64,000 bases of DNA from Halarcobacter sp. (GTDB taxonomy: Bacteria > Campylobacterota > Campylobacteria > Campylobacterales > Arcobacteraceae), in NCBI RefSeq assembly GCF_963676935.1, contig NZ_OY781470.1, positions 1,770,680 to 1,834,679 on the forward strand, written 5' to 3'. Numbering within the stretch: the stretch's first letter is position 1; the number at the start of each line of letters is the position of its first letter. The position numbers and the translations under genes are program-made. The notes under the pieces are model-generated. The model had not been told where the DNA came from. It was given only the letters and a program-made list of their open reading frames with translations, and made no database searches. Below, piece after piece: positions 1-64,000 of this stretch.

Positions 1-1026
1 AATTTGTGAAAGGTTTATACTATTTGCTAAAACAATACTAAATAAAGCAGTAACAATAATACTCAAAGACGGAATAGCATCTCTTTCTTTATTAAAAAAA
101 GTTGGTAATTCTCCTTCAATAGCTAAGATATAACCCAATCTTCCATTTCCATAAATTGTTGCATTTATAGCAGAAAATGTGGCTAATAAAGCTGCTATTG
201 CAACTATAGTAAAACCTATTTGACCCAATGCTGGTTTCGCAGCAATAGCTAAAGCATAATCTTTTGCTTCTAAAAGTTTATCTTCACTCACTGCGCCAAT
301 TGTAGTAGCAGCAATTAAAATATATAAAACAATTACTAATAAGACTGAACTATAAAATGCTTTAGGAAGATTTGATTTAGGATTTTTAATATCTTCTGCT
401 GAATTTGCTATAAGCTCAAAGCCTTCATAAGCAACAAAAATTATCATACCAGCAACTAAAATAGAAAAACTACCTTCCCATTTTGATGGGGATAATCTTT
501 CAAAATCCAAATATGTAAAACTTGCCACAATTATCAATATTAACAATAACACTTTTATAACAACTATAATAGTTTCTGATTTACTTACAAAAGAAGCACT
601 AATAAGATTAATAAGCAAAGGTAAAAGTATAGCTATTGTTATAAATAGATGATTTAAAATATTACTAGAAGTACCAATTAAAGCTTGTGTATAAGAGGAA
701 AAAGCCACAGCATATAATGATATGGTAACTAAATAACTTAGCCACAGCATAAAATTAACACTTCCTGATAAATAGTTATGTCCAAAGGCTTCATCTATAA
801 AACTTACAGTCCCACCTTTAGTCTGAAATTTCACAGAAAGCTTTGCATATGAATATGAAGTAAAAAGAGCAACAATTCCAGCCATTAAAAAAGCAACAAC
901 TGTAGCTCCATGAGCTAAGGATACTGCTTCACCTAATACGGCAAAGATACCACCACCAACCATACCTCCAACACCTATAGATATAGCACCTAATAATCCA
1001 ATAGATCTTTTATCATCCAAAATCAT
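1..1026 (-). CDS. APC-family amino-acid permease (3' end cut by window edge)
   Basis: The reverse strand is open from position 1026 to the window edge (342 codons, no stop). The translation begins with the APC-superfamily signature GxSIGVGGMVGGGIF-like glycine-rich first helix (I-G-V-G-G-M-V-G-G-G-I-F) followed by alternating hydrophobic helices, about nine of which are inside the window. Family knowledge: such proteins import amino acids or polyamines with a cation gradient across the inner membrane; the substrate cannot be read from the sequence. The ATG at 1026 sits directly against an AGAAGG motif, so an in-frame TTG at 1020 with seven bases of spacing may be the real start. Confidence 0.85.
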   Translation of the reverse strand, partial: MILDDKRSIGLLGAISIGVGGMVGGGIFAVLGEAVSLAHGATVVAFLMAGIVALFTSYSYAKLSVKFQTKGGTVSFIDEAFGHNYLSGSVNFMLWLSYLVTISLYAVAFSSYTQALIGTSSNILNHLFITIAILLPLLINLISASFVSKSETIIVVIKVLLLILIIVASFTYLDFERLSPSKWEGSFSILVAGMIIFVAYEGFELIANSAEDIKNPKSNLPKAFYSSVLLVIVLYILIAATTIGAVSEDKLLEAKDYALAIAAKPALGQIGFTIVAIAALLATFSAINATIYGNGRLGYILAIEGELPTFFNKERDAIPSLSIIVTALFSIVLANSINLSQI

Positions 1027-1075
1027 ACCTTCTAATAAAATATATTATTTTAATTAGTTTATATAATATATTATT

Positions 1076-1507
1076 TTAACTAGCTTTATTTATCATCCAG
1101 ATTGAAAAAATATTAATATAATTCCAAAATGAATTTTTAAGCTCATCACTTAAATTTGTTTCTTCCATCGCCTGTGCATATTTTTCTAACCAAACAATTC
1201 TTGCATTACTATCAATTTCAAAAGGCATATGTCTTGCTACCATTTTTGGAGCTCCTCTACTTTCATTGAAATATTTAGGTCCTCCACAAATTTGTATGAA
1301 AAAGTCAGCTGCATGTTTTTTTGCCATTTCTAAACCCTCAACTGTTGAAGGAAAAAGTTCTTTTATCTCACTTTGTGCTAACAAATCATAATGTCTTGCT
1401 ACCATATTTCTCATTCCATCTTCACCTAAAAACTCTAAAATCTTAGGATTTGGAAGTTCTACATTTGGTCTTTGACCAAAAACTGCCTCAGTAATATTAT
1501 ATTGCAT
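1076..1507 (-). CDS. Group II truncated haemoglobin (trHbO-like)
   Basis: A 143-residue protein with the truncated 2-on-2 globin pattern of group II: the motif GGPKYF followed by RGAPKMVARHMPF places the proximal histidine at His93, the group II/III tryptophan at Trp106 (G8) and a B10 tyrosine at Tyr40. The protein would bind haem and oxygen or NO in the cytoplasm; proposed roles in related bacteria are NO or peroxide detoxification and oxygen handling under microaerobic growth. An AAGGA ribosome-binding site lies seven bases before the ATG. It follows the permease promoter region on the same strand, with no obvious functional link. Campylobacter also has a group III globin, but the GGP-x-Y and RGxP motifs favour group II here. 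Confidence 0.88.
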   Translation of the reverse strand: MQYNITEAVFGQRPNVELPNPKILEFLGEDGMRNMVARHYDLLAQSEIKELFPSTVEGLEMAKKHAADFFIQICGGPKYFNESRGAPKMVARHMPFEIDSNARIVWLEKYAQAMEETNLSDELKNSFWNYINIFSIWMINKAS

Positions 1508-1820
1508 AGTATTCCTTATTTTTTTTTGAGACTTTACAATATTAAGATTTTATAAAAAGCAAAAAAAAATAGTAAATTAAAATATTAATAAACTTTTTTG
1601 CTTTTCTTTTATTATTATTAACATATTGATTACATATACTTGCTTTTTATATTTTATTTAGATAAACTGTTAATACAAAAAGATGATAAAAGTTGCATCT
1701 TTAGTCTGCTTTATTTTGATAACTACTCGTTTCGATAAAAATAGATCTTAAAAGAACACTTAATATTATATTTTTAACCCGCCTTAGAAATTTGGCACAA
1801 TTAACAAAACAAGGAAAATA
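1508..1820. promoter_or_regulatory. Divergent intergenic region with long leader of the cold-shock gene
   Basis: This 313-bp gap has no open frame of note. It must hold the promoter of the haemoglobin (left) and of the cold-shock gene (right). A 7-bp stem (AAAGATG at 1679-1685 with CATCTTT at 1696-1702, ten-base loop) lies about 120 bases ahead of the cold-shock start, and an AAGGA ribosome-binding site precedes that ATG. A long, structured untranslated leader is typical of cold-shock genes, but no promoter was identified with certainty, so the leader is an inference. Confidence 0.35.
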
Positions 1821-2039
1821 ATGGCAACATTAGTAAATGGAACTGTAAAATGGTTCAATAGTGAAAAAGGTTTCGGTTTTATCGAACAAGAAAATGGTGG
1901 GAAAGATGTATTTGTACACTATAGACAAATTAATAAATCAGGATACGGTAGAGTTTCACTAGAAGATGGACAAAAAGTAACTTTCGAAATTGCAGAAAGT
2001 GACAAAGGTCTACAAGCAGAAAACGTTACTGCTATATAA
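1821..2039 (+). CDS. Cold-shock protein, CspA family
   Basis: A 72-residue single cold-shock domain with both RNA-binding motifs: RNP1 KGFGFIEQ (about residues 17-24) and RNP2 VFVHY (about residues 31-35). The start [15 protein letters not shown] is the hallmark of the CspA family. The protein would bind single-stranded RNA and DNA and act as an RNA chaperone in the cytoplasm. The start is supported by AAGGA seven bases upstream. It is monocistronic, followed at once by a hairpin. Which Csp paralogue it is, and whether it is cold-induced, cannot be decided from sequence. Confidence 0.95.
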
Positions 2040-2048
2040 TCTTACCCA

Positions 2049-2069
2049 TAAGCAGCATTTTGCTGCTTA
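2049..2069. terminator. Hairpin between csp and GNAT genes
   Basis: TAAGCAGCA and its perfect reverse complement are separated by TTT just after the cold-shock stop codon and five bases before the stop of the convergent GNAT gene. The 9-bp stem fits a two-way terminator, although no long T-run follows on either strand. Confidence 0.55.
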
Positions 2070-2073
2070 CGAA

Positions 2074-2562
2074 TCATAACTTCAACTGCCAAAATTCAAC
2101 ACATAACCACTTATCAAACTTAAACCCTACATCAGGCAAATGTCCAACTTTTTCAAAACCAAATTTTTTATGTAAGCCAATACTTGCTTCATTTGGTACA
2201 GTAATTAAACTAAGTAAATTTTTAATACCTAAACTTTTTAATTGTTCAATTAATTGTTTGTATAATATTTTTCCTGCACCTTTACCTATAAATTCGTGGT
2301 TTAAATAAACTGAAGGCTCAACTGTAAACCTATAAGCACTTCTATCGTGCCAAAAATGAGCATATGCATACCCTACAATCTTTCCATCAACTTGAGCTAC
2401 TATCCAAGGAAGTTTTGTATTTTTTAGCTTTTCAAACCTTTTTATCATCTCTTCTTTTGAAACTAATTCTTCTTCAAATGTTATAACAGTATTTTTAATA
2501 TAATAATTATATATGTTTGTAATTTCATCAAAATCAGAAATATTCGCATCTCTAACTAACAT
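2074..2562 (-). CDS. GNAT acetyltransferase, phosphinothricin/methionine-derivative N-acetyltransferase type
   Basis: A 162-residue protein covering a whole GNAT fold. The N-terminal IRDAxxxDxxxIxxIYNxxI pattern, TFE at about residue 29, the WIVAxVDGKIVGYAYA strand, SVYLNHEFIGKGAGKxLY (acetyl-CoA pyrophosphate loop, variant of QxxGxG/A) and NEASIGLHKKFGFEKVGHLPDVGFKFDKWLCVEFWQ are typical of the Pat/MddA/YncA group. Those enzymes acetylate small amines such as phosphinothricin, methionine sulfoximine or sulfone, probably as detoxification. It ends eight bases before a small stress-membrane gene on the same strand. The exact substrate is inferred from family only. Confidence 0.88.
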   Translation of the reverse strand: MLVRDANISDFDEITNIYNYYIKNTVITFEEELVSKEEMIKRFEKLKNTKLPWIVAQVDGKIVGYAYAHFWHDRSAYRFTVEPSVYLNHEFIGKGAGKILYKQLIEQLKSLGIKNLLSLITVPNEASIGLHKKFGFEKVGHLPDVGFKFDKWLCVEFWQLKL

Positions 2563-2570
2563 TATATTCC

Positions 2571-2810
2571 TTATTTTTTTACAATTTTAACAATATAAAG
2601 TAATAAAACTGCTCCAACTGTAGAAGTTATAATTGAACCTATAAATCCAGCACTTTTTATTCCTACTAAACCAAATACAAAACCACCAACTATTGCACCA
2701 ACTATACCTACAGCAATATTACCTATTATTCCAAAACCACCACCTGTCATGATTTTTCCTGCTAGCCAGCCTGCAATTGCTCCAATTAATAAAAATATTA
2801 AAATATTCAT
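2571..2810 (-). CDS. GlsB/YeaQ/YmgE family stress-associated membrane protein
   Basis: A 79-residue, glycine-rich, very hydrophobic protein with three predicted membrane helices. The opening IGAIAGWLAGKIMTGGGFGIIGNIAVGIVGAIVGGFVFG is the signature of the transglycosylase-associated (GlsB/YeaQ/YmgE) family. These proteins are induced by general or acid stress in several bacteria but have no known biochemical activity. It lies upstream of the GNAT gene on the same strand with an eight-base gap, so the two are probably cotranscribed. Confidence 0.9.
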   Translation of the reverse strand: MNILIFLLIGAIAGWLAGKIMTGGGFGIIGNIAVGIVGAIVGGFVFGLVGIKSAGFIGSIITSTVGAVLLLYIVKIVKK

Positions 2811-2902
2811 TTATAGTCCTTTATAATAAGTTATTTAATCATAATTTTAATCATATCCCAAATAATATTAAATAATTAAAAGCTGTATTAGACTTTGAAT
2901 AT

Positions 2903-3472
2903 TTATTTTATTTTTATTGGAAGTAAACTTAGAAAACTCAAAGCTTCGGGTAGTGAGAATTGTGCTTTTTCTATATCATTGTACTTTGGGTCTATTAGAT
3001 AGTTTTTAGAATTTTCAAAGTTTGATTTTTTTAAATTATTATTTATAAACACAGTTTGCTCTAAATCACACCCATCAAAAACTGCATTTTCTAAATTACA
3101 CTCTTCAAATCCAGTATCTTTTATCAAAGAATCAAGAAATTTTATCCTTCTTAAGTCCATTAAATGAAAAGAGTTTTGAGATAAATTGCAAGTTTTAAAC
3201 TGCACATTAAAAGGCTCATCACAAGAACTCCAAGAAATACCTATTAGTTTTGAATTATCAAATTTTATATCATTAAATGTTGAAGCCTTTAAAACACTAA
3301 GTGATAAATCACAATTGATAAATTCACACTCTGTAAACTTACAATTGTCAATAATACTTTTTGAAAAATCACACTTTATAAAAGTACAATTGTCAAAATA
3401 TATCTTATCTAATTTTTTATCACTATAATTTTCAAACTCCTCTTCCCAGTAATCATTTGTAGTAAAGTTCAT
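2903..3472 (-). CDS. Pentapeptide-repeat protein
   Basis: A 189-residue protein almost wholly built of A(D/N)Lxx-like five-residue steps, for example FDNCTFIKCDFSKSI, CKFTECEFINCDL and CNLENAVFDGCDLEQTVF. This predicts a right-handed quadrilateral beta-helix. Many cysteines occupy the turn positions. Family members include the gyrase-protecting Qnr/MfpA proteins, but most have no known role, and nothing here specifically indicates DNA mimicry. It is the last gene of a four-gene run, five bases after the HAD gene. Confidence 0.87.
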   Translation of the reverse strand: MNFTTNDYWEEEFENYSDKKLDKIYFDNCTFIKCDFSKSIIDNCKFTECEFINCDLSLSVLKASTFNDIKFDNSKLIGISWSSCDEPFNVQFKTCNLSQNSFHLMDLRRIKFLDSLIKDTGFEECNLENAVFDGCDLEQTVFINNNLKKSNFENSKNYLIDPKYNDIEKAQFSLPEALSFLSLLPIKIK

Positions 3473-3477
3473 TTTAT

Positions 3478-3945
3478 CTAATTTCTCATTGTTGCAATTA
3501 GTCTATTTTTATCTCCTAAAAATGAAAAAACATCTTTTATAGATTTTACTAAAATATCTGAATTTAACATAGTTTGAGTACATAAACCTTCATCTTGTAA
3601 TATTGCTATTCCAAGGATAGATTCCTTTAACATCAACATATCATTTCTTCCATTTCCAACACTTAAAGTAGTATTTGAACCTAACTGCTTTATAAAATCT
3701 AATTTACAAATATCTTGTGAATCTTTACCAATAGTTATAACTTTACAATTTGTATTCTCAAGTTCTTTTTCTACAGTACCATATGTATCTGCTGTAATAA
3801 CATAGAAATCAAAATCTTGAGATAATGAATTTATGCTTTCACTAACACCTGAGATTAGTTTTCCATCTATTGCTATTGTACCATTGTAATCAAATACAAT
3901 ATTTTTTAACTCAAAATCATCTCTTCCTGGAATATCTATTTTCAT
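3478..3945 (-). CDS. Soluble HAD-family (P-type ATPase-like) phosphatase
   Basis: A 155-residue cap-less HAD protein. The first motif is VFDYNGT with the nucleophile Asp19; the second acidic residue of the usual DxD is an asparagine (Asn21), as in the P-type-ATPase-like branch of HAD proteins. VITADT supplies the motif II threonine, and GNGRNDMLML supplies the metal-binding motif IV. Such proteins are stand-alone relatives of the phosphorylation domain of P-type ATPases with unknown substrates. Its ATG overlaps the stop of the kinase-like gene by four bases (ATGA), indicating translational coupling and likely common function. Confidence 0.8.
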   Translation of the reverse strand: MKIDIPGRDDFELKNIVFDYNGTIAIDGKLISGVSESINSLSQDFDFYVITADTYGTVEKELENTNCKVITIGKDSQDICKLDFIKQLGSNTTLSVGNGRNDMLMLKESILGIAILQDEGLCTQTMLNSDILVKSIKDVFSFLGDKNRLIATMRN

Positions 3946-4934
3946 ATTTTCTCTTTTTGTAAATTTTTATTTTTTAAATAAGCTAATGCTTTTGATGTAA
4001 GTTCTTCTGAATACTCATTGATTTTAAAATGATTTGGACTCCAACCTTTTAAAAATCTTTGAAAATCAGCCCATGCAACAGAAAACAAAGGTCTCCACTC
4101 CTCTTCTAAGTCCTCAATATCAATATTCTTTTGATAATATTCTATTGCATTTTCTAAAGCATCAAAATATGTGTCTAAAATCCACTCTTCATTTTGTTCA
4201 CAAACTTCAGGTTCAACTGCACTACTCATAAAATATACAATATCTTTCATCCCACAACCATGACCTACATATTGAAAATCAACAGCTGCACAAGAATCTC
4301 CCCCACTACTAAAACAAAAGTTTGCTAACTTTGCATCCCCATGTACTATTGTTTGATATTTGCAACTAGTTAACTCAATATCAATGAGTTTTGCAAACTT
4401 TTTTAACTCTTTATCTTCTAGTAATTCAAACTCATCAGGTCTAGTATCCAAATGCCAATATGTTCCAATACTCCAAACTATATCACTTTTTGTATTTATA
4501 TACTTAGCATGAAAATTTGCCAACCACTCAAGAGATGCTTTAAGGTGAGTCTTATAAGCATAAGTTACATTAGATACATAACCTACACTTGCCAAATCTT
4601 CCATGACAAGTAACCATTCATTTTCATTTTGAAAACACTTTATCCCTAGTGGCATTCTACATCTCTTGTCAATCTGCTTGGAAAAGTTTTTATACCAATT
4701 AACCTCAACCTCATATGAGTGAAGTTTTCTTTGGTGGGATAAATCTGTATTCCAACCACGAGGATGACTTAAAGACTTAGGAAGTTGTATATGTTTTATT
4801 ATAATACTTTTTTTAGGAAATTTTAGGCGGACTAGCTCACCATAACCACTCCACAAGACTTGGATAGTCTCTATTGCTACTAGTCTACCTAAATTGAATT
4901 CATCTCCAATATTCTGATATAATTCACTATTCAT
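3942..4934 (-). CDS. APH/choline-kinase-like small-molecule phosphotransferase
   Basis: A 330-residue protein with the aminoglycoside phosphotransferase/EcKinase fold. The catalytic loop is VHGDAKLANF with His198-Gly199-Asp200 and Asn205, followed by the metal-binding VDFQYVG (Asp219-Phe220). The N-lobe contains a lysine in SIIIKHIQ and LLVMEDL as hinge. Family members phosphorylate small hydroxylated compounds (aminoglycosides, choline, ecdysteroids). It is the second gene of an operon with an alpha/beta hydrolase upstream (18-base gap) and a HAD protein downstream (overlap). A kinase next to a phosphatase suggests a metabolite that is both phosphorylated and dephosphorylated, but that is speculation. 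Confidence 0.82.
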   Translation of the reverse strand: MNSELYQNIGDEFNLGRLVAIETIQVLWSGYGELVRLKFPKKSIIIKHIQLPKSLSHPRGWNTDLSHQRKLHSYEVEVNWYKNFSKQIDKRCRMPLGIKCFQNENEWLLVMEDLASVGYVSNVTYAYKTHLKASLEWLANFHAKYINTKSDIVWSIGTYWHLDTRPDEFELLEDKELKKFAKLIDIELTSCKYQTIVHGDAKLANFCFSSGGDSCAAVDFQYVGHGCGMKDIVYFMSSAVEPEVCEQNEEWILDTYFDALENAIEYYQKNIDIEDLEEEWRPLFSVAWADFQRFLKGWSPNHFKINEYSEELTSKALAYLKNKNLQKEKI

Positions 4935-4952
4935 AAAAAGTTAACTTCTACT

Positions 4953-5768
4953 TTAAGATAATACAAACTCTGAAACCACTTTATTAAATTTCTCAGGATC
5001 ATCCCAAAATAGCATATGTCCACAGTTTTCAAAATATTCTATTTTTGCATTTGGTATATTTTCTCCCACCCAAGCACTACCTTGCCAAGGGAATACTTGA
5101 CTTTGTTTTGCAACACAAACTAGTGTAGGTACAGAGATATGTGGAATAAAATCTCTCCAATCAAGATTGGTATGATCTCTCATAATATCTATTTTAACCC
5201 TTGCAGGACACTTCATAATCTCATTTGATAAAAACTCTACCTCTTCTTTAGTTGGCTCTTTGTGCAAGCAACCATATACTGTCCCCTCTGCATTTGCTCT
5301 CTCTTCATACTGTAAAGAAGCACAAAGACGTAAATACGATTCAACATCATAACAACCAAGTTGTCCCCACTTCCAATCAGGAGCGAAATATTGTGCAGGA
5401 GATTGGTCAATACTTATATGTTTACTAACTCTATGATTTCCAAATAGCTCAAGATAACTCCAAAGTATTGAAGCCCCCATAGACCATCCAGCTATTGTCA
5501 CATCTTTTACATCAAGATAATCAAGAAGCTCTTTAATATCCATTGCAAACCTAGCAATTCTATATCCATGATCAGGTTTATCAGACTCTCCATGACCTCT
5601 TAAGTCAACGGCTATTACTTTAAATTTTTTAGATAATTCTGAAATATTTTTATCAAAAAAATGTAAACTACAACTCCATCCAGGTACTAATAACAAAGGT
5701 TTTCCACTACCCTCTATTATATAATTAATATTTACACTGTCTGAAGTTTTCATTGTTAGATTTTTCAT
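4953..5768 (-). CDS. Alpha/beta-fold hydrolase
   Basis: A 271-residue single-domain hydrolase. LLLVPGWS forms the oxyanion region, VDLRGHGESDKP is a typical strand-turn, the nucleophile is Ser96 in GWSMG, and the catalytic histidine is His251 in CGHMLFW. No signal peptide, so cytoplasmic. The fold covers esterases, C-C hydrolases and lipases and the substrate is unknown. It is the promoter-proximal gene of the run hydrolase, phosphotransferase, HAD protein, pentapeptide protein. The 110-bp gap upstream of it holds its promoter and the end of the EamA gene region. Confidence 0.88.
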   Translation of the reverse strand: MKNLTMKTSDSVNINYIIEGSGKPLLLVPGWSCSLHFFDKNISELSKKFKVIAVDLRGHGESDKPDHGYRIARFAMDIKELLDYLDVKDVTIAGWSMGASILWSYLELFGNHRVSKHISIDQSPAQYFAPDWKWGQLGCYDVESYLRLCASLQYEERANAEGTVYGCLHKEPTKEEVEFLSNEIMKCPARVKIDIMRDHTNLDWRDFIPHISVPTLVCVAKQSQVFPWQGSAWVGENIPNAKIEYFENCGHMLFWDDPEKFNKVVSEFVLS

Positions 5769-5879
5769 CTTAAATCCTTTGGTATATATAATTGATTATA
5801 TTCCTTTTGATTTAAAATATCAATAAAAATAATTTTTAAAATTTGTTAAGTTAAATTTTAAAATCTACTTGTTTAACAC

Positions 5880-6740
5880 CTATTTTTTCCCAACTAAAAT
5901 TCCACCAAAGACTATTAAAACAATACCAAGCAAAGTATAAATATCTGGTATCATATCACCTAACATAACACCAAAACCTATTGCAAAAGGTATATTTGTA
6001 TAACTAACAACTCCAATTATACTTGCACGACTTATACTATAAGCCCTTGTTAAAAACCATTGAGATGATGTTGAAATAACAGCCATCAAGACAACTAAAG
6101 CCCAAACCCAAACTTGTGTATGTATTTGAAAACTTGCATATGGTGTAAATAAACACAATATTAAAGGTATAAGCATACCAACTCCCATAAAAGAAAGCAT
6201 AATTAATCTAGCATCATAAATATCTTTTATCTTTTTTATAGTTGCATAAGCTGCTGCTGCAAAAAAACCACCTAAAACCCCTAAAAAGTGTTCAAGTGAA
6301 ATCTCTACTCCAAAAGGTTTCATAATAAATAAAATTCCAATAAACCCTACAAGTAGCGCAAAAAATGTTTTTAGATTAATAGTTTCTTTCATAAGATAAT
6401 ATGCTAATATTGTTACAAAAAAAGGTGAAGTTTTATTTAAAATAACAGCTTCTCCTAAAGGTATAGTTGCAATAGTATAAAAAAACAGAACCATAGCTAA
6501 AGCCCCAAACAATCCCCTTAAGAAGAGTAAATGAAGTTTTGAGAAATCAACTGAAACAGAAAACTTTTTTAAACTAAAAAGTATTATTATTACTCCAATA
6601 AGATTTCTATAAAAAACTATCTCAATAGGATCCATAGTTTGTGATAATAACTTTGCAACTGCTCCATTAAGTGCTCCAAACATAGCACTTATAAGCATAA
6701 ATAAAACACCTCTATCTATAGATTTTAATTTTTCTGACAC
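5880..6740 (-). CDS. EamA/DMT-family transporter
   Basis: A 286-residue protein with ten predicted membrane helices arranged as two EamA repeats (about residues 12-140 and 150-285). The N-terminal NGAVAKLLSQTMDPIEIVFYRN and GEAVILNKTSPFFVTILAY segments are typical of drug/metabolite exporters. The start is a GTG at 6740 placed directly after the TAA of the dehydrogenase, so the two genes abut and must be coupled. Likely role: export of an amino acid or other small metabolite from the cytoplasm; the coupling to a hydroxyacid dehydrogenase does not identify it. Confidence 0.88.
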   Translation of the reverse strand: MSEKLKSIDRGVLFMLISAMFGALNGAVAKLLSQTMDPIEIVFYRNLIGVIIILFSLKKFSVSVDFSKLHLLFLRGLFGALAMVLFFYTIATIPLGEAVILNKTSPFFVTILAYYLMKETINLKTFFALLVGFIGILFIMKPFGVEISLEHFLGVLGGFFAAAAYATIKKIKDIYDARLIMLSFMGVGMLIPLILCLFTPYASFQIHTQVWVWALVVLMAVISTSSQWFLTRAYSISRASIIGVVSYTNIPFAIGFGVMLGDMIPDIYTLLGIVLIVFGGILVGKK

Positions 6741-7700
6741 TTATTTTAAGCCATTTACAATATTTATAGGTTTTAACCCATCTAAAACTCTTTTTGCATT
6801 TAATGCCGCTTTTTGTCTCATCTCAAAGTATGCTTTATCACTATAAAAAGCTGAGTGTGGATTTATAAGAAATCTTCCATCAAGCCATTTTTCTTTTGCT
6901 CTCCAAGCATCTATCATTTGCCCATCTTTTGGAGGCTCACTTGGAAGTACATCAAGATTTACACAATTTAAATGACCACTTTTTAAAGGCTCATAAAATA
7001 CGTCTAAATCTTTTACTATAGCACCTCTGGCAGTGTTTACTATAGAAGCACCTTTTTTCATCTTTGAGATAAACTCTTCATTTACCATACCATTTGTATC
7101 TGAGTTTAAAGGGCAGTTTATAGAGATGATATCGCAAGTTTTTAGAAGCTCATCTAAACTATCAACTCTTTTTGCTCCAAGCATCTTTTCTGTACCACTT
7201 GAAAGGTATGGGTCATAAAAGTATGTCTGAAATCTAAGTGCATTTGCTTTTAAGACTACACTTCCCCCTATTCTTCCCGCTCCTATAACACCCACTTTAT
7301 AGTCACTATTTCTTTTTATATATTTTAAAGTATTAGTTTGCCAAGTGCCATCTTCATACTCTCTACATTGATAATCATATCTAGTAATCCCCCTTGCAAT
7401 GTTCATAATCATTGCAATAGCTGTATCACTAACCTCTTCTGTACCATAATCAGGTGTATTTGAAGCGAAAATCCCTTTTTCTTTTATATATTCCAAATCT
7501 TGGAAAACATCATAACCTACTCCATATCTTACCAAGGCTTTTAGATTTGGTAAAGAATCTATAAATTCATTTGTAATCTTTTTATGCCAAACCAATAATA
7601 CTTCAATATATTCATGAAGTTCAGGTGAAATCTCATCTCCTAAAACCTCTTTTTCTATATCTGGATTAGTTATCTTATCTGTAATGTAAACTCTATTCAT
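6741..7700 (-). CDS. D-isomer-specific 2-hydroxyacid dehydrogenase (C-terminal-binding-protein-like)
   Basis: A 319-residue NAD-dependent dehydrogenase. VGVIGAGRIGGSVVLKA is the Rossmann GxGxxG motif (about residues 134-150), with the acidic acceptor in YFYDPY; VNTARGAIV and NLDVLPSEPP precede the catalytic HSAFYS histidine in place of the usual HxAW/HxAF. The N-terminal region LPNLKALVRYGVGYDVF is the substrate domain. The enzyme would reduce a 2-oxoacid or act as a CtBP-like protein. It has a good AGGAGA ribosome-binding site, lies 17 bases after hrpB and abuts the exporter gene. The physiological substrate is unknown. Confidence 0.87.
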   Translation of the reverse strand: MNRVYITDKITNPDIEKEVLGDEISPELHEYIEVLLVWHKKITNEFIDSLPNLKALVRYGVGYDVFQDLEYIKEKGIFASNTPDYGTEEVSDTAIAMIMNIARGITRYDYQCREYEDGTWQTNTLKYIKRNSDYKVGVIGAGRIGGSVVLKANALRFQTYFYDPYLSSGTEKMLGAKRVDSLDELLKTCDIISINCPLNSDTNGMVNEEFISKMKKGASIVNTARGAIVKDLDVFYEPLKSGHLNCVNLDVLPSEPPKDGQMIDAWRAKEKWLDGRFLINPHSAFYSDKAYFEMRQKAALNAKRVLDGLKPINIVNGLK

Positions 7701-7717
7701 AATTTCTCCTAAATTAT

Positions 7718-10237
7718 CTATTTCATATTTTTTTTAGTTTTATTTGTAGCTAGTGCTTCAAAAGGATTATCTGGCCAATAGTGTTTTTTATATTTAGAAA
7801 AAAGCTCTTTTTTCACCTCATCATATGAGTTTTTCCAAAAGCTTTTTAAATCATATGTAATTTGTATTGGTCTTAAGGCTGGACTTAAAAGATGTATTTG
7901 TAAAGCTATACTGTTATTTAAAATCTTTGGCGTTTCACTTAAACCAAACATCTCTTGAATCTTTACAGCCAATATAGGTGTTTGAGTATTTGAATAATCA
8001 ATCTTTATATTTGAACCACTTGGAACTTTTATATGTGTTGGGGCAAGAGTATCTATTTTTTGACTCATATCCCAAGGAATATAACTTATAAGTATAGTAT
8101 AAATATCTAAATTTTCTAACTCTTTTATAGTTTTAACATCATTTAGATAAGGACTAAGCCATTTATCTATATTATTTAATAAACCCTTTGAACTAAAATC
8201 TGGTAAATTGATATTTGTATTTTGGTTTATAAAATTAACCCTATTTTGTAAATCAATTGCTTTTTTACTCCAAGTTAAAAGCTCTAATCCTTCTTGTTTT
8301 ATTAGATCTAAAAATAGTGTACTAAAATCATGTTTTCCATCATTTGAAATTGGTTTTGAATACAACTCAAGCTCATAAAAACGATGATGTTCCCTTATAT
8401 CAAATTTTTTATTCTCTTTATTATAAGTGATTGATTCTTTTATCTTAATATCATCTTTAAACTCTTTTTCTAATCTATCTAGTGATATTTTAATTGCAAG
8501 ATTTATATATGAGTCTTTTGTGTGGGTATTTAAAACAGCACTTACTAAAAACCTTTCATTAAATAGTGTATCTTCACTGTTTAAAATAGCACCTTTGCCA
8601 TTGCTTAGTTTGTACCTATTGTCATTTACCCCTCTTTGCTTAGCAAGTCTATCTGGATAGGCAAAAAGAAGTAATACTGCTAAAATCTCTTCATCAATAT
8701 TATTTTTGGCTTTATTTATTTTTTCTATACTCTTTAGTTTTGAATAGAAAAATTGTGCTTGTTTTAAAACAGTTGTTGCTGTATATTTGTTTATAAAAGA
8801 AGTATCTAAATCTTTTTCATAAAGATGTAAAAATCTTGAATATATATCACAATTTGAATATGAGTTTTTAAATATATCTTTCTCACTTAAAAGTGTAGCC
8901 AAAAGTGAAGCTTCATATGCAAATCCTAACTCATTTGCTTTTAATATCATATAAGCAAATCTTGGATGAACACCTAAAGTTAAAGCTTTTTTTCCAAGAA
9001 CTGTAATCTCATATTTTTCATCTAACATTTTTAGTTCTTGCAACATAACTTTTGTACTATTTTCTACCTCTTTTAAAGGATAGTCTAAAAACTTCAACTC
9101 CTTGATATCTTCTACACCCCAAAGTGCTAAATCAAGGAAAAATGAACTTAAATCTGTTCTTAATATTTCTGGTTTTGTTGATTCTTGTAAAATCTTTCCT
9201 TTATGCCACAGTTTATAACATTTTCCTTTGCTTAATCTTCCTGCACGCCCTGCCCTTTGCACAGCACTATCTTTGGAGATAAAAGTAAGATTTAGATGAT
9301 TCATTGCATTTGAATAGTTATATGAAGATTGTTTCTCAAGTCCTGAATCAATTACAACTTTTACTCCTTCTATGGTTAAAGAGGTTTGAGCTATATTTGT
9401 TGAAAGGATTACTTTTCTTTTGTTTGAGCCATTTATTGCTTTATCTTGTTGCTCTTTACTCAAAGCTGAATATAAAGGTAAAAGTTCTATATCTTCACCT
9501 TTTAAGGTTTCAGCTAAGGACTCTTGCAATTTTTTTATCTCTCTTGCACCTGCTAAAAAAACTAAAATATCACCCTCATCCTCTTTTATAGATTTTAAAA
9601 CTGTATTTAAAAGGATAGTATTTATAGATTTATAATCAGGCTGTTTTATATTTGGTTCTAAAAATATGTTTTCTACCTCAAAAGTTCTACCTTGAGAAGT
9701 TATAACTGGAACATCACCTATAAGTTTTTGTAAAGCATTTGAGTTAAGAGTTGCAGACATAATCAAAAGTTTTAAATCATCCCTTAGCAACTCTTGTACT
9801 TGTAAAGATAAAGCCAAAGATAAATCAGTATGAATACTTCTTTCATGAAACTCATCAAAGATAATCATAGCAACATTTTGTAAAGCTTGGTCTGCTTGTA
9901 GTTTTCTAACTAATATAGCCTCAGTAACAACAAGAAGTTTTGTTTGTTTTGAATAACAACTTTCCATCTTAACTTGATAACCAACACTTTGACCTAACTC
10001 TTCTCCAAGTAGTTTTGCCATTTGTTGAGCTACCATTCTAGCTGCTACACGTCTGGGTTCTAGCATTATAATCATTTTAGATTTATCATCAGAATGAAGC
10101 CAAGATTCTTTTAATAAAGATATGGGAACAACTGTACTTTTTCCAGCTCCTGGAGGAGCTTGAAGTATAAGATTTAAATTTTGATTTAATGTTTGTTTTA
10201 TTTCATCTAAAACACTATATATAGGTAAACTTGTCAT
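7718..10237 (-). CDS. hrpB: ATP-dependent helicase HrpB
   Basis: An 839-residue DEAH/RHA-type helicase. Walker A QAPPGAGKSTVVP (about residues 24-36), motif Ia PRRVAARMVA, motif II FDEFHER, motif III SATLN, motif V STNIAQTSLTI and motif VI QRAGRAGR are all visible, followed by the HA2 region and the HrpB-specific C-terminus (IPWDMSQKIDTLAPTHIKVPSGSNIKIDY and LSPALRPIQITYDL). Length matches the family (about 800-840). It is an RNA helicase-like protein of uncertain cellular role. It probably leads the transcript that continues into the dehydrogenase and the EamA exporter. Confidence 0.95.
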   Translation of the reverse strand: MTSLPIYSVLDEIKQTLNQNLNLILQAPPGAGKSTVVPISLLKESWLHSDDKSKMIIMLEPRRVAARMVAQQMAKLLGEELGQSVGYQVKMESCYSKQTKLLVVTEAILVRKLQADQALQNVAMIIFDEFHERSIHTDLSLALSLQVQELLRDDLKLLIMSATLNSNALQKLIGDVPVITSQGRTFEVENIFLEPNIKQPDYKSINTILLNTVLKSIKEDEGDILVFLAGAREIKKLQESLAETLKGEDIELLPLYSALSKEQQDKAINGSNKRKVILSTNIAQTSLTIEGVKVVIDSGLEKQSSYNYSNAMNHLNLTFISKDSAVQRAGRAGRLSKGKCYKLWHKGKILQESTKPEILRTDLSSFFLDLALWGVEDIKELKFLDYPLKEVENSTKVMLQELKMLDEKYEITVLGKKALTLGVHPRFAYMILKANELGFAYEASLLATLLSEKDIFKNSYSNCDIYSRFLHLYEKDLDTSFINKYTATTVLKQAQFFYSKLKSIEKINKAKNNIDEEILAVLLLFAYPDRLAKQRGVNDNRYKLSNGKGAILNSEDTLFNERFLVSAVLNTHTKDSYINLAIKISLDRLEKEFKDDIKIKESITYNKENKKFDIREHHRFYELELYSKPISNDGKHDFSTLFLDLIKQEGLELLTWSKKAIDLQNRVNFINQNTNINLPDFSSKGLLNNIDKWLSPYLNDVKTIKELENLDIYTILISYIPWDMSQKIDTLAPTHIKVPSGSNIKIDYSNTQTPILAVKIQEMFGLSETPKILNNSIALQIHLLSPALRPIQITYDLKSFWKNSYDEVKKELFSKYKKHYWPDNPFEALATNKTKKNMK

Positions 10238-10286
10238 ATGAAATATTATACTTAGAAAACTCTCATATTTTTCTGAATATGTAAGT

Positions 10287-11594
10287 TTAGATTTTTCTTT
10301 CTTTTATAAATTCAATAACTTTTTTTGCACTTACTTTTGAACCATATAAAGAGCTATCAAGTGTTATATGATAGTTAGTAGCATCTCTCCAATCCTTTTT
10401 TGCAAAATGCATACAATAATTTGCTCTTTTTTCATCAGAGTCTTTTAAATCATTATCCCCAAAAGGTGATTTTACTTTATAGATTTTATTTATTTTATCT
10501 TTTCTGTATTCATTATTAGCATGGATAAAAACATTTATGCAATTTGGATGATCTTTTAAAATAAAATTAGCACAACGTCCTACAATAACACAAGACTCTT
10601 TTTCACAAATATCTCTTATAATCTTACTTTGAATTAAAAAAAGTACATCTTTAGGTGGTAACTCATCATTTACATAATTAAAGTTCTGTTCATATAAATC
10701 ATATAATAAAGAGTTTGTAAGTTTTTGTTCATTTTCTTGAATATATTCATGGGTATAACCTGTTTTCTGTGAAGTTAAATCAATTAACTCTTTATCATAA
10801 AAAGCAACCCCTAGCTCTTTTGCTATATATTTACCTATTTCATGTCCACCACTACCATATTCTCTTGAGATAGTAATCACAAAAGTATTATTATATTTAT
10901 CACTAATATCTTCAACATCTGATTCTTTTGTAACTTCATCAGCAAGCCAATTTTCAATAAAAGGTAGATTTGTACTAAAATATTTTATCATTGCTCCAAT
11001 AGATAAAGCAGCAATAATACTACCTTCTCTAATTCCAACTAAATGATTTAAAAAAACAAAAGAACTGATAACTCCTAAGATCACCATCAAAGTATCCATA
11101 GATATTTTTACTTTTCCAAACTCTTTTTTAAAGGTTTTAGATATAACTACTACTAAGCCTTCCAAAGGAAGATATGTAAGTCTTGATTTAACTACAAGTA
11201 AAATACCAAATGCTAAGGCAGCACAAGAGATTAAACATAAGATTAACTGTTCTATATAGTTTGAAGGTATTAAACTCTCTACTAAAAACATTGTACCATC
11301 AATACAATATCCAAATACTATAATTGCAGGAAGTTGTACCAATTGAAAAGGATTATATTTTTTACGAAGTATTGCTATTTGAATCCCCATAAATAAAACA
11401 TTTAATAGTATTGTAAACTCTCCAATAGTTAAGGGAAAATATACACTATAAATATATGGTACACATGATATTGGCGACACTCCTATATCTGCTTTAACGG
11501 AAAATGAAACTCCAAATGACATAATAATAAGTCCCACAACAAATACAAAAAGCCTTTTAATTAAATTTATATTAATAATATTTTCTTTTTTCAT
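10287..11594 (-). CDS. YczE/YitT-like membrane domain fused to a cytidylate-kinase-like domain
   Basis: A 435-residue two-domain protein. Residues about 12-215 form five to six membrane helices of the YczE (DUF6198) type, including SFGVSFSVKADIGVSPISCVPY. Residues about 237-435 form a cytosolic cytidylate-kinase-like domain with a P-loop variant SREYGSGG (243-250), FYDKELI and IVGRCANFIL. Family knowledge: cytidylate-kinase-like (PF13189-type) domains phosphorylate unknown substrates. The gene is divergent from a TetR regulator, and a 17-bp palindrome lies 20 bases upstream of its start codon, so repression by that regulator is likely. Confidence 0.85.
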   Translation of the reverse strand: MKKENIININLIKRLFVFVVGLIIMSFGVSFSVKADIGVSPISCVPYIYSVYFPLTIGEFTILLNVLFMGIQIAILRKKYNPFQLVQLPAIIVFGYCIDGTMFLVESLIPSNYIEQLILCLISCAALAFGILLVVKSRLTYLPLEGLVVVISKTFKKEFGKVKISMDTLMVILGVISSFVFLNHLVGIREGSIIAALSIGAMIKYFSTNLPFIENWLADEVTKESDVEDISDKYNNTFVITISREYGSGGHEIGKYIAKELGVAFYDKELIDLTSQKTGYTHEYIQENEQKLTNSLLYDLYEQNFNYVNDELPPKDVLFLIQSKIIRDICEKESCVIVGRCANFILKDHPNCINVFIHANNEYRKDKINKIYKVKSPFGDNDLKDSDEKRANYCMHFAKKDWRDATNYHITLDSSLYGSKVSAKKVIEFIKERKI

Positions 11595-11613
11595 CTTTCT
11601 CTTTTGTTAAAAT

Positions 11614-11630
11614 AACTGTACAGTACGGTT
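11614..11630. promoter_or_regulatory. Palindromic TetR-type operator
   Basis: AACTGTACAGTACGGTT is an odd-length inverted repeat matching AAC-n-GTAC-n-GTAC-n-GTT, with only the two arm positions and the centre unpaired. It lies between the divergent fusion gene (start 11594) and tetR (start 11692), where a repressor would block the fusion gene and possibly itself. Binding by the neighbouring TetR protein is inferred from position and symmetry. Confidence 0.65.
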
Positions 11631-11691
11631 TAGTTAAAGGGATATTATCCATTTAAATGTTAATATTACTTTAATAAATAGGAATAGTTTA

Positions 11692-12300
11692 ATGAGAAAG
11701 AAAACAGAAGAAAAAAAAGAAGAGATAATAAAAGCTGCTAAAGAGGTTTTTAAAGAGTTTGGTTTTGAAAAAGCCTCAATGTCTAAAATAAGTTCAAAGC
11801 TTGGCGGATCTAAAGCAACACTGTATAACTACTTTTCCTCAAAAGAGGAACTTTTTTTTGAAGTTATTTCTATTGCAAATGCCCAAGAAAGTGATTTTGT
11901 ACATCAAATTATAGATACTAAAAATGAAACCCTCGATATTCATACCCAACTATACAAATTTGGGAAAAGGTTTCTAAATTTTGTATATTCTCAAAAAATG
12001 GTTGAAATAAGAAGACTTACCATAAGTCAATCAGAGATAACAAACCTAGGTAGAATTACATATAAAAACCGAGTATTAAAAAGTCGAGAAATACTTTCTA
12101 AATATTTAGAAAAAGCAATAAAATTTAATAAAATAAAAAAAACAGATACAAATATAGCAGCAATACATTTTTTTGGACTTTTAGAATCGGAGTTGATGTA
12201 TCCATTTCTTTTTCAAGTTGATACAAATTTTTCAAAAAAACATATGGATGAGATGGCTGTAAGGGCAATTGATATTTTTATATTAGCATATGGCGTCTAA
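11692..12300 (+). CDS. TetR/AcrR-family transcriptional regulator
   Basis: A 202-residue protein with an N-terminal TetR helix-turn-helix: AAKEVFKEFGFEKASMSKISSKLGGSKATLYNYF is the diagnostic stretch (about residues 15-48), followed by SSKEELFFEVI. The C-terminal all-helical ligand domain resembles the AcrR-type C-terminal domain family (YPFLFQVD, MAVRAIDIFILAYG). It would be a homodimeric repressor released by a small molecule. It is divergent from the membrane/kinase fusion gene, with a palindrome between them. The ligand is unknown. Confidence 0.9.
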   Translation: MRKKTEEKKEEIIKAAKEVFKEFGFEKASMSKISSKLGGSKATLYNYFSSKEELFFEVISIANAQESDFVHQIIDTKNETLDIHTQLYKFGKRFLNFVYSQKMVEIRRLTISQSEITNLGRITYKNRVLKSREILSKYLEKAIKFNKIKKTDTNIAAIHFFGLLESELMYPFLFQVDTNFSKKHMDEMAVRAIDIFILAYGV

Positions 12301-12315
12301 GACTTCATATAACTA

Positions 12316-13545
12316 TTATAATAACCCCTGCTCCCTTAACTTATCTTTTTTACTTTTTCTTTTCCCTTTTACAGGTGCAGTTCCTTTTTGTTTTGTGTTT
12401 TTTAAAAGTGTAAAATCAAAACCTTCAATTTGCTCTTTTTTTATATCTAAGTTATATCTTTTTTCAATTAGTTTGAAATGACTTAGGTTTTCATTATCTA
12501 AAAAAGAAATAGCTGTTCCACTTTTTCCTGCTCTTGCTGTTCTTCCTATTCTATGAATATAATCCTCTGTACCTCTTGGCAAATCAAAATTTACAACACA
12601 ATCAATATCATCAATATGCAAACCCCTTGATGCTATATCAGTTGAAAAAAGAATATCTATCTTTTTATCTTTAAAATCATTTAGAGTGAGGTTTCTTTCT
12701 TCTTGAGTTAAATCTCCATGGAAAGATTCAGCCTCATATCCTTTTTTAATAAATTTATTTGCTATATTATCAGTTGCTCTTTTGTTTGCCATAAAAACCA
12801 ATACTGACTTAAATTTATTTTCTTTTATCAGATGTCTTAAGAGTGCACTTCTATCCTCTTTTTTTACAAATATTGCCCTTTGAGTTATCTCTTCCACATG
12901 AGTAGTAGAATCTTTTATCTCCACTTTTACAGCATTAGAAGTTATTTTTGAAGCTATATCTATCACTTTTTGTGAGTATGTTGCTGAAAATAAAAGATTT
13001 TGTCTATTCTTTGGAATGATTTTTAAAATCTCATCAAGTTCTTGAACAAAACCTAAATCAAGCATTTTGTCAGCTTCATCTAAAACAAAATATTCAATAG
13101 TTGATAAATCAATTTGCTTTTTTCCTATAATATCAAGAAGTCTTCCCGGAGTTGCAACTACTATATCACAACCTTTTTGTATCTTTAAAAGTTGTTCCCC
13201 TATCTTTTCTCCACCTATAACTGAAACTATAGAGAGTACTTTTGGGAAAAATCTACTTAAAGTTGAAAATGATTCTGCTATTTGAAGAGTAAGTTCCCTT
13301 GTTGGAGCTAAAACCAAAACTTTTATTTTTGCTTTTTTGTTATCTTTATTTTCTTTTAGTGTTTCAAGTATTGGGATTACAAAACTTGCAGTTTTTCCAC
13401 TTCCAGTTTTTGCTTGTACCATAATATCTTGTTTTGTTTTTACAAGAGGGATTACTTCTTTTTGAACAGGAGTTGGAGTTTTATAGTTATTTTTTTCTAA
13501 TGCTTTTGAAAGTTCTAAAGATAGATTAAATATATCAAATGACAA
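12316..13545 (-). CDS. rhlE: DEAD-box RNA helicase, RhlE type
   Basis: A 409-residue DEAD-box helicase with all core motifs: Q motif NNYKTPTPVQ, motif I AKTGSGKTASF, Ia PTRELTLQ, GG, motif II VLDEADKMLDLGF, III SAT, V STDIASRGLHID and VI HRIGRTARAG. The short lysine-rich tail (GKRKSKKDKLREQG) is typical of RhlE-like enzymes. It unwinds structured RNA and is often involved in ribosome assembly or mRNA turnover. It is convergent with tetR (15-base gap). The gene symbol is by family resemblance; RhlE, SrmB and CsdA are hard to separate without a tree. Confidence 0.92.
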   Translation of the reverse strand: MSFDIFNLSLELSKALEKNNYKTPTPVQKEVIPLVKTKQDIMVQAKTGSGKTASFVIPILETLKENKDNKKAKIKVLVLAPTRELTLQIAESFSTLSRFFPKVLSIVSVIGGEKIGEQLLKIQKGCDIVVATPGRLLDIIGKKQIDLSTIEYFVLDEADKMLDLGFVQELDEILKIIPKNRQNLLFSATYSQKVIDIASKITSNAVKVEIKDSTTHVEEITQRAIFVKKEDRSALLRHLIKENKFKSVLVFMANKRATDNIANKFIKKGYEAESFHGDLTQEERNLTLNDFKDKKIDILFSTDIASRGLHIDDIDCVVNFDLPRGTEDYIHRIGRTARAGKSGTAISFLDNENLSHFKLIEKRYNLDIKKEQIEGFDFTLLKNTKQKGTAPVKGKRKSKKDKLREQGLL

Positions 13546-13563
13546 GTATTTCCTTTTGATTAA

Positions 13564-13857
13564 TTATATAGACTTTTCAGAATCTTCTGGAAACTGAGTA
13601 TTATAAATATTTGCCACATGGATTAAACTTGCTACTTTGATTAGAGGTTTTATCAAAAACTGCGCACTTCCAACTATAAATAGCCAAGTTCCACTTTGCA
13701 TCAAGGAATCATTTAGAAAAAAAATACTTCCCACCAAAAACCAAACTGCTATAAGTAAATCATTGAAAGCACCAATAAATTCATATCGACGCTGTATAAC
13801 AATATGTCTATTCCCTATATCTACATCTAGTTCATTTTCTTTTTCATAAAAAGTCAT
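13564..13857 (-). CDS. YrhK-family membrane protein
   Basis: A 97-residue protein with two hydrophobic helices (about residues 29-50 and 56-78). The pattern of a short beta-rich head (DIGNRHIVIQRRYEFIGAFNDLL), then AVWFLVGSIFF and LFIVGSAQFLIKPLIKVA matches YrhK-domain proteins, whose role is unknown. It lies 18 bases upstream of the DEAD-box gene on the same strand and may be cotranscribed with it. Confident family call, no functional call. Confidence 0.75.
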   Translation of the reverse strand: MTFYEKENELDVDIGNRHIVIQRRYEFIGAFNDLLIAVWFLVGSIFFLNDSLMQSGTWLFIVGSAQFLIKPLIKVASLIHVANIYNTQFPEDSEKSI

Positions 13858-13917
13858 TTAAATTCCTTTTCAATTTTTATAATAATATAAAATAACAAAA
13901 AGTTATAAAAAAAAATT

Positions 13918-14085
13918 TTAAGATTGGTTTTCTGTATTAGAACTTTGAGTTTCCGATATCTCTGATGTATTTTCTTCAGATTCACCCTCTTTTTTAGCTA
14001 GTTTTTTTAAACGTTTTTCCTCTTTTTTCTTTTGTTTTTCTATCTCTCTAGCTCTTTTTTCATAATTATAATTTGTTTTAGCCAT
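13918..14085 (-). CDS. Small highly charged conserved protein (55 aa)
   Basis: A 55-codon frame opens with ATG at 14085 after an AAAAAGGAT ribosome-binding site and reads MAKTNYNYEKRAREIEKQKK, then a run of Lys/Glu, then a Ser/Glu/Asn-rich acidic tail. The start MAKxNYxxEKRxRExxKxxKxxEK is a recurring small-protein family in proteobacteria (function unknown), predicted as one coiled helix. It fills the otherwise empty stretch between the YrhK gene and the HTH gene. I recognise the pattern from memory only; there is no known function. Confidence 0.72.
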   Translation of the reverse strand: MAKTNYNYEKRAREIEKQKKKEEKRLKKLAKKEGESEENTSEISETQSSNTENQS

Positions 14086-14290
14086 TATTTGTATCCTTTT
14101 TAATTTTTATATAAAATAAACAATAGAACAATCAACTATTAACAAATATACTAAAAGCCCTAAAATCCAAGTTATCTCTAATATTATAGAGTATAACAAA
14201 GTTTTTGATATTTTATCTTAATTATAAGTTTCTAATAGATTTTCTAACTAAAAAGATCTCTTGATATATACAAATAAATATCAATAGCTT

Positions 14291-14638
14291 TTACTCCCCA
14301 TTTAAAACAGATATAACTGTAGCCCTGCTTGTTTTTAGTTCTTTTGTAATTTTTAATATATTTATATCACCATTTTCAGTGTAATAATCTTCATCATCTA
14401 ACATTCTTAAGATTTCATCTTTTTTATCAAGTATCTCTTGGGAAGTTTGTCTTTTTTGAAAACTAAAATCCTCTTCAGTCATAGTTTCCATAGCTTGCAA
14501 ATCTCTTTTAATAGTAGGAACAGTAACTTTAAGTTCTTTTGCCAAATCTTTTGGGTCATCAATACCATTTGAGATTAACTCTCTTATAGCTATTCTTCTT
14601 GTTTTCATTTTTCGTCTACGATGATATGATATTTTCAA
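14291..14638 (-). CDS. Putative DNA-binding protein with two helix-turn-helix-like segments
   Basis: A 115-residue protein not matched to a named family. Residues about 15-50 (IAIRELISNGIDDPKDLAKELKVTVPTIKRDLQAM) look like a DeoR-type helix-turn-helix, and the tail (ILKITKELKTSRATVISVLNG) looks like a second one. The N-terminus is very basic. The start is a TTG at 14638 because an AGAGG motif lies five bases upstream; the ATG eleven codons later has no such site. It is divergent from an unknown 156-residue protein, which it could regulate. Confidence 0.6.
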   Translation of the reverse strand: MKISYHRRRKMKTRRIAIRELISNGIDDPKDLAKELKVTVPTIKRDLQAMETMTEEDFSFQKRQTSQEILDKKDEILRMLDDEDYYTENGDINILKITKELKTSRATVISVLNGE

Positions 14639-14720
14639 ATTAACCTCTAAATTTCTTAACTCAATTAATTGTTTAAATTATAACATAAAGCTTGATAAAA
14701 CTATTTTTCATTTGTGGTAT

Positions 14721-14726
14721 TATAAT
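14721..14726 (+). promoter_or_regulatory. Candidate -10 element (TATAAT)
   Basis: A perfect TATAAT lies 36 bases before the ATG of the unknown gene at 14762, in an AT-rich context without a good -35, which is normal for housekeeping promoters of Campylobacterota. Confidence 0.5.
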
Positions 14727-14761
14727 TGCATATTAAAAAGTATTAAACTATGGGAGTAATT

Positions 14762-15232
14762 ATGCAAGATTTTATAGATATGTATAAAGAATCATACAAG
14801 ATTGATAAAGATGTAAAGTTAGATAAATCATTAAGTGAAGGTGATATAAAAGTTACAGAAAAAGAGTATAAACTTAACGCTACTAAAGATGCAGATATCT
14901 TAGAGATGTTAGGAAAAATAAAACTTCATACAATCGTTAAAGATATAAGAGTATTTAAACCTACAACTAACTTTATGGAGATTATAGTTTTGGCATGGAT
15001 ATACAAAACTATGTCTATGCATTTGGAAGTATTAGAAATGGATTTATTGTTAGAAAAACTTTTAATCAAAAAAGAGCATGACCCATTTGCATCATATGCA
15101 GTACTTAAAATATTAGAAGCGAACCCAACACTTACAGGTGCAGACTCTAGCATGATGGATCACTATTTAACTATGGAACTAACTAGTGAACTTATGAATC
15201 AAATGGAAGAAAAAAAAGAAGAACTAAACTAA
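14762..15232 (+). CDS. Unknown 156-residue protein
   Basis: Not recognised. The frame could start at ATG 14750, but the GGGAG ribosome-binding site at 14752-14756 lies inside that extension and five bases before the ATG at 14762, so the latter is chosen. The protein is acidic and alpha-helical, with a mildly hydrophobic middle (NFMEIIVLAWIYKTMSMHLEVLEMDLLLEKLL) and the tail EEKKEELN. No signal peptide, no cysteines. It is divergent from a small HTH protein and preceded by a TATAAT. It is probably a lineage-specific protein of Arcobacter-like bacteria. Confidence 0.7.
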   Translation: MQDFIDMYKESYKIDKDVKLDKSLSEGDIKVTEKEYKLNATKDADILEMLGKIKLHTIVKDIRVFKPTTNFMEIIVLAWIYKTMSMHLEVLEMDLLLEKLLIKKEHDPFASYAVLKILEANPTLTGADSSMMDHYLTMELTSELMNQMEEKKEELN

Positions 15233-15251
15233 ATAGAGCACTTAATAGATT

Positions 15252-16067
15252 TTACCACCAAGTAACAAATAGACTTTCACATCTATTTTCTTTTCTATTT
15301 TTCAACCAAACAAGAGGAGATTTCTTGTGATTTAAAAATAGTTCTATTTCATCTATTACTTTATCAAAAGTTTTCCATATTTTATTTGTATTGCAATCAA
15401 TAATCCAATCATCTCTTGATGGTAAAAAATATTGAAACTCTCTAAACTTCTTTTGTTTAAAGAACTCTTCACGATTTATATAAAAACCTCTTATGCAAGA
15501 GTTATTAAGTATGGGGATCTCTTTATCTATTAAGTCTATAGGAACATAAATATTCCCTTTGAAACAAACTTTTTGCTCAATTGCACTTATATCTATATTT
15601 TCTAAGTAGTTTTGAGTCTCCTTTTTAAATAATAAAGGAAGTTGTTTGTTTTTTAACTTTTCTAACTTTTTTGAAAATGAGTCATTTTGATTTGGACCAA
15701 TAAATCTTTCAATTTCATCTGAAAAAGATTCATCATATAAATAAAATTTGTAAATATGTTCTATATGCAAATACTTTTTAGCCATTTTGTCATAAAGCAA
15801 AAAATCTAATTCTCCGAGAGTTTCTTTATCATGGATGATTTGGATATTGCTTTTTATCAACTCATAGTTTGATGATTGTTCTATATAAAATTGAAAAAAA
15901 CGCTCTATTCTTTTTCCTAAAGGAAGATTATCTGTAATATTTAATTTAGTAAAATCAAAATTTTCTATCTCATTTATATCTAGTTTAATTTGACTTAAAT
16001 TATGAAGTCTTTCAAATAATAAAGGTGTATTGAGGAAACCTAAAAATTGGTTTTTTAAATTATTCAT
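15252..16067 (-). CDS. DUF1853-family protein with nuclease-like core
   Basis: A 271-residue protein. The motifs LGKRIERFFQFYIEQ, IHDKETLGELDFLLYD, YLHIEHIYKFYL and FIGPNQNDSFSKKLEKLKNKQLPLL are those of DUF1853. GELDFL followed by the H-E-x-x-K segment resembles the D/E-x-K arrangement of restriction-endonuclease-like folds, suggesting a nuclease ancestry, but activity is unproven. It lies just outside the integron array and is probably a fixed chromosomal gene. It is convergent with the unknown gene at 14762-15232. Confidence 0.75.
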   Translation of the reverse strand: MNNLKNQFLGFLNTPLLFERLHNLSQIKLDINEIENFDFTKLNITDNLPLGKRIERFFQFYIEQSSNYELIKSNIQIIHDKETLGELDFLLYDKMAKKYLHIEHIYKFYLYDESFSDEIERFIGPNQNDSFSKKLEKLKNKQLPLLFKKETQNYLENIDISAIEQKVCFKGNIYVPIDLIDKEIPILNNSCIRGFYINREEFFKQKKFREFQYFLPSRDDWIIDCNTNKIWKTFDKVIDEIELFLNHKKSPLVWLKNRKENRCESLFVTWW

Positions 16068-16113
16068 TTTGTATGATACAAAAAAGTTTATAAATTAGGA
16101 TAAAAAATCTATT

Positions 16114-16170
16114 GACTTTCAGTTATTTGTATATACCAAATACATTTCTAAACCATGAATATGAAAGTTC
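16114..16170 (-). repeat. Possible decayed attC of the distal cassette
   Basis: ACTTTCA (from 16115) and TGAAAGT (16162-16168) form a short inverted repeat downstream of the secreted hydrolase gene. GTTATTT at 16122-16128 is the exact reverse complement of the AAATAAC at 17286-17292 that marks the start of that gene's segment, as expected for the inner end of its own attC. No opposite RYYYAAC-like end was found, so this may be chance in AT-rich DNA. Confidence 0.2.
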
Positions 16171-16187
16171 TAATTGGACACAACAAA

Positions 16188-17153
16188 TTATAGATTATCT
16201 ATCCAATGAACGATATACTCGAAAGCAGATTTATTTATTGAATCTGTATTTCCAATTAAAAAACTATGTGATGTATTAGGATATTTTTTAAATGTAATTA
16301 TTTTTGAACTTAATGCTAACTCTTCCCAATTTGCATTATTTTCTTGTAATATTTTTGGAGGATAGTTTTCATCTTCTAATCCCTGTAAAACTAAAGTAGG
16401 CTTGTTGGATTTTAATACTATTTTATTAATATTTTCGGTATATTCAATCCATTCTTTCCAGTAAAACTCACCAGCACCCCATATCTGACCACCTTTTGGA
16501 AATTTATTTTCTTTTAAAAGGACAAATGCATCTTTTGTAACATCAACATAAGGACTATGCTGCATCTTTAATTGTTCAATAAATAAATTATCAATAGGAA
16601 CTGAAGGTGATGCCATTATTATAATACCAGCAATGTCAATCAATTGATTTGCAGCTACAGGTACGATAGAACCACCTTCGCTGTGTCCTAAAATAAATAT
16701 TTTATTTTGATCTATTTCATTTCTAGTTTTAAGATATTTTACAGCAGATATAATATCTCTTATTTGATCAGTTTGAGTAAGTTCTAAAGAATTTAACGAT
16801 TTGTGTGTTATATATCTTTTATCAAAACGTAAAGTAGCAATATGATGAGAAGACAAATAATCTGCCCACAGTCTATAAAAAGGAATTTGATCTTTTGATT
16901 TGATTGTTGTTATTTTACCATCTCTGTTTATTGGACCAGATCCACACACCATGACAATTCCCGGGACTTTTGTTTTACTTTTGGGAAGGAATAAAGTTCC
17001 TTCTAGCTCTAATTTATCACTTTTAAAGTGTATTTGTTCAGTATTGTATTTTAGTAATTCAGCTTTTGCATCTGATGTAAAAACTAGTAATCCACAAAAA
17101 ATAAAACAACAACTAAATATACTAATTAATAATTTTGAAATTTGTATTTTCAT
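16188..17153 (-). CDS. Secreted alpha/beta hydrolase (distal cassette or array-flanking gene)
   Basis: A 321-residue hydrolase with a Sec signal peptide (hydrophobic residues 7-26, likely cleavage near Ala31). VCGSGPINRDG is the oxyanion loop, the nucleophile is Ser158 in GHSEG, GLEDENYP carries the acid and NTSHSF the histidine. It resembles the dienelactone-hydrolase/prolyl-oligopeptidase-like acyl hydrolases acting in the periplasm on unknown esters or peptides. It follows the last clear attC (17286-17342) in the same orientation as the other cassettes, but its own attC is absent or decayed, and 130 bases separate attC and ATG. It may be the final cassette or an old chromosomal gene. Confidence 0.85.
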   Translation of the reverse strand: MKIQISKLLISIFSCCFIFCGLLVFTSDAKAELLKYNTEQIHFKSDKLELEGTLFLPKSKTKVPGIVMVCGSGPINRDGKITTIKSKDQIPFYRLWADYLSSHHIATLRFDKRYITHKSLNSLELTQTDQIRDIISAVKYLKTRNEIDQNKIFILGHSEGGSIVPVAANQLIDIAGIIIMASPSVPIDNLFIEQLKMQHSPYVDVTKDAFVLLKENKFPKGGQIWGAGEFYWKEWIEYTENINKIVLKSNKPTLVLQGLEDENYPPKILQENNANWEELALSSKIITFKKYPNTSHSFLIGNTDSINKSAFEYIVHWIDNL

Positions 17154-17285
17154 ATCATTTTACTCTAATTTTATCTACAATGTTTAAAATAATCAGTTAG
17201 AAAAATTTTTGATAATTTCATTTCGAAATCTTTAACATGTTGATTTCTTTTCTAAGATATAGATGTATAATAATTTTTCTTTTAT

Positions 17286-17342
17286 AAATAACGGTTGAGT
17301 TCACCGACGGCATTAGCTGTTCGGTGCTAGATTTTGTTGTAT
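17286..17342 (-). repeat. attC-like recombination site 9
   Basis: A 57-bp imperfect palindrome between AAATAAC and GTTGTAT, with inner arms CACCGAC-like (17303 onward) and GTCGGTG-like (TTCGGTGC near 17321). Read on the gene strand, its inner end is CATACAAC, which pairs with GTTGTAT, the first bases of the same cassette at 19012-19018. This agreement of site and cassette start over seven bases supports a true integron site. Confidence 0.75.
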
Positions 17343-17366
17343 GAACAGCAAAATATCTATCCATGA

Positions 17367-18380
17367 CTACTTATTTTCCTTTAAAACTTTTTTCATCTCT
17401 TTATCAAAATCAGATTCTATTTTTTGTATTTTATTAAACTCTTCATATTCACTAAATGCTTTTTGTTCTGCTTGACTTCTTGAGATACTTCCTTTATCTT
17501 CAAGTATTTTGTATTCGTTAAATTCAAGAAATTTATTAACTGAATTTGCTAGACTCTGCATAGTAAAAGTTGTATGATTTTTTATGATTCTTTCAATATA
17601 ATCAAAGTAGCCACTTATGGCACTTTCTAAATCTTTTATCTCTTCTTCTGTCAAATAATTCTTTGCAATAACTGAATCAGATTTTAACACTCTTCCATCG
17701 GGTGAATTTTTCCAAGTTTGGAGTCCCATAAATGGTTTTGTTTTATCAACTTTTTTATAAATTATTTCTGCGGAAGTTTGCCCTGTAATTGCAAAATGAA
17801 ATTTATTTTGAACTGTTGCGTAAAAATCTTTTGTAATTTGAGAATTTTTATCGTAATCTATACTACACTCTGCAAATATATCTGTTATTTGTTGATATAT
17901 TCTTCTCTCACTTGTTCGTATTGAACGAACTCTCTCAAGTAGTTCTCTAAAATAGTCTTTACCAAAATAACGACCGTTTTTCATTCTGTCGTCATCCATA
18001 GCAAAGCCTTTAATGATAAACTCTTTTAGTATTTTAGTAGCCCATATTCTAAACTGTGTAGCTTGTAAAGAGTTTACACGGTAACCAACTGATAAAATAG
18101 CATCAAGGTTATAAAACTTTGTATTGTACTTTTTCCCATCTTCGGCAGTATGTGCAATTTTTGCACTAACTGAATTTTCTTCTAATTCTCCACTCTCAAA
18201 TATATTTTTTAAATGTTTTGTTATTACTGTTCTATCTACTCCAAAAAGTTCAGCTATTCTTTTTTGCGGTAGCCATAGAGTTTCATTGTGTAGATATGTT
18301 TCTACTTTTATATCACTGTTTGGTGTTGTATATAGTAGGAAGTCGGTTAGTTCATCTTTTATTGTTAGGTTGTTATTCAT
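17367..18380 (-). CDS. RhuM-family protein (second gene of cassette 9)
   Basis: A 337-residue RhuM-family protein: ETLWLPQKRIAELFGVDRTVITKHLKNIFESGELEENSV is the conserved head (about residues 30-70), with FYNLDAILSVGYRVNS and QFRIWATKILKEFIIKGF following, then a helical C-terminal half rich in charged residues. The name comes from a Salmonella pathogenicity-island protein; the activity is unknown and the head looks like a DNA-binding helix-turn-helix also found in phage antirepressor-like and defence-associated proteins. It is 37 bases after the unknown gene at 18418 and ends 24 bases before attC 9, so the two form one cassette. Confidence 0.85.
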   Translation of the reverse strand: MNNNLTIKDELTDFLLYTTPNSDIKVETYLHNETLWLPQKRIAELFGVDRTVITKHLKNIFESGELEENSVSAKIAHTAEDGKKYNTKFYNLDAILSVGYRVNSLQATQFRIWATKILKEFIIKGFAMDDDRMKNGRYFGKDYFRELLERVRSIRTSERRIYQQITDIFAECSIDYDKNSQITKDFYATVQNKFHFAITGQTSAEIIYKKVDKTKPFMGLQTWKNSPDGRVLKSDSVIAKNYLTEEEIKDLESAISGYFDYIERIIKNHTTFTMQSLANSVNKFLEFNEYKILEDKGSISRSQAEQKAFSEYEEFNKIQKIESDFDKEMKKVLKENK

Positions 18381-18417
18381 TTTATTCCCATTTTTTGAAA
18401 ATATTATTTCTAGTTAT

Positions 18418-18942
18418 CTATGAAAAATCTTCAAATGTAGATTTATTTATAGTTAATTCATTTTCCATTATGTTAAGTGCTTGACCTCTAAATAATGCAG
18501 ATAATTTTTCATTAATAATTTCTATTAGTTTATATTCAAAATCAAATATTTCTAGTTTATTTGGAATTACAAAATTAACTGAGCTTAGAGATATAATATT
18601 AAGAAGCTCCATCCTATATATAGGATTTGTATCGTATGATATAGCCCACTCTTGTTTCTCTATACAATCACAACAAGAATAAGAAGAATCCAGTGCACAA
18701 ACTTTAGTTATAAATTTTTCATGTGTTGTTAGATTGTCTATAAGTTTTTTATTTTCATCAAAAAAATGCTCGTATGAATATCTAGTATTATAATTATGAA
18801 GTATTGATATATTAATATTTTTATTTTCACAATAATTATAAATCTCTCGTCCATTTTTTTCAGATAGTTCAAAATCCGATATGGCACCATGATCTGTTAA
18901 AATATCATAGATTTCACTTTTTATATCTTTTATTTCTCTCAT
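18418..18942 (-). CDS. Unknown 174-residue protein (first gene of cassette 9)
   Basis: Not recognised. Soluble, acidic, with a short cysteine cluster YSCCDCIEKQEW near residue 95 that could bind metal, and mostly helical prediction. An AAGGA motif lies upstream of the ATG at 18942. It opens a cassette that also holds a RhuM-family gene. Since one attC follows both genes, they probably moved together and may act together, but no operon-partner function is known. Confidence 0.7.
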   Translation of the reverse strand: MREIKDIKSEIYDILTDHGAISDFELSEKNGREIYNYCENKNINISILHNYNTRYSYEHFFDENKKLIDNLTTHEKFITKVCALDSSYSCCDCIEKQEWAISYDTNPIYRMELLNIISLSSVNFVIPNKLEIFDFEYKLIEIINEKLSALFRGQALNIMENELTINKSTFEDFS

Positions 18943-19011
18943 TGAGTAACTTTCCTTGAAAACTTAATAATATAATTTTACCTAAAGATTGATTTAGTAC
19001 TAATTTTATTT

Positions 19012-19131
19012 ATACAACACTCTGCTAATAAGCAAAAACGTACTATTGCACCCAACCGAACCAGCCGGAACCTAAACTAAACCGAAGCAAAAGTAGCGCG
19101 CTTTTTTGTCCCATTAAGCAGTTTGTTATAT
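19012..19131 (-). repeat. attC-like recombination site 8 (long form)
   Basis: A 120-bp site bounded by ATACAAC and GTTATAT, the same length class as Vibrio-type repeats. Its gene-side end reads GAATATAAC on the coding strand, an exact 9-base complement of GTTATATTC, the first bases of its own cassette near 19971. It is GC-richer than its surroundings, like the hydrolase gene it belongs to. Confidence 0.8.
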
Positions 19132-19950
19132 TCAATTCTCAAAGAAATCTCGAATCTCTTTTGCTAGCATCACGGGATTTTCTTCAATAACCAAATGACC
19201 TGTACTAGGCACTGTAACTAGCTTAGAACCTTCAATTTTACTTTGAAGTAAATAAGCTTGCTCACAAGGTATCCACTGATCCTCCTCTCCCCACAAGATG
19301 AGAACTGGCGCGTTTACATCAGCAAACTTGTCTTGAAATTCATCAGTGAATTTTGAGTCTGCTTGCGCAATTTGTCTGTAAAACGCTGACTTTCCCTGAT
19401 CACCAATCCATGGCGCTAATATCCCATCAATTGTTTCCTGCTCCAACTTTTGATAAGCAGCGGTTTTTATATACGCTTCGACAATTGCGGCATGAATATA
19501 GTCTGGCACTCCTGAAAAAGCGCTTTCGTATTTTTCAATATGCTTGAAAAAAGGCGACCCCCAAGGCGATAGTGCAACAGGGTCAATCACGACAATTTTT
19601 CTATAATCTCGGTTATCTAGGAGATGGTTCCTCAATACCGTAGTGCCACCAAAATCGTGACCAACAATATAAGGCGATTCGAGTTGCCAATATTCAACTA
19701 AAGCATCTAATAGCTTATTTTGTATTCCTAAGGAAACGTCCGCGTTGCTCTTGTCAGAGTCACCATATCCAAGCAAATCAAAATAGTAAACTTTATAGTG
19801 ACAAGATAGTTCTCGAATCAAATGCCTAAGGTTAAATGAAGACCATGGTGTACCATGCACCAGAACCAAGGGTTCTCCTTGGCCTTTAATACTGTATTTT
19901 ACGTACCGTCCTTCAAACTCAAATGTATGAGGCAGATTCCAATTGCTCAA
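19132..19950 (-). CDS. Cassette 8: alpha/beta hydrolase with Asp nucleophile (haloalkane dehalogenase/epoxide hydrolase type)
   Basis: A 272-residue single-domain hydrolase. The oxyanion motif is VHGTPWSS (residues 31-38) and the nucleophile position is Asp99 in GHDFGG rather than serine, which is the hallmark of haloalkane dehalogenases, haloacetate dehalogenases and epoxide hydrolases. LWGEEDQWIP supplies an acidic residue and TGHLVIEE the catalytic histidine. The start is a TTG with AAGGAG six bases upstream. The base composition is clearly richer in G and C than the neighbouring genes, a sign of recent transfer from another group. The natural substrate is unknown. Confidence 0.87.
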   Translation of the reverse strand: MSNWNLPHTFEFEGRYVKYSIKGQGEPLVLVHGTPWSSFNLRHLIRELSCHYKVYYFDLLGYGDSDKSNADVSLGIQNKLLDALVEYWQLESPYIVGHDFGGTTVLRNHLLDNRDYRKIVVIDPVALSPWGSPFFKHIEKYESAFSGVPDYIHAAIVEAYIKTAAYQKLEQETIDGILAPWIGDQGKSAFYRQIAQADSKFTDEFQDKFADVNAPVLILWGEEDQWIPCEQAYLLQSKIEGSKLVTVPSTGHLVIEENPVMLAKEIRDFFEN

Positions 19951-19964
19951 TTTTTACTCCTTGA

Positions 19965-20097
19965 ATATAACGTTTGAGTTCAGAAACAAGGGTACAATAC
20001 CACTTGATTATTTCAGTTATCATTTTAGCTTTTTTGTTCTAAAAAGTTTGAATTAACTGCAGTATAGCTTTGTTTTTCTTTCAAGGTTTTGTTAAAT
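19965..20097 (-). repeat. attC-like recombination site 7 (long form)
   Basis: About 133 bp between ATATAAC and GTTAAAT; the left part reads AACGTTTGAGTTCAG, the same as in sites 2 and 5. The coding-strand end overlaps the stop codon of cassette 7. Its match to its cassette start (GTTAGAC near 20543) is only partial, so the ends have drifted. Confidence 0.65.
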
Positions 20098-20526
20098 ATC
20101 TTGTGAATCAATTAACTTTACATTTGGCATTTCACAAGATAATATACTTAAAATATCATTCATAGATATCAATACAAAATGTTTTAATTGTTGATTATCA
20201 TGTCTTTCATTAATAGCAAAACTTTTATCATATCTATCTGCCCATTGTGAATTAGGAATAATTAATGTGGGATATGTCCAGTCTTCAAAACCTTTTTTAG
20301 TGCACTTTGGTAATTTCTCTGGTAAATCGAATATTGGATAACACTCGTCTTCCCATTGTAAAGCAATTGGATTAAAAAAAATCAATTCTAAATCTTTTTC
20401 GAAACCTTCAACAACCCTTGAAAAATGCATTATAATAATTAAACGGCTATTTTCCTCTGAAATCCATTGATAAGATATATCAGCACATGGAACATTTAGC
20501 TCTTTAAATATTTTCCACTTCATCAT
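20092..20526 (-). CDS. Cassette 7: unknown soluble protein (144 aa)
   Basis: Not recognised. A cytosolic protein rich in aromatic residues and in acidic patches, with YQWISEENSRLIIIMHFSRVVEGFEKDLELIFFNPIALQWEDE as its most regular beta-like stretch. The style (small, acidic, Trp-rich, alone) is like immunity proteins of contact toxins, but that is only an impression. Two in-frame ATGs lie together at the start with AAGGA upstream. Its stop codon lies inside attC 7, the standard compact cassette arrangement. Confidence 0.7.
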   Translation of the reverse strand: MMKWKIFKELNVPCADISYQWISEENSRLIIIMHFSRVVEGFEKDLELIFFNPIALQWEDECYPIFDLPEKLPKCTKKGFEDWTYPTLIIPNSQWADRYDKSFAINERHDNQQLKHFVLISMNDILSILSCEMPNVKLIDSQDI

Positions 20527-20536
20527 CTTTTCCTTT

Positions 20537-20584
20537 GTCTAACGTTAATTTGACTCATTCTTTGGTTCCTGCATTTTGTTACTC
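20537..20584 (-). repeat. Shortened attC-like site 6
   Basis: Ends GTCTAAC and GTTACTC are 48 bp apart, shorter than a normal attC, and the arms pair poorly. The stop codon of the preceding gene lies in its right end. It marks the border between two cassettes but is probably decayed or partly deleted. Confidence 0.5.
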
Positions 20585-21055
20585 ATTTAGTTGAGTCGCT
20601 GATTCTTCTATCGTCTTTATAGGGTCTTCCATAAATTTATAGGCTTTTGAAACTTTTAAATCTTCAATTATCTCAGATAAGTTTGGTTCTAGAACTTTAG
20701 TAGACTCTTCAGCATATAACAAACACTTTTCTTCATCTGCTATTCTAATGAAATTTTCCAAAATTTTTATATTGTCTTGTGCAGGAGAAAATTTAAGAAC
20801 AACAGCTTCAAATTTTCCATCTGTTTTATAAATCTGTATTTGAGAACCCCAGTTATCATCTGATCTAAATTCTTCAACATCACTCCAACTATTATTAATT
20901 GGCAATAAAGAACGTATTGAATTTATGAAATTTGTTGATGGGTTTGAAAACTCTTCCCAAGCAAAATAATCATCTATGGCACTTTGAAAATCACTTTTAT
21001 GCTTTTTTACAAACTCTTTAGGAATGATTTCAATATTATATTGGAAAATTGCCAT
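20579..21055 (-). CDS. Cassette 6, gene b: unknown soluble protein (158 aa)
   Basis: Not recognised. The start MAIFQYNIEIIPKEFVKKH, the motif WAEEFSNPS-like segment (DDYFAWEEFSNPS), SDDNWGSQIQIYKTDGKFEAVVLKF and EEKCLLYAEESTKVLEPN are reminiscent of small immunity-like proteins, but no family was identified. Start supported by AGGA ten bases upstream. It overlaps the end of the GNAT gene by 20 bp, which is odd for a cassette pair and may reflect loss of an attC between two former cassettes. Confidence 0.7.
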   Translation of the reverse strand: MAIFQYNIEIIPKEFVKKHKSDFQSAIDDYFAWEEFSNPSTNFINSIRSLLPINNSWSDVEEFRSDDNWGSQIQIYKTDGKFEAVVLKFSPAQDNIKILENFIRIADEEKCLLYAEESTKVLEPNLSEIIEDLKVSKAYKFMEDPIKTIEESATQLNE

Positions 21056-21602
21056 TATATATCCTATTTTCTTTCTTGATATCTTTTTTCATGATATAAT
21101 CATTTTGAATCTCATCTCCCATTCTAAAACTATGCATTCCTATTTCATAGAATCCATTTTTATTATAAAATTCTATACCTGCTTTGTTTTTTTCCCAAAC
21201 ACCCACCCATACAAATTCTTTCTCATATTCTTTTGCTTTTTCTATTCCAAAATTTATTAAACGAGATCCTAAACCTTTACCTTTATATCCTTCTTTCACA
21301 TATATTCTTTCAATTTCCAACCCGTTTTCATCTCTTAAATCACATTGAGCTTCATTAATATTCAATTTCAAATAACCAGAAAGCTCTTCATTTAAATAAA
21401 TAAAAAAGAAACTACTATCTTTATTCATTATTTCTTCACGTATTTTATCGACATCAAATGCTTTTTCAAGGTAATCTTTCATTACCTCTTCTGAACAATA
21501 CTTACTAAATGTATCAAAATAAGTGTCTTTTCCAATTTCTATTATATCATCAAGCTTTTCAAGATGACATTTTTCAAATCTTATTTTTTTTTCATTCTCC
21601 AC
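21036..21602 (-). CDS. Cassette 6, gene a: GNAT acetyltransferase
   Basis: A 188-residue GNAT enzyme: LEIERIYVKEGYKGKGLGSRLINFGIEKAKE holds the acetyl-CoA-binding R/Q-x-x-G-x-G/A loop (GYKGKGLGS), and GIEFYNKNGFYEIGMHSFRMGDEIQNDYIMKKDI is the usual C-terminal strand pair. The substrate (a metabolite or a protein amine) is unknown. The start is GTG with AGGAG nine bases upstream. The last 10-12 residues, beyond MKKD, run into the next gene and may be an addition created when two cassettes fused. Confidence 0.85.
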   Translation of the reverse strand: MENEKKIRFEKCHLEKLDDIIEIGKDTYFDTFSKYCSEEVMKDYLEKAFDVDKIREEIMNKDSSFFFIYLNEELSGYLKLNINEAQCDLRDENGLEIERIYVKEGYKGKGLGSRLINFGIEKAKEYEKEFVWVGVWEKNKAGIEFYNKNGFYEIGMHSFRMGDEIQNDYIMKKDIKKENRIYNGNFPI

Positions 21603-21634
21603 TAACTTACATCTCCTGAAACTATATTCTGTGC

Positions 21635-21756
21635 ATATAACGTTTGATTTAAGTGGACAAGTATTTGAACACTTGATTATTTGAACTTTTATGTTAACTA
21701 ATTTAGGCTTTAAAGCTTAAGTTATCGCAAGTATACCCTTGTTCACTTCTATATCT
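21635..21756 (-). repeat. attC-like recombination site 5 (long form)
   Basis: About 122 bp between ATATAAC and the degenerate TATATCT. Inner arms AAGTGGACAAG and CTTGTTCACTT pair at ten of eleven positions. The gene-side end has lost the invariant AAC, so this site is probably inactive. Confidence 0.65.
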
Positions 21757-21758
21757 TT

Positions 21759-22232
21759 TTAAATATCACTTCTAAATTTATTTAATTGATGTAAAATATC
21801 TTTTGACTCTGATTCATTAATTCCATAGAAAAGTTGTATGTCCTTATCATCTGATTTTTTTATTGTTAAAATATACTTACCTTTATAATTTGTATTCGTG
21901 AATTTTTTAATCTCAAACCATTTGTATGTGTAGCTTTTTATTTTTCCAAAAAGTGTTTTTGAATATATGACACCATTCTTATCTAATTCAAGTTTTTTTC
22001 TTGAAAGTATTTCCCAAGTAAAGTATAATATTGCAAATATATTTATAATGGTAGCGATACATATAATAATAATTGTAGTATTAATGGGAATATTATCTAA
22101 ATAAGAGAATACTAAGACTATAGTTATATATTGTATAAGAATCCAAGAAACAATTGCAATATAAGATGTTTTCTGAATTTCAAAAATAAGAGATAATTTT
22201 TGGTGATCCATATCAAGTTTAAATTTTTTCAT
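21759..22232 (-). CDS. Cassette 5: two-helix membrane protein with PH-like domain
   Basis: A 157-residue protein with two membrane helices (about residues 28-47 and 53-73) followed by a beta-rich cytosolic part (ELDKNGVIYSKTLFGKIKSYTYKWFEIKKFTNTNYKGKYILTIKKSDDKDI) of the kind seen in bacterial PH-like or YcxB-like domains. No enzymatic motif. Ribosome-binding site AAGGGA before the ATG. Function unknown; it stands alone in its cassette. Confidence 0.72.
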   Translation of the reverse strand: MKKFKLDMDHQKLSLIFEIQKTSYIAIVSWILIQYITIVLVFSYLDNIPINTTIIIICIATIINIFAILYFTWEILSRKKLELDKNGVIYSKTLFGKIKSYTYKWFEIKKFTNTNYKGKYILTIKKSDDKDIQLFYGINESESKDILHQLNKFRSDI

Positions 22233-22259
22233 TGTTCCCTTTTGTTTACAAAAATATTA

Positions 22260-22329
22260 AGATAACGGTTATCTTGAGAAATTAGTTTGCCCACAGGGTA
22301 ACTTATTTCTCTCCTAGTACTTGTTATCT
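22260..22329 (-). repeat. attC-like recombination site 4
   Basis: A 70-bp site bounded by AGATAAC and GTTATCT, with arms GAGAAAT-AGTTTGCCC and GGGTAACTTATTTCTC around an ACA loop. Its gene-side end AAAGATAAC pairs with GTTATCTT at the start of its own cassette (near 22978). The last codons and the stop of cassette 4 are embedded in it. Confidence 0.85.
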
Positions 22330-22943
22330 TTTAGTGTATATGTTATCTTAGCACCATCAATGACAATAAGCTTTTCTTTAACCATCGCCTTAATGATAGC
22401 ATCAAGTTGATTACTATTTAAACTTCTTGCACATATTGAATTTATTGTGTTTGAGAGAGTTTCAACTTTTCTAGGTTTTGCATTCCCTCTTTTAATCAAG
22501 TAGTTAACAATTAATTTTATTTTTTCATCAATAGATAATGTTTCACAGTTTGATTGTTTCAAAGCTGGAATTTCACTAATATCATCATAGCGATTTATTA
22601 AAGTCTTTTTTTCTCTAAGATGTTTAATTAGTACATCAAAACCAGTATCTTTAGTGATTATATGAAAATATCCTTTAGGGTCTTTTTCATATAGTTTACC
22701 AAGGTAAAACGTAATGTGAAAGTCTAAAGCATTTTTGCCATTACCACTTATTACTACATATTCAGCTTTATCTCCTAAACCTTGCATTGATGTAGCAAGT
22801 TCAATAGGTATCTTTGTTTGATTTGCTCCAACAAAGACAATGACTTTAAAAGGATAATCTTCTGGAAACTCAAAAGATGTAGGTTGAACATTTTCAAAAT
22901 CTATAAAAATATAATTATTTCTCATTTTTTTTGTATTACTCAA
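22314..22943 (-). CDS. Cassette 4: PIN/NYN-like nuclease domain with winged-helix tail
   Basis: A 209-residue protein. The head IFIDFENVQP (Asp15, Asn18), ALDFHITFYLG (Asp74) and HIITKDTGFDVLIKHL (Asp99, Asp103) provide the acidic cluster of PIN-like/NYN RNases (the PIN_7 type is the closest I recall). Residues about 145-205 (KIKLIVNYLIKRGNAKPRKVETLSNTI, LNSNQLDAIIKAMVKEKLIVID) look like a winged helix. A metal-dependent RNase activity is plausible, perhaps a toxin or defence effector. The start is TTG with AAGG seven bases upstream. Confidence 0.8.
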   Translation of the reverse strand: MSNTKKMRNNYIFIDFENVQPTSFEFPEDYPFKVIVFVGANQTKIPIELATSMQGLGDKAEYVVISGNGKNALDFHITFYLGKLYEKDPKGYFHIITKDTGFDVLIKHLREKKTLINRYDDISEIPALKQSNCETLSIDEKIKLIVNYLIKRGNAKPRKVETLSNTINSICARSLNSNQLDAIIKAMVKEKLIVIDGAKITYTLKDNKY

Positions 22944-22971
22944 TTCTTTTCCTTCTAAATATTTTTATGTA

Positions 22972-23040
22972 AGATAACGTTTAAAATGAGCCAATAAATT
23001 GCCCGCAGGGTAATTTATTGGCTCCTCTGATTTGCTATAT
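22972..23040 (-). repeat. attC-like recombination site 3
   Basis: A 69-bp site with arms GAGCCAATAAATTGCCC and GGGTAATTTATTGGCTC around GCA, almost identical to site 1. The gene-side end is GTATATAGC, one base off the complement of its cassette start GTTATATAC, so the invariant AAC is mutated to AGC. Confidence 0.85.
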
Positions 23041-23505
23041 ACTTTCTATAAAGTTTTTTAAATTATTTGAATTATCTGCACTTGTATTGTCAATAATTTT
23101 TATTTTTCCTAAACCATATTGTTGTTTTATAACATTGATATGTTGCTCTTCTAAATGTCGATTTTTACTTCCATTTTTAATTATAAAAAAATACAAATCA
23201 TGATTTGTATTTAATGAATTTAAAAACTCAATTATTTGATTAAAATCAGCATAATTACTCTCTTTATTATTAATATCTATACACAATGGATAAATTAAAT
23301 TTTTATCTTTACAATACTTTTTAACTCTAGTCATAAAATTATCCCACCCAACATCACAGTTAGAATAATCTCTTACTTGGTATGATTTATTATTTACTTT
23401 TATATTAGAACCTGTTCTATTTTTTCCAAATAATTTTAAAAAAGCTTTAATTGTTGTAGTTTTACCACCACTAGCTAATCCTGTAATAAAAATCAACTTA
23501 TTCAT
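23035..23505 (-). CDS. Cassette 3: P-loop NTPase-like protein (156 aa)
   Basis: A 156-residue protein beginning MNKLIFITGLASGGKTTTIK, a Walker A motif with Lys15-Thr16-Thr17 in GLASGGKTT. No clear Walker B was found; CIDINNKESNYADFNQIIEFL is the closest acidic strand. The size matches small P-loop kinases or ATPases such as adenylylsulfate-type or zeta-toxin-like kinases, but lid residues could not be assigned. Good AAGGA site upstream. The TAG stop lies inside attC 3. Nucleotide binding is well supported, function is not. Confidence 0.75.
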   Translation of the reverse strand: MNKLIFITGLASGGKTTTIKAFLKLFGKNRTGSNIKVNNKSYQVRDYSNCDVGWDNFMTRVKKYCKDKNLIYPLCIDINNKESNYADFNQIIEFLNSLNTNHDLYFFIIKNGSKNRHLEEQHINVIKQQYGLGKIKIIDNTSADNSNNLKNFIESI

Positions 23506-23523
23506 AATATTTTCCTTTCTTGT

Positions 23524-23593
23524 ATATAACGTTTGAGTTGAGAAATATTTGAGCCGCTAGGATCAAATATTTCTCTCCAAGGTTTTGTTAGAT
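23524..23593 (-). repeat. attC-like recombination site 2
   Basis: A 70-bp site bounded by ATATAAC and GTTAGAT with a strong inner stem (GAGAAATATTTGA and TCAAATATTTCTC). Its gene-side end CATCTAAC is the exact 8-base complement of GTTAGATG, the first bases of cassette 2 at 23904-23911. Confidence 0.88.
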
Positions 23594-23893
23594 GTTGCTA
23601 ATATCTGACCATCTATTTTTTAGATAAATTCCGTTTATTATCCATATAATTGGATTGAAACTTAATATTGTTATTGTAAGAAAAGATTTTTTCCCTAATG
23701 ATAGTGAATTAACTAATAATGTTAGTAAAATTCCTATTGTTAATCCAACAGCAATAAAAAACCCCAACGAATATCCATATTCTTTTGTTGCAAAGAATCC
23801 CATCCAAAAAAATGGATACCAAATTATATTTAAAACTGTAAATATATAACTATATATTTTCCACCATCTATAACTTAATTTTTTTTCATTCAT
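23588..23893 (-). CDS. Cassette 2: small membrane protein (101 aa)
   Basis: Not recognised at family level. Three hydrophobic segments (about residues 12-33, 40-62 and 70-90) joined by short loops, with aromatic-rich ends (YRWWKIYSYIF, NIIWYPFFWMGFF). No charged motif suggests catalysis or transport. A weak GGAAG site precedes the ATG, only ten bases or so after the cassette junction. The stop codon lies inside attC 2. Small polytopic proteins of this kind are common in cassettes and are sometimes effectors or immunity proteins; nothing decides this here. Confidence 0.75.
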   Translation of the reverse strand: MNEKKLSYRWWKIYSYIFTVLNIIWYPFFWMGFFATKEYGYSLGFFIAVGLTIGILLTLLVNSLSLGKKSFLTITILSFNPIIWIINGIYLKNRWSDISNI

Positions 23894-23904
23894 TTTATTC
23901 TTCC

Positions 23905-23973
23905 ATCTAACGTTTAAAATGAGCCAGTAATTTGCCCGCAGGGTAATTTATTGGCTCCACTGATTTGTTATGA
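23905..23973 (-). repeat. attC-like recombination site 1
   Basis: A 69-bp palindrome bounded by ATCTAAC and GTTATGA, arms GAGCCAGTAATTTGCCC and GGGTAATTTATTGGCTC (14 of 17 paired) with a GCA turn. The gene-side end CTCATAAC is the exact 8-base complement of GTTATGAG, the first bases of cassette 1 at 24690-24697. The stop codon of cassette 1 is inside the site. Confidence 0.9.
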
Positions 23974-24675
23974 GTTTTCTTGTCTTGAAACAAAAAAATA
24001 CCTGCCTATGACCATTACAAACGAAGCAATTATAGAAGCTAGTATTCCAAGACCAAATCCAATCCATCTTTCTTTGTTGGCGTTTTCTTTTGCTCGTTCC
24101 TCTTGCACTTTAAAGAGAGCTTCAACGGTTGCTTTATCAGCATTTACCAATGGTTCTAATTTTTGTTTTTCATTTTCTAGCTGTTGTATATTCTGTTCAT
24201 ATATAATGACTTTTTGTTTTTGAGAGCTAACAAATGTAAGGAGTGTTTTTAAGCTTTTCTCGGTTTCACTTAGTTCTTTAATTTGAGATTTAAAATCTAA
24301 GTTTTCTGATAATTTAGCTTCTAATTTTTCTTTTCTGATAATTTCAGTTTGGTAAATTGTAAGCACAACTGCAATAACACTGACTATAGAACTTATGGAA
24401 GTGATTTTTGGTGATTTTAAAAATGCATGAATCCATAGTTTAGCTGCTGACTCTACTACAGGATTAGATATGCTTCCAAGTATTTTGTCTGCCTTCAAAA
24501 TATTACATTTCGGACAAGAAATGGCTAAATTTTCTATATCAGAGCTTCCACCTTGACTCAAAGGAATTTTGTGATCAACCATCGCTGTACGCTCATCTAG
24601 TTCAATACCGCAGTACTCACATTTTCCCTCCGCTTGTTTTAAAAGTTGTTCTTTAATTTTTTTAGTTACTCTCAT
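23968..24675 (-). CDS. Cassette 1: HNH endonuclease domain with two membrane helices and a coiled coil
   Basis: A 235-residue protein. The N-terminal HNH nuclease has paired zinc ligands Cys19-x2-Cys22 and Cys54-x2-Cys57, the catalytic Asp34-His35, Asn49, and Asn58/Lys61 (CEYCG, VDHKIPLSQGG, ENLAISCPKCN). A membrane helix spans about residues 93-112, a charged coiled coil about 115-200 (KLEAKLSENLDFKSQIKEL and on), and a second helix about 205-228. A nuclease fixed to the membrane through a long coiled coil is an unusual layout and suggests a phage-defence effector. It is the cassette nearest the integrase and thus nearest the candidate Pc promoter. Start with GGAGA upstream. Confidence 0.85.
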   Translation of the reverse strand: MRVTKKIKEQLLKQAEGKCEYCGIELDERTAMVDHKIPLSQGGSSDIENLAISCPKCNILKADKILGSISNPVVESAAKLWIHAFLKSPKITSISSIVSVIAVVLTIYQTEIIRKEKLEAKLSENLDFKSQIKELSETEKSLKTLLTFVSSQKQKVIIYEQNIQQLENEKQKLEPLVNADKATVEALFKVQEERAKENANKERWIGFGLGILASIIASFVMVIGRYFFVSRQENS

Positions 24676-24690
24676 TTATCTCCACTTATC

Positions 24691-24942
24691 TCATAACTAT
24701 TTAATAACAATACATTATATATATTTATTACTTAATTATCTAAATAACTAGACATTCACATAGAATATCCTTAAAATAGGTATTCAATGAAAAATTATTA
24801 CAAAATGTAATATTTTTGAATTGATTTTTTATTTTTAATTATAATTTAAATATATATTTTTTGTCTAGATAACGGTAATAACAATACATTATGTATGTTA
24901 ATTAGAAAAAAACATAATAATACTACATTTTAGGAGACATAT
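24691..24942 (-). other. Presumed attI region between integrase and first cassette
   Basis: This gap holds the junction TCATAAC (24691-24697) of cassette 1. TAATAACAATACATTAT occurs twice in direct orientation, at 24702-24718 beside that junction and at 24876-24892; the second copy is preceded by another AAC-type core (AGATAAC, 24868-24874). Direct repeats next to a core site are expected for the IntI-binding sites of attI. The 174-bp period is longer than usual, so part may be an emptied or decayed cassette. A ribosome-binding site AGGAGA serves the integrase start. Confidence 0.55.
24838..24867 (-). promoter_or_regulatory. Candidate cassette promoter Pc
   Basis: On the minus strand TAGACA (24862-24867) and TATAAT (24838-24843) are 18 bases apart. 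They would start transcription near 24830, toward the cassettes, with a leader of about 155 bases before the HNH gene. Close agreement to the -35/-10 consensus is rare in such AT-rich genomes, but activity is untested. Confidence 0.45.
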
Positions 24943-25766
24943 ATGGCTAAAAAATTACTTGATATAATGAGGGATAAGATAAGGTTTAAACATTATAGTA
25001 TGAGCACAGAAAGAGTCTATATCTATTGGGCTAAAAAATATATACTATACCATAACAAAAAACATCCTAAAGATATGGGTAAAGTTGAAATTGAACAATT
25101 CCTAACCCATCTTGCCACTGAGTTTAATGTCTCTCCTACAACTCAGAATCAAGCCTTTAATGCACTATTATTTTTATATGAACAAATTCTAAATATATCA
25201 TTAAAAGATGAAAATATTGAAGCGTTAAGAGCTAAAGAGAGAAAGCATATTCCTGTAGTTTTAACTATAGATGAAGTCAAAAGTATTATATTAAATATGA
25301 GTGGTATTTATCAACTTACAGTTAAACTTATGTATGGTTGTGGATTAAGAATGAAAGAAGCACAAAATATATGTATAAAAGATATTGACTTTGGATTCAA
25401 TAAAATTTATATTTGGGATAGTAAATCCTTAAAAGATAGAACCTTGCCACTTCCATTAAAAATAAAGGATGAACTTAAAATTCAAGTAGAAAAAGTAAAA
25501 GAAGTGGTGAACAAAGACGACATCATATTTTAGATGTAACTTTAAGTAGAAATATAAAAAATGCAGTTGAAAAATCCAATATAGATAAAAGAGTAACATC
25601 TCATATTTTTAGACACTCTTATGCCACTCATCTTTTGCAAAGTGGCACAGATATACGAAGTATTCAAGAACTTTTAGGACATAAATCAATAGAAACAACA
25701 ATGATATATACACATGTGGTAAAAGAGTTAAATAAAAATGAAATAAAAAGTCCATTGGATTTTTAA
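24943..25766 (+). pseudogene. intI: Integron integrase IntI, disrupted by internal deletion and frameshift
   Basis: The first 186 or so codons read as IntI: LLDIMRDKIRFKHYSMSTERVYIYWAKKYILYH is the SAM-like N-domain, then TQNQAFNALLFLYEQIL, with catalytic Arg136 in GCGLRMKEAQ and Lys164 in SLKDRTLPLP. That frame stops at 25533. From about 25515 the frame two bases on continues as RRHHILD, then [31 protein letters not shown] with the HxxR, H and Tyr residues, to the stop at 25766. The RRHH motif normally ends the IntI-specific extra segment; most of that segment is missing. All catalytic residues survive but in two frames, so no active enzyme is expected. AGGAGA precedes the ATG. Confidence 0.88.
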
Positions 25767-25853
25767 AATAAAATTGGGAAAAGTTTTCGTTAGAAAATTG
25801 TTCTAACCTCGAATAAAGCAGTAAAATTTTAAAAGTGATAGATTTTGTTTAGA

Positions 25854-25910
25854 TTGTGCTAGATTTAGGTGAAGATGTACTAAAAGTACTTCGAACCTAA
25901 ATCTAGTGCA
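25854..25910. repeat. Large hairpin between intI and guaA
   Basis: CTAGATTTAGGT (25859-25870) and its perfect complement (25895-25906) are the core of a long stem extended on both sides (TTG/CAA outside, GAAG/CTTC and GTAC/GTAC inside) with a TAAAA loop. It sits between the convergent ends of intI and guaA. It could be a two-way terminator or a remnant of a mobile-element end. Confidence 0.6.
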
Positions 25911-25914
25911 AGAT

Positions 25915-25938
25915 GAATAAAAGCTATCGCTTTTATTC
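25915..25938 (-). terminator. Hairpin over the guaA stop codon
   Basis: GAATAAAAGC and GCTTTTATTC form a perfect 10-bp stem with a four-base loop that contains the guaA stop codon. It probably terminates guaA, perhaps together with the larger hairpin just beyond. Confidence 0.6.
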
Positions 25939-27468
25939 CCATTCTATTGTTGCTGGTGGCTTAGATGAGATATCATACACAACTCTATTGATCCCATCAA
26001 CTTCGTTGATAATTCTTCTAGAGATAGTTTCTAAGATATCATGTGGGATATGTGCAAATGTTGCTGTCATACCATCTGTTGCTTCAACTATTCTAACACA
26101 AACTGTGTTATCATAAGTTCTGTTATCACCCATTACACCTACTGATTTTACATTTAATAATACTGTAAATGCTTGCCATGTTTTATCATAGTATCCAGTT
26201 GATCTAAGAACATCTAGCATAATAACATCTGCTTTTCGTAAAAGTTCTAAATCAGGCTTATTAACATCTCCCATAACTCTAATAGCAAGTCCTGGTCCAG
26301 GGAAAGGATGTCTTCCAATCATATCTTTTGGAAGTCCTAATTCTAGTCCTAAAAGTCTAACTTCATCTTTAAAGATTTCTCTTAAAGGCTCGATTAATTC
26401 AAATGTCATCCAATCAGGTAGTCCACCAACGTTATGGTGTGATTTAATTGTTTTTGACGGTCCTTTTACAGATACAGATTCAATAACATCTGTATAAAGT
26501 GTACCTTGAGCTAAGAACTCTATCCCATCATGTTTTTTTGCTTCTTCATCAAATACTTCGATAAATGTTTCACCGATGATTTTTCTTTTCTTTTCTGGAT
26601 CGGTTACACCTGCAAGTCTTTCTAAGAAAGTTTCACTCGCATTACAAGTGATAAGCTTAACACCTCTTGAAGCGAACATAGCTTCTACTTGTTCTCTTTC
26701 ATTTGCTCTAAGTAATCCATTGTCAACAAATACTGGAATTAGTTGGTCACCAATAGCTTCTGCTAAAAGTGTAGCAACTACAGAAGAATCAACTCCTCCT
26801 GATACACCACAAAGAACTTTTTTATCTCCAACTTGATCTTGGATTTTTTTGATTTGTTCTTTTGCAAAAGAACCCATATTCCAAGTTGATTCACAACCAC
26901 AAATATATTTTGCAAAGTTTTTAAGGATTTTGCTCCCTTGCTCAGAATGGTAAACTTCTGGGTGAAATTGGAAAGCATAAATTCTTTTATCCATATTTGC
27001 AATTGCTGCAAAAGGAGAGTTTTCACTTGTTCCAATAACTTCAAAACCATCAGCTAATTTATCAACTTTATCTCCATGTGACATCCAAACAGTTTGACCA
27101 TCTGTAGTGTCTTTGAAAATATCGCTTGTCTTTTCAAATGTAAGTTTTGCTTTTCCATATTCGTGATGATCAGCAGGAATAACTGACCCACCAAAATATT
27201 GAGAAATAAGTTGCATACCATAACAAATACCTAAAACAGGAAGTCCTAAATTAAATACTTCTTTATCAGGATGATAAGCATCTTTTGCATATACTGATGC
27301 TGGTCCACCAGAAAGAATAATACCTTTTGGAGTTCTAGCTTTAATATCTTCTATGCTCTCACTAAACGGTACAATCTCAGAATAAACACCAGCTTCTCTA
27401 AGTTTTCTTGCAATGATTTGTGTATATTGACTACCAAAATCTAATACAACTATTGGTACATGTTTCAT
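25933..27468 (-). CDS. guaA: GMP synthase (glutamine-hydrolysing)
   Basis: A 511-residue GuaA. The N-terminal class I glutamine amidotransferase has the nucleophile motif GICYGMQL and the FHPEV histidine; the ATP-pyrophosphatase domain has [16 protein letters not shown] (about residues 225-240); the C-terminal dimer domain ends with PPATIEWE, the invariant GuaA C-terminus. It converts XMP to GMP with glutamine and ATP. AAGGA site before the ATG. It stands alone, convergent with the integron, and is a likely stable anchor gene flanking the array. Confidence 0.98.
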
Positions 27469-27573
27469 TAAAATGATTCCTTTGATTTTTTAAAAGTATC
27501 GCGATTATAACGAAAAAGGAATTTGAAGATGATTAATTAGGCTTATTCTTTTAAAAAGAAAATGGGGCAAAAA

Positions 27574-27607
27574 AAAAGCCATTCAGCCTTAAGACTGAAT
27601 GGCTTTT
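27574..27607 (-). terminator. Strong intrinsic terminator of nhaD
   Basis: AAAAGCCATTCAG and CTGAATGGCTTTT form a 13-bp stem with an eight-base loop, followed on the minus strand by a run of T residues. It lies 19 bases after the nhaD stop codon. The other strand also ends in TTTT, so it may work both ways. Confidence 0.9.
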
Positions 27608-27625
27608 AATATTGTAAAAATAAGG

Positions 27626-29014
27626 TTATGCACCAATACCAAATACTTCAAATTGAACATACCAAATCGCACAAGAAACAATATATCCAATTAAAATAGT
27701 CCAAGCATATTTCATATGTGAACCAAAAGTATAAATACCATGAAGTTTACCCATAACTCCAACACCGGCAGCAGAACCAAATGAGATTAGTGAACCACCA
27801 ACCCCTGCTGTAAGTGTTACAAGCATCCATTGAGCATGCTCCATAGATGGATTTGCTTTAAGCACCGCTGACATAACAGGAACATTATCAACGATTGCAG
27901 ATAAGAAACCAACTCCAATATTTGACCAAGTTGGACCTAATACTGATGGTTCATAAACAATTGCTGCTAATGCTAACCATCCAATAAAGTACAATGCACC
28001 AACTGCTGCTAAAATACCAAAGAAGAACATTAAGGTATTATTTTCAATTTTTGCCATTGAATGGAAAATATTAAAGTGATCTTTTCCATGTCTTCTTTTA
28101 AGCCCATAAGAATAAACCTTTAATAAAGAAAGACCAAACATCATACCCCACATTGCAGGTAAATGCAATACTTGATGAGACATAACTGCACAGAAGATTG
28201 TAAATACACCAAGTCCCATTACAACTTTTGAACCTTCAGCCATTACTGGTATTTCTTCTTTTGAAGCATCAAAAGCAGGTTTTTCATTTGGAACAACTTT
28301 AGATAATAATAGTGCTGTTATAAGATACCCTAAAATAGATGAAGGGAATAAAAATAAGAAATCTCCAAATGCACCTTTACCAGCTGTCCATGCCATAAGT
28401 GTAGTAATATCTCCAAATGGTGACCAAGCACCACCAGCATTTGCTGCAACAACGATATTAATTGCACCAGGAACCAAGAAGTCTCTTCTTTCTTTTTCAA
28501 TTGTAATTAATACAGTAGAAAGAATCAATGCTGTAGTTAAGTTATCTGCAATTGGAGATATAAAGAATGCTAAAATACCAGTTACCCAGAAAAGTTTTCT
28601 ATAAGTAAACCCTTTTGAGATTAGATTATACTTAAGCTTGTCAAATACATTCATATGAATTAATGATTCTATATACGTCATAGCAACAAATAAGAAGAAG
28701 AAAATCTCAGCAATTTCCAAAATCAAATGTTGGGCTTGAGTATGAACTAATCCCATATTTAAATTATTTAACGAATAGTATAGTGCAACCAAGATAAACA
28801 TAAATGTACCAATAAATAAAGCTGGCTTAGCCTTATCTATCTCATATTTCTCTTCTGCAGCCACAAAGTAGTAACCTACTACAAATATAAATAAACACGC
28901 AAATCCAACCCAAGTCATAGTTAAATCTGGTGCAACCTCCCCAGAAGTAGCGCCACCGCCACTTGCAAATAAAGCTAGAGATGATAATGATAATATCATC
29001 AGAATCTTTAACAT
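27626..29014 (-). CDS. nhaD: Na+/H+ antiporter NhaD
   Basis: A 462-residue NhaD-type (arsenite-permease superfamily) protein with about 12 membrane helices after a signal-like first segment (MLKILMILSLSSLALFASGG). The motifs ISPIADNLTTALILSTVLI and VVAANAGGAWSPFGDITTLMAW, and VDNVPVMSAVL in the second half, are the diagnostic transport-core elements. It exchanges cytoplasmic sodium for protons in marine and alkaline conditions. It is three bases after nadB on the same strand and is ended by a strong terminator. The physiological fit is a marine lifestyle. Confidence 0.95.
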   Translation of the reverse strand: MLKILMILSLSSLALFASGGGATSGEVAPDLTMTWVGFACLFIFVVGYYFVAAEEKYEIDKAKPALFIGTFMFILVALYYSLNNLNMGLVHTQAQHLILEIAEIFFFLFVAMTYIESLIHMNVFDKLKYNLISKGFTYRKLFWVTGILAFFISPIADNLTTALILSTVLITIEKERRDFLVPGAINIVVAANAGGAWSPFGDITTLMAWTAGKGAFGDFLFLFPSSILGYLITALLLSKVVPNEKPAFDASKEEIPVMAEGSKVVMGLGVFTIFCAVMSHQVLHLPAMWGMMFGLSLLKVYSYGLKRRHGKDHFNIFHSMAKIENNTLMFFFGILAAVGALYFIGWLALAAIVYEPSVLGPTWSNIGVGFLSAIVDNVPVMSAVLKANPSMEHAQWMLVTLTAGVGGSLISFGSAAGVGVMGKLHGIYTFGSHMKYAWTILIGYIVSCAIWYVQFEVFGIGA

Positions 29015-29016
29015 TC

Positions 29017-30468
29017 TTACTCCTTAATAAAGTGTGCTCCAAGAGACTTTTTTCTGTCAATTGCAGCTTTTAAAATAGATTTTGCCGTAAGCAACCTTAA
29101 ATATAGTAGTCTTCCCACATCTTCTTTTAAAAACTCATCAATCTCAGATAAAGCCTCTTTTAAAGAATCAAAATCTCGTACAATTGCTGCATTTTCCCAC
29201 ATTAGTTTTCTTACTCTATCTTTTATTGGTTTATCAATACTCTTATTTCTAATGCACTTTTTTATCTCTTTTATATATTTGTTTTTATCAATTTTAAATT
29301 CTTCTTTTAAAGAGTTTTCTACTGCAAGTTTAGAAAAAACCAATCCTTCAAGTAAAGAGTTTGAAGCTAATCTATTTGCACCATGTACTCCTGTACAAGC
29401 TGCTTCACCTACAGCATATAGATTTTTAGTATTTAATACTTTTGCATTAATATCGGTTGCAATACCACCCATAGCATAGTGAAATGCTGGTGAGATTGGA
29501 ACTTTTTCAAAAGGTAAATCATAACCTAAGTCTTCAAAGTTTGCATAGATATTTGGGAATCTTTTTCTAAACCATTTTTTTTCAAATTTATCAAAAGATA
29601 AATAGATGTTTGAACCTGTTTTTTTATGATAATCAAAAATTGACCTACTTACTACATCTCTAGGTGCTAACTCTCCATCTTTGTGATAATCAAATAAAAA
29701 TCTGCGGTCATTGTCATCTACAATATAAGCACCCTCACCTCTTAAAGCTTCACTAAGTAAAGTTTTTCTAGCAAAAGAGGTTCCTTTAAATACTGTAGGA
29801 TGAAACTGCATCATCTCCATATCTTTTAAAACTAAACCTTTTTCAACACATATACCTTGAACTTCTCCCGCAACAGCAGTTGAATTAGTATGATATTTGT
29901 ATATTGAGCCAACTCCACCACTAGCAATAATAGTATTATGTGCAAAAGCTACTTTCTCTTCTGTTTCATTTATGAAATATTTAACTCCATAACAAATATC
30001 GTCTTGAATAAGAAGGTCATTTACTACACAGTTAGTTTCTAATTTATGGGGAAATTTTCCCATTAAAAATAGATGAATCATTCTACCAGTTGCATCTCCA
30101 TCAGCATGAAGAATTCTACTTCTGCTATGGGCTGCTTCTTTTGTAAAGGCTAATTCACCTTTATCATTTAGGTCAAAATTCATTCCATCTTCTATTAGAT
30201 TATCAATTGCTTTTCTAGAGTTTTCACTTAATACTGAAACAGCATTTTTATTATTATGATAAACTCCTGCAACTAAGGTATCTTTGATATGGTCTGGTAT
30301 ATCTTTCTTATCAACAGCTGTTGCAATACCACCTTGTGCCCAAAAGGTATTGCATTCCCATGGTTCTTTTTTACATAAAATTAATACATTTTTTGTATCG
30401 GGTATCAACCTTGCAGCATTTAATCCTGCAACCCCTGAACCTATAATTATATAATCATAAACAACCAT
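29017..30468 (-). CDS. nadB: L-aspartate oxidase
   Basis: A 483-residue flavoprotein of NAD biosynthesis. IIGSGVAGLNAA is the FAD dinucleotide-binding motif at the N-terminus, EAAHSRSRILHADGDATGRMI and LLSEALRGEGAYIVDD are catalytic and substrate segments shared with succinate dehydrogenase/fumarate reductase, and AVGEAACTGVHGANRLASNSLLEGLVF is the NadB signature. It makes iminoaspartate for NadA. Its ATG overlaps the stop codon of a small lipoprotein gene, so they are coupled. Confidence 0.96.
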   Translation of the reverse strand: MVVYDYIIIGSGVAGLNAARLIPDTKNVLILCKKEPWECNTFWAQGGIATAVDKKDIPDHIKDTLVAGVYHNNKNAVSVLSENSRKAIDNLIEDGMNFDLNDKGELAFTKEAAHSRSRILHADGDATGRMIHLFLMGKFPHKLETNCVVNDLLIQDDICYGVKYFINETEEKVAFAHNTIIASGGVGSIYKYHTNSTAVAGEVQGICVEKGLVLKDMEMMQFHPTVFKGTSFARKTLLSEALRGEGAYIVDDNDRRFLFDYHKDGELAPRDVVSRSIFDYHKKTGSNIYLSFDKFEKKWFRKRFPNIYANFEDLGYDLPFEKVPISPAFHYAMGGIATDINAKVLNTKNLYAVGEAACTGVHGANRLASNSLLEGLVFSKLAVENSLKEEFKIDKNKYIKEIKKCIRNKSIDKPIKDRVRKLMWENAAIVRDFDSLKEALSEIDEFLKEDVGRLLYLRLLTAKSILKAAIDRKKSLGAHFIKE

Positions 30469-30593
30469 TATTTTGATACTTCTTGCGTATCTGGCACATA
30501 TGTTGGAGGGGCTTTATAGCCACATCCACTTAAAGATAATAAAATTCCTGCTATAATAACAACATGAAAAAATTGAGTGAAATACTTTGTCAT
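30468..30593 (-). CDS. Small LptM-like lipoprotein (41 aa)
   Basis: A 41-codon frame: a short N-terminus and a hydrophobic stretch (FHVVIIAGILLSL) end in the lipobox LSGC (Cys24) followed by GYKAPPTYVPDTQEVSK. Cys-Gly-x-Lys-x-Pro-Pro is the pattern of LptM/YifL-type lipoproteins that assist LptD maturation in the outer membrane. Its TAA shares a base with the nadB ATG (TAATG). Its 5' end overlaps the head-to-head gene at 30564 by 30 bp. The assigned start is the only ATG ahead of the hydrophobic segment; the ribosome-binding site is weak. Confidence 0.7.
   Translation of the reverse strand: MTKYFTQFFHVVIIAGILLSLSGCGYKAPPTYVPDTQEVSK
30552..30557 (+). promoter_or_regulatory. TATAAT directly before a start codon
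   Basis: A perfect TATAAT ends six bases before the ATG at 30564 and no ribosome-binding site is visible. Transcription would start at or near the ATG, giving a leaderless mRNA. The alternative is that translation starts further inside. Confidence 0.4.
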
Positions 30594-30980
30594 CTTAAAA
30601 ATAATCCTGAATTCAGAAGAATTAATACACAAGAAACGATTCAAAAGATAATTGAAATATTACCGCCTAAATTGAAAAAAGGCGTTAAATTCGCCTATAT
30701 TAGGAAACAAATCTTCTTTTTTGTGTTAACTCATCCTGTTTATAAAATGGAATTTGAGTATAACAAGAGTTTAATAAATGACTTATTAAAAAAGTCAAAC
30801 ATTGCAAATATCGATGATGTAAGGTTTTTTGTAACAAATAAAATAGAAAAAAAACAAAAACCTTATATAAAAAAGGATAATTATACCGAACGTTCATATG
30901 GTATTTTTGCAAATAATATAAAAGATGAAAATCTACATAAAAAATTTGAAGAGATTAGAGATATTATAAAAAACTCTTAA
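30564..30980 (+). CDS. DUF721/DciA-like protein
   Basis: A 138-residue basic protein. LSEILCHLKNNPEFRRINTQETIQKIIEILPPKLKKGVKFAYIRKQIFFFVLTHPVYKMEFEYNKSLINDLL has the layout of DUF721 (a region related to DciA, which helps load the replicative helicase), though identity to any named protein is uncertain. The tail is charged. It overlaps the next gene's end (31 bases, convergent) and the lipoprotein gene's start (head to head). The start lacks a ribosome-binding site. Confidence 0.5.
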   Translation: MKKLSEILCHLKNNPEFRRINTQETIQKIIEILPPKLKKGVKFAYIRKQIFFFVLTHPVYKMEFEYNKSLINDLLKKSNIANIDDVRFFVTNKIEKKQKPYIKKDNYTERSYGIFANNIKDENLHKKFEEIRDIIKNS

Positions 30981-31551
30981 ACTCTTTAATTTTTTCTTTA
31001 TAATTAGGACAATACTGTTCTACACAAGCCCAAAATCTTTTTGAATGATTTTTATGTTTTATATGTGCCAATTCATGTATAACAACATATTCTATTAAAG
31101 GTATAGGAAACTTCATAAGAAGAGTGTTAAAATTTAATTCATTTCTATAATTACAACTTCCCCATGTTCTTTTGTTTTTTCTAAACTTTATAGCTGTTGG
31201 AAAAAGTTGCATAAGTTCAGAATATTCAGTCACAATTTTTGGAATTAATTTTTGCGCTTCTAATTTATAAAACTTATCCAAATCTCTATTATCAAAATTT
31301 TTATGCTTAATTCCTAAAAAAAGAAATTCATTATTCTCTAAAGTGTTTTTTTCTAACTGAAGTAAATTTTTTTCTAACCATTTTCTCTTTTTTTCAATTA
31401 GAATTTTTGCATCTGTTTCTGTAAAATAAATATTTGAGTTAATTCGTATCAAATTACTAGATAGAAGTCTCATATAGGTGTGTTTCATACCTCTTTTTTT
31501 ATTTAATTCTACGGTAACCTCTTTATTATTAATTTTTGTTAAAAAATTCAA
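30964..31551 (-). CDS. YgjP/SprT-like zinc metallopeptidase
   Basis: A metallopeptidase of the YgjP (DUF45) family: the zinc motif HELAHIKHKNHSKRFW carries His-Glu-x-x-His with a third ligand in the following loop, and WGSCNYRNELNFNTLLMKFP is the family's conserved strand. I place the start at a TTG (31551) because AAGGA lies five bases upstream and because the longer frame to 31686 would run through the promoter and start of the divergent aminotransferase. The length then is 195 residues. The substrate is unknown. Confidence 0.85.
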   Translation of the reverse strand: MNFLTKINNKEVTVELNKKRGMKHTYMRLLSSNLIRINSNIYFTETDAKILIEKKRKWLEKNLLQLEKNTLENNEFLFLGIKHKNFDNRDLDKFYKLEAQKLIPKIVTEYSELMQLFPTAIKFRKNKRTWGSCNYRNELNFNTLLMKFPIPLIEYVVIHELAHIKHKNHSKRFWACVEQYCPNYKEKIKEFKSFL

Positions 31552-31640
31552 ACTAATCCTTAAGTATATTTTAGATAAAATCCTAAAAATATTATGTCTC
31601 ATAATATTAACATATTGAAAATTATTAGAGGAAAAAACTA

Positions 31641-32807
31641 ATGAAAATTGCGCAAAGAATGGAGAATTTATCTCCGTCGGTAACAATGGCTATTACTGCT
31701 TTAGGTAGAGAACTTAAAGCTCAAGGTAAAGACATTTTAAGTTTTAGTGCTGGTGAGCCAGATTTTGATACTCCTGAAATCGTTAAAAATGCTGCGATTA
31801 AAGCTATTAAAGATGGTTTTACAAAATATACCGCTGTAGAGGGTATCACTGAAACAAAACAAGCAATTATTAATAAATTAAAAAAAGACCATGGATTAAC
31901 TTATGAATTAAACCAAATAGTGATTAGCAATGGAGCTAAACACTCTTTATTTAACTTATGTCAATTATTAATTGAAAAAGGTGATGAAGTTATAATTCCT
32001 GCTCCATACTGGGTTACATATCCAGAGCAAGTAAAATTTTCTGATGGTGTTCCAGTATTTATTGATACAGATGAATCAACAGAATTTAAAATGACTGCAA
32101 AACAATTAAAAGCAGCTATCACACCTAAAACAAAAGCTATTATGCTAAATACTCCTTCTAACCCAACAGGAGCAGTATATTCAAAAGAAGAATTAATTGC
32201 TATTGGGAAAGTATTAGAGGGAACTGACATCCTTGTTTGGTCAGATGAAATGTACGAAAAAATCATGTATGATGGTAAAGAGTTCACAGCAGCTGCTAGT
32301 GTAAGTGAAGATATGTACCAAAGAACTATTACAATAAACGGTTTAAGTAAAGCTGTAGCAATGACTGGTTGGAGATTTGGTTATATTGCAACTCCAAAAG
32401 TTGAGATTGTAAAAGCAATGACTAAATTACAAGGTCAAGTAACATCAAATGTAAACTCTATCACTCAACATGCAGCAATACCAGCTTTAGAAGGTGATGC
32501 TGATGCAGATATTGAGATGATGAGAAAAGCATTTGAAGAGAGAAGAAATATTGCAGTTGAATCATTCAATGCAATAAAAGGGGTAAGTTGTTTTAAACCA
32601 CAAGGTGCATTTTATCTTTTTGTAAATATAAAAGAGATAACTCCTGACTCAATGAAATTTGCAGCTGACCTTTTAGAAGACAAAGGTGTAGCAGTCGTTC
32701 CAGGACTTGCATTTGGTATGGAAGGTTATTTCAGATTCTCTTTTGCTACAGACTTAGCAAGTATCCAAGAGGGAATTAGAAGAATTAAAGACTTTATAGA
32801 AAAATAA
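31641..32807 (+). CDS. Aspartate aminotransferase, PLP-dependent (AspB type)
   Basis: A 388-residue fold-type I aminotransferase. FSAGEPDFDTPE, TPSNPTGAVYS, WSDEMYEKI and NGLSKAVAMTGWRFGY are the class I/Igamma motifs; the lysine of SKAVAMTGWR binds pyridoxal phosphate, and RFSFA near the end holds the substrate-binding arginine. It would interconvert aspartate and oxaloacetate, and enzymes of this branch often also use prephenate. GAGGAAA precedes the ATG. It begins a run of plus-strand genes (CDF transporter next at six bases). Confidence 0.93.
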   Translation: MKIAQRMENLSPSVTMAITALGRELKAQGKDILSFSAGEPDFDTPEIVKNAAIKAIKDGFTKYTAVEGITETKQAIINKLKKDHGLTYELNQIVISNGAKHSLFNLCQLLIEKGDEVIIPAPYWVTYPEQVKFSDGVPVFIDTDESTEFKMTAKQLKAAITPKTKAIMLNTPSNPTGAVYSKEELIAIGKVLEGTDILVWSDEMYEKIMYDGKEFTAAASVSEDMYQRTITINGLSKAVAMTGWRFGYIATPKVEIVKAMTKLQGQVTSNVNSITQHAAIPALEGDADADIEMMRKAFEERRNIAVESFNAIKGVSCFKPQGAFYLFVNIKEITPDSMKFAADLLEDKGVAVVPGLAFGMEGYFRFSFATDLASIQEGIRRIKDFIEK

Positions 32808-32812
32808 CTAAT

Positions 32813-33715
32813 ATGACAGCACAAAAAAAAGCCACAATAGTCTCAAGTAGTGTTGCAGCATTATTAACTCTAATTAAATTAGTAGTTGGTATTGCTAGTG
32901 GATCAGTTGCAGTTTTGGCTTCTGCAATTGATTCAGTACTAGATATGTTTGTCTCAGTGTTTAATTATTTTGCAATTAATAATTCTGAAAAACCAGCAGA
33001 CGAAACATTTAATTATGGTAGAGGGAAAATTGAAGCACTTGCTTCAGTTATAGAAGGTACTATAATTACACTGTCTGGATTATTTTTACTCTATCAAGCT
33101 ATTGAAAAAGCTATTAAAGGTGAAGTATCACAATACTTAGGTATATCCCTTACAGTTATGATTATTTCACTAGTTATTACTATTGCTTTAGTTTTATATT
33201 TAAACAAAATTGCTAAACAAACAGAGAGTATGGTGATAAAAGCGGACGCATTACACTACAAAACTGATGTATATACAAATCTTGCTGTTTTAGTATCTTT
33301 AGTATTAGTTAATTTCACTGGTATTGAACTTATTGATGTAGTTGTTGGTGGTGGAATTTCAATATTTATTATCTACTCAGCCTATGAACTAATTCAAGAA
33401 GGTATTTTAGTTTTACTAGATAGAGCTGTAGATGAAGAGATTGTTGAAAATATAGTTAAAATAATAGAAAATGAAGAGAGAGTAAACACTCATCACTTAC
33501 TAAAGACAAGAGAAGCTGGAAACCAAACATTTGTAGATGTTCATTTAGTATTTGATTGTTTAATAACTTTAATGGAAGCTCATCGAATTACTGATAGAAT
33601 AGAAGAAAAAATTAAAATGCTTAACTCAAATAAAGATTGGGTTATAAATATTCATATGGATCCATATGATGATTTTGAAATAAACGAAAGCACTAAAACC
33701 TGTTCAATTGTATAA
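32813..33715 (+). CDS. Cation diffusion facilitator (Zn/Fe/Mn exporter, FieF-like)
   Basis: A 300-residue CDF protein with six membrane helices in residues about 8-200 and a cytoplasmic tail. The metal-site residues appear as AIDSVLDMFVS (D-x-x-x-D) in helix 2 and ALHYKTDVYTNL (H-x-x-x-D) in helix 5. The tail (VDVHLVFDCLITLMEAHRITDRIEE) is the usual ferredoxin-like dimer domain. It expels divalent metals by proton exchange. Five bases after the aminotransferase, so cotranscribed. Metal specificity cannot be assigned safely. Confidence 0.92.
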   Translation: MTAQKKATIVSSSVAALLTLIKLVVGIASGSVAVLASAIDSVLDMFVSVFNYFAINNSEKPADETFNYGRGKIEALASVIEGTIITLSGLFLLYQAIEKAIKGEVSQYLGISLTVMIISLVITIALVLYLNKIAKQTESMVIKADALHYKTDVYTNLAVLVSLVLVNFTGIELIDVVVGGGISIFIIYSAYELIQEGILVLLDRAVDEEIVENIVKIIENEERVNTHHLLKTREAGNQTFVDVHLVFDCLITLMEAHRITDRIEEKIKMLNSNKDWVINIHMDPYDDFEINESTKTCSIV

Positions 33716-33823
33716 TTTATTATTTAGACTTATTATGGATGATATTAAAAATAGAATATCTCAAATAGATAAGTCTAAACAAAATACTTATAAAATATTA
33801 CGTTAAGGGACTTACTAAAATAA

Positions 33824-35770
33824 ATGGCACTAATAGACTTACAAAACATAAGCAAACAATACGATATAAAAGTTATTTTAAAAGATGTTAATTTTACTTT
33901 AACTGAAGGTCAAAGAATAGCTGTAATTGGTCAAAATGGTCAAGGAAAATCAACTTTATTTAAAATTATTATGAATCAAGTTGAACCTGACTATGGAGAG
34001 ATTTCTATTGATAAATCTGTAAAAATAGAGATGTTAGACCAACAACCAAAATTTAAGTCAGGTATAAATGTAAGAGAAGCGATAGAGGCTCAACTTATAG
34101 AATTAAAATCTGCAAAAACTGAATATGAAAATATCACAAATCAAATCATTACAGACTATGAAAACCAAGAGCTTTTAAAAAGACAAAGTGAACTTGCAAC
34201 TTTTATTGAGTTTCACAATGCTTGGGATTTGGATAATATGATTGAAAGAGTTTTAGAAGAGTTTCAATTAAAGCAATATGAGCATAAAGATGTAAATCTT
34301 CTAAGTGGTGGTGAGCAAAGAAGAGTTAGCCTTGCAGGATTACTTCTTAAAAAACCTGATATATTACTTCTTGATGAGCCTACAAACCACCTTGATGTAT
34401 ATATGGTTGAGTTTTTAGAATCACTACTTTTAAAAAACAATTTTACCCTACTTTTTATCTCTCATGATAGATATTTTATAGATAATATAGCAACATCAGT
34501 TGTAGAGGTAGAAGGTGGAACCTTAAGAAAATTTAATGGTGGGTACTCTTCATATTTAGAACAAAAAGAGCAAATGCTTGAAAATATGCAAAAAGAGCAT
34601 GAGAACCTGTTAAGACTTGTAAAAAGAGAAGCTCATTGGATGCAAAGAGGTGTAACAGCTAGAAGAAAAAGAAATGAAAGAAGAAAAGCTGAATACTTTG
34701 ATTTAAAAAAGAAAGCAAAATCAAACCCTGCTCTAATCAAAAAAATGTCTGTTGAACTTCAAAGGGAACAAAAATCTTTTAATAGTGAAGAGAAACAACA
34801 AAACAAAAAAAAGATGCTTTATGAATTAGATAAAATATCTAAATCTCTAGGTGATAAACTTCTTATTAAAGACTTTACTTCAAGAATTTTACAAAAAGAT
34901 ACTATAGCAATTGTTGGACCAAATGGAAGTGGAAAATCTACTCTTTTAAAAATCTTTATGGAAAAGATGAAAGTTGATAGTGGTGAGTTTAAAAAAGGTG
35001 ATTTCAATATTGGTTATTTTGACCAACAAAGAGATATGCTAGATGATAATAAAAATATTATGGAAACATTCTGTCCAAATGGTGGAGATAGAGTAATATT
35101 AGATGATGGAAGAAATATGCATGTATTTGGATATTTGAAAAACTTCCTTTTCCCTAGAGAATATTTAGAGAAAAAAATTGGTGTTTTAAGTGGTGGAGAA
35201 AAAAATAGAGTTGCCTTAGCACTACTTTTTACTAAAAAAGTTGATTGTTTAATTCTTGATGAACCTACAAATGACCTAGATATTCCTACAATCAATATTT
35301 TAGAAGAGTATTTACAAAATTTTCAAGGTGCATTGATTTTTGTATCTCACGATAGATATTTTGTAGATAAAATTGCTAAAAAACTTTTTATATTTAAAGG
35401 TGAAGGAACAGTTGAAGAGAGTTTTCAGCCTTATACTGAATACTTAGAAATAGAAAAAGAGATAAAAGAGTTAAGCTCTTTTGAACTTGAAGTTCAAAAA
35501 GAAAAAACTCAAACAAAAGAAGAAAATAAACCTAAAAAACAAAATAAATTATCATATAAAGACCAAAGAGAATATGATTCTTTACCAAAAGAGATTGAAG
35601 AATTAGAAGAGAAAATTGAGCAAATAAATATCTGCTTATCTACTCCATCTTGTTATGAAGAAAAAGGAATAGTTGCTGTTTCAAAAGAGTTAGAAGAGAC
35701 AGAAAAAGTCTATGAAGAAAAAGTAGAAAGATTTTTAGAACTAGAAGAGATGGTTGAAAGCTTTAACTAG
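33824..35770 (+). CDS. ABC-F family ATPase (Uup-like)
   Basis: A 648-residue protein with two nucleotide-binding domains and no membrane part. Domain 1: Walker A GQNGQGKST, signature LSGGEQRR, Walker B ILLLDEPTNHLD. Domain 2: GPNGSGKST, LSGGEKNR, ILDEPTNDLD. The linker between them is basic and helical, and the C-terminus (residues about 555-648) is a charged coiled coil like that of Uup, which binds DNA or ribosomes. It likely acts on ribosomes. Domain order, length and tail support Uup more than EttA. Confidence 0.93.
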   Translation: MALIDLQNISKQYDIKVILKDVNFTLTEGQRIAVIGQNGQGKSTLFKIIMNQVEPDYGEISIDKSVKIEMLDQQPKFKSGINVREAIEAQLIELKSAKTEYENITNQIITDYENQELLKRQSELATFIEFHNAWDLDNMIERVLEEFQLKQYEHKDVNLLSGGEQRRVSLAGLLLKKPDILLLDEPTNHLDVYMVEFLESLLLKNNFTLLFISHDRYFIDNIATSVVEVEGGTLRKFNGGYSSYLEQKEQMLENMQKEHENLLRLVKREAHWMQRGVTARRKRNERRKAEYFDLKKKAKSNPALIKKMSVELQREQKSFNSEEKQQNKKKMLYELDKISKSLGDKLLIKDFTSRILQKDTIAIVGPNGSGKSTLLKIFMEKMKVDSGEFKKGDFNIGYFDQQRDMLDDNKNIMETFCPNGGDRVILDDGRNMHVFGYLKNFLFPREYLEKKIGVLSGGEKNRVALALLFTKKVDCLILDEPTNDLDIPTINILEEYLQNFQGALIFVSHDRYFVDKIAKKLFIFKGEGTVEESFQPYTEYLEIEKEIKELSSFELEVQKEKTQTKEENKPKKQNKLSYKDQREYDSLPKEIEELEEKIEQINICLSTPSCYEEKGIVAVSKELEETEKVYEEKVERFLELEEMVESFN

Positions 35771-35811
35771 TAATAAGATATAATATTAATAAATTACAAG
35801 AAGGATATAGA

Positions 35812-36255
35812 ATGAGTTTAAAACAACGACTAAAAGATGATTTAAAACTTGCAATGAGAGAAAAAAATATTGTAAAAAGAGACTCAATTAGAGCAATAAA
35901 TACTTTGATTAAACAAATCGAAGTTGATGAGAGAAAAGAATTATCAGATGAAGATGTAGTAAAACTTATTCAAAAGGGTATCAAGCAAAGAGAGGAAGCT
36001 GTAATCCAATATAAAGATGCAGGAAGAGATGACCTAGTTCAAAAAGAACAAGAACAAATTGATGTATTTAAAGTATACTTACCAGCACAAGTTAGTGATG
36101 AAGAACTTGAAGCAGGATTAAAAGAGATTATAGCAGCTGTAGATGCACAGACTATGAAAGATATTGGTAAAGTTATGGGACAAGCAACTAAAAAATTTGC
36201 TGGTGTTGCTGATGGAAAAAGAATCAATGAAATGACAAAAAAATTATTAGGATAA
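35812..36255 (+). CDS. GatB/YqeY domain protein
   Basis: A 147-residue YqeY-like protein. LKQRLKDDLKLAMREKNIVKRDSIRAINTLIKQIEVDERKELSDEDV is the typical start, and ATKKFAGVADGKRINEMTKKLL the typical end, similar to the tail domain of GatB. Such proteins are thought to interact with tRNA or aid amidotransferase, but the role of stand-alone YqeY is unknown. AAGGA is present before the ATG. It lies in the same-strand run between the ABC-F gene and the GGDEF gene. Confidence 0.92.
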   Translation: MSLKQRLKDDLKLAMREKNIVKRDSIRAINTLIKQIEVDERKELSDEDVVKLIQKGIKQREEAVIQYKDAGRDDLVQKEQEQIDVFKVYLPAQVSDEELEAGLKEIIAAVDAQTMKDIGKVMGQATKKFAGVADGKRINEMTKKLLG

Positions 36256-36269
36256 CATAGGCTTAGAAA

Positions 36270-37529
36270 ATGGAATCTAAAGTTCAAAAAGTAGTTAAAG
36301 AAACAATATTAAGTCTTCATGAAAAAGGTATCCCTGCAACTCCAAATGAGTACCATAAAGAGTTTTGTAAGTTTTCAAAAATTCACAATTTGACAGTTCA
36401 AGAATGTGAGCTTTTTAAAAAATTAGTTAGCAAATTGAGTAAAAATGAACAAATAGAGATAGAAAAGAAATCTATAACTACCTTTGAAGATTTGATACCA
36501 ATCTTACTTAATAGAGTTTCAAAAGACAATTTAAACTCTTTAGCTAAAATATTTCAGCAATCAATCATACCTTCAATCAGTATTGATATAAATGAAGAAA
36601 GAAATAAATTCTCAATAAAAATTGGTGATTCTCCAGCATTAATGTTTGAAGAAGACATCCAAAAAGAGATGCAAAATTATATAACAAAAAGATTTGAAGC
36701 AGATAAAAAAGTTGTTAAACAAAAAACTGCTGAAATAGCTAAAATGTTAACTCTTATGGGACAATATTTTAATGATGCAATTCAAAGTAGTGGAAGCGGT
36801 TCTGAAAATGTATCAAATATAAAATCAGAGATTCAATCAATTGATATGCAAACTCCTAATATAGAAACATTGACATCACTTCAAACAAAACTTATTGATG
36901 CTGCAAAATCAATTGAAGATGAGATGAATCACGTAGGTGAAAAGTTAACATCGGGAAAATCTGAAGTTGAAACCTTAGAACATCAAGTAAAAAGATTACA
37001 AGAAGAATTAGAAAAAACAAAAGAAGAGAGTATAAAAGATCATTTAACAGGACTTCTTACTAGAAGGGCTTATGAGGAAGCAATTAAAAAGATTGAAAAT
37101 ACTTTTATACGCAACAATACTCAATATGCAATTGTATTTTTTGATATTGACCACTTCAAGAAAATAAACGATAACTATGGGCATGAAGCAGGAGATGTAA
37201 TACTTTCTACATTTGCAAAAATTCTAGGTAAAAATACAAGAGACCTAGATGTAGTTTCAAGATATGGTGGAGAAGAGTTTGTTGCAGTTGTTCACTTTAA
37301 TTTAAAAAGAGAATTACTAAAATATTTAAAAAGAATTAAATCAATAATACAAGAAAATAACTTTGTATATAAAAATCAAAAAATACATTTAACCTTTTCA
37401 GCTGGTGTATCTATTAGAAATAATCACAGTAGCTATGATAGTACTATACAAAAAGCAGATATGTTATTGTATGAAGCAAAAGAAGCTGGAAGAGATAGAA
37501 TCATTTTAGAAGATGGTACAGTTATTTAA
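36270..37529 (+). CDS. Diguanylate cyclase with GGDEF domain
   Basis: A 419-residue cytosolic protein. The N-terminal 160 residues (ILSLHEKGIPATPNEYHKEFC and on) are a helical domain common in campylobacterotal cyclases; about 195-250 is a coiled coil; residues about 255-415 are GGDEF: DHLTGLLTRRAYEE, FFDIDHFKKINDNYGHEAGD, and the active site RYGGEEF. An RDLD inhibitory site lies five residues before GGEEF, so feedback by c-di-GMP is likely. It makes c-di-GMP. Its end overlaps the glycosidase gene by 17 bp. Confidence 0.93.
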   Translation: MESKVQKVVKETILSLHEKGIPATPNEYHKEFCKFSKIHNLTVQECELFKKLVSKLSKNEQIEIEKKSITTFEDLIPILLNRVSKDNLNSLAKIFQQSIIPSISIDINEERNKFSIKIGDSPALMFEEDIQKEMQNYITKRFEADKKVVKQKTAEIAKMLTLMGQYFNDAIQSSGSGSENVSNIKSEIQSIDMQTPNIETLTSLQTKLIDAAKSIEDEMNHVGEKLTSGKSEVETLEHQVKRLQEELEKTKEESIKDHLTGLLTRRAYEEAIKKIENTFIRNNTQYAIVFFDIDHFKKINDNYGHEAGDVILSTFAKILGKNTRDLDVVSRYGGEEFVAVVHFNLKRELLKYLKRIKSIIQENNFVYKNQKIHLTFSAGVSIRNNHSSYDSTIQKADMLLYEAKEAGRDRIILEDGTVI

Positions 37530-38601
37530 AACTATCACTTTAATACTACTTTTAATCTCTTGTTTAAATGCAAATGAATTAAAGGAACAAGAGATTAAAA
37601 AACTCATTGGTAGAAGTATAATTATAGGTTTTGATGGTCTAACTTTAACTTCAAACTTAAAAAAGAATATAGATAAATATAATTTAGGTGGTGTAATCTT
37701 ATTTAATAAAGATTATAAAACAAAAAATATAAAAAATATAAAAAATCCCCAACAACTAAAAAAGCTAACATTTGATATTCAAAGCTACTCAAAATACAAA
37801 ATGCTTATTTCTATCGACCAAGAGGGCGGAAAAGTTAGTAGATTGAACCCTAAAAATGGTTTTTCTCGAATTCCTAGTGCTAAAGATATATCTACAAAAA
37901 ATATACATGAGGCAAAAAAAGAATACAAAAAACTTGCAAGAAATCTAAAACAAGAGGGTATAAATTTAAACTTTGCTCCAGTTGTAGATTTAGCTATTAA
38001 TCCTAATAATAGAGTTATAGTGCAGCTTGAACGTTCATATTCTAAAAACCCTACTGAAGTAGTAAAATATGCTTCAGTATTTATTGAAGAACAAAATAGA
38101 TATGGCATAAAATCTGTAATTAAACATTTTCCAGGACATGGTTCATCAAATACAGATTCTCATAAGGGTTTTGTAGACATAACTAATACTTGGGATGAAA
38201 AAGAATTGATTCCATACAAACAATTAATAAAAGATAATAAAGTAGATTTTATTATGACTGCACATGTATTTAATAAAAAACTTGATAATAAATATCCAGC
38301 AACTCTTTCTTCTAAGATAAATACAAATCTTTTAAGAAAGAAATTAAAGTTTAAAGGCATAATCATAAGTGATGATTTACAAATGAAAGCTATAACAAAG
38401 CATTATTCATTAAGGGAAAGATTAAAGTTAGCAATTAATTCAGGAGTTAATATATTGCTTTTTGGAAATCAATTAGAAAAAAATGATTTAAAAACAATTA
38501 TTGATACAATTTATGATTTAATAGAAAAAAAAGAGATAAATTTATCTAAAATTATAGAATCTAATAAACTAATAAAAAATATCATTGATAAGAAACAATA
38601 G
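37513..38601 (+). CDS. Glycoside hydrolase family 3, NagZ-like
   Basis: A 362-residue enzyme with a short signal peptide (FKTITLILLLISCLNA). IIIGFDG and LGGVILF, ISIDQEGGKVSRLN, IKHFPGHGSSNTDSHKG (the family 3 KHFPGHG motif with histidine acting in catalysis) and ISDDLQMKAIT (catalytic Asp) place it among beta-N-acetylhexosaminidases. It would cleave N-acetylglucosamine from muropeptides. NagZ is usually cytosolic; the signal peptide suggests this one works in the periplasm. It overlaps the GGDEF gene by 17 bp. Confidence 0.9.
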   Translation: MVQLFKTITLILLLISCLNANELKEQEIKKLIGRSIIIGFDGLTLTSNLKKNIDKYNLGGVILFNKDYKTKNIKNIKNPQQLKKLTFDIQSYSKYKMLISIDQEGGKVSRLNPKNGFSRIPSAKDISTKNIHEAKKEYKKLARNLKQEGINLNFAPVVDLAINPNNRVIVQLERSYSKNPTEVVKYASVFIEEQNRYGIKSVIKHFPGHGSSNTDSHKGFVDITNTWDEKELIPYKQLIKDNKVDFIMTAHVFNKKLDNKYPATLSSKINTNLLRKKLKFKGIIISDDLQMKAITKHYSLRERLKLAINSGVNILLFGNQLEKNDLKTIIDTIYDLIEKKEINLSKIIESNKLIKNIIDKKQ

Positions 38602-38692
38602 CCACAATTAAAGTTTGTAAACCTAAAAGAATCCAAATTATTTTACTTGTATTTTCATCAAAATATCTATTAAATTTTTGCCAGAAATTCAT
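38582..38692 (-). CDS. Small single-helix membrane peptide (36 aa)
   Basis: A 36-codon frame with an AGAGG site seven bases before the ATG: a short polar head with FWQKFNRYFDENTSK, then one hydrophobic helix IIWILLGLQTLIVAIV and SYQ. It overlaps the end of the glycosidase gene by 20 bp on the opposite strand. There is no known family. The ribosome-binding site and clean helix argue for a real gene; the length argues caution. Confidence 0.5.
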   Translation of the reverse strand: MNFWQKFNRYFDENTSKIIWILLGLQTLIVAIVSYQ

Positions 38693-38749
38693 AACAATAC
38701 CTCTAGCAATAATTTTACAATCTTTTTTTGATAAAATCAAATAAAAATA

Positions 38750-40243
38750 TTAACTAGGTAAAACTATATAAAATTTAGCACCTTTATAGCTATTGCCTTC
38801 AAACTCAATATCTTCATTTTTTACAATAATCTCACCATTGAAATGTTCATTTATAATTTTTGAGCTCATATATAAGCCTATTCCTGTACCTTGACTCTTA
38901 TGCTTTGTTGTAAAATACGGATCAAATATTTTATCTATAATTGATTCATCAACACCCCCAGCATTATCTTGGATTGTAATTATAATATCTTCGTTGTCTT
39001 CATAAAACTTTACTTCAATAACTCTTTGTTTAACTTTATTTTCCAATAAAACATCTTTTGAATTATTAAGTATATTAATAAACACTTGTGTTAATTCATT
39101 TTTTATTCCATCTATAAAAAAATCTTTCTTGTCATCTTCTATACTTAAATTTATATAATTATTTTTTAAAGAAGCATTTACAATATCAACTGCTTTTTGA
39201 AAAGTTTCTCTTACACTAAAATTTTCTTTCCCAGGATTACTTTTCATAAAATTTCTAAAATCATCAATAGTATTACTTAAATATTTTGCATATTTCATAA
39301 CACTATCAGCCGTATCACTTATATCATTCTCTTCCATAATATTTAGTTCATTTTTTAATTTTAAACTACTTAATTGAACTGTAATTGCATTTAGAGGTTG
39401 TCTCCATTGATGTGCTATATTATTTAACATCTCTCCAATAACGGCCATCCTTGTTTGATGTTTTATTAATTGGGCTTGTTCATTATTTTTTTCAAGTTGA
39501 GATTTTAATTTTTCAAAAAGTTTTTTCTCCTTTTTATTTGAAAGCTTTAAATTATCAATATTTTTTTCAATATTTTTTGCCATAAGATTAAATGAATTTT
39601 GTAAATCGAAAGTCTCTTTACTATCTCCTAAATCTATCCTTTGAGTATAGTCACCATGAGCTATAGCATCTGCAGTATGTGTTAATTTTACTAAATTTTT
39701 AATTATCCATTTACTAACAGTTATAAGAAGAAAAGCAGAAAGTATTAATTCAATCATGGCTATTATTATACTTCTTGTAATCATCTCTTCTTTTGCTTGA
39801 ACATAAAATTTTGTAGATAATCCTAAATATGCTTTTCCAAGATTTTGAGAAGACAATGTAATAGGTATATTTGTATCAAACCTTTCATCTTCTAAAGATT
39901 CATCAGAAAAAGGTTCTTTTTCAGGGATTGGCAAATTTTTACAATCTTTCCATCCAATAGATGCTATACAATTATTTCTACTATCAACAACTGCAAGATA
40001 ATTAATAGTGGAAATCTTCTTTGTTTCTTTGAGTATTGCATCTATTGTTGCATAATCCATTTGAACAATAGGAGCAACCAATGCACTTTTTAAAAGAATC
40101 TTTTGCTCATCAAGTCGAATATGAGTTTGTACTGATAGATTGTCTTTAAGTTGGTCAACATTCTTTATTACCATTAAAGTGAGCATTAAACTTTCTATTA
40201 ATAAACTAGCTATTACCCACTTGTAGGATAATGAAACTCTCAT
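38750..40243 (-). CDS. Membrane sensor histidine kinase
   Basis: A 497-residue kinase: helix 1 (residues 10-28), a periplasmic sensory part of about 120 residues, helix 2 (about 157-178), HAMP (about 179-230), a coiled coil, and a kinase core. The phospho-acceptor is His278 in NNIAHQWRQPLNAI, the HQWRQPL type found in many campylobacterotal kinases, and the ATP-binding boxes are DNAGGVDESIIDKIFDPYFTT and GTGIGLYMSSKII. No response regulator is adjacent. Its start abuts the stop of a PhnD-like binding protein, which may deliver the signal. Confidence 0.92.
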   Translation of the reverse strand: MRVSLSYKWVIASLLIESLMLTLMVIKNVDQLKDNLSVQTHIRLDEQKILLKSALVAPIVQMDYATIDAILKETKKISTINYLAVVDSRNNCIASIGWKDCKNLPIPEKEPFSDESLEDERFDTNIPITLSSQNLGKAYLGLSTKFYVQAKEEMITRSIIIAMIELILSAFLLITVSKWIIKNLVKLTHTADAIAHGDYTQRIDLGDSKETFDLQNSFNLMAKNIEKNIDNLKLSNKKEKKLFEKLKSQLEKNNEQAQLIKHQTRMAVIGEMLNNIAHQWRQPLNAITVQLSSLKLKNELNIMEENDISDTADSVMKYAKYLSNTIDDFRNFMKSNPGKENFSVRETFQKAVDIVNASLKNNYINLSIEDDKKDFFIDGIKNELTQVFINILNNSKDVLLENKVKQRVIEVKFYEDNEDIIITIQDNAGGVDESIIDKIFDPYFTTKHKSQGTGIGLYMSSKIINEHFNGEIIVKNEDIEFEGNSYKGAKFYIVLPS

Positions 40244-41065
40244 TTACTTGTATAACCGTTTCATAGTTTTTTTAACAATTGGTTCAAGACTATTTAAATC
40301 CTTTGATTCTATTTTTTTAAAACCTTCCAGTTTTGTTTTTTTTAGATGATTTTGTCCATCTTTTGACTTAGTAAAGGCTTCTAATGCCTTTTTCCATTCA
40401 TCTAGAGTTATGCCATCTTTATCTTTTGCCAAATATACTCTACTTGGTTTAGGTTCACTTTGGTAAATTACATGAACTTTGTCTTTCATTTTATTATCTA
40501 AAAGTTTTAAATAATTTGGTAAAGACATAATAATCATATCTGCGTGATTATTTAAAAGAATAGCTATTGAACTATCTGTAGCACTAGTATATGTATATCT
40601 TATCTTTTCATCTTCATTAAATCCTTGTTTATCTAACCACTCTTGTGCATCAAGTGTAGGAAAAGACACAGGATCTAAACCAATAACATCTAAAGGATAT
40701 TTTCCTTTTTTTAATATATTTTTATCTTTTGATAATATTATCGTTGATAAGCCTTTTTTATAAGTCATAATTGGAGTATATGAACCCATTCTTTGAGCAA
40801 GCACTGCAAGATTTGGAGAAGTTAAAACCAAATCATAAAAAGTACCCTCATTTGAACGTTTAGAAAACTCACTAAAGTTTTTTGCAGTTACAATTCTAAC
40901 TGGCCTATCAAAATATTTTTCAATAAATAATCTCAAATCTTGGTGTGATTCTAAAATAACTCTAGTAGAAGAATGGGGAGCAATCCCTATAGTTATATCA
41001 TTTTTTTGAGCATATATAAATGTAAATAAAGTAAAAAATGATAGTAAAATTACTTTTAAATTCAT
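40244..41065 (-). CDS. PhnD-like phosphate/phosphonate-type binding protein
   Basis: A 273-residue periplasmic protein with a signal peptide (MNLKVILLSFFTLFTFIYA). DITIGIAPHSSTRVILESHQDLRLFIEKYFDRPVRIVTAKNFSEF and YDLVLTSPNLAVLAQRMG match the PhnD (phosphonate/phosphite binding) family. No ABC permease is adjacent; the histidine kinase follows at zero distance, so this is probably a ligand sensor for the kinase rather than a transporter subunit. The ligand is unknown. Confidence 0.88.
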   Translation of the reverse strand: MNLKVILLSFFTLFTFIYAQKNDITIGIAPHSSTRVILESHQDLRLFIEKYFDRPVRIVTAKNFSEFSKRSNEGTFYDLVLTSPNLAVLAQRMGSYTPIMTYKKGLSTIILSKDKNILKKGKYPLDVIGLDPVSFPTLDAQEWLDKQGFNEDEKIRYTYTSATDSSIAILLNNHADMIIMSLPNYLKLLDNKMKDKVHVIYQSEPKPSRVYLAKDKDGITLDEWKKALEAFTKSKDGQNHLKKTKLEGFKKIESKDLNSLEPIVKKTMKRLYK

Positions 41066-41154
41066 AATATTAAATCCTTCTTATAAATTCTAATTAATTA
41101 TATCGATAATAAGGTTATTTTAAATTAAAATTAAATGATTTTATATTAAGAAGA

Positions 41155-41176
41155 GAAAGTAGGAAATCCTACTTTC
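41155..41176 (-). terminator. Hairpin after the DUF4214 surface-protein gene
   Basis: GAAAGTAGGA and TCCTACTTTC form a 10-bp stem with a two-base loop, 18 bases after the stop of the large gene on the minus strand, followed by a T-rich stretch. Confidence 0.75.
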
Positions 41177-41194
41177 CTTTAGAATTTAATTAAA

Positions 41195-41897
41195 TTATGG
41201 ATTAATTCCATAAGAAGCAGCAAGTTGAATAAACTCTTGAGAACCAATAAAGCCATTTAAAATATCATCAGTTGTTGCACCTTGTGCTATTTGTGACAAC
41301 CAACTATTTTTACCTCCTGCATCTGCCTCTCTATTAAAAAATGCTCTATAGCATATATCTAAGAATGTTGAATCATCTAATCCTCTTTGCATATACTCTT
41401 GGGAATTAAAAAACCCTTTTGCTATATCTCCTCCTGCTTTTGTCCCTGCTCTTAATTGACTTACCCAATCATTAAATCCTACTTCATCTGCGCTTCTATT
41501 TAACACTAAGTTATAGAATCTATTTACATATCCTGGTACTTCTGTTATTTGATCTATATCTCTTATTTGTGTTACTCCAAAACTATCTGCTAGGTTTTTA
41601 AATTCTTGAGCATTTAGAAATCCGTATATTACTTCTATTCTACTAGTACCATTATTTAATTGATTTAACCAAATATCTCTTCCTCCACTATCTGCTACTC
41701 TATCAAAAAGTGTTTGGTACAGTATATCTACGAATTCTTCATTTGAGAGTCCTAGGTTTATAAATTCTTGTGATTGGAAAAATCCTAGGGCTACTTTTGC
41801 GGCAGATTGATTTTGGATTACATCTAACCAGGTATTCATACCTCCTGTATCTGCGCTTCTATTTAGGATATTTTGGTAAAATCTTTCGATGAAGGTT
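41195..41897 (-). repeat. 703-bp duplicated DUF4214 coding segment, copy 1
   Basis: This 3' segment of the YD-repeat gene is nearly identical to 44546-45248, with the same length and reading frame. Only about four to seven residues differ (for example RAGTKAG/RARTKAG, YMQ/YIQ, ADAGG/ADSGG). This points to recent duplication or gene conversion. Confidence 0.92.
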
Positions 41898-44419
41898 TGT
41901 TTTTTTGTTGATGTATTAGATGTTGTATTTACTATTGCATTACCTTCAATTGTAATAATCTTATTTGGAAAATTATCAAAAGAAATAGTTATAGTACCAA
42001 ACTTATTTCCTTCAGAAGAAGGTTTAAAATAAACATCCAAAGAACAATTTTCATTAACTTCAATATTTGAATAACATCCATTAACTATTCTAAATTGGTT
42101 ATTATCTAATGAAATTTTCATACCACTTAATAAAAAATCTCCTGTATTAGATATATCAATTGATAATTTATCCGATTCTGTATTCACTTGTTGAGTATTT
42201 ATAAACTTCAAACTAGTTGCAGATAAAGACAATTCAGGCATTAACTCCACAGAGGGAATGTCATCCCATGTTATTAATCCATCATTATTAATATCTTTAT
42301 TTAAATAAAAATTAATATTATAATCATTAATATATTTATTATCACTATTATAATAAATATAAGTTATTTTTTCAATTGAACCATCATCCTCTTCATCAAC
42401 CTCTTGTCTAATTGTTCTAGGTAAAGAATCATAAATATATGATGTTTTATCAAAAAATTGTTCTCCTGTATAAATATCCGAATCACCTGCATAATATACT
42501 TCAGAGATTCTATTGTTTGAATACACATATCTTTCCAAAATAAATTCATGTGTAGTTATTGGTGTAGTAAGATCGTTTTCATTATACACTCTAGACAAAT
42601 AAGATTTTTTTACCAAATTATAATTACTATCATACTCATTTATCATAAAAGTCTTATTAATACTTGTATATATTTGTTGTGTAAAAATCAACTCTTCTAT
42701 TTCATCTCCATTTGCATTTAACTTTTTTTCAACTACATAATCAACTGTGCCATCAATATTTTCATCAACATCAATTACTACTGTTAGCCAATCATTTGAA
42801 TAATTATAAATTGATTTTTTACTACTTGAAGATGAAGAAATCACTTTCTCTTCTTTTATTCTATTATTATCAAAATAAGTAGTATAATATTTTTCATTTC
42901 CTGTTTCTTTATATATTACTCTATTTAAATTATCATATGCTAGCTTTACATAGCCTGTAAACCTATAATCAGAGTTATAACTATTTGTTAACACTAATCT
43001 ATTTTGTTCATCATAAAACATTGTTTGAATTAATACAGGCTTTTGAGTATTTTGATCAATTGATATTATATAAGTAGGATATATCTCACTATTATTATTA
43101 TTTTTTAGAGCATATGAAACTTGATTATTATAATTATAGCTATATACATTGTCAAAAGACCCATCAGCTTTATCATCATAATACGTAAATATTTTATTAC
43201 CATTATCATCATACAAATATTTATATATATATAATCTATCAGTGTTATTATCATCAAAATAATGTTCAATTAAATTTTGATTATTATCATAATACCACTT
43301 TTCTAAGGATGTTATAGTATCACCAGATGAAATTTCTTTTTTTATCATTTGACCAAAACTATTATATGCCATTCTTATTTTTCTATTAATTTCACCATTA
43401 GAATTATAATATATATCTAAAACAGGTTTTCCTTCATTATATACTACTTTGTAATAAATACTATCATCATATCTATAAGAAAGTCTTTGAAGTAAAACAT
43501 TGTTCCCATCACGAGTATATTCAATTCTACTGTTATTTGTTGGGTTTTCAAAATCTGTTTTAACTATTTTTAAATATTCTCCATTAATATAAAAATACTC
43601 TTTTTGAAAATATTTGCTTTTTACACTACTTATTGTCTTGAAAGCTTCAATTTTTGATAATTTACTTTCTCCTGATATATTATTATAAGTATATACTTCC
43701 TCATAAACATCAGAAGAACTCTTAATAGTCACTTTTCTATTAGTTATTTGATTTAAAGAATTATATAAATACTCATATAAATATTCAGTATCTTCATAAG
43801 ATTTTAATAATCCAACATCATAATTTTGTTGTAAAATACTAGAATTTAGAGAAAGTTTAGTGGGATAACTGTCATATACTATATGATCATCTTTTCCAAA
43901 ATTATTAAACTTAACAGAAATATCACCTTTAGTTATTTCTTTTAAATAACTATTATCAAAAAATGTAAATATTGCATTAGATGAAGGGCACTGACTTAAA
44001 TTAAAATCTTCTTTTATTTTCATTCCAGCATAATATATTATATCTCTATTATAATATGTACAGTTAAAAAGTTTTTGCACTGAATATTTTTTGTTTCTAT
44101 AGTCAATTACCTCTTTTATAAGTTTATTATTAGAATCATAAGTATAAACTTCTAAATCATAATTTACTCCATTATAGTTTATAGTTTTTTTTAGTAAATT
44201 TCCATTGCCATAAATGTAATTTTCAATATAATATGGATCAAATCCTATTATATTTTCAGACCTTTTAAGAAGTTTACCTGTAGAAGAATAATTATAATTT
44301 ATCATCTTATCAAAGACTCCATTACCTGAAGAATCAATAAGAGTTTGTTTTATAGAAGAGGCCTCTATGTTAAGGCACAAAAAAATAATCAAGAAATATA
44401 ATATTTTTTGTATATTCAT
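41195..44419 (-). CDS. Large secreted YD-repeat-like protein with DUF4214 modules
   Basis: A 1074-residue exported protein with signal peptide (ILYFLIIFLCLNIEA). Residues about 25-720 are tyrosine-rich, irregular beta repeats (YNYSSTGKLLKR, YDSNNKLIKE, YLYDDNGNKIFTYYDD) of the Rhs/YD type. DINNDGLITWDD is a calcium-like loop. Residues about 735-840 resemble an ASH/choice-of-anchor-D-like beta domain. Residues about 843-1074 are four helical units of DUF4214 (FYQNILNRSADTGGMNTW and similar). The tail is nearly identical to that of the neighbour at 44546. Likely a surface or extracellular protein; DUF4214 is found in exported proteins, its role is unknown. Confidence 0.8.
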   Translation of the reverse strand: MNIQKILYFLIIFLCLNIEASSIKQTLIDSSGNGVFDKMINYNYSSTGKLLKRSENIIGFDPYYIENYIYGNGNLLKKTINYNGVNYDLEVYTYDSNNKLIKEVIDYRNKKYSVQKLFNCTYYNRDIIYYAGMKIKEDFNLSQCPSSNAIFTFFDNSYLKEITKGDISVKFNNFGKDDHIVYDSYPTKLSLNSSILQQNYDVGLLKSYEDTEYLYEYLYNSLNQITNRKVTIKSSSDVYEEVYTYNNISGESKLSKIEAFKTISSVKSKYFQKEYFYINGEYLKIVKTDFENPTNNSRIEYTRDGNNVLLQRLSYRYDDSIYYKVVYNEGKPVLDIYYNSNGEINRKIRMAYNSFGQMIKKEISSGDTITSLEKWYYDNNQNLIEHYFDDNNTDRLYIYKYLYDDNGNKIFTYYDDKADGSFDNVYSYNYNNQVSYALKNNNNSEIYPTYIISIDQNTQKPVLIQTMFYDEQNRLVLTNSYNSDYRFTGYVKLAYDNLNRVIYKETGNEKYYTTYFDNNRIKEEKVISSSSSSKKSIYNYSNDWLTVVIDVDENIDGTVDYVVEKKLNANGDEIEELIFTQQIYTSINKTFMINEYDSNYNLVKKSYLSRVYNENDLTTPITTHEFILERYVYSNNRISEVYYAGDSDIYTGEQFFDKTSYIYDSLPRTIRQEVDEEDDGSIEKITYIYYNSDNKYINDYNINFYLNKDINNDGLITWDDIPSVELMPELSLSATSLKFINTQQVNTESDKLSIDISNTGDFLLSGMKISLDNNQFRIVNGCYSNIEVNENCSLDVYFKPSSEGNKFGTITISFDNFPNKIITIEGNAIVNTTSNTSTKKQTFIERFYQNILNRSADTGGMNTWLDVIQNQSAAKVALGFFQSQEFINLGLSNEEFVDILYQTLFDRVADSGGRDIWLNQLNNGTSRIEVIYGFLNAQEFKNLADSFGVTQIRDIDQITEVPGYVNRFYNLVLNRSADEVGFNDWVSQLRAGTKAGGDIAKGFFNSQEYMQRGLDDSTFLDICYRAFFNREADAGGKNSWLSQIAQGATTDDILNGFIGSQEFIQLAASYGINP

Positions 44420-44523
44420 AATATATTACCTCCAAGAATAAAAGTTATATCTACATTTGTTATGCAAAGTAAATATAATAAAGTTACTATTAGCGATTGC
44501 ATAATAGAATATATTAAAGACAT
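44416..44523 (-). CDS. Small hydrophobic peptide translationally coupled to the YD-repeat gene (35 aa)
   Basis: The frame starts with ATG at 44523 after a strong AAAGGAGGGGAA and ends with TGA that overlaps the ATG of the next gene (ATGA). The peptide is a single hydrophobic helix (IMQSLIVTLLYLLCI) with a short polar end. A second ribosome-binding site (GGAGG) for the downstream gene lies inside its last codons. It could be a real leader peptide or just a translational coupling device; no family is known. Confidence 0.45.
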   Translation of the reverse strand: MSLIYSIMQSLIVTLLYLLCITNVDITFILGGNIL

Positions 44524-44545
44524 TTCCCCTCCTTTTTTAATTTAA

Positions 44546-45248
44546 TTATGGATTAATTCCATAAGAAGCAGCAAGTTGAATAAACTCTTGAGAACCAATA
44601 AATCCATTTAAAATATCATCAGTTGTTGCACCTTGTGCTATTTGTGACAACCAACTATTTTTACCTCCTGAATCTGCTTCTCTATTAAAAAAGGCTCTAT
44701 AACATATATCTAAGAATGTTGAATCATCTAATCCTCTTTGGATATACTCTTGGGAATTAAAAAACCCTTTTGCTATATCTCCTCCTGCTTTTGTCCTTGC
44801 TCTTAATTGACTTACCCAATCATTAAATCCTACTTCATCTGCGCTTCTATTTAACACTAAGTTATAGAATCTATTTACATATCCTGGTACTTCTGTTATT
44901 TGATCTATATCTCTTATTTGTGTTACTCCAAAACTATCTGCTAGGTTTTTAAATTCTTGAGCATTTAGAAATCCGTATATTACTTCTATTCTACTAGTAC
45001 CATTATTTAATTGATTTAACCAAATATCTCTTCCTCCACTATCTGCTACTCTATCAAAAAGTGTTTGGTACAGTATATCTACGAATTCTTCATTTGAGAG
45101 TCCTAGGTTTATAAATTCTTGTGATTGGAAAAATCCTAGGGCTACTTTTGCGGCACTTTGATTTTGGATTACATCTAACCAGGTATTCATACCTCCACTA
45201 TCTGCTGTTCTACTTAGAATATTTTGGTAGAACCTTTCGATGAAGGTT
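44546..45248 (-). repeat. 703-bp duplicated DUF4214 coding segment, copy 2
   Basis: Same-length partner of 41195-41897, in direct orientation 3.35 kb away. Recombination between the copies would delete the YD-repeat gene and leave a chimeric tail. Confidence 0.92.
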
Positions 45249-48200
45249 GATTGTTGTCCATCACTAGTATCTAAAGGATTTAATCCATACAACTTCTCAT
45301 TTTTATCACTTATGCCATCATTATCACTATCTAAATCTAAATAATTGACAATACCATCTCCATCAAAGTCTTCACTGCCTTCCTCTAAATCATTAATTCC
45401 ATCTCCATCAATATCACTTGTATTTAATAAAGGTGAATATGTGATATTTAATTCTTTGTTTAATACAGAATCATCAAAAGTTAATTCAATAGAGTTTGGT
45501 GTATATTTACCAGAAACTGGATAAAAATGTAAAGTATAGTTCCCATTTGTAATGTTTTTCATTGTAGAGAAAGTTCCTTCACCTGTTTGAACATATTCTC
45601 CAATTAAACTATATTGTGAATTTACCTCATTTGTATTTATAGTAAGCTTATGAAGCAAACTTTCGCTTTCTATACTATACGTAGCTACATTTTTCAAGGC
45701 TACTTTTTCAAAAGACTCTAAAGGAAGTTGAGTAACAGTTGAAACTTTAGAGTTTGATGTGCTGTATTTTTCATTAGTATTAATAGTCTTTAAAATATCA
45801 CCATCTTTGATATCAAGACCTCCTTCTAAAACACTAAGTTCAAAATAACTATTTGCATCTTTTTTTATCTTAACTGTAGTACCCCTCACAGCTCCTGAAA
45901 CTGCATTTCCTGTAGGAAAATCACTATTAATACCTGCACAAGGATGACTTGATAGATACCCCGCATCAGCCATACTAAGTGGTGAATCAAAATCACACTC
46001 ATTTATAAGCCAATTTGGAGCCGCCGCCCTATTTGTTATACCATCAAAATATGAATCTTCATCTAAATCAGAAGGACTTGTCCAAATGCTTCCTCCTTCA
46101 AGAAATCTATTTGTTTGTGTCAATAAAATATCATAATTATCATTTTTAGCAACAGTAATAATACTCTCAAAATCATCATAATCATCCCCACTTACTAAAC
46201 CATCTTCTGCACTTGAGTGAGTTTTATCTACACTATAAAAGGCTGTTTTAGGTTGCGAAAAGGCATCATTGAGTCCAATTAGTAACTCGTGTCCTTGAGT
46301 TGTTATTTTCCAAAGACCTCCTACCATGATTACGGAATCTCTTCTTCCTTTTGTACCATCTATATAAACTCTTTGAGGTATTGAATTTGAATCGTATACA
46401 GTATTATTTACAATCAGATATTCAGGTTGATACCTTGTAGAATAACTTGAATCACCACTCATATTTTCAATAATAGCAAGTGCAGTTTGTTCATTTCTAT
46501 TATAAACTTTTACTGTATCATAAGCAAATATATCTTCATTTCCTTCAACATATAACTTTATGCTTAAGTTATCTATTTCTTCTAGTCCAAAAGAGGGTCT
46601 ACCTGCAGTATTTTTGCATACATATCGATTACCTGATAATTTTTCTACATACAGGTCAACACGAACATCCACTTGATTGTTAGAAACAACCTTACATTTT
46701 AGCGTACTATTTGATGGTACAATAGCATCAAATGGAACTGCAAGTCGATTTGTTATTTCATAACTATTATCATCTAATTGATTGACAAAAATATAGTTAT
46801 CTCTAGCAAGGGTTTTGATACTAAATTCATTGATTACAAAACTGACTTTAAATCTTTTTTCAAAAGATTGTGTTGTATCAGTTAAAATAAACTCTATCTC
46901 TTTACTACTACTTATATTACCTTTTAGTTTAAAATAGCCATTATCACTTTTTTCAATTGTTATACTATTATCACTGGAAGTTAATGTTAAGTTCCCAATA
47001 TTTGTTAATTCAGATTTTTTTGTTACAGGTAAGTCTATAGAAAAAGGTTCACTTAAATCCACACTGTATGAGTTTTTATACTCTATTTCCCAAGGTTGAT
47101 TGAGTACTAATTGAATAGCTTCTATATCTAAAGATACTGTATAGTTGCCAAAACTATTATCTTCACTGTACAAATCAAACATATATGTTCCTGCAGGCAA
47201 TAACCCTTCAAAATAAAATTGATTATTTTTACCATCATTCCAATTTGAAATTGTACTTACCAAATTTCCATTAGAGTTGTAAACCCAACCTGACGTATTA
47301 AATGAAGTATCATCACTGAAACTAATTTTTACAATAGAGGGTTCTGTTACTGTGAAGTTGTAAAATGCCTTTTTATTGCTCTCACTTATTGATGAAGATT
47401 TTGGTACATTATTTAGTAAATTTTCCCTTGCATTTACTGTAATTATAACTTCATCACTGGCTTGGTTACCAGTTTCATTTGTTACAGTTAAGTTTATTGT
47501 GTGTGTACCTACACTAAAATCAGATTTTCTAAAAACAGCACTATTTGATAAAACAGTGTTTCCCTCTTTCCATTCATATGACACTATAGAACTATTGCTA
47601 GAAGATGATAATGTAGCATCTAAAGTTACAATTATATTTTCACCCACAAATTGGTCATTACCTGCATTTGCTAAAAGATCATTGACAATACTACAATTGT
47701 CATAAATATTTTGAATGCAAACAACATCACTTGATAATTCATTTGCAACAGAACTACTATCCCCTCCACTACTTGAAGCACCCCAAGTTATGACTGAACC
47801 ATCAGATTTTAAAGCAGCAAAGGCACTGTTAGTTGAAAAAATTTTCGTTACTCCACTGCTTAATGAGGAAGCAACTGCACTACTATCCCCTCCATTACTT
47901 GATTCTCCCCAAGTTATGACTGAACCATCAGACTTTAAGGCTGCAAAGGCATTTCCAGTTGAAAAAATTTTCGTTACTCCACTGCTTAATAATGAAGCAA
48001 CTGCACTACTATCCCCTCCATAACTTGATTCTCCCCAAGTCACCACTGAACCATCAGACTTTAAGGCTGCAAAAGCAAAGATAGTTGAAAAAACTTTCGT
48101 TACTCCACTACTTAATGATGAAGCAACTGCACTACTATCCCCTCCATAACTTGATTCTCCCCAAGTTATGACTGAACCATCAGAATTTAAGGCTGCAAAG

Positions 48201-49075
48201 GCATATCTGTTTGAAAAAACCTTCGTTACTCCACTGCTTAATGAAGAAGAAACAGAACTACTATCCCCTCCATTACTTGAATTTCCCCAAGTTACGACTG
48301 AACCATCAGATTTTAAAGCAGCAAAGGCACTGTTAGTTGAAAAAATTTTCGTTACTCCACTGCTTAATGATGAAGCAACTGCACTACTATCCCCTCCATT
48401 ACTTGAAGCACCCCAAGTTATGACTGAACCATCAGATTTTAAAGCAGCAAAGTCACTGATAGTTGAAAAAACCTTTGTTACTCCACTGCTTAATGATGAA
48501 GCAACTGCACTACTATCCCCTCCAAAAATTGAATTTCCCCAAGTTACGACTGAACCATCAGACTTTAAGGCTGCAAAAGCAAAGATAGTTGAAAAAACTT
48601 TCGTTACTCCACTGCTTAATGATGAAGCAACTGCACTACTATCCCCTCCATAACTTGAATCTCCCCAAGTTATGACTGAACCATCAGATTTTAAGGCTGC
48701 AAAAGCAGTGATAGTTGAAAAAACCTTTGTTACTCCATTGCTTAGTGATGAAGCAACATAACTACTATACCCTCCAGAATTTGAATTTCCCCAAGTTACG
48801 ACTGAACCATCAGACTTTAAGGCTGCAAAGGCATTTTCAGTTGAAAAAATCTTCGTTACACCACTGCTTAATGATGAAGCAACATAACTATTATCTCCTC
48901 CAGAATTTGAATTTCCCCAAGTTATGACTGAACCATCAGATTTTAAGGCTGCAAAAGCACCTGCGTTAGCATATTCACCTAAAGTATGACCTGGGAACAT
49001 TAGTTCATTTTCTGCAAATAAGTAACTAAAGCTTAATATTATTGTTCCAATAATAAATAGTCTGATTTTTTTCAT
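44546..49075 (-). CDS. Giant secreted protein: RCC1-like repeats, PKD, PPC, EF-hand-like loops, DUF4214
   Basis: A 1509-residue exported protein with a signal peptide (LFIIGTIILSFSYLFA). Residues about 40-459 are ten near-identical 42-residue repeats (AFAALKSDGSVITWG..., GGDSS, SSLSSGVTKIFS), an RCC1-like seven-bladed type of propeller repeat in an expanded array. A PKD-like domain follows (about 480-560), then a prepeptidase-C-terminal-like domain (about 570-665), a long unassigned part, calcium-binding loops DIDGDGINDLEEGSEDFDGDG near residue 1245, and four DUF4214 units at about 1275-1509. It is probably a surface adhesin or extracellular enzyme scaffold. The repeat number is likely variable. 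Confidence 0.8.
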   Translation of the reverse strand: MKKIRLFIIGTIILSFSYLFAENELMFPGHTLGEYANAGAFAALKSDGSVITWGNSNSGGDNSYVASSLSSGVTKIFSTENAFAALKSDGSVVTWGNSNSGGYSSYVASSLSNGVTKVFSTITAFAALKSDGSVITWGDSSYGGDSSAVASSLSSGVTKVFSTIFAFAALKSDGSVVTWGNSIFGGDSSAVASSLSSGVTKVFSTISDFAALKSDGSVITWGASSNGGDSSAVASSLSSGVTKIFSTNSAFAALKSDGSVVTWGNSSNGGDSSSVSSSLSSGVTKVFSNRYAFAALNSDGSVITWGESSYGGDSSAVASSLSSGVTKVFSTIFAFAALKSDGSVVTWGESSYGGDSSAVASLLSSGVTKIFSTGNAFAALKSDGSVITWGESSNGGDSSAVASSLSSGVTKIFSTNSAFAALKSDGSVITWGASSSGGDSSSVANELSSDVVCIQNIYDNCSIVNDLLANAGNDQFVGENIIVTLDATLSSSSNSSIVSYEWKEGNTVLSNSAVFRKSDFSVGTHTINLTVTNETGNQASDEVIITVNARENLLNNVPKSSSISESNKKAFYNFTVTEPSIVKISFSDDTSFNTSGWVYNSNGNLVSTISNWNDGKNNQFYFEGLLPAGTYMFDLYSEDNSFGNYTVSLDIEAIQLVLNQPWEIEYKNSYSVDLSEPFSIDLPVTKKSELTNIGNLTLTSSDNSITIEKSDNGYFKLKGNISSSKEIEFILTDTTQSFEKRFKVSFVINEFSIKTLARDNYIFVNQLDDNSYEITNRLAVPFDAIVPSNSTLKCKVVSNNQVDVRVDLYVEKLSGNRYVCKNTAGRPSFGLEEIDNLSIKLYVEGNEDIFAYDTVKVYNRNEQTALAIIENMSGDSSYSTRYQPEYLIVNNTVYDSNSIPQRVYIDGTKGRRDSVIMVGGLWKITTQGHELLIGLNDAFSQPKTAFYSVDKTHSSAEDGLVSGDDYDDFESIITVAKNDNYDILLTQTNRFLEGGSIWTSPSDLDEDSYFDGITNRAAAPNWLINECDFDSPLSMADAGYLSSHPCAGINSDFPTGNAVSGAVRGTTVKIKKDANSYFELSVLEGGLDIKDGDILKTINTNEKYSTSNSKVSTVTQLPLESFEKVALKNVATYSIESESLLHKLTINTNEVNSQYSLIGEYVQTGEGTFSTMKNITNGNYTLHFYPVSGKYTPNSIELTFDDSVLNKELNITYSPLLNTSDIDGDGINDLEEGSEDFDGDGIVNYLDLDSDNDGISDKNEKLYGLNPLDTSDGQQSTFIERFYQNILSRTADSGGMNTWLDVIQNQSAAKVALGFFQSQEFINLGLSNEEFVDILYQTLFDRVADSGGRDIWLNQLNNGTSRIEVIYGFLNAQEFKNLADSFGVTQIRDIDQITEVPGYVNRFYNLVLNRSADEVGFNDWVSQLRARTKAGGDIAKGFFNSQEYIQRGLDDSTFLDICYRAFFNREADSGGKNSWLSQIAQGATTDDILNGFIGSQEFIQLAASYGINP
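47699..48958 (-). repeat. Ten 126-bp coding tandem repeats (RCC1-like)
   Basis: Ten consecutive 126-bp units (42 codons) encode the AFAALKSDGSV-x-TWG repeats. Units differ by a few codons, mostly at the tips (NSNSGGDN, ESSYGGDS, ASSNGGDS). Such in-frame repeats are prone to slippage and change of copy number. Confidence 0.93.
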
Positions 49076-49181
49076 TATTTATTCCTAATCATTTTTATTA
49101 ATCAAACTATTATAATAAATAATTACTTTATTTATATTAAACTAAAAACTAACTTTAAGTTATTTTTAATAAAAACTCTAT

Positions 49182-49961
49182 TCATAATAATTTTTCCTGT
49201 CCAATTCTATACAAAGCAAAATCATATTTAATTGGATCAAGTTCATCAAACTCTTTTAATTTTTCAGTTACTAATAAAGCTGATTTTAAATCATAGGTTT
49301 TTCTATCTAATAATTCTAGTTTTTGAGAAACTTTGAAAGTGTGAGTATCAAGAGGTAAAATCAAATCCTTTTTATCAATTCCGTCCCAAAGTCCTAAATC
49401 CAAATTATCTTCTCTTACCATCCATCTAAAAAACATATTCCATCTTTTATATGGAGCATTTCCTATCTCTTTTATTATTCCACATTTATCTCTTTTTAGT
49501 GGGCTTGATACTAAAAAAGTAAAACCTTGAGAGCTGTATGAAGCATGTTTATTTATTGTATTGATTAGAAAATCTAAGCCCTCTAAAACTGAATTTTCTT
49601 TTTTATATCCTTTTAGAAAAATATCATTTAAAGAGTTTTCTTGTTTCATTCTTCTAAAGGTTTTAAAGATAGTTTTTACATCCTCACTGTTTTGAAACCT
49701 ATAGTAAAACTTATCTAACTCTTTTTCGATTTTTTCTTCACTACTTTCTAAAAGAGAAAAGTCTAAACTATCCAAAAATTTTACAATTAAACTTGCTTTT
49801 CCATATCCAAAAAGAGCACAAAGCAAGATGGCATATTCATCTTTGAACCTACTTGCAACTAAAAGTGGGTCTGGCTTTTCATAACTTAATTCACAGTCAT
49901 TATTTCTACACTCTATCTCTTTATCAAGTAATTCTTTTATTTTTTTATCATTTTTATTCAT
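49182..49961 (-). CDS. TIGR02757/DUF2400-family protein
   Basis: A 259-residue protein of the DUF2400 (TIGR02757) family. DPLLVASRFKDEYAILLCALFGYGKASLIVKFLDSL is the typical head, and GNAPYKRWNMFFRWMVREDNLDLGLWDGIDKKDLILPLDTHTFKVSQKLELLDRKTYDLKSALLVTEKLKEFDELDPIKYDFALYRIGQ the conserved core. Family function is unknown; fold prediction elsewhere links it to helix-hairpin-helix glycosylase-like proteins. It starts one base after the sirtuin stop, on the same strand. Confidence 0.9.
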   Translation of the reverse strand: MNKNDKKIKELLDKEIECRNNDCELSYEKPDPLLVASRFKDEYAILLCALFGYGKASLIVKFLDSLDFSLLESSEEKIEKELDKFYYRFQNSEDVKTIFKTFRRMKQENSLNDIFLKGYKKENSVLEGLDFLINTINKHASYSSQGFTFLVSSPLKRDKCGIIKEIGNAPYKRWNMFFRWMVREDNLDLGLWDGIDKKDLILPLDTHTFKVSQKLELLDRKTYDLKSALLVTEKLKEFDELDPIKYDFALYRIGQEKLL

Positions 49962-50662
49962 TAGCTATTTATATATTCCTCAATATCTTCTTCAATTTTT
50001 TTATATGCTGTATTTGCATCTTCATAATATATTTTATCAAAGCACTCTTCATATATTGCAAAACTTGGTTCAAGATTGTTTAGTATAGCTTTGTTTGCAT
50101 ATTGAGATAAATGATTAACATCAATTACATTTCCACTTGTACCAATTACTACTAACAAATCACAGTTATTTAAAATATTATACATAGTTTCATATTTTGG
50201 TGCAGCTTCACCAAAAAAAACTATATTTGGTCTCATTTTTGAGCCACATATTGTACAGATTGAATTACCTTTATCTTGTACTTCATATTTTATATTTATT
50301 ATATCATTACAACTCATACATCTTAATTCTTGAAGAAAACCATGAAGATGTAGTACATCTTTACAATCTGCTTTTTCTAATAAATCATCTACATTTTGAG
50401 TAATTACTTCTATTTTATTAGGATATTTTGCTTTTAATCTTGAAATCATTTTATGTGCATTATTAGGAAGTTTATCTTTTATATCTTCTCTTCTTTTATT
50501 ATAAAAATTGATTGTATTTTCATAATTCCAGTCTAAGCACCCTGCACTGCATATCTCATTTATATCATGCTCTTCCCACAAGCCATCTTTATCTCTAAAA
50601 GTTGAGATTCCACTGCTTGCACTAAGCCCTGCCCCACTGAAAATGACTATTTTTTCACCCAT
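49961..50662 (-). CDS. cobB: Sirtuin NAD-dependent deacylase, class III-like
   Basis: A 233-residue Sir2 protein. GAGLSASSGISTFRDKDGLWEE binds NAD, ITQNVDDLLEKA and HLHGF carry the catalytic His, and Cys-x2-Cys plus Cys-x2-Cys (LRCMSCN ... ICTICG) bind zinc. FYNKRR contains the Tyr54-x-x-Arg57 pair typical of sirtuins that also remove succinyl and malonyl groups, as in CobB and SIRT5. It removes acyl groups from lysines on enzymes such as acetyl-CoA synthetase. Cotranscribed with the DUF2400 gene. Confidence 0.93.
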   Translation of the reverse strand: MGEKIVIFSGAGLSASSGISTFRDKDGLWEEHDINEICSAGCLDWNYENTINFYNKRREDIKDKLPNNAHKMISRLKAKYPNKIEVITQNVDDLLEKADCKDVLHLHGFLQELRCMSCNDIINIKYEVQDKGNSICTICGSKMRPNIVFFGEAAPKYETMYNILNNCDLLVVIGTSGNVIDVNHLSQYANKAILNNLEPSFAIYEECFDKIYYEDANTAYKKIEEDIEEYINS

Positions 50663-50723
50663 TTGAAATCCAAGTTTATTGTTAATTTTGGTATTATACC
50701 AACTATTTAAAAAGGATTAGATA

Positions 50724-51302
50724 ATGAACTTTAAAGACTTTAAAAAATTAGTTTGCAATACAAGAACAACAAGAAGATTTAAAAAAGATATTACAATTGA
50801 AAATATAGAATTAGAAGATGTATTAGATGCTGCAAGGGTTGTTTCAAGTGCTAAAAATATGCAACCATTAAAATATATAACAGTTACAGATAAAAATCTA
50901 GTAAAAAAATTAGCCCAAACATGCCAATGGGCAACACACCTTGAAAACTGGAATCAAAAAGAAGAGGAGCAACCAAGTGCTTTTATAATAGTATTAAATG
51001 ATACTAAAATCGATGGGTTTGCAATGTTAGATTGTGGTATTGCTTTAAATAACATAATGCTAGGTTTAAAAATAAAAGGTTACTCATCTTGCCCTTTAGC
51101 TTCAATAGATAAAGAATTATGCAAAGAACTTTTTTCACTTGATGAAAAAATAGAACCCATGATTGGTATAGCTATTGGCATAGAAGATGAAACAATAAAA
51201 GTTGTTGATGTAAAACTTGATACAAACTATTATAGAGATGAGATAGATATTCATTGCGTGCCAAAAAGAGATTTAAATGATGTTTTAATAGGTAAATACT
51301 AA
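50724..51302 (+). CDS. Nitroreductase-family protein
   Basis: A 192-residue nitroreductase: TRTTRRFKKDITIENIELEDVLDAARVVSSAKNMQPLKYI is the FMN-phosphate-binding head; MLDCGIALNNIMLGLKIKGYSSCPLASID is the middle conserved part; GIAIGIEDETIKVVD the end. FMN- and NAD(P)H-dependent reduction of nitro groups, quinones or enones. The natural substrate is unknown. Its stop overlaps the ATG of the SDR gene (TAATG), so the two are coupled. Confidence 0.9.
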   Translation: MNFKDFKKLVCNTRTTRRFKKDITIENIELEDVLDAARVVSSAKNMQPLKYITVTDKNLVKKLAQTCQWATHLENWNQKEEEQPSAFIIVLNDTKIDGFAMLDCGIALNNIMLGLKIKGYSSCPLASIDKELCKELFSLDEKIEPMIGIAIGIEDETIKVVDVKLDTNYYRDEIDIHCVPKRDLNDVLIGKY

Positions 51303-52123
51303 TGAAAAATATTCTAATAACAGGTTGTTCTAGTGGTATAGGACTGGAAACAGCAAAACTTTTAGATGCTTCAGGAATAAAAGTTTATGCAACAGCTAGA
51401 AAACAAGAAGATGTTGAAAAATTAAAAGAGCTTGGATTAAAAGCTTTTTTACTTGATGTTACAAATGAAAAACATATAAAAACAATACTTGAACAAATCT
51501 TTTCAATAGATGGAAAAATTGATGCAGTTTTCAATAATGCTGGTTTTGGTCAACCAGGAGCAGTAGAAGATATAACGCTTCCTGTAATAAGAGAACAATT
51601 TGAAACAAATGTTTTTGGTATGCACGAAGTTACTAGACAAACTCTTCCATATATGAGAAAACAAGGCTTTGGTAAGATTATTCAGCACTCGTCTGTTTTA
51701 GGAATAATATCTTTAAAATTTAGAGGAGCATACAACTGTTCAAAATATGCTATTGAAGGACTTGCTGATACCTTAAGACTTGAGTTAAGTGATACAAATA
51801 TTAGTGTAAGTACAATAAATACAGGTCCAGTTACAAGTAAATTTAGAGAAAATGCCCTAAAAAATTTTAGAAAAAATGTAGATATAGAAAATAGTGCTTT
51901 TAGTGATATTTATAAAAAAGAGTTAAAAGAAAGATTAGAAAATGACAAAGATGATACACCTTTTAATCTGCCAGCTAGTTCTGTTGCAAATGTAGTTTTA
52001 AAAATACTTGAAAGTAATAAACCAAAACCTAGATATTATGTTACAAAAGCTACATATATCTTAGGCTTTTTAAAACGTATTTTATCAACATCACTATTAG
52101 ATAAAATACTTAATAAAATATAA
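51302..52123 (+). CDS. Short-chain dehydrogenase/reductase
   Basis: A 273-residue classical SDR: GCSSGIGLE is the TGxxxGxG NAD(P) motif, NNAGFG the NNAG motif, YNCSKYA the catalytic Tyr-x-x-x-Lys with the preceding serine in HSSVLGI. KPKPRYYVTKATYILGFLKRILSTSLLDKIL is the C-terminal extension of the subfamily found with YbbO-like reductases. Substrate unknown; the coupled nitroreductase suggests joint reduction of an unsaturated compound. Confidence 0.9.
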   Translation: MKNILITGCSSGIGLETAKLLDASGIKVYATARKQEDVEKLKELGLKAFLLDVTNEKHIKTILEQIFSIDGKIDAVFNNAGFGQPGAVEDITLPVIREQFETNVFGMHEVTRQTLPYMRKQGFGKIIQHSSVLGIISLKFRGAYNCSKYAIEGLADTLRLELSDTNISVSTINTGPVTSKFRENALKNFRKNVDIENSAFSDIYKKELKERLENDKDDTPFNLPASSVANVVLKILESNKPKPRYYVTKATYILGFLKRILSTSLLDKILNKI

Positions 52124-52144
52124 GAAAGGAAAAATCCTTTCTTA
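52123..52144. terminator. Bidirectional terminator
   Basis: AAGAAAGGA and TCCTTTCTT form a 9-bp stem with an AAAA loop between the convergent SDR and NhaC genes, with T-rich DNA beyond on the plus strand. Confidence 0.75.
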
Positions 52145-53851
52145 CTTTTCTAAATATGGTTTACCATAAAATCTTATAACCAAAAATATCACTAACAATC
52201 CTAAAGGCAATAAAATAGTTACAGGAACTGAAAATGCTGCAGGTAGATATCCACATAAAATAGATACTGTTCCAACAAATATTGCATAATATAACTGTGT
52301 TGAAATATGATCCATATGATTACAAGATGAAGCCATTGATGATAAAATTGATGTATCAGAGATTGGAGAACAATGATCTCCAAATATTGCCCCTGTTAAT
52401 ACTGCTCCAACATTTAAAACAATATAATTATGTAAAGCAACATCTTCTAAACCTGTTTGAATACCAACTGCATTTGCTAAAGGTATTGTAAGAGGCATTA
52501 AAATCCCCATTGTACCATATGAAGTACCTGTAGAAAAAGAGATTATAGAACCTAAAATAAATATTACTGTAGGAAGAATAAACTGTGGTGTAGATTCTGA
52601 TAATAAAGTTACTAAATAATTTGCTGTACCAACCTCTTTCATAACTGCACTTAAAGACCAAGCTAAAATCAAAATAACAGCTGTAATAACTAAAGCTTTA
52701 ACTCCATATACCCAAGTTTCTAAAGCCTCATGCAATGAAAATATCTTTTGCTTTAATCCCATAATAATAGCTACTAAAGATGAAAATAGTGCTGCTTCGA
52801 AAATAACCACTGAAGCATCTGCAGCTCCAAAAGCTTCCCTTACTGCATAAAAACTAAAAGGATTCGATTCCACTGCTTTTAAAATTTCTCCTTCTAATGC
52901 AGAAACACCATTTAGATAAAATCCAACTATCGCAACAACAATTAAAACAAAAATTGGAACAATTGCATTATAAATAGAATAAGTAACTCCTTCTTTTGGA
53001 AGCATAAAAGAGTTTTCTTGATTCATTAATGTACTATCAGTTTTTGGATTTGTTACATGACCTTTTGTATGGGCTCTGTGTGCTGCTTTATACATTGGTC
53101 CAAATTCTCTTAAAGTAAAAGCTGAAAAAAATACAAATGCAAGCATTAAAATATTATAAAATCTATAAGGAAGTGTCTCTACAAAAATTCCAAATGCATT
53201 TATATCTGGTTGTCCTATTGAATCATATGCATCTTTGATTAAAGATAATTCATACCCTACCCAAGTTGAGATTAAAGCAAGACCGGCAATTGGAGCAGCA
53301 GTAGCATCAATAATAAAAGCTAATTTTTCCCTTGCAATTTTTAGTTTATCGGTTACAGGCTTCATAATTGGACCAATAACTAATGAATTTGCATAATCAT
53401 CAAAGAAAATAAAAAATCCCATAATCCAAGTATAAAGTTGTGCTGAAGCTGGTGTCTTAGCCTTTTTTGCAAGTTTTTCTGCAATAGCTCTTGGACCACC
53501 CATCTTTGTTATAACTGCGATCATACCACCAATTGTTAGAACCTGTAAAACAATACCAGCATTCCAAGAATCAGCCAAGGAACCTACCATCTTTGAAGAC
53601 ATGTCAACAAATGCATAATATATAGATATAAATACATTTTTCTCACTTACACTTATCATATAAGTTCCAGAGAAAATTCCTATAAATAAAGAGAAGATTA
53701 CATTTCTAGTAATAAATGCTAAAACTATAGCTACAAGAGGTGGAATTAGTGTAAATACACCAAACAATGTTGAGTTATCTTTTGTATCACTTGCTAATGC
53801 AATAATAGGCAAAAGCATAAATAAATAAGAAATTTTTTTAATACCTTTCAC
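52142..53851 (-). CDS. Na+/H+ antiporter NhaC-family protein
   Basis: A 569-residue polytopic protein with about 12-13 helices. TFIFFDDYANSLVIGPIMKPVTDKLKI-like stretch (GFFIFFDDYANSLVIG), TWVGYELSLIKDAY, SISFSTGTSYGTMGILMPLTIPLA and GAIFGDHCSPISDTSILSSMAS are the NhaC/NhaB-superfamily core motifs with negatively charged intramembrane residues. It exchanges cytoplasmic sodium or an organic cation for protons. It starts with a signal-like helix. With NhaD it gives this bacterium at least two sodium exporters, in keeping with a saline habitat. Confidence 0.9.
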   Translation of the reverse strand: MKGIKKISYLFMLLPIIALASDTKDNSTLFGVFTLIPPLVAIVLAFITRNVIFSLFIGIFSGTYMISVSEKNVFISIYYAFVDMSSKMVGSLADSWNAGIVLQVLTIGGMIAVITKMGGPRAIAEKLAKKAKTPASAQLYTWIMGFFIFFDDYANSLVIGPIMKPVTDKLKIAREKLAFIIDATAAPIAGLALISTWVGYELSLIKDAYDSIGQPDINAFGIFVETLPYRFYNILMLAFVFFSAFTLREFGPMYKAAHRAHTKGHVTNPKTDSTLMNQENSFMLPKEGVTYSIYNAIVPIFVLIVVAIVGFYLNGVSALEGEILKAVESNPFSFYAVREAFGAADASVVIFEAALFSSLVAIIMGLKQKIFSLHEALETWVYGVKALVITAVILILAWSLSAVMKEVGTANYLVTLLSESTPQFILPTVIFILGSIISFSTGTSYGTMGILMPLTIPLANAVGIQTGLEDVALHNYIVLNVGAVLTGAIFGDHCSPISDTSILSSMASSCNHMDHISTQLYYAIFVGTVSILCGYLPAAFSVPVTILLPLGLLVIFLVIRFYGKPYLEK

Positions 53852-53942
53852 AATATTCCTTTAAAAAAAATAGCGAGAATTGTACCATAAAAGCATTTAA
53901 AAATTTTGATTAAATTATATATTTATTTTAAATAAGTTTTAA

Positions 53943-54740
53943 TTATTGTTGAATCTCTTTTTGATTTGTCTTACTTTGCAAGTAATCAGAAATTTGCATT
54001 AAACAAAAAGTTACTATAAATATCATAAGTCCTGGAAAGAAACTAACCCACCAAGCAATATCTATAACAGCTTTCCCATCACTTAACAAACTTCCCCATG
54101 ACATTTGAGGAGGGTTTACACCTAAACCTAAAAATGATAATCCAGATTCAGCTAATATTGCTCCACCAACTCCAAAGGTGAAAGAGATTAAAAATATTGG
54201 GGCTAAAAGTGGTGCAAAATATTTAAATATGATTTTTGTTTTTGATACATTTGCAAGTTTTAATACTTTTATGTAAGGTCTATTTCCTATAGCAAAACTT
54301 TCACTTCTAATTAACCTTGCCATCCCCATCCAACCTGTTATAGAAATCACAATAATCAAAACAAAAGAGGAAGCTTGTATATATGAAACAAGTGCTAATA
54401 AAAGAAAAAATGTTGGAAATGTTAAAAATAAATCAATCAAAATTGTAATACTTTTATCAATCTTACCTTTAAAATATCCTGCATTTATACCAACAAATAA
54501 ACCAATCAATGAAGCTATTGCTGCACTTAAAAAGCCAATTATAAGTGAAGTTTGCCCACCATTTAAAACTCTTGCTAACATATCTCTTCCCAATCGGTCA
54601 GTACCCAATAAATGGTTTAAAGAAGGAGCTTCTAGTATTTTTTCAGGGTTTAATTCATATGGCGAAACTGTATAAATAAAAGGCAATAAAAACACTAATA
54701 AGATTAATATTATTAAAGTATAACTTGCCGTTTTTAACAT
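53943..54740 (-). CDS. ABC transporter permease, OppC/DppC type
   Basis: About 265 residues starting at the ATG at 54740, six membrane helices. HLLGTDRLGRDMLARVLNGGQTSLIIGFLS is the peptide-permease (BPD_transp) head and the EAA loop is RPYIKVLKLANVSKTKIIFKYFAP. GVGGAILAESGLSFLGLGVNPPQMSWGSLL is the diagnostic OppC/NikC end. It would import oligopeptides or nickel chelates. No OppB, OppD or binding protein is next to it inside the window. The longer frame to 54782 overlaps rsmD and is less likely. Confidence 0.85.
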   Translation of the reverse strand: MLKTASYTLIILILLVFLLPFIYTVSPYELNPEKILEAPSLNHLLGTDRLGRDMLARVLNGGQTSLIIGFLSAAIASLIGLFVGINAGYFKGKIDKSITILIDLFLTFPTFFLLLALVSYIQASSFVLIIVISITGWMGMARLIRSESFAIGNRPYIKVLKLANVSKTKIIFKYFAPLLAPIFLISFTFGVGGAILAESGLSFLGLGVNPPQMSWGSLLSDGKAVIDIAWWVSFFPGLMIFIVTFCLMQISDYLQSKTNQKEIQQ

Positions 54741-54744
54741 CTTG

Positions 54745-55335
54745 CTACTTGTAAATATAATAAGAAAGAGAACTCTTTCCAAATTTCTTTGTTTTATTTA
54801 AAACAAATTTACCTAACTCTTCTGGCATCTCTAATGTTGATACATGTTCAAGGATTACAATAAAAATATTATCATTTTCAATATTTTCAATCATTTTAAA
54901 TGATTTATCATAAATATCTTCCATACCATCTCTATAATCAAAAGGTGGATCCACGTATAAGATTAACTCATCTGAAGAGTTTTTTAAACTATTTAATATT
55001 GATGGTGTTTGAATAAAAGTATCACCCATCATAGTTTGACATTTATCTGGCTCAATATTTTTACAATTTTTTGTCAATATTTTGTATGAATTTTTATCAA
55101 GTTCTACAAAATAAGCTCTTTTTGCATCACGACTTATTGCTTCAAGCCCAATACTCCCACTACCTGCAAAACTTTCAATAAAAATTTTATCTATAATATC
55201 AAATTGAAGAACATTAAATAAAGACTCTTTAAGTCTAGCTTTTGAACTTCTTGTAACATCTAAAGAGGGTAATTCGATTAATTTCCCTTTATGTTTTCCT
55301 GCAATAATTTTTGTTGTTGGTTTATTATTTTTCAT
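54745..55335 (-). CDS. rsmD: 16S rRNA (guanine966-N2)-methyltransferase RsmD
   Basis: A 196-residue SAM methyltransferase. IIAGKHKGKLIELPSLDVTRSSKARLKESLFNVL is the RsmD head, ESFAGSGSIGLEAISRDAK the SAM-binding loop and YVDPPFDYRDGM the catalytic DPPF motif. It methylates guanine 966 of 16S rRNA. It is upstream of the OppC-like permease on the same strand (four-base gap), probably a chance operon. Confidence 0.93.
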   Translation of the reverse strand: MKNNKPTTKIIAGKHKGKLIELPSLDVTRSSKARLKESLFNVLQFDIIDKIFIESFAGSGSIGLEAISRDAKRAYFVELDKNSYKILTKNCKNIEPDKCQTMMGDTFIQTPSILNSLKNSSDELILYVDPPFDYRDGMEDIYDKSFKMIENIENDNIFIVILEHVSTLEMPEELGKFVLNKTKKFGKSSLSYYIYK

Positions 55336-55454
55336 AACTCATTTCACTATTTAATTTGCCGTATTATATTGAAAAATTGTTGAGGATTTGATTTTAAACA
55401 CACTTTGTTAATATTCTATTAATTTAGAGTTTATTTTTAGTAATTACTTTCCCT

Positions 55455-55460
55455 TATAAT
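55455..55460 (+). promoter_or_regulatory. Candidate -10 element (TATAAT)
   Basis: A perfect TATAAT lies 27 bases before the ATG at 55488, followed by an AAGGAG ribosome-binding site. The AT-rich upstream DNA has no good -35, the usual pattern in this phylum. Confidence 0.6.
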
Positions 55461-55487
55461 TTCACTATAAAAGTTTAAGGAGAAAAA

Positions 55488-55973
55488 ATGAAATTTAAAT
55501 TTAAAGATGTTGCAACTTCTATGGCAACTGTAGTATTTTTGGTTGTAGCAGTTAGTGGTCTAATGTTGTATTTCAAAATATTTAATAGTCAAGTAAAAGA
55601 GTTACATGAGATATTAGGATTAGCTTTTGTTGCAGCTGCAGTTTTACACGTAACAGCAAACTGGAAAGCGATGAAGAATTATTTTACAAAAAAAATATTT
55701 ATTAGTGCAGCTTTAGTAGTTGTTGTAATAAGTGGATTATTTATTTCACAAAACTTAGATAAAGGAGCAGATCCTAAAGGTACTGCCTTGCGAAGTATAA
55801 TCAATGCACCACTTGATGCCTCACTAAAAGTATTAGCTGTTGATTATGATGAGGCTATGATGAGATTAGAAAATGCAAATATTAAAAATTTAAATAAAAA
55901 ATCTTTAGGAGAGATTGCCAAAGCAAATGGAGACAGTCCCTTTAAAATTATTGCAATAATTACAAGTAAATAA
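55488..55973 (+). CDS. DUF4405-domain membrane protein
   Basis: A 161-residue protein with three membrane helices (about residues 9-28, 38-56 and 66-86). MLYFKIF, VKELHEILGLAFVAAAVLHVTANWKAMKNYF is the DUF4405 pattern, in which the two histidines (His40, His54) could bind haem, as in relatives of cytochrome b. The rest is a periplasmic tail. An electron-transfer role is plausible but not shown. Strong AAGGAG site and a good -10 upstream. Confidence 0.85.
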   Translation: MKFKFKDVATSMATVVFLVVAVSGLMLYFKIFNSQVKELHEILGLAFVAAAVLHVTANWKAMKNYFTKKIFISAALVVVVISGLFISQNLDKGADPKGTALRSIINAPLDASLKVLAVDYDEAMMRLENANIKNLNKKSLGEIAKANGDSPFKIIAIITSK

Positions 55974-55990
55974 ATTTTGTAATTAAAAAA

Positions 55991-56035
55991 ATACCCTTTC
56001 TTAGATAAAATTCCAAAAAATCAAAAAAAGGGTAT
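55991..56035 (+). promoter_or_regulatory. Inverted repeat covering the DUF2062 ribosome-binding site
   Basis: ATACCCTTT (55991-55999) and AAAGGGTAT (56027-56035) are perfect complements with a 27-base spacer. The AAAGGG in the 3' arm is the only ribosome-binding site for the TTG start at 56038. Folding would block translation, or end transcription of the upstream gene. Confidence 0.5.
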
Positions 56036-56037
56036 AT

Positions 56038-56532
56038 TTGCCAAGAAAAAGATTGCAAAAGATTTTACCAAGCCATGAAAAAATAAAAGAACAAAAACTA
56101 TTAAAAATATTTGGTAATTTTTTAAACAAAAGAGAGATTTGGAGCCTAAATAGAAAAAAAGTTATTGGAGGAGTTTTCATAGGTATATTTGTAGCTTGTT
56201 TACCTATGCCTCTACAGATGGTCTTAGCTTCAATTTTAGCAATATTTTTTAATATGAATCTACCAATAAGTTTTGCACTGATATTTATTAGTAATCCACT
56301 TACAATGCCTGCACTATTTTACTTTGAATATCAAATTGGAAAACTTCTTATAAAACCTGAAAATCCGATTGAGTTTAATTTTCACTCTATGTATGATAAT
56401 TTTGAAGAGATTGCCCTTTGTCTTTGGAGTGGAGCAATAGTTGTTGGACTTTTTAGTGCTGTACTTTGTTATGTTTTAGTAAACTTTTTTTGGATATATT
56501 CAGTAAAGAAAGATAGACGAAAAATAAGATAA
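56038..56532 (+). CDS. DUF2062-domain membrane protein
   Basis: A 164-residue protein with three to four helices. LNRKKVIGGVFIGIFVACLPMPLQMVLASILAIFFNMNLPISFALIFISNPLTMPALFYFEYQIGKLLIK is the conserved DUF2062 core (the PxQ and NPLTMP motifs). Family function is unknown; relatives are linked to glycosyltransferases. The start is TTG with AAAGGG six bases upstream, in a hairpin. The basic N-terminus (RKRLQKILPSHEKIKEQK) stays in the cytosol. Confidence 0.88.
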   Translation: MPRKRLQKILPSHEKIKEQKLLKIFGNFLNKREIWSLNRKKVIGGVFIGIFVACLPMPLQMVLASILAIFFNMNLPISFALIFISNPLTMPALFYFEYQIGKLLIKPENPIEFNFHSMYDNFEEIALCLWSGAIVVGLFSAVLCYVLVNFFWIYSVKKDRRKIR

Positions 56533-56557
56533 GTGAGAAAATCTCACCCTCTTATAC

Positions 56558-56971
56558 TTATGCTACTAAAATAACACTTGATGCTTTAAAAATTCCGTAA
56601 GCAGTTGAACCTACAGTAAGACTTAAATCTTCAACTGCTTCATTTGTTACAACTGCACAAATCATATTTTCACCAACTTTTAATTTTACTTCAGAATTAA
56701 CTTGTCCTGATTTAATCTCAACAACTTCTGCTTTAATTATATTTCTAGCTGTAGCTTTTAATTGTTCTTTTGAAATAATTACAGAAGATGATTTAACTAA
56801 TGCTGATACTTCACTTCCAATAACTAGACCTAAAGAGTTAGTAGCTTCTTTTGTAATTGTTGCTGAAACTATAACACTAGGTGCCACTTCAACTTTAACT
56901 TCTGACATCACTTCACCAGATTTTATGTCAATGATTTTTCCACTTAATTCATTTCTTGCGCTTGTTTTCAT
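56558..56971 (-). CDS. Molybdenum-pterin-binding (TOBE/Mop) protein, two tandem domains
   Basis: A 137-residue protein made of two TOBE/Mop units (residues about 3-68 and 72-137): SARNELSGKIIDIKSGEVMSEVKVEV and ATARNIIKAEVVEIKSGQVNSEVKLKV, each ending GLVIGSEVSALVKSSSVII or DLSLTVGSTAYGIFKASSVIL. It matches molbindins that store or sense molybdate or tungstate. No helix-turn-helix is present, so it is not ModE itself. A possible operator lies upstream (57026-57075). Monocistronic. Confidence 0.92.
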   Translation of the reverse strand: MKTSARNELSGKIIDIKSGEVMSEVKVEVAPSVIVSATITKEATNSLGLVIGSEVSALVKSSSVIISKEQLKATARNIIKAEVVEIKSGQVNSEVKLKVGENMICAVVTNEAVEDLSLTVGSTAYGIFKASSVILVA

Positions 56972-57025
56972 TTTTTATCCTTTAATTAAAAAAGAATTAT
57001 ATTCCTAAAAAACTTAAAAATAACT

Positions 57026-57075
57026 ATATTCGTTATATATAAAAGTCGATATAGAAAGACCTATATTACGAATAT
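57026..57075 (-). promoter_or_regulatory. Candidate operator for the molybdate-binding gene
   Basis: ATATTCGTTATAT (57026-57038) and ATATTACGAATAT (57063-57075) are inverted with one mismatch. Between them CGATATAG and CTATATTACG (57046-57070) also look like a CGnTATAT-type half-site pair, similar to ModE boxes. It lies 55-105 bases before the gene. The similarity is suggestive, in AT-rich DNA, and not proven. Confidence 0.35.
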
Positions 57076-57199
57076 TATGTGATAATATATAAAGTATTAT
57101 TAAAAAATAAATGTATAAAAAATAATGAATTGATTGTTTGAATTATTATAAAAAAGAAAAAGTATATATGATTTGATTAAATCATATATACTTGTAGTA

Positions 57200-58750
57200 T
57201 TATCTTGCGTAAGAAGAAGCTCTTAACTCTCTAATTACATTTACTTTTATTTCACCAGGATATTGAACTTTTTCTTCAATCTCTTGTGCTATTTCAGTTG
57301 CAAGTAAGATAGCTTCATCATCATTTACTAAATCAGCTTTTACTATTACTCTTACTTCTCTTCCTGCATTTATTGCATAAGCATTAAGTACACCTGTTTT
57401 TGAAGTTGAAATATTTTCAACCTCTTCTACTCTTTTTAAGAAGCTTTCAAGAACTTCTCTTCTAGCACCAGGTCTAGCAGCACTTAAAGCATCAGCTGCA
57501 CATACAGCAGCACTTTCTACATTTATAGGTTCTTCGTGTCCATGATGAGCATAAATTGCATTTATAACTGTATCAGGTTCATCATATCTTTTACAGATTT
57601 CAGCGCCTAAGTCAACATGTGAACCTGGCATGTCATGAGTTAAAGATTTTCCAATATCGTGTAAAATCCCTGCACGTCTAGCTAAAATTGCATCTCCACC
57701 CATTTGTGCTGCTAATAATCCAGCTAAATTAGCAACTTCAAGAGTATGGGCTAATGCATTTTGTCCATAAGAGGCTCTATATCTTAATCTTCCAACAAGT
57801 TTAACTAATTCTGGATGCATAGATTTAATTCCAAGCTCCATAATTACATCTTCACCCTCTTTTAAGATATTTTTATCAAAGTCACTTTTAACTTTTAAAT
57901 ATATCTCTTCTATTCTAGCAGGTTGAATTCTTCCATCCTCCAAAAGCTCTTGAATAGTTCTAGTTGCTATTGCTCTTCTATAAAGATTAAAAGATGAAAT
58001 TGTAATAGTATTTGGTGTATCATCAATAATAATATCTACACCTAATAACATCTCAAGAGCTTTAATATTTCTTCCCTCTTTACCAATAATTTTACCTTTA
58101 GTCTCTTCATCACTTAAAGGAAGATTATTAATAAGTCTTTCAGCAGCAAATTCACCAGCATATCTAGTAACTGCATGTGAAAGCATATTGTTTACTTCAT
58201 CTTTACACTTTTGTTCTGCTAGTTTATATTTCTTTCTAAATATTGAAGCGATTGTTGCTCTACTATCTTCTTTTACTTTTTCAAGCATTAAATCTTTTGC
58301 TTCATCTTCTGTAAGTCCAGATGCATTTTCAAGCACTTTTATAGCTTTTGCAATCTTTTCTTCATAAGTTTTTTGTTGTCTTTTTAGCCCCTCTTTAATT
58401 GTTGTAATTTTCTCATTTTTTTCAACAATTTGAGCTTTTTCCTCTTTGATAGCTTTTAATTCTGACTCAAGATGATGGTTTAGCTCTTTCTCTTTTTTCT
58501 CAATTTGAGAAAGTAGTTCATCATATTCTCTTTTTGCAGTTTTAAATTCTCTGTCATAATCTCTTTTTGCTTTTATTTGAGCATCTTTTAAAACTACTTC
58601 AGCTTCATGCTCAATAACCTTTGCTTTCGCTTTTGCTTGTTCAACATATATATCAATTTTTGCTTTATTGATTTTCTTTAGAACAAAAACAGTAATTGCA
58701 ACACTTAAGATTGCAACAATTACCCCAACTCCTACTAATTCCATATTCAA
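57200..58750 (-). CDS. rny: Ribonuclease Y
   Basis: A 516-residue RNase Y: an N-terminal membrane helix (residues 2-25), a long coiled coil (about 30-180), a KH domain (about 205-270) with GKIIGKEGRNIKALE, and an HD domain (about 330-430) with HTLEVANLAG, HDIGKSLTHD and HHGHE. It makes the initiating endonucleolytic cuts in mRNA decay at the membrane. Length and order fit the family. It follows the cyclo-ligase gene by four bases on the same strand. Confidence 0.96.
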   Translation of the reverse strand: MNMELVGVGVIVAILSVAITVFVLKKINKAKIDIYVEQAKAKAKVIEHEAEVVLKDAQIKAKRDYDREFKTAKREYDELLSQIEKKEKELNHHLESELKAIKEEKAQIVEKNEKITTIKEGLKRQQKTYEEKIAKAIKVLENASGLTEDEAKDLMLEKVKEDSRATIASIFRKKYKLAEQKCKDEVNNMLSHAVTRYAGEFAAERLINNLPLSDEETKGKIIGKEGRNIKALEMLLGVDIIIDDTPNTITISSFNLYRRAIATRTIQELLEDGRIQPARIEEIYLKVKSDFDKNILKEGEDVIMELGIKSMHPELVKLVGRLRYRASYGQNALAHTLEVANLAGLLAAQMGGDAILARRAGILHDIGKSLTHDMPGSHVDLGAEICKRYDEPDTVINAIYAHHGHEEPINVESAAVCAADALSAARPGARREVLESFLKRVEEVENISTSKTGVLNAYAINAGREVRVIVKADLVNDDEAILLATEIAQEIEEKVQYPGEIKVNVIRELRASSYAR

Positions 58751-58754
58751 AACC

Positions 58755-59291
58755 TTAACTTGTAATTATATAATCAGCCCGAATATCGTATTTATCTGTT
58801 AGAGTTTCATTTGTTTTACAAAGTGTCAATTGGGTAAAAACAGTAATTGGTTTGTATTTCAACCTATAAAAAAATCTATCATACATTCCACGACCAAAAC
58901 CAATTCTTTTGCACTCTTTATCTATGCCCACCACAGGCACTACAGCTAAGTCGATTTTTTTATTTATGCAAAAAGAGTTTTTTGGCTCTTTTATACCAAA
59001 TTTTTTGGTTTCAAGTGGTAACCTATACTTTACTAATTTAAAACTATCCCCAACCATAAAAGGAACATAAACATTTTTCTGTTCCTTACGTAAATAATTT
59101 ATCAAAGGAAGTACATCAACTTCCATATCCATTGGAATATACAACAAAATATTTTTTGCATCATATTTGTTTATAATTCTTTTTAATTTTTCTACTGTTT
59201 TTTTCTCTTTGCTAAACTTTAAAAAACGGCTTGTAAACTCTAATCTTTTTATACACGATTTTCTAAAATCACTTTTGTGATTTCTTTCCAT
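58755..59291 (-). CDS. 5-formyltetrahydrofolate cyclo-ligase
   Basis: A 178-residue enzyme of folate metabolism. FRKSCIKRLEF is the start helix, NILLYIPMDMEVDVLPLI and VYVPFMVGDSFKLVKY the core strands, and VGIDKECKRIGFGRGMYDRFFYRL the substrate/ATP-binding motif (GxGxGxYDR). It converts 5-formyl-THF to 5,10-methenyl-THF with ATP. It is four bases upstream of rny and is divergent from the thioredoxin-like lipoprotein gene. Confidence 0.93.
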   Translation of the reverse strand: MERNHKSDFRKSCIKRLEFTSRFLKFSKEKKTVEKLKRIINKYDAKNILLYIPMDMEVDVLPLINYLRKEQKNVYVPFMVGDSFKLVKYRLPLETKKFGIKEPKNSFCINKKIDLAVVPVVGIDKECKRIGFGRGMYDRFFYRLKYKPITVFTQLTLCKTNETLTDKYDIRADYIITS

Positions 59292-59351
59292 ATTTAAGCC
59301 TTACTTCGGTAAAATTCTTACCTTAAATTATTTTACCAACAAGGAATTAAA

Positions 59352-59906
59352 ATGCAGTTTAAAAAAATCGCATTTTTTATAATTTCAGTTATCTTAGTGG
59401 TTACTGGATGTGATTCAAAAAAAGATGAGAAACAAGAAACTATAGAAAAAAAAGAAGTTAAGTTCGAAATAACTTCACAATTGATGCCAAAAATCACTTT
59501 AGAAAAAACAGCAGATGGGATTGATTTTAAAGAGTTAAAAGGTAAAGTTGTACTATTAAACTTTTTTGCAACTTGGTGTCCTCCATGTAAAGCCGAAATC
59601 CCCCATTTAATCAACTTAAAGAACAAATATAAAGATAACTTTGAGATTATTGCAGTTAATATGGGTGAAAAGAATGGTGTTTTATCAGAAGATAAAAAGA
59701 TTCAAGATTTTATAAAAGAATATAATATAAATTATAATGTTTCAAATCACAATAATAATTTTAAAATTGCTGATATGATGGGTAAAGTTGAGATAATTCC
59801 TACAATGTTTCTTTTTGACACAACAGGTAAAACTGTACAAAAATATGTAGGAGTTGTTCCTGAAGAAATGATGGAAACAGATATAAAAAGAGCATTTAGG
59901 GAATAA
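59352..59906 (+). CDS. TlpA-like thioredoxin-fold lipoprotein
   Basis: A 184-residue protein with a lipoprotein signal (FFIISVILVVTGCDS, Cys20-type lipobox VTGC) and a charged linker. The thioredoxin domain has FFATWCPPCKAEIPHL (Cys-Pro-Pro-Cys) and IIPTMFLFD with the cis-proline. It would reduce or isomerise disulfides in the periplasm, perhaps in cytochrome c maturation. It is three bases upstream of ftsY on the same strand and probably cotranscribed. Confidence 0.93.
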   Translation: MQFKKIAFFIISVILVVTGCDSKKDEKQETIEKKEVKFEITSQLMPKITLEKTADGIDFKELKGKVVLLNFFATWCPPCKAEIPHLINLKNKYKDNFEIIAVNMGEKNGVLSEDKKIQDFIKEYNINYNVSNHNNNFKIADMMGKVEIIPTMFLFDTTGKTVQKYVGVVPEEMMETDIKRAFRE

Positions 59907-59909
59907 TAC

Positions 59910-60872
59910 ATGTTTAGTTTTTTTAAGAAAAAAGAAGAAGAACAAGAGTTAGAAGAGAATAAAATTCTAGAAGAAGAAAATAATAAAAATGAATCTAAAA
60001 GTTTTTTTGGGAAAGCTTTATCAAAAACTTTTGAGAATATAAAAACTGTTGTTCCTCATAAAAAAGAGAAAATATCTTTTGATGATATTGAAGAGTTGTT
60101 AATTGAAGCAGATATGGAATATGAAATCATAGAAAAAGCTATGGATGGACTTCCTGATATGATTACAAGAAAACAATTAAGACACAGACTTGTAATGCTT
60201 TTTGAACATGCACCTGATGTGGATTTATCAAACTTACCAAGACCTTTTGTAAGACTTATAATTGGGGTAAATGGTGCAGGAAAAACAACAACAATCGCAA
60301 AACTTGCAAATAGATCTAAAAAAGCTGGAGAATCGGTAATTTTAGGTGCAGGTGATACATTTAGAGCTGCTGCAATTGAACAATTAGCTACATGGGCACA
60401 AAAACTTGAAGTTCCAATTATTAAAACTAAACAGGGTCATGATGCAAGTGCCGTGGCATATGATACTATTTCATCAGCCATGGCTAAAAATATTGATAAT
60501 GTTATTATTGATACAGCAGGACGTTTACAAACACAAACAAATTTAAGTAATGAATTAAAAAAAATTGTTAAAGTTTGTTCTAAAGCTATGGAAAACGCAC
60601 CTCATCAAAAACTAATGATTTTAGATGGAACACAAGGTAATACTGCAATTGCCCAAGCAAAAGCATTTAATGAAATGGTTGGAGTTGATGGTATTATAGT
60701 TACAAAACTTGATGGAACAGCAAAAGGTGGAGCACTTTTTTCTATCTCAAATCAACTAGAACTACCAATCTTTTATGTTGGTATTGGTGAAAGTGCTGAA
60801 GATTTAATAGAATTTAGTCCTGATGATTTTGTTGACTCATTATTAGATGAAATCTACACAGAAGAAAAATAG
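59910..60872 (+). CDS. ftsY: Signal-recognition-particle receptor FtsY
   Basis: A 320-residue FtsY with the N domain (about residues 25-100) and G domain: GVNGAGKTTTIAKLA (P-loop), LGAGDTFRAAAIEQL, VIIDTAGRLQTQTNL, and VTKLDGTAKGGALF. The charged amino-terminal segment (EEEQELEENKILEEENNKNE) is short relative to Escherichia coli. With Ffh it targets ribosomes with nascent membrane proteins to SecYEG. Follows the TlpA-like gene by three bases. Confidence 0.97.
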   Translation: MFSFFKKKEEEQELEENKILEEENNKNESKSFFGKALSKTFENIKTVVPHKKEKISFDDIEELLIEADMEYEIIEKAMDGLPDMITRKQLRHRLVMLFEHAPDVDLSNLPRPFVRLIIGVNGAGKTTTIAKLANRSKKAGESVILGAGDTFRAAAIEQLATWAQKLEVPIIKTKQGHDASAVAYDTISSAMAKNIDNVIIDTAGRLQTQTNLSNELKKIVKVCSKAMENAPHQKLMILDGTQGNTAIAQAKAFNEMVGVDGIIVTKLDGTAKGGALFSISNQLELPIFYVGIGESAEDLIEFSPDDFVDSLLDEIYTEEK

Positions 60873-60877
60873 ATTTA

Positions 60878-61669
60878 ATGTTTAATAAAGATATATATTT
60901 TTTCAAGACAAAAGAACTTGAAGAAAAAATTTTAGATATTGTTAAAAATAATAAAGAGTTTATATTACATATAGAGCATGATAATAAATTTTATTGGTTA
61001 AAACGTTCAAGCAAAAGTGATTCAAGTTTTATTCATAAATTGATATATAAAACTACAAAAGCAAAAGGTTTAATGCCTGTTATTCCTAGTGAAAAAGAGA
61101 GTGTTTTATACCATGAAGTAACAAAACTTCAAAGACTAAAAGAGAAAAATATAAATGTTCCTGAAGTTGTAGCCTGTCAAAAAGACTTTTTAGTTTTGGA
61201 AGATAAAGGTGTAAATTTAAGAAAATATATAAGACACACAGTATTAGATACTTCAGAAACAGAGGAACTTATTAAGAAAACTGTAAATGTATTAGCCCAA
61301 ATACATAATGTAGGTGAATACCATGCAGGCTCACAAATTAAAAATTATACATTAAAAGATGATTTAATCTCAGCTATTGATTTTGAAGATAAGTTTTCAA
61401 ATGATATTAGCTTACACGATATTCAATTCAGAGACTTTTTCCTTTTTTTAGTTTCATTAAGTGATTTAAAAAAAGAGTTAGATTACAAAGAGATTATTGA
61501 TATATATAAAAAATTAACAAAAAATGAAACAATTGATAAAGAGTTAAAAATTTTAGCAAATAAATTTAACTTTTTAGCAAATATAATTGAAACTAAGTTT
61601 ATTTATAATAAAGTTAGTAGAGATGTTATAAATAATTATAAACTTATTAGAACACTTCAAGAACTATAA
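60878..61669 (+). CDS. BUD32/RIO-like kinase-fold protein
   Basis: A 263-residue protein with the eukaryotic-like kinase layout: WLKRSSKSDSSFIHKL as the N-lobe lysine region, VLEDKGVNLRKYI as hinge, and AQIHNVGEYHAGSQIKNYTLKDDLISAIDFED, where HAGSQIKN stands for the catalytic HxDxxxxN with glycine in place of Asp and DFED stands for DFG. The lack of an Asp in the catalytic loop is unusual and activity is uncertain. It may instead act on lipopolysaccharide or glycans (Kdo-kinase-like). It follows ftsY by five bases. Confidence 0.75.
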   Translation: MFNKDIYFFKTKELEEKILDIVKNNKEFILHIEHDNKFYWLKRSSKSDSSFIHKLIYKTTKAKGLMPVIPSEKESVLYHEVTKLQRLKEKNINVPEVVACQKDFLVLEDKGVNLRKYIRHTVLDTSETEELIKKTVNVLAQIHNVGEYHAGSQIKNYTLKDDLISAIDFEDKFSNDISLHDIQFRDFFLFLVSLSDLKKELDYKEIIDIYKKLTKNETIDKELKILANKFNFLANIIETKFIYNKVSRDVINNYKLIRTLQEL

Positions 61670-61686
61670 ATATATCTGGATTTCCT

Positions 61687-62583
61687 TTGAAAATATTTGA
61701 TTCACATATAAATCGTTATATTTTTATATTATTAAATTTTGCAGCTATTACTCTCTCATTTTTTTTCTATAAACTAACCCAAATAGATAAAGATGACAAT
61801 CTATTATCTCAATTGGAAAATGGTTTAACTACAACTAGATATCTATTTGAAGAACAGAAGCGTTATGCTTTATCTTTATCAATATTATTATCCCAAGATC
61901 AAGAATTAAAAAACAGTTTTCTTAAAAAAGATAGAAAAGAAAGTTTTAAAATAGTAAATAAAAAGATTAGCCTACTTAAAAAACTTCAAGATAGTAATTT
62001 TGATGTACAGATACATAATAAAGATTTGACTACTTATATTAGAAGTTGGGATTTTACAAAAAAAGATATTCCTCTAGAATCTTTTAGGCAAGGTGTAGTA
62101 AAAGTATCTAAAGAAAAAAAACCTTTAGTGTCAATTGAATTAGGTAAACGTTTAAATATAAAAGCAATCTCTCCTATTTTTAAAGATAATGAACAAATTG
62201 GTTCTATTGAAGTGATTATAGGATTTGATTATTTAGAAAATGAATTAAAACAAAAAGGATACGAAACTTTTATTCTTTTAGAAAATAAATATTTAAAAAT
62301 AGCAGACACTTTAATAGAAAATGAAAAAATTCAAAACTATACTTTAGTAAACGATAATAATAAAAATACTAATTTACTAAAAAAATTTGATTTAAAAAAA
62401 TTAAAAGATTATGGTTATTTCACAAGTGAAAAAAAAGCATTTAGTTATTTTTCTATCTATTCATTAACAAGAGAAAAATTAGGCTATATAGTAATTGCCT
62501 TATCAAATGATGATAATGTAATAATAGACAACTCTTATGAAAAACAAAGAGTAATAGATAAAAGTGGGATTATAATAGAATGA
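61687..62583 (+). CDS. Membrane Cache-domain sensor protein
   Basis: A 298-residue protein with a single N-terminal membrane helix (YIFILLNFAAITLSFFFY) and a large periplasmic part. SQLENGLTTTRYLFEEQKRYALSLSILLSQDQELKNSFLKKDRKESFKIVNKKISLLKKLQDSNFDVQIHNKDL is the long helix and first strand of a double-Cache domain, followed by ISPIFKDNEQIGSIEVIIGF. No kinase or methyl-accepting part is fused. It starts at TTG (61687) and overlaps the response regulator by four bases, so it is a stand-alone sensory subunit of the following two-component system. Confidence 0.8.
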   Translation: MKIFDSHINRYIFILLNFAAITLSFFFYKLTQIDKDDNLLSQLENGLTTTRYLFEEQKRYALSLSILLSQDQELKNSFLKKDRKESFKIVNKKISLLKKLQDSNFDVQIHNKDLTTYIRSWDFTKKDIPLESFRQGVVKVSKEKKPLVSIELGKRLNIKAISPIFKDNEQIGSIEVIIGFDYLENELKQKGYETFILLENKYLKIADTLIENEKIQNYTLVNDNNKNTNLLKKFDLKKLKDYGYFTSEKKAFSYFSIYSLTREKLGYIVIALSNDDNVIIDNSYEKQRVIDKSGIIIE

Positions 62584-63245
62584 ATATACTTTTGTTAGAA
62601 GATGATTATGATTATAAAAATAGTATCAAAGAATATTTGGAAACACTAAATTATATAGTTGATGATTTTGATAACGGAACTGAAGCATTTGATGCAATAT
62701 ATGAAAAAAACTATCATCTTCTTATTTTAGATATAAGAGTACCAGGTCTTAATGGTTATGAAATAGTAAAAAAACTAAGGGAAGATAAAAACAATATTCC
62801 TGTTATATTTATAACCTCTCTTACTGATATAAATAATCTAAGTATGGGATATGAATTAGGCTGTAATGATTATATAAAAAAACCTTTTTCACCTAAAGAA
62901 TTAAAATACAGAGTTGAACAACTAATAAAATCTTTTTATTTCACACTAAATGAAAATAGATTAAAAATAAATGAATATTTTTCATATGATATCTCTACTA
63001 TGCAATTATATAAAAACGATGAGTTAGTAAATTTAACAAAAAAAGAATTGGAGATTGTATTTTTATTGATTACAAACAAAAACTGCTATGTAAGTATAGA
63101 ACAACTTAGATGTGAAGTTTGGAATGAAAAATATATGAATGAAGCAGACATCAGAGTTTTTATTAAAAATATTAGGGATAAAACTTCAAAAGACTTAATA
63201 GAAACGAAACGTGGCGTAGGATACAAAATTGCAAGAGTTAATTAG
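62580..63245 (+). CDS. OmpR/PhoB-family response regulator
   Basis: A 221-residue regulator. Receiver domain: acidic pair Glu7/Asp8, phospho-acceptor Asp51 in LLILDIRVPGLNG, Thr79/Ser80 in FITS and Lys101 in KKPFSP. Winged-helix output: LTKKELEIVFLLITNKNCYVSIEQLRCEVWNE, DIRVFIKNIRDKTSKDLIETKRGVGYKI. It would bind direct repeats as a dimer. The frame overlaps both the Cache gene (4 bp) and the histidine kinase (17 bp). Confidence 0.95.
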   Translation: MNILLLEDDYDYKNSIKEYLETLNYIVDDFDNGTEAFDAIYEKNYHLLILDIRVPGLNGYEIVKKLREDKNNIPVIFITSLTDINNLSMGYELGCNDYIKKPFSPKELKYRVEQLIKSFYFTLNENRLKINEYFSYDISTMQLYKNDELVNLTKKELEIVFLLITNKNCYVSIEQLRCEVWNEKYMNEADIRVFIKNIRDKTSKDLIETKRGVGYKIARVN

Positions 63246-64000
63246 TAAAAATCATTTAACAAAACTCTCATTAGCTTATACTTTATTAATCATTATACTA
63301 ATTTTTATACCCGCTTATTTTTATATGCAAAGTGAAATTCAAAGTTATAAATATAATCAAAAATACCAATTAGAATATCAGGGACTAAATATCCAAAGAG
63401 CAATTTATGATTTTAATAACTCTAAAAATGACATATTCTATTTTCCTAAATCTTTTAATTATGACGCCTATTTATACGATAAAAACAATAATTTAATCTA
63501 TTCAACAACAAATAAAAATTTAGATAATAAAAATACAATTTCAAAAAAATATATATTAAATACAAATAGATTAAATGCCCAATCATTAATTTTAATAAAA
63601 GAGTTAAATTTAAATGAAATATATTTAAAAATTTCTATACTTACAATCTCAATTGGTATTTTTATATTTATTAGTGCCTACATTATATTAAAACAGACAA
63701 TAACCCCATACAAAAAGGCAAATAAATATTTAGATAGATTTTTTAATGATGCAATGCATGAGATAAAAACCCCTTTGGGTGTTTTACAATTAAACTTGGA
63801 ATTACTTGAAGAGAAAGATAAAAATTCAAATGAAGTGAAAAGATCCCTTAATGCTGTAAAATCACTTTTACTAACTTATGAAGATATAGAATACTTAATA
63901 AAACAAAAAAGAGTATCTTATTCAAAAGAAATTATAAATTTTAGTGTATTTTTAAAACATAGAATAGATATGTTTGAAAGTTTAGCTTACTCAAAAAAAA
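63229..64000 (+). CDS. Sensor histidine kinase (3' end cut by window edge)
   Basis: A TTG at 63229 with AGGA seven bases upstream opens a 257-codon frame that runs off the edge. Helix 1 is LAYTLLIIILIFIPAYFY; the periplasmic part is short (about 90 residues); helix 2 is ISILTISIGIFIFISAYIIL; the dimerisation box has the phospho-acceptor His177 in NDAMHEIKTPLGVLQLNLELL. The ATP-binding domain is beyond the window. It is the kinase of the adjacent regulator and Cache sensor. Confidence 0.9.
   Translation, partial: MQELISKNHLTKLSLAYTLLIIILIFIPAYFYMQSEIQSYKYNQKYQLEYQGLNIQRAIYDFNNSKNDIFYFPKSFNYDAYLYDKNNNLIYSTTNKNLDNKNTISKKYILNTNRLNAQSLILIKELNLNEIYLKISILTISIGIFIFISAYIILKQTITPYKKANKYLDRFFNDAMHEIKTPLGVLQLNLELLEEKDKNSNEVKRSLNAVKSLLLTYEDIEYLIKQKRVSYSKEIINFSVFLKHRIDMFESLAYSKK

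Follow-up and report, generated by a model that had tools for sequence, protein, structure and literature searches.

The stretch of DNA considered here (the window, 64,000 nucleotides from the Halarcobacter sp. genome labelled G000) carries a minus-strand gene for a protein in which a membrane domain is followed by a cytidylate-kinase-like domain, and a divergent gene for a TetR-family regulator. The 97-bp gap between the two genes holds a short palindrome and a conserved dyad (Table 1). Genes are longest-ORF calls, not annotated genes; other G labels denote compared genomes and L labels denote loci.

Table 1. Features of the fusion gene, the tetR gene and the gap between them (positions in the window; residues refer to the fusion protein)
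Feature	Position	Strand	Basis
DUF6198-Cytidylate_kin2 fusion protein, 435 aa	10287..11594	-	ORF and Pfam; 64-row alignment
Membrane domain, residues 1-217, two homologous halves	10944..11594	-	AlphaFold2 and half-against-half hhalign
Cytidylate_kin2 domain, residues 239-415	10350..10880	-	Pfam; Foldseek to 3hdt, 3fdi
Atypical P-loop REYGSGGHEIG, residues 244-254, without Walker A lysine	10833..10865	-	Alignments
Putative TetR operator, 17-bp palindrome AACTGTACAGTACGGTT, 7/8 pairs	11614..11630	.	Kept in 5/5 tetR loci
Conserved imperfect dyad TTAAAGGGATATTA...TAATATTACTTTAA	11634..11674	.	Five-locus gap alignment
TetR-family regulator, AefR-like C-terminal domain, 202 aa	11692..12300	+	ORF and Pfam

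The initial annotation described a YczE-like membrane domain and a cytidylate-kinase-like domain in one ORF, and Pfam confirms this architecture. The membrane domain belongs to DUF6198 (PF19700; 58.5 bits against a cut-off of 27, residues 16-205) and the C-terminal domain to Cytidylate_kin2 (PF13189; 168.6 bits against a cut-off of 28). 'YczE-like' should be read as resemblance and not as membership, because the fusion stays under the NCBIfam cut-off of the YczE equivalog (NF052291; 40.1 bits against 205) and under the Pfam gathering cut-off of YitT_membrane (PF02588; 17 bits against 24.3). The fusion is divergent within DUF6198, where a typical standalone protein (L221) reaches 310 bits. Among the YczE/YitT/DUF6198 proteins (COG2364, PF02588, PF19700), the fusion thus passes the DUF6198 cut-off and matches YitT weakly. 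YitT has a C-terminal DUF2179 and YczE has none, according to passages of PMC4944035, whereas the fusion has Cytidylate_kin2 as its cytosolic domain.

An alignment-based scan of genome contigs confirmed at least 427 relatives, and the 80 best of these were used. Together with other loci, these gave 68 ORFs with both domains, a sample biased to relatives of the query that covers at least seven phyla (Campylobacterota, Bacteroidota, Thermodesulfobacteriota, Verrucomicrobiota, Kiritimatiellota, Spirochaetota and Bacillota). Removing two duplicates (L062, L024) left 66 loci for neighbour counts, and removing a split frame (L068) and a truncated ORF (L126) as well left the 64 rows of alignment A2. 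Within the Arcobacteraceae, the family of the window, 8 of 104 genomes have the full-length fusion; a ninth, G080, has only the membrane domain, at 25% identity. On plasmids, 33 records match the fusion and none does so at one place over more than 80% of the query.

The neighbourhood of the fusion varies. The gene at position -1 encodes a MarR regulator at 7 of the 66 loci (one divergent, six co-directional) and a divergent LysR regulator at three, both Pfam-confirmed, and a divergent TetR at two. The upstream neighbour is something other than these in 54 of the 66, and one of the 66 loci has no upstream ORF within the available DNA. Regulators of these three families usually respond to small molecules. 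The three LysR loci form one clade and the MarR loci L107, L110 and L115 another, so the counts stand for fewer independent events than they suggest. The link between TetR and the fusion is a local feature (2/66 loci), and a conserved operon around the fusion was ruled out, as its neighbours are mostly unrelated across the 66 loci. In the window, an HrpB-type helicase gene lies 49 bp downstream of the fusion; in G058 it stands apart from it.

For the membrane domain, an AlphaFold2 model built on 65 aligned sequences (mean pLDDT 91.8, pTM 0.87; mean pLDDT 87.5 for the full fusion) predicts helices at residues 9-35, 41-52, 57-79, 82-104, 113-137, 143-155, 159-182 and 190-209. Each half thus consists of a long helix, a short half-helix and two more long helices. 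The halves are homologous, with their profiles matching at E 4.1e-8 over 63 columns (hhalign). Judged by eye from the charged loops of the model, the domain probably has six transmembrane (TM) helices and two half-helices in inverted halves, with the N and C termini inside. Foldseek returned no PDB match to the membrane model at E<=0.001, and the best VIA-align row reached Z 6.5 over 68 residues, with all rows below Z 7. A known solved fold therefore finds no support in either search, which does not by itself make the fold new. For a related YitT-family protein, sections of PMC8761152 describe an AlphaFold2 model as somewhat aquaporin/GlpF-like and report that TCDB classes the protein under the Novobiocin Exporter family, which parts of PMC7593918 list as TC 2.A.115; YitT is described as unlike an ABC protein in a passage of PMC9408558. 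No export test of any DUF6198 protein was found in the open-access literature.

The closest solved relatives of the kinase-like domain by sequence are 3hdt and 3fdi, whose PDB names are putative kinase and uncharacterized protein. Foldseek also ranks these two ahead of CMP and shikimate kinases, with gluconate kinases among the neighbours above E 0.001. In hhalign, PSGAGKGT of E. coli Cmk aligns with EYGSGGHE of the domain; this single-sequence match is weak (E 0.02, probability 2.4), and its register is fixed by the glycine motif. At the position of the Walker A lysine, all 64 DUF6198 fusions have glycine, as do 45 of 46 other Cytidylate_kin2 domains (44 standalone domains and the two fused to MFS transporters described below), with alanine in the remaining one. 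The P-loop lysine of Cmk-type kinases is thus missing in 110/110 domains, and the P-loop motif reads (S/G/A)R(E/Q)xGSGG, with a near-invariant arginine. The standalone relatives (PF13189, including 3hdt and 3fdi) share the fold and the lysine-less P-loop; they differ in having no membrane domain and varied operon partners. The fusion domains do carry the GR motif and the LID D..R of Cmk-type NMP kinases, whose residues are catalytic in Cmk. Conservation at these and related positions is high: R244 in 63/64 fusions, D267 in 64/64, G339 in 64/64, R340 in 63/64 and R390 in 64/64, with D (46/64) or N (16/64) at position 387. The 46 other domains keep R244 in 45 cases, R340 in 42 and R390 in 44. 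From these alignments, the domain would either bind nucleotide without classical phosphotransfer or act as a kinase with an arginine-based P-loop, and a kinase function of the fusion is doubtful.

The regulator is a TetR-family protein, with TetR_N (57.6 bits) and the AefR-like TetR_C_7 (74.9 bits) both over the Pfam cut-off. Among the 104 family genomes, orthologues 61-78% identical to it occur in G058, G030, G032 and G033, and a match in G082 is only 31% identical. The initial annotation proposed that this protein controls the fusion through the 17-bp palindrome. As stand-alone evidence the palindrome was dropped, because dinucleotide shuffling of the gap yields a 17-mer this good in 347 of 2000 cases, which is chance level; a 23-bp palindrome carrying one mismatch also adjoins it in the same gap. 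What makes it credible is conservation across the five tetR loci, in two of which tetR faces the fusion (G000, G058) and in three of which it faces efflux genes (G030, G032, G033). The gap can be aligned in all five: 12 of 17 columns are invariant in the site and 32 of 44 in the adjoining 44 bp, compared with 5/19 and 5/17 in the two leaders. In eight genomes searched, the core CTGTACNGTAYNGT lies at the tetR gap in 5/5 genomes with this TetR and 0/3 without it, and one further match in G000 falls within secD. A genome-wide regulon was rejected, since 104 genomes gave a single site for the strict pattern and the loose core lies only at the tetR loci and in secD (eight genomes). A sigma-70 consensus promoter was looked for and not found. 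The dyad probably represents the back-to-back -10 regions of two divergent promoters, which would place the operator between the promoter of the fusion and its start codon. With site and dyad kept in 5/5 loci, the sequence comparison gives good support to TetR regulating the fusion through the palindrome, and the regulator would be expected to bind the site.

In related genomes, the switch is associated with efflux genes. In G030, G032 and G033, TetR faces three opposite-strand genes for a NodT-type protein of the outer membrane, an adaptor of the EmrA type and an MFS permease of the EmrB type. In G030, the NodT and DHA2/EmrB subfamily models of NCBIfam are over cut-off and the EmrA/EmrK model is slightly below it (352 bits against 390.8). 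Because an orthologous TetR faces efflux genes there, the fusion appears to use a switch of the multidrug-efflux type. These efflux sets share the orthologous TetR, the operator and the promoter dyad with the window, whereas the window has no pump genes and the fusion takes the target position. The emrB gene of G030 is followed immediately, after 163 bp and on the same strand, by the fusion gene; in the window and G058, no pump gene intervenes and the operator directly precedes the fusion. Across 11 genomes, a close EmrB (>=90% identical) occurs only in G030, G032 and G033, with relatives at 42-43% identity in G054 and G082. It is absent from G000, where the best match is 25%.

Gene trees suggest that fusion and switch came together more than once. 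In the TetR tree, effectively unrooted given so remote an outgroup, G000 and G058 stand apart from G030 with (G032, G033). In the fusion tree, G000 groups with G058 (98) and G030 with G078 (97), and two genomes without this TetR, G090 and G017, are closer to the pair of the window (94). The fusion probably gained the switch twice, and two separate joinings can be read as a functional tie. Alternatively, a single early gain may have been followed by several losses.

Cytidylate_kin2 domains outside the DUF6198 fusion also tend to be found with transporters. In L139 (a Paraprevotella MAG), a single 602-aa ORF matches MFS_1 (160.8 bits) and Cytidylate_kin2 (169.4 bits). In L155 (a Prevotella MAG), an MFS_1 ORF enters the first 64 positions of Cytidylate_kin2 and then stops, and more of the domain follows in a short ORF immediately downstream. 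Like the DUF6198 fusion, this arrangement puts a transporter-type membrane domain ahead of the same cytosolic domain; it differs in having a 12-TM-type MFS domain in place of DUF6198. The best NCBIfam MFS models for the MFS fusion are all under cut-off. A search of 201 genomes around G466 gave matches in 144, and each match listed is confined to either the MFS or the kinase-like portion. The MFS fusion is therefore considered rare, as none of those listed spans the whole 602-aa query.

For standalone domains (44 kept; >=150 aa, fewer than three predicted TM helices, a limit that removed L139 and L155), we compared neighbours with 187 control genes, taken from 20 stretches in six of the genomes, hand-picked to avoid known domains; two of these stretches contain standalone DUF6198 genes. 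TM helices were counted by a simple hydropathy rule. An adjacent co-directional neighbour with >=4 TM helices was found for 20/44 domains versus 31/187 controls (p 9e-5), and one with >=6 for 12/44 versus 18/187 (p 0.0035). Within three genes, >=6 TM helices were found for 16/44 versus 40/187 (p 0.03), and without Campylobacterota genes the adjacent-gene figures are 15/35 (>=4 TM, p 0.001) and 10/35 (>=6 TM, p 0.005). All six variants of the test gave p <0.05, with p values uncorrected for multiple tests or relatedness. An earlier control (10/133), drawn from other genomes, overstated the effect and was replaced by the 187-gene set.

The partners themselves are diverse. Pfam typed MatE (two tested), AcrB-type RND, LrgA/LrgB, CitMHS, CitMHS_2 and AA_permease, and reading by eye added MATE proteins in L142, L145, L147 and L205, LrgAB in L216 and LivM-LivG-LivF runs in L200 and L206. 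The order LrgA-LrgB-kinase recurs in 5/5 loci fetched from Campylobacterota family f3, and in the E. eligens annotation a MATE gene adjoins a Cytidylate_kin2 domain. A table in PMC9848294 gives neighbouring F. nucleatum tags as RND permease, hypothetical protein and cytidylate kinase-like protein, and L161 has this same order. The domain can be multiplied within a genome, as in G462 (Anaerostipes, Bacillota; the genome of L115), which has nine above 100 bits. A single DUF6198 fusion event is spoken against by L067, whose kinase-like domain groups with standalone ones (99); the AU test, however, does not reject one fusion clade (p 0.24), on a tree in which the MFS-fused domains of L139 and L155 were classed as 'alone'. 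Since its paralogues are tied or fused to many transporter types, the domain suits a regulator more than a one-substrate enzyme. We tentatively propose, as a possibility that falls short of an even chance, that Cytidylate_kin2 domains, with their P-loop lacking the lysine, generally act as nucleotide-sensing regulators attached to transporters. They are fused to MFS and, perhaps through more than one event, to DUF6198; elsewhere they are encoded beside MATE, RND, LrgAB, CitMHS and amino-acid transporters.

For the fusion itself, we favour, at roughly a coin's toss, the reading that it is transporter-like and inducible through a TetR switch of the efflux type, that it probably acts as an exporter, and that its cytosolic domain binds nucleotide and has a regulatory role. 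It would be a self-contained transporter-like membrane protein governed by a one-gene repressor switch. TetR on the 17-bp operator would block transcription of the fusion, and a small molecule would release it, as TetR biology leads one to expect. A toxic compound or a xenobiotic is the most likely inducer, because the same TetR and operator face EmrAB-NodT genes in relatives. The fusion would have been joined to this efflux switch after the pump genes in one relative; in the window and its closest relative, it would have come to lie immediately after the operator. The membrane domain, with its two-fold repeat and half-helices, would move or gate the molecule, more likely outward, and the cytosolic domain would bind nucleotide and most likely regulate the membrane part, a classical kinase being less likely. 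This suggests that the fusion moves or senses a small harmful molecule more than it simply phosphorylates a nutrient. The initial annotation had envisaged a membrane protein with its own kinase and transport linked to phosphorylation. Its transport part is plausible given the two-half membrane domain, the efflux switch and the MFS fusion; its kinase part is not supported in the form proposed, as the P-loop lysine is missing. Several points weigh against the favoured reading: R390 and D or N387 (62/64) are retained, as would fit a functional active site; fusions to MFS are rare; most neighbours of the DUF6198 fusion look unrelated; the three-gene test for >=6 TM helices reached only p 0.03; and the searches returned neither a PDB match for the membrane model at E<=0.001 nor a sigma-70 consensus promoter.

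The near-invariant arginines and D or N387, largely shared by the other domains where R244, R340 and R390 are concerned, would also suit a vectorial kinase, in which the membrane domain imports a small molecule (such as a nucleoside or organic alcohol), the cytosolic domain traps it by phosphorylation, and a P-loop arginine replaces the lysine. The CMP, shikimate and gluconate kinases among the Foldseek neighbours fit this idea, as do partners of uptake-type families (CitMHS, AA_permease). We nevertheless consider it unlikely, given the loss of the Walker A lysine in 110/110 domains, a switch whose orthologues face efflux genes, and partners too diverse for a single-substrate kinase. A further possibility is that TetR controls only itself and pump genes that are now absent, with a rearrangement having put the fusion behind the operator without any functional tie. 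TetR is indeed non-adjacent in 6/8 family genomes with the full fusion, and in one of those six, G030, it lies four genes away in the efflux locus. Yet operator and dyad are conserved in a pair of genomes that share 78% identity in TetR, the fusion tree points to an association that probably arose twice, and MarR and LysR neighbours recur, which together make this explanation improbable in our judgement.

The distribution of classical Cmk raises the idea that the domain replaces this CMP kinase in a phylum that lacks it. PF02224 has no match in the genome of the window (37/37 candidates scored), and 397 Campylobacterota genomes gave only partial matches, over cut-off in 5 genomes and at best 28.2 bits over 71/211 positions, with at most seven candidates scored per genome. 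The fusion is full length in so few family genomes, however, and PF13189 exceeds 100 bits in so few Campylobacterota genomes (20/397), that an essential phylum-wide role is impossible, and the domain has no P-loop lysine. The stand-in role was ruled out on distribution, and we regard it as extremely improbable.

The fusion physically links two widespread families of uncharacterized function in at least seven phyla, and one of them, Cytidylate_kin2, is routinely labelled a kinase although the defining lysine is missing. If the proposal of a transporter-attached regulator holds, a large kinase-annotated family would in reality regulate transport. The switch offers a direct handle on the fusion, as compounds that release TetR should indicate its substrate, and regulation of transport by the kinase-like domain could be tested in parallel in its fusion to MFS and in its pairings with LrgAB, MATE and RND.

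In the open-access literature, we found no functional study of the fusion, no paper naming Cytidylate_kin2 or DUF6198 and no main-text discussion of PF13189; 'cytidylate kinase-like family protein' appeared as table entries. A comparable described arrangement is that of the MocR (YczR)-yczE pairs, which differ in having MocR instead of TetR and in that the relevant passages of PMC4944035 make no mention of a kinase-like domain. As in the window, a YczE-type gene stands there beside a divergent small-molecule-responsive regulator, and amino-acid-linked transport has been suggested for these pairs (passages of PMC4944035).

Besides the fusion of DUF6198 and the kinase-like domain found in the window, there is a second, divergent fusion type (locus L067). 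Its kinase-like domain clusters with standalone domains from the same bacterial family (support 99), a grouping that hints at an independent fusion event. The DUF6198-Cytidylate_kin2 fusion in genome G444 looks broken or mis-sequenced because it is split into two overlapping frames.

Coordinates of the features compared (L, loci; G, genomes; lengths of long proteins are longest-ORF calls)
Feature	Position	Strand
Second fusion type, with divergent MarR; shares 27% identity with the fusion of the window	L067:5866-7770	
Standalone Cytidylate_kin2 gene, divergent to marR-fusion pair, Ca. Anaerotignum	L107:4696-7281	
Fusion in two overlapping frames (86 + 354 aa), G444	L068:5928-7219	
Kinase-like domain of the L110 fusion, one in-frame TAG inside	G469:C23:58919-59452	
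MFS transporter-Cytidylate_kin2 fusion, Paraprevotella MAG	L139:5080-6888	+
MFS transporter-Cytidylate_kin2 fusion, Prevotella MAG	L155:4786-6636	+
Cytidylate_kin2 protein exceeding domain length, 337 aa	L214:3064-4074, up to contig end	+
Cytidylate_kin2 protein exceeding domain length, 288 aa	L213:3487-4353	+
Standalone DUF6198 gene, G462 (Anaerostipes)	L221:18654-19337	-
Standalone DUF6198 gene, G462	L229:3198-3860	+
Distant TetR (31%) facing EmrA-like adaptor gene (read by eye), G082	L026:5935-7734	

Classical CMP kinase (PF02224) has no match in the window's genome, and no convincing one was found in 397 Campylobacterota genomes, with at most seven candidates scored per genome. On that same basis, partial matches occur in 60 of the 397, and five genomes score above the cut-off (top 28.2 bits, spanning 71 of 211 positions).

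The DUF6198 domain is also encoded without its kinase-like partner, and one of the two standalone genes in G462 reaches 310 bits; this genome additionally carries many Cytidylate_kin2 copies. In G082, of the window's family, an EmrB relative (43%) lies farther along from the TetR/EmrA-like pair, an arrangement parallel to the TetR-facing EmrAB-NodT sets.

Cytidylate_kin2 is joined to MFS transporters as well; in the Prevotella copy the break falls within the Cytidylate_kin2 domain. A tight LrgA-LrgB-Cytidylate_kin2 gene run is present in five loci (L073-L077) of one Campylobacterota family. Of the two Cytidylate_kin2 proteins that exceed the domain, the longer (L214) carries roughly 130 additional N-terminal residues that match no Pfam family; its gene adjoins CitMHS_2.
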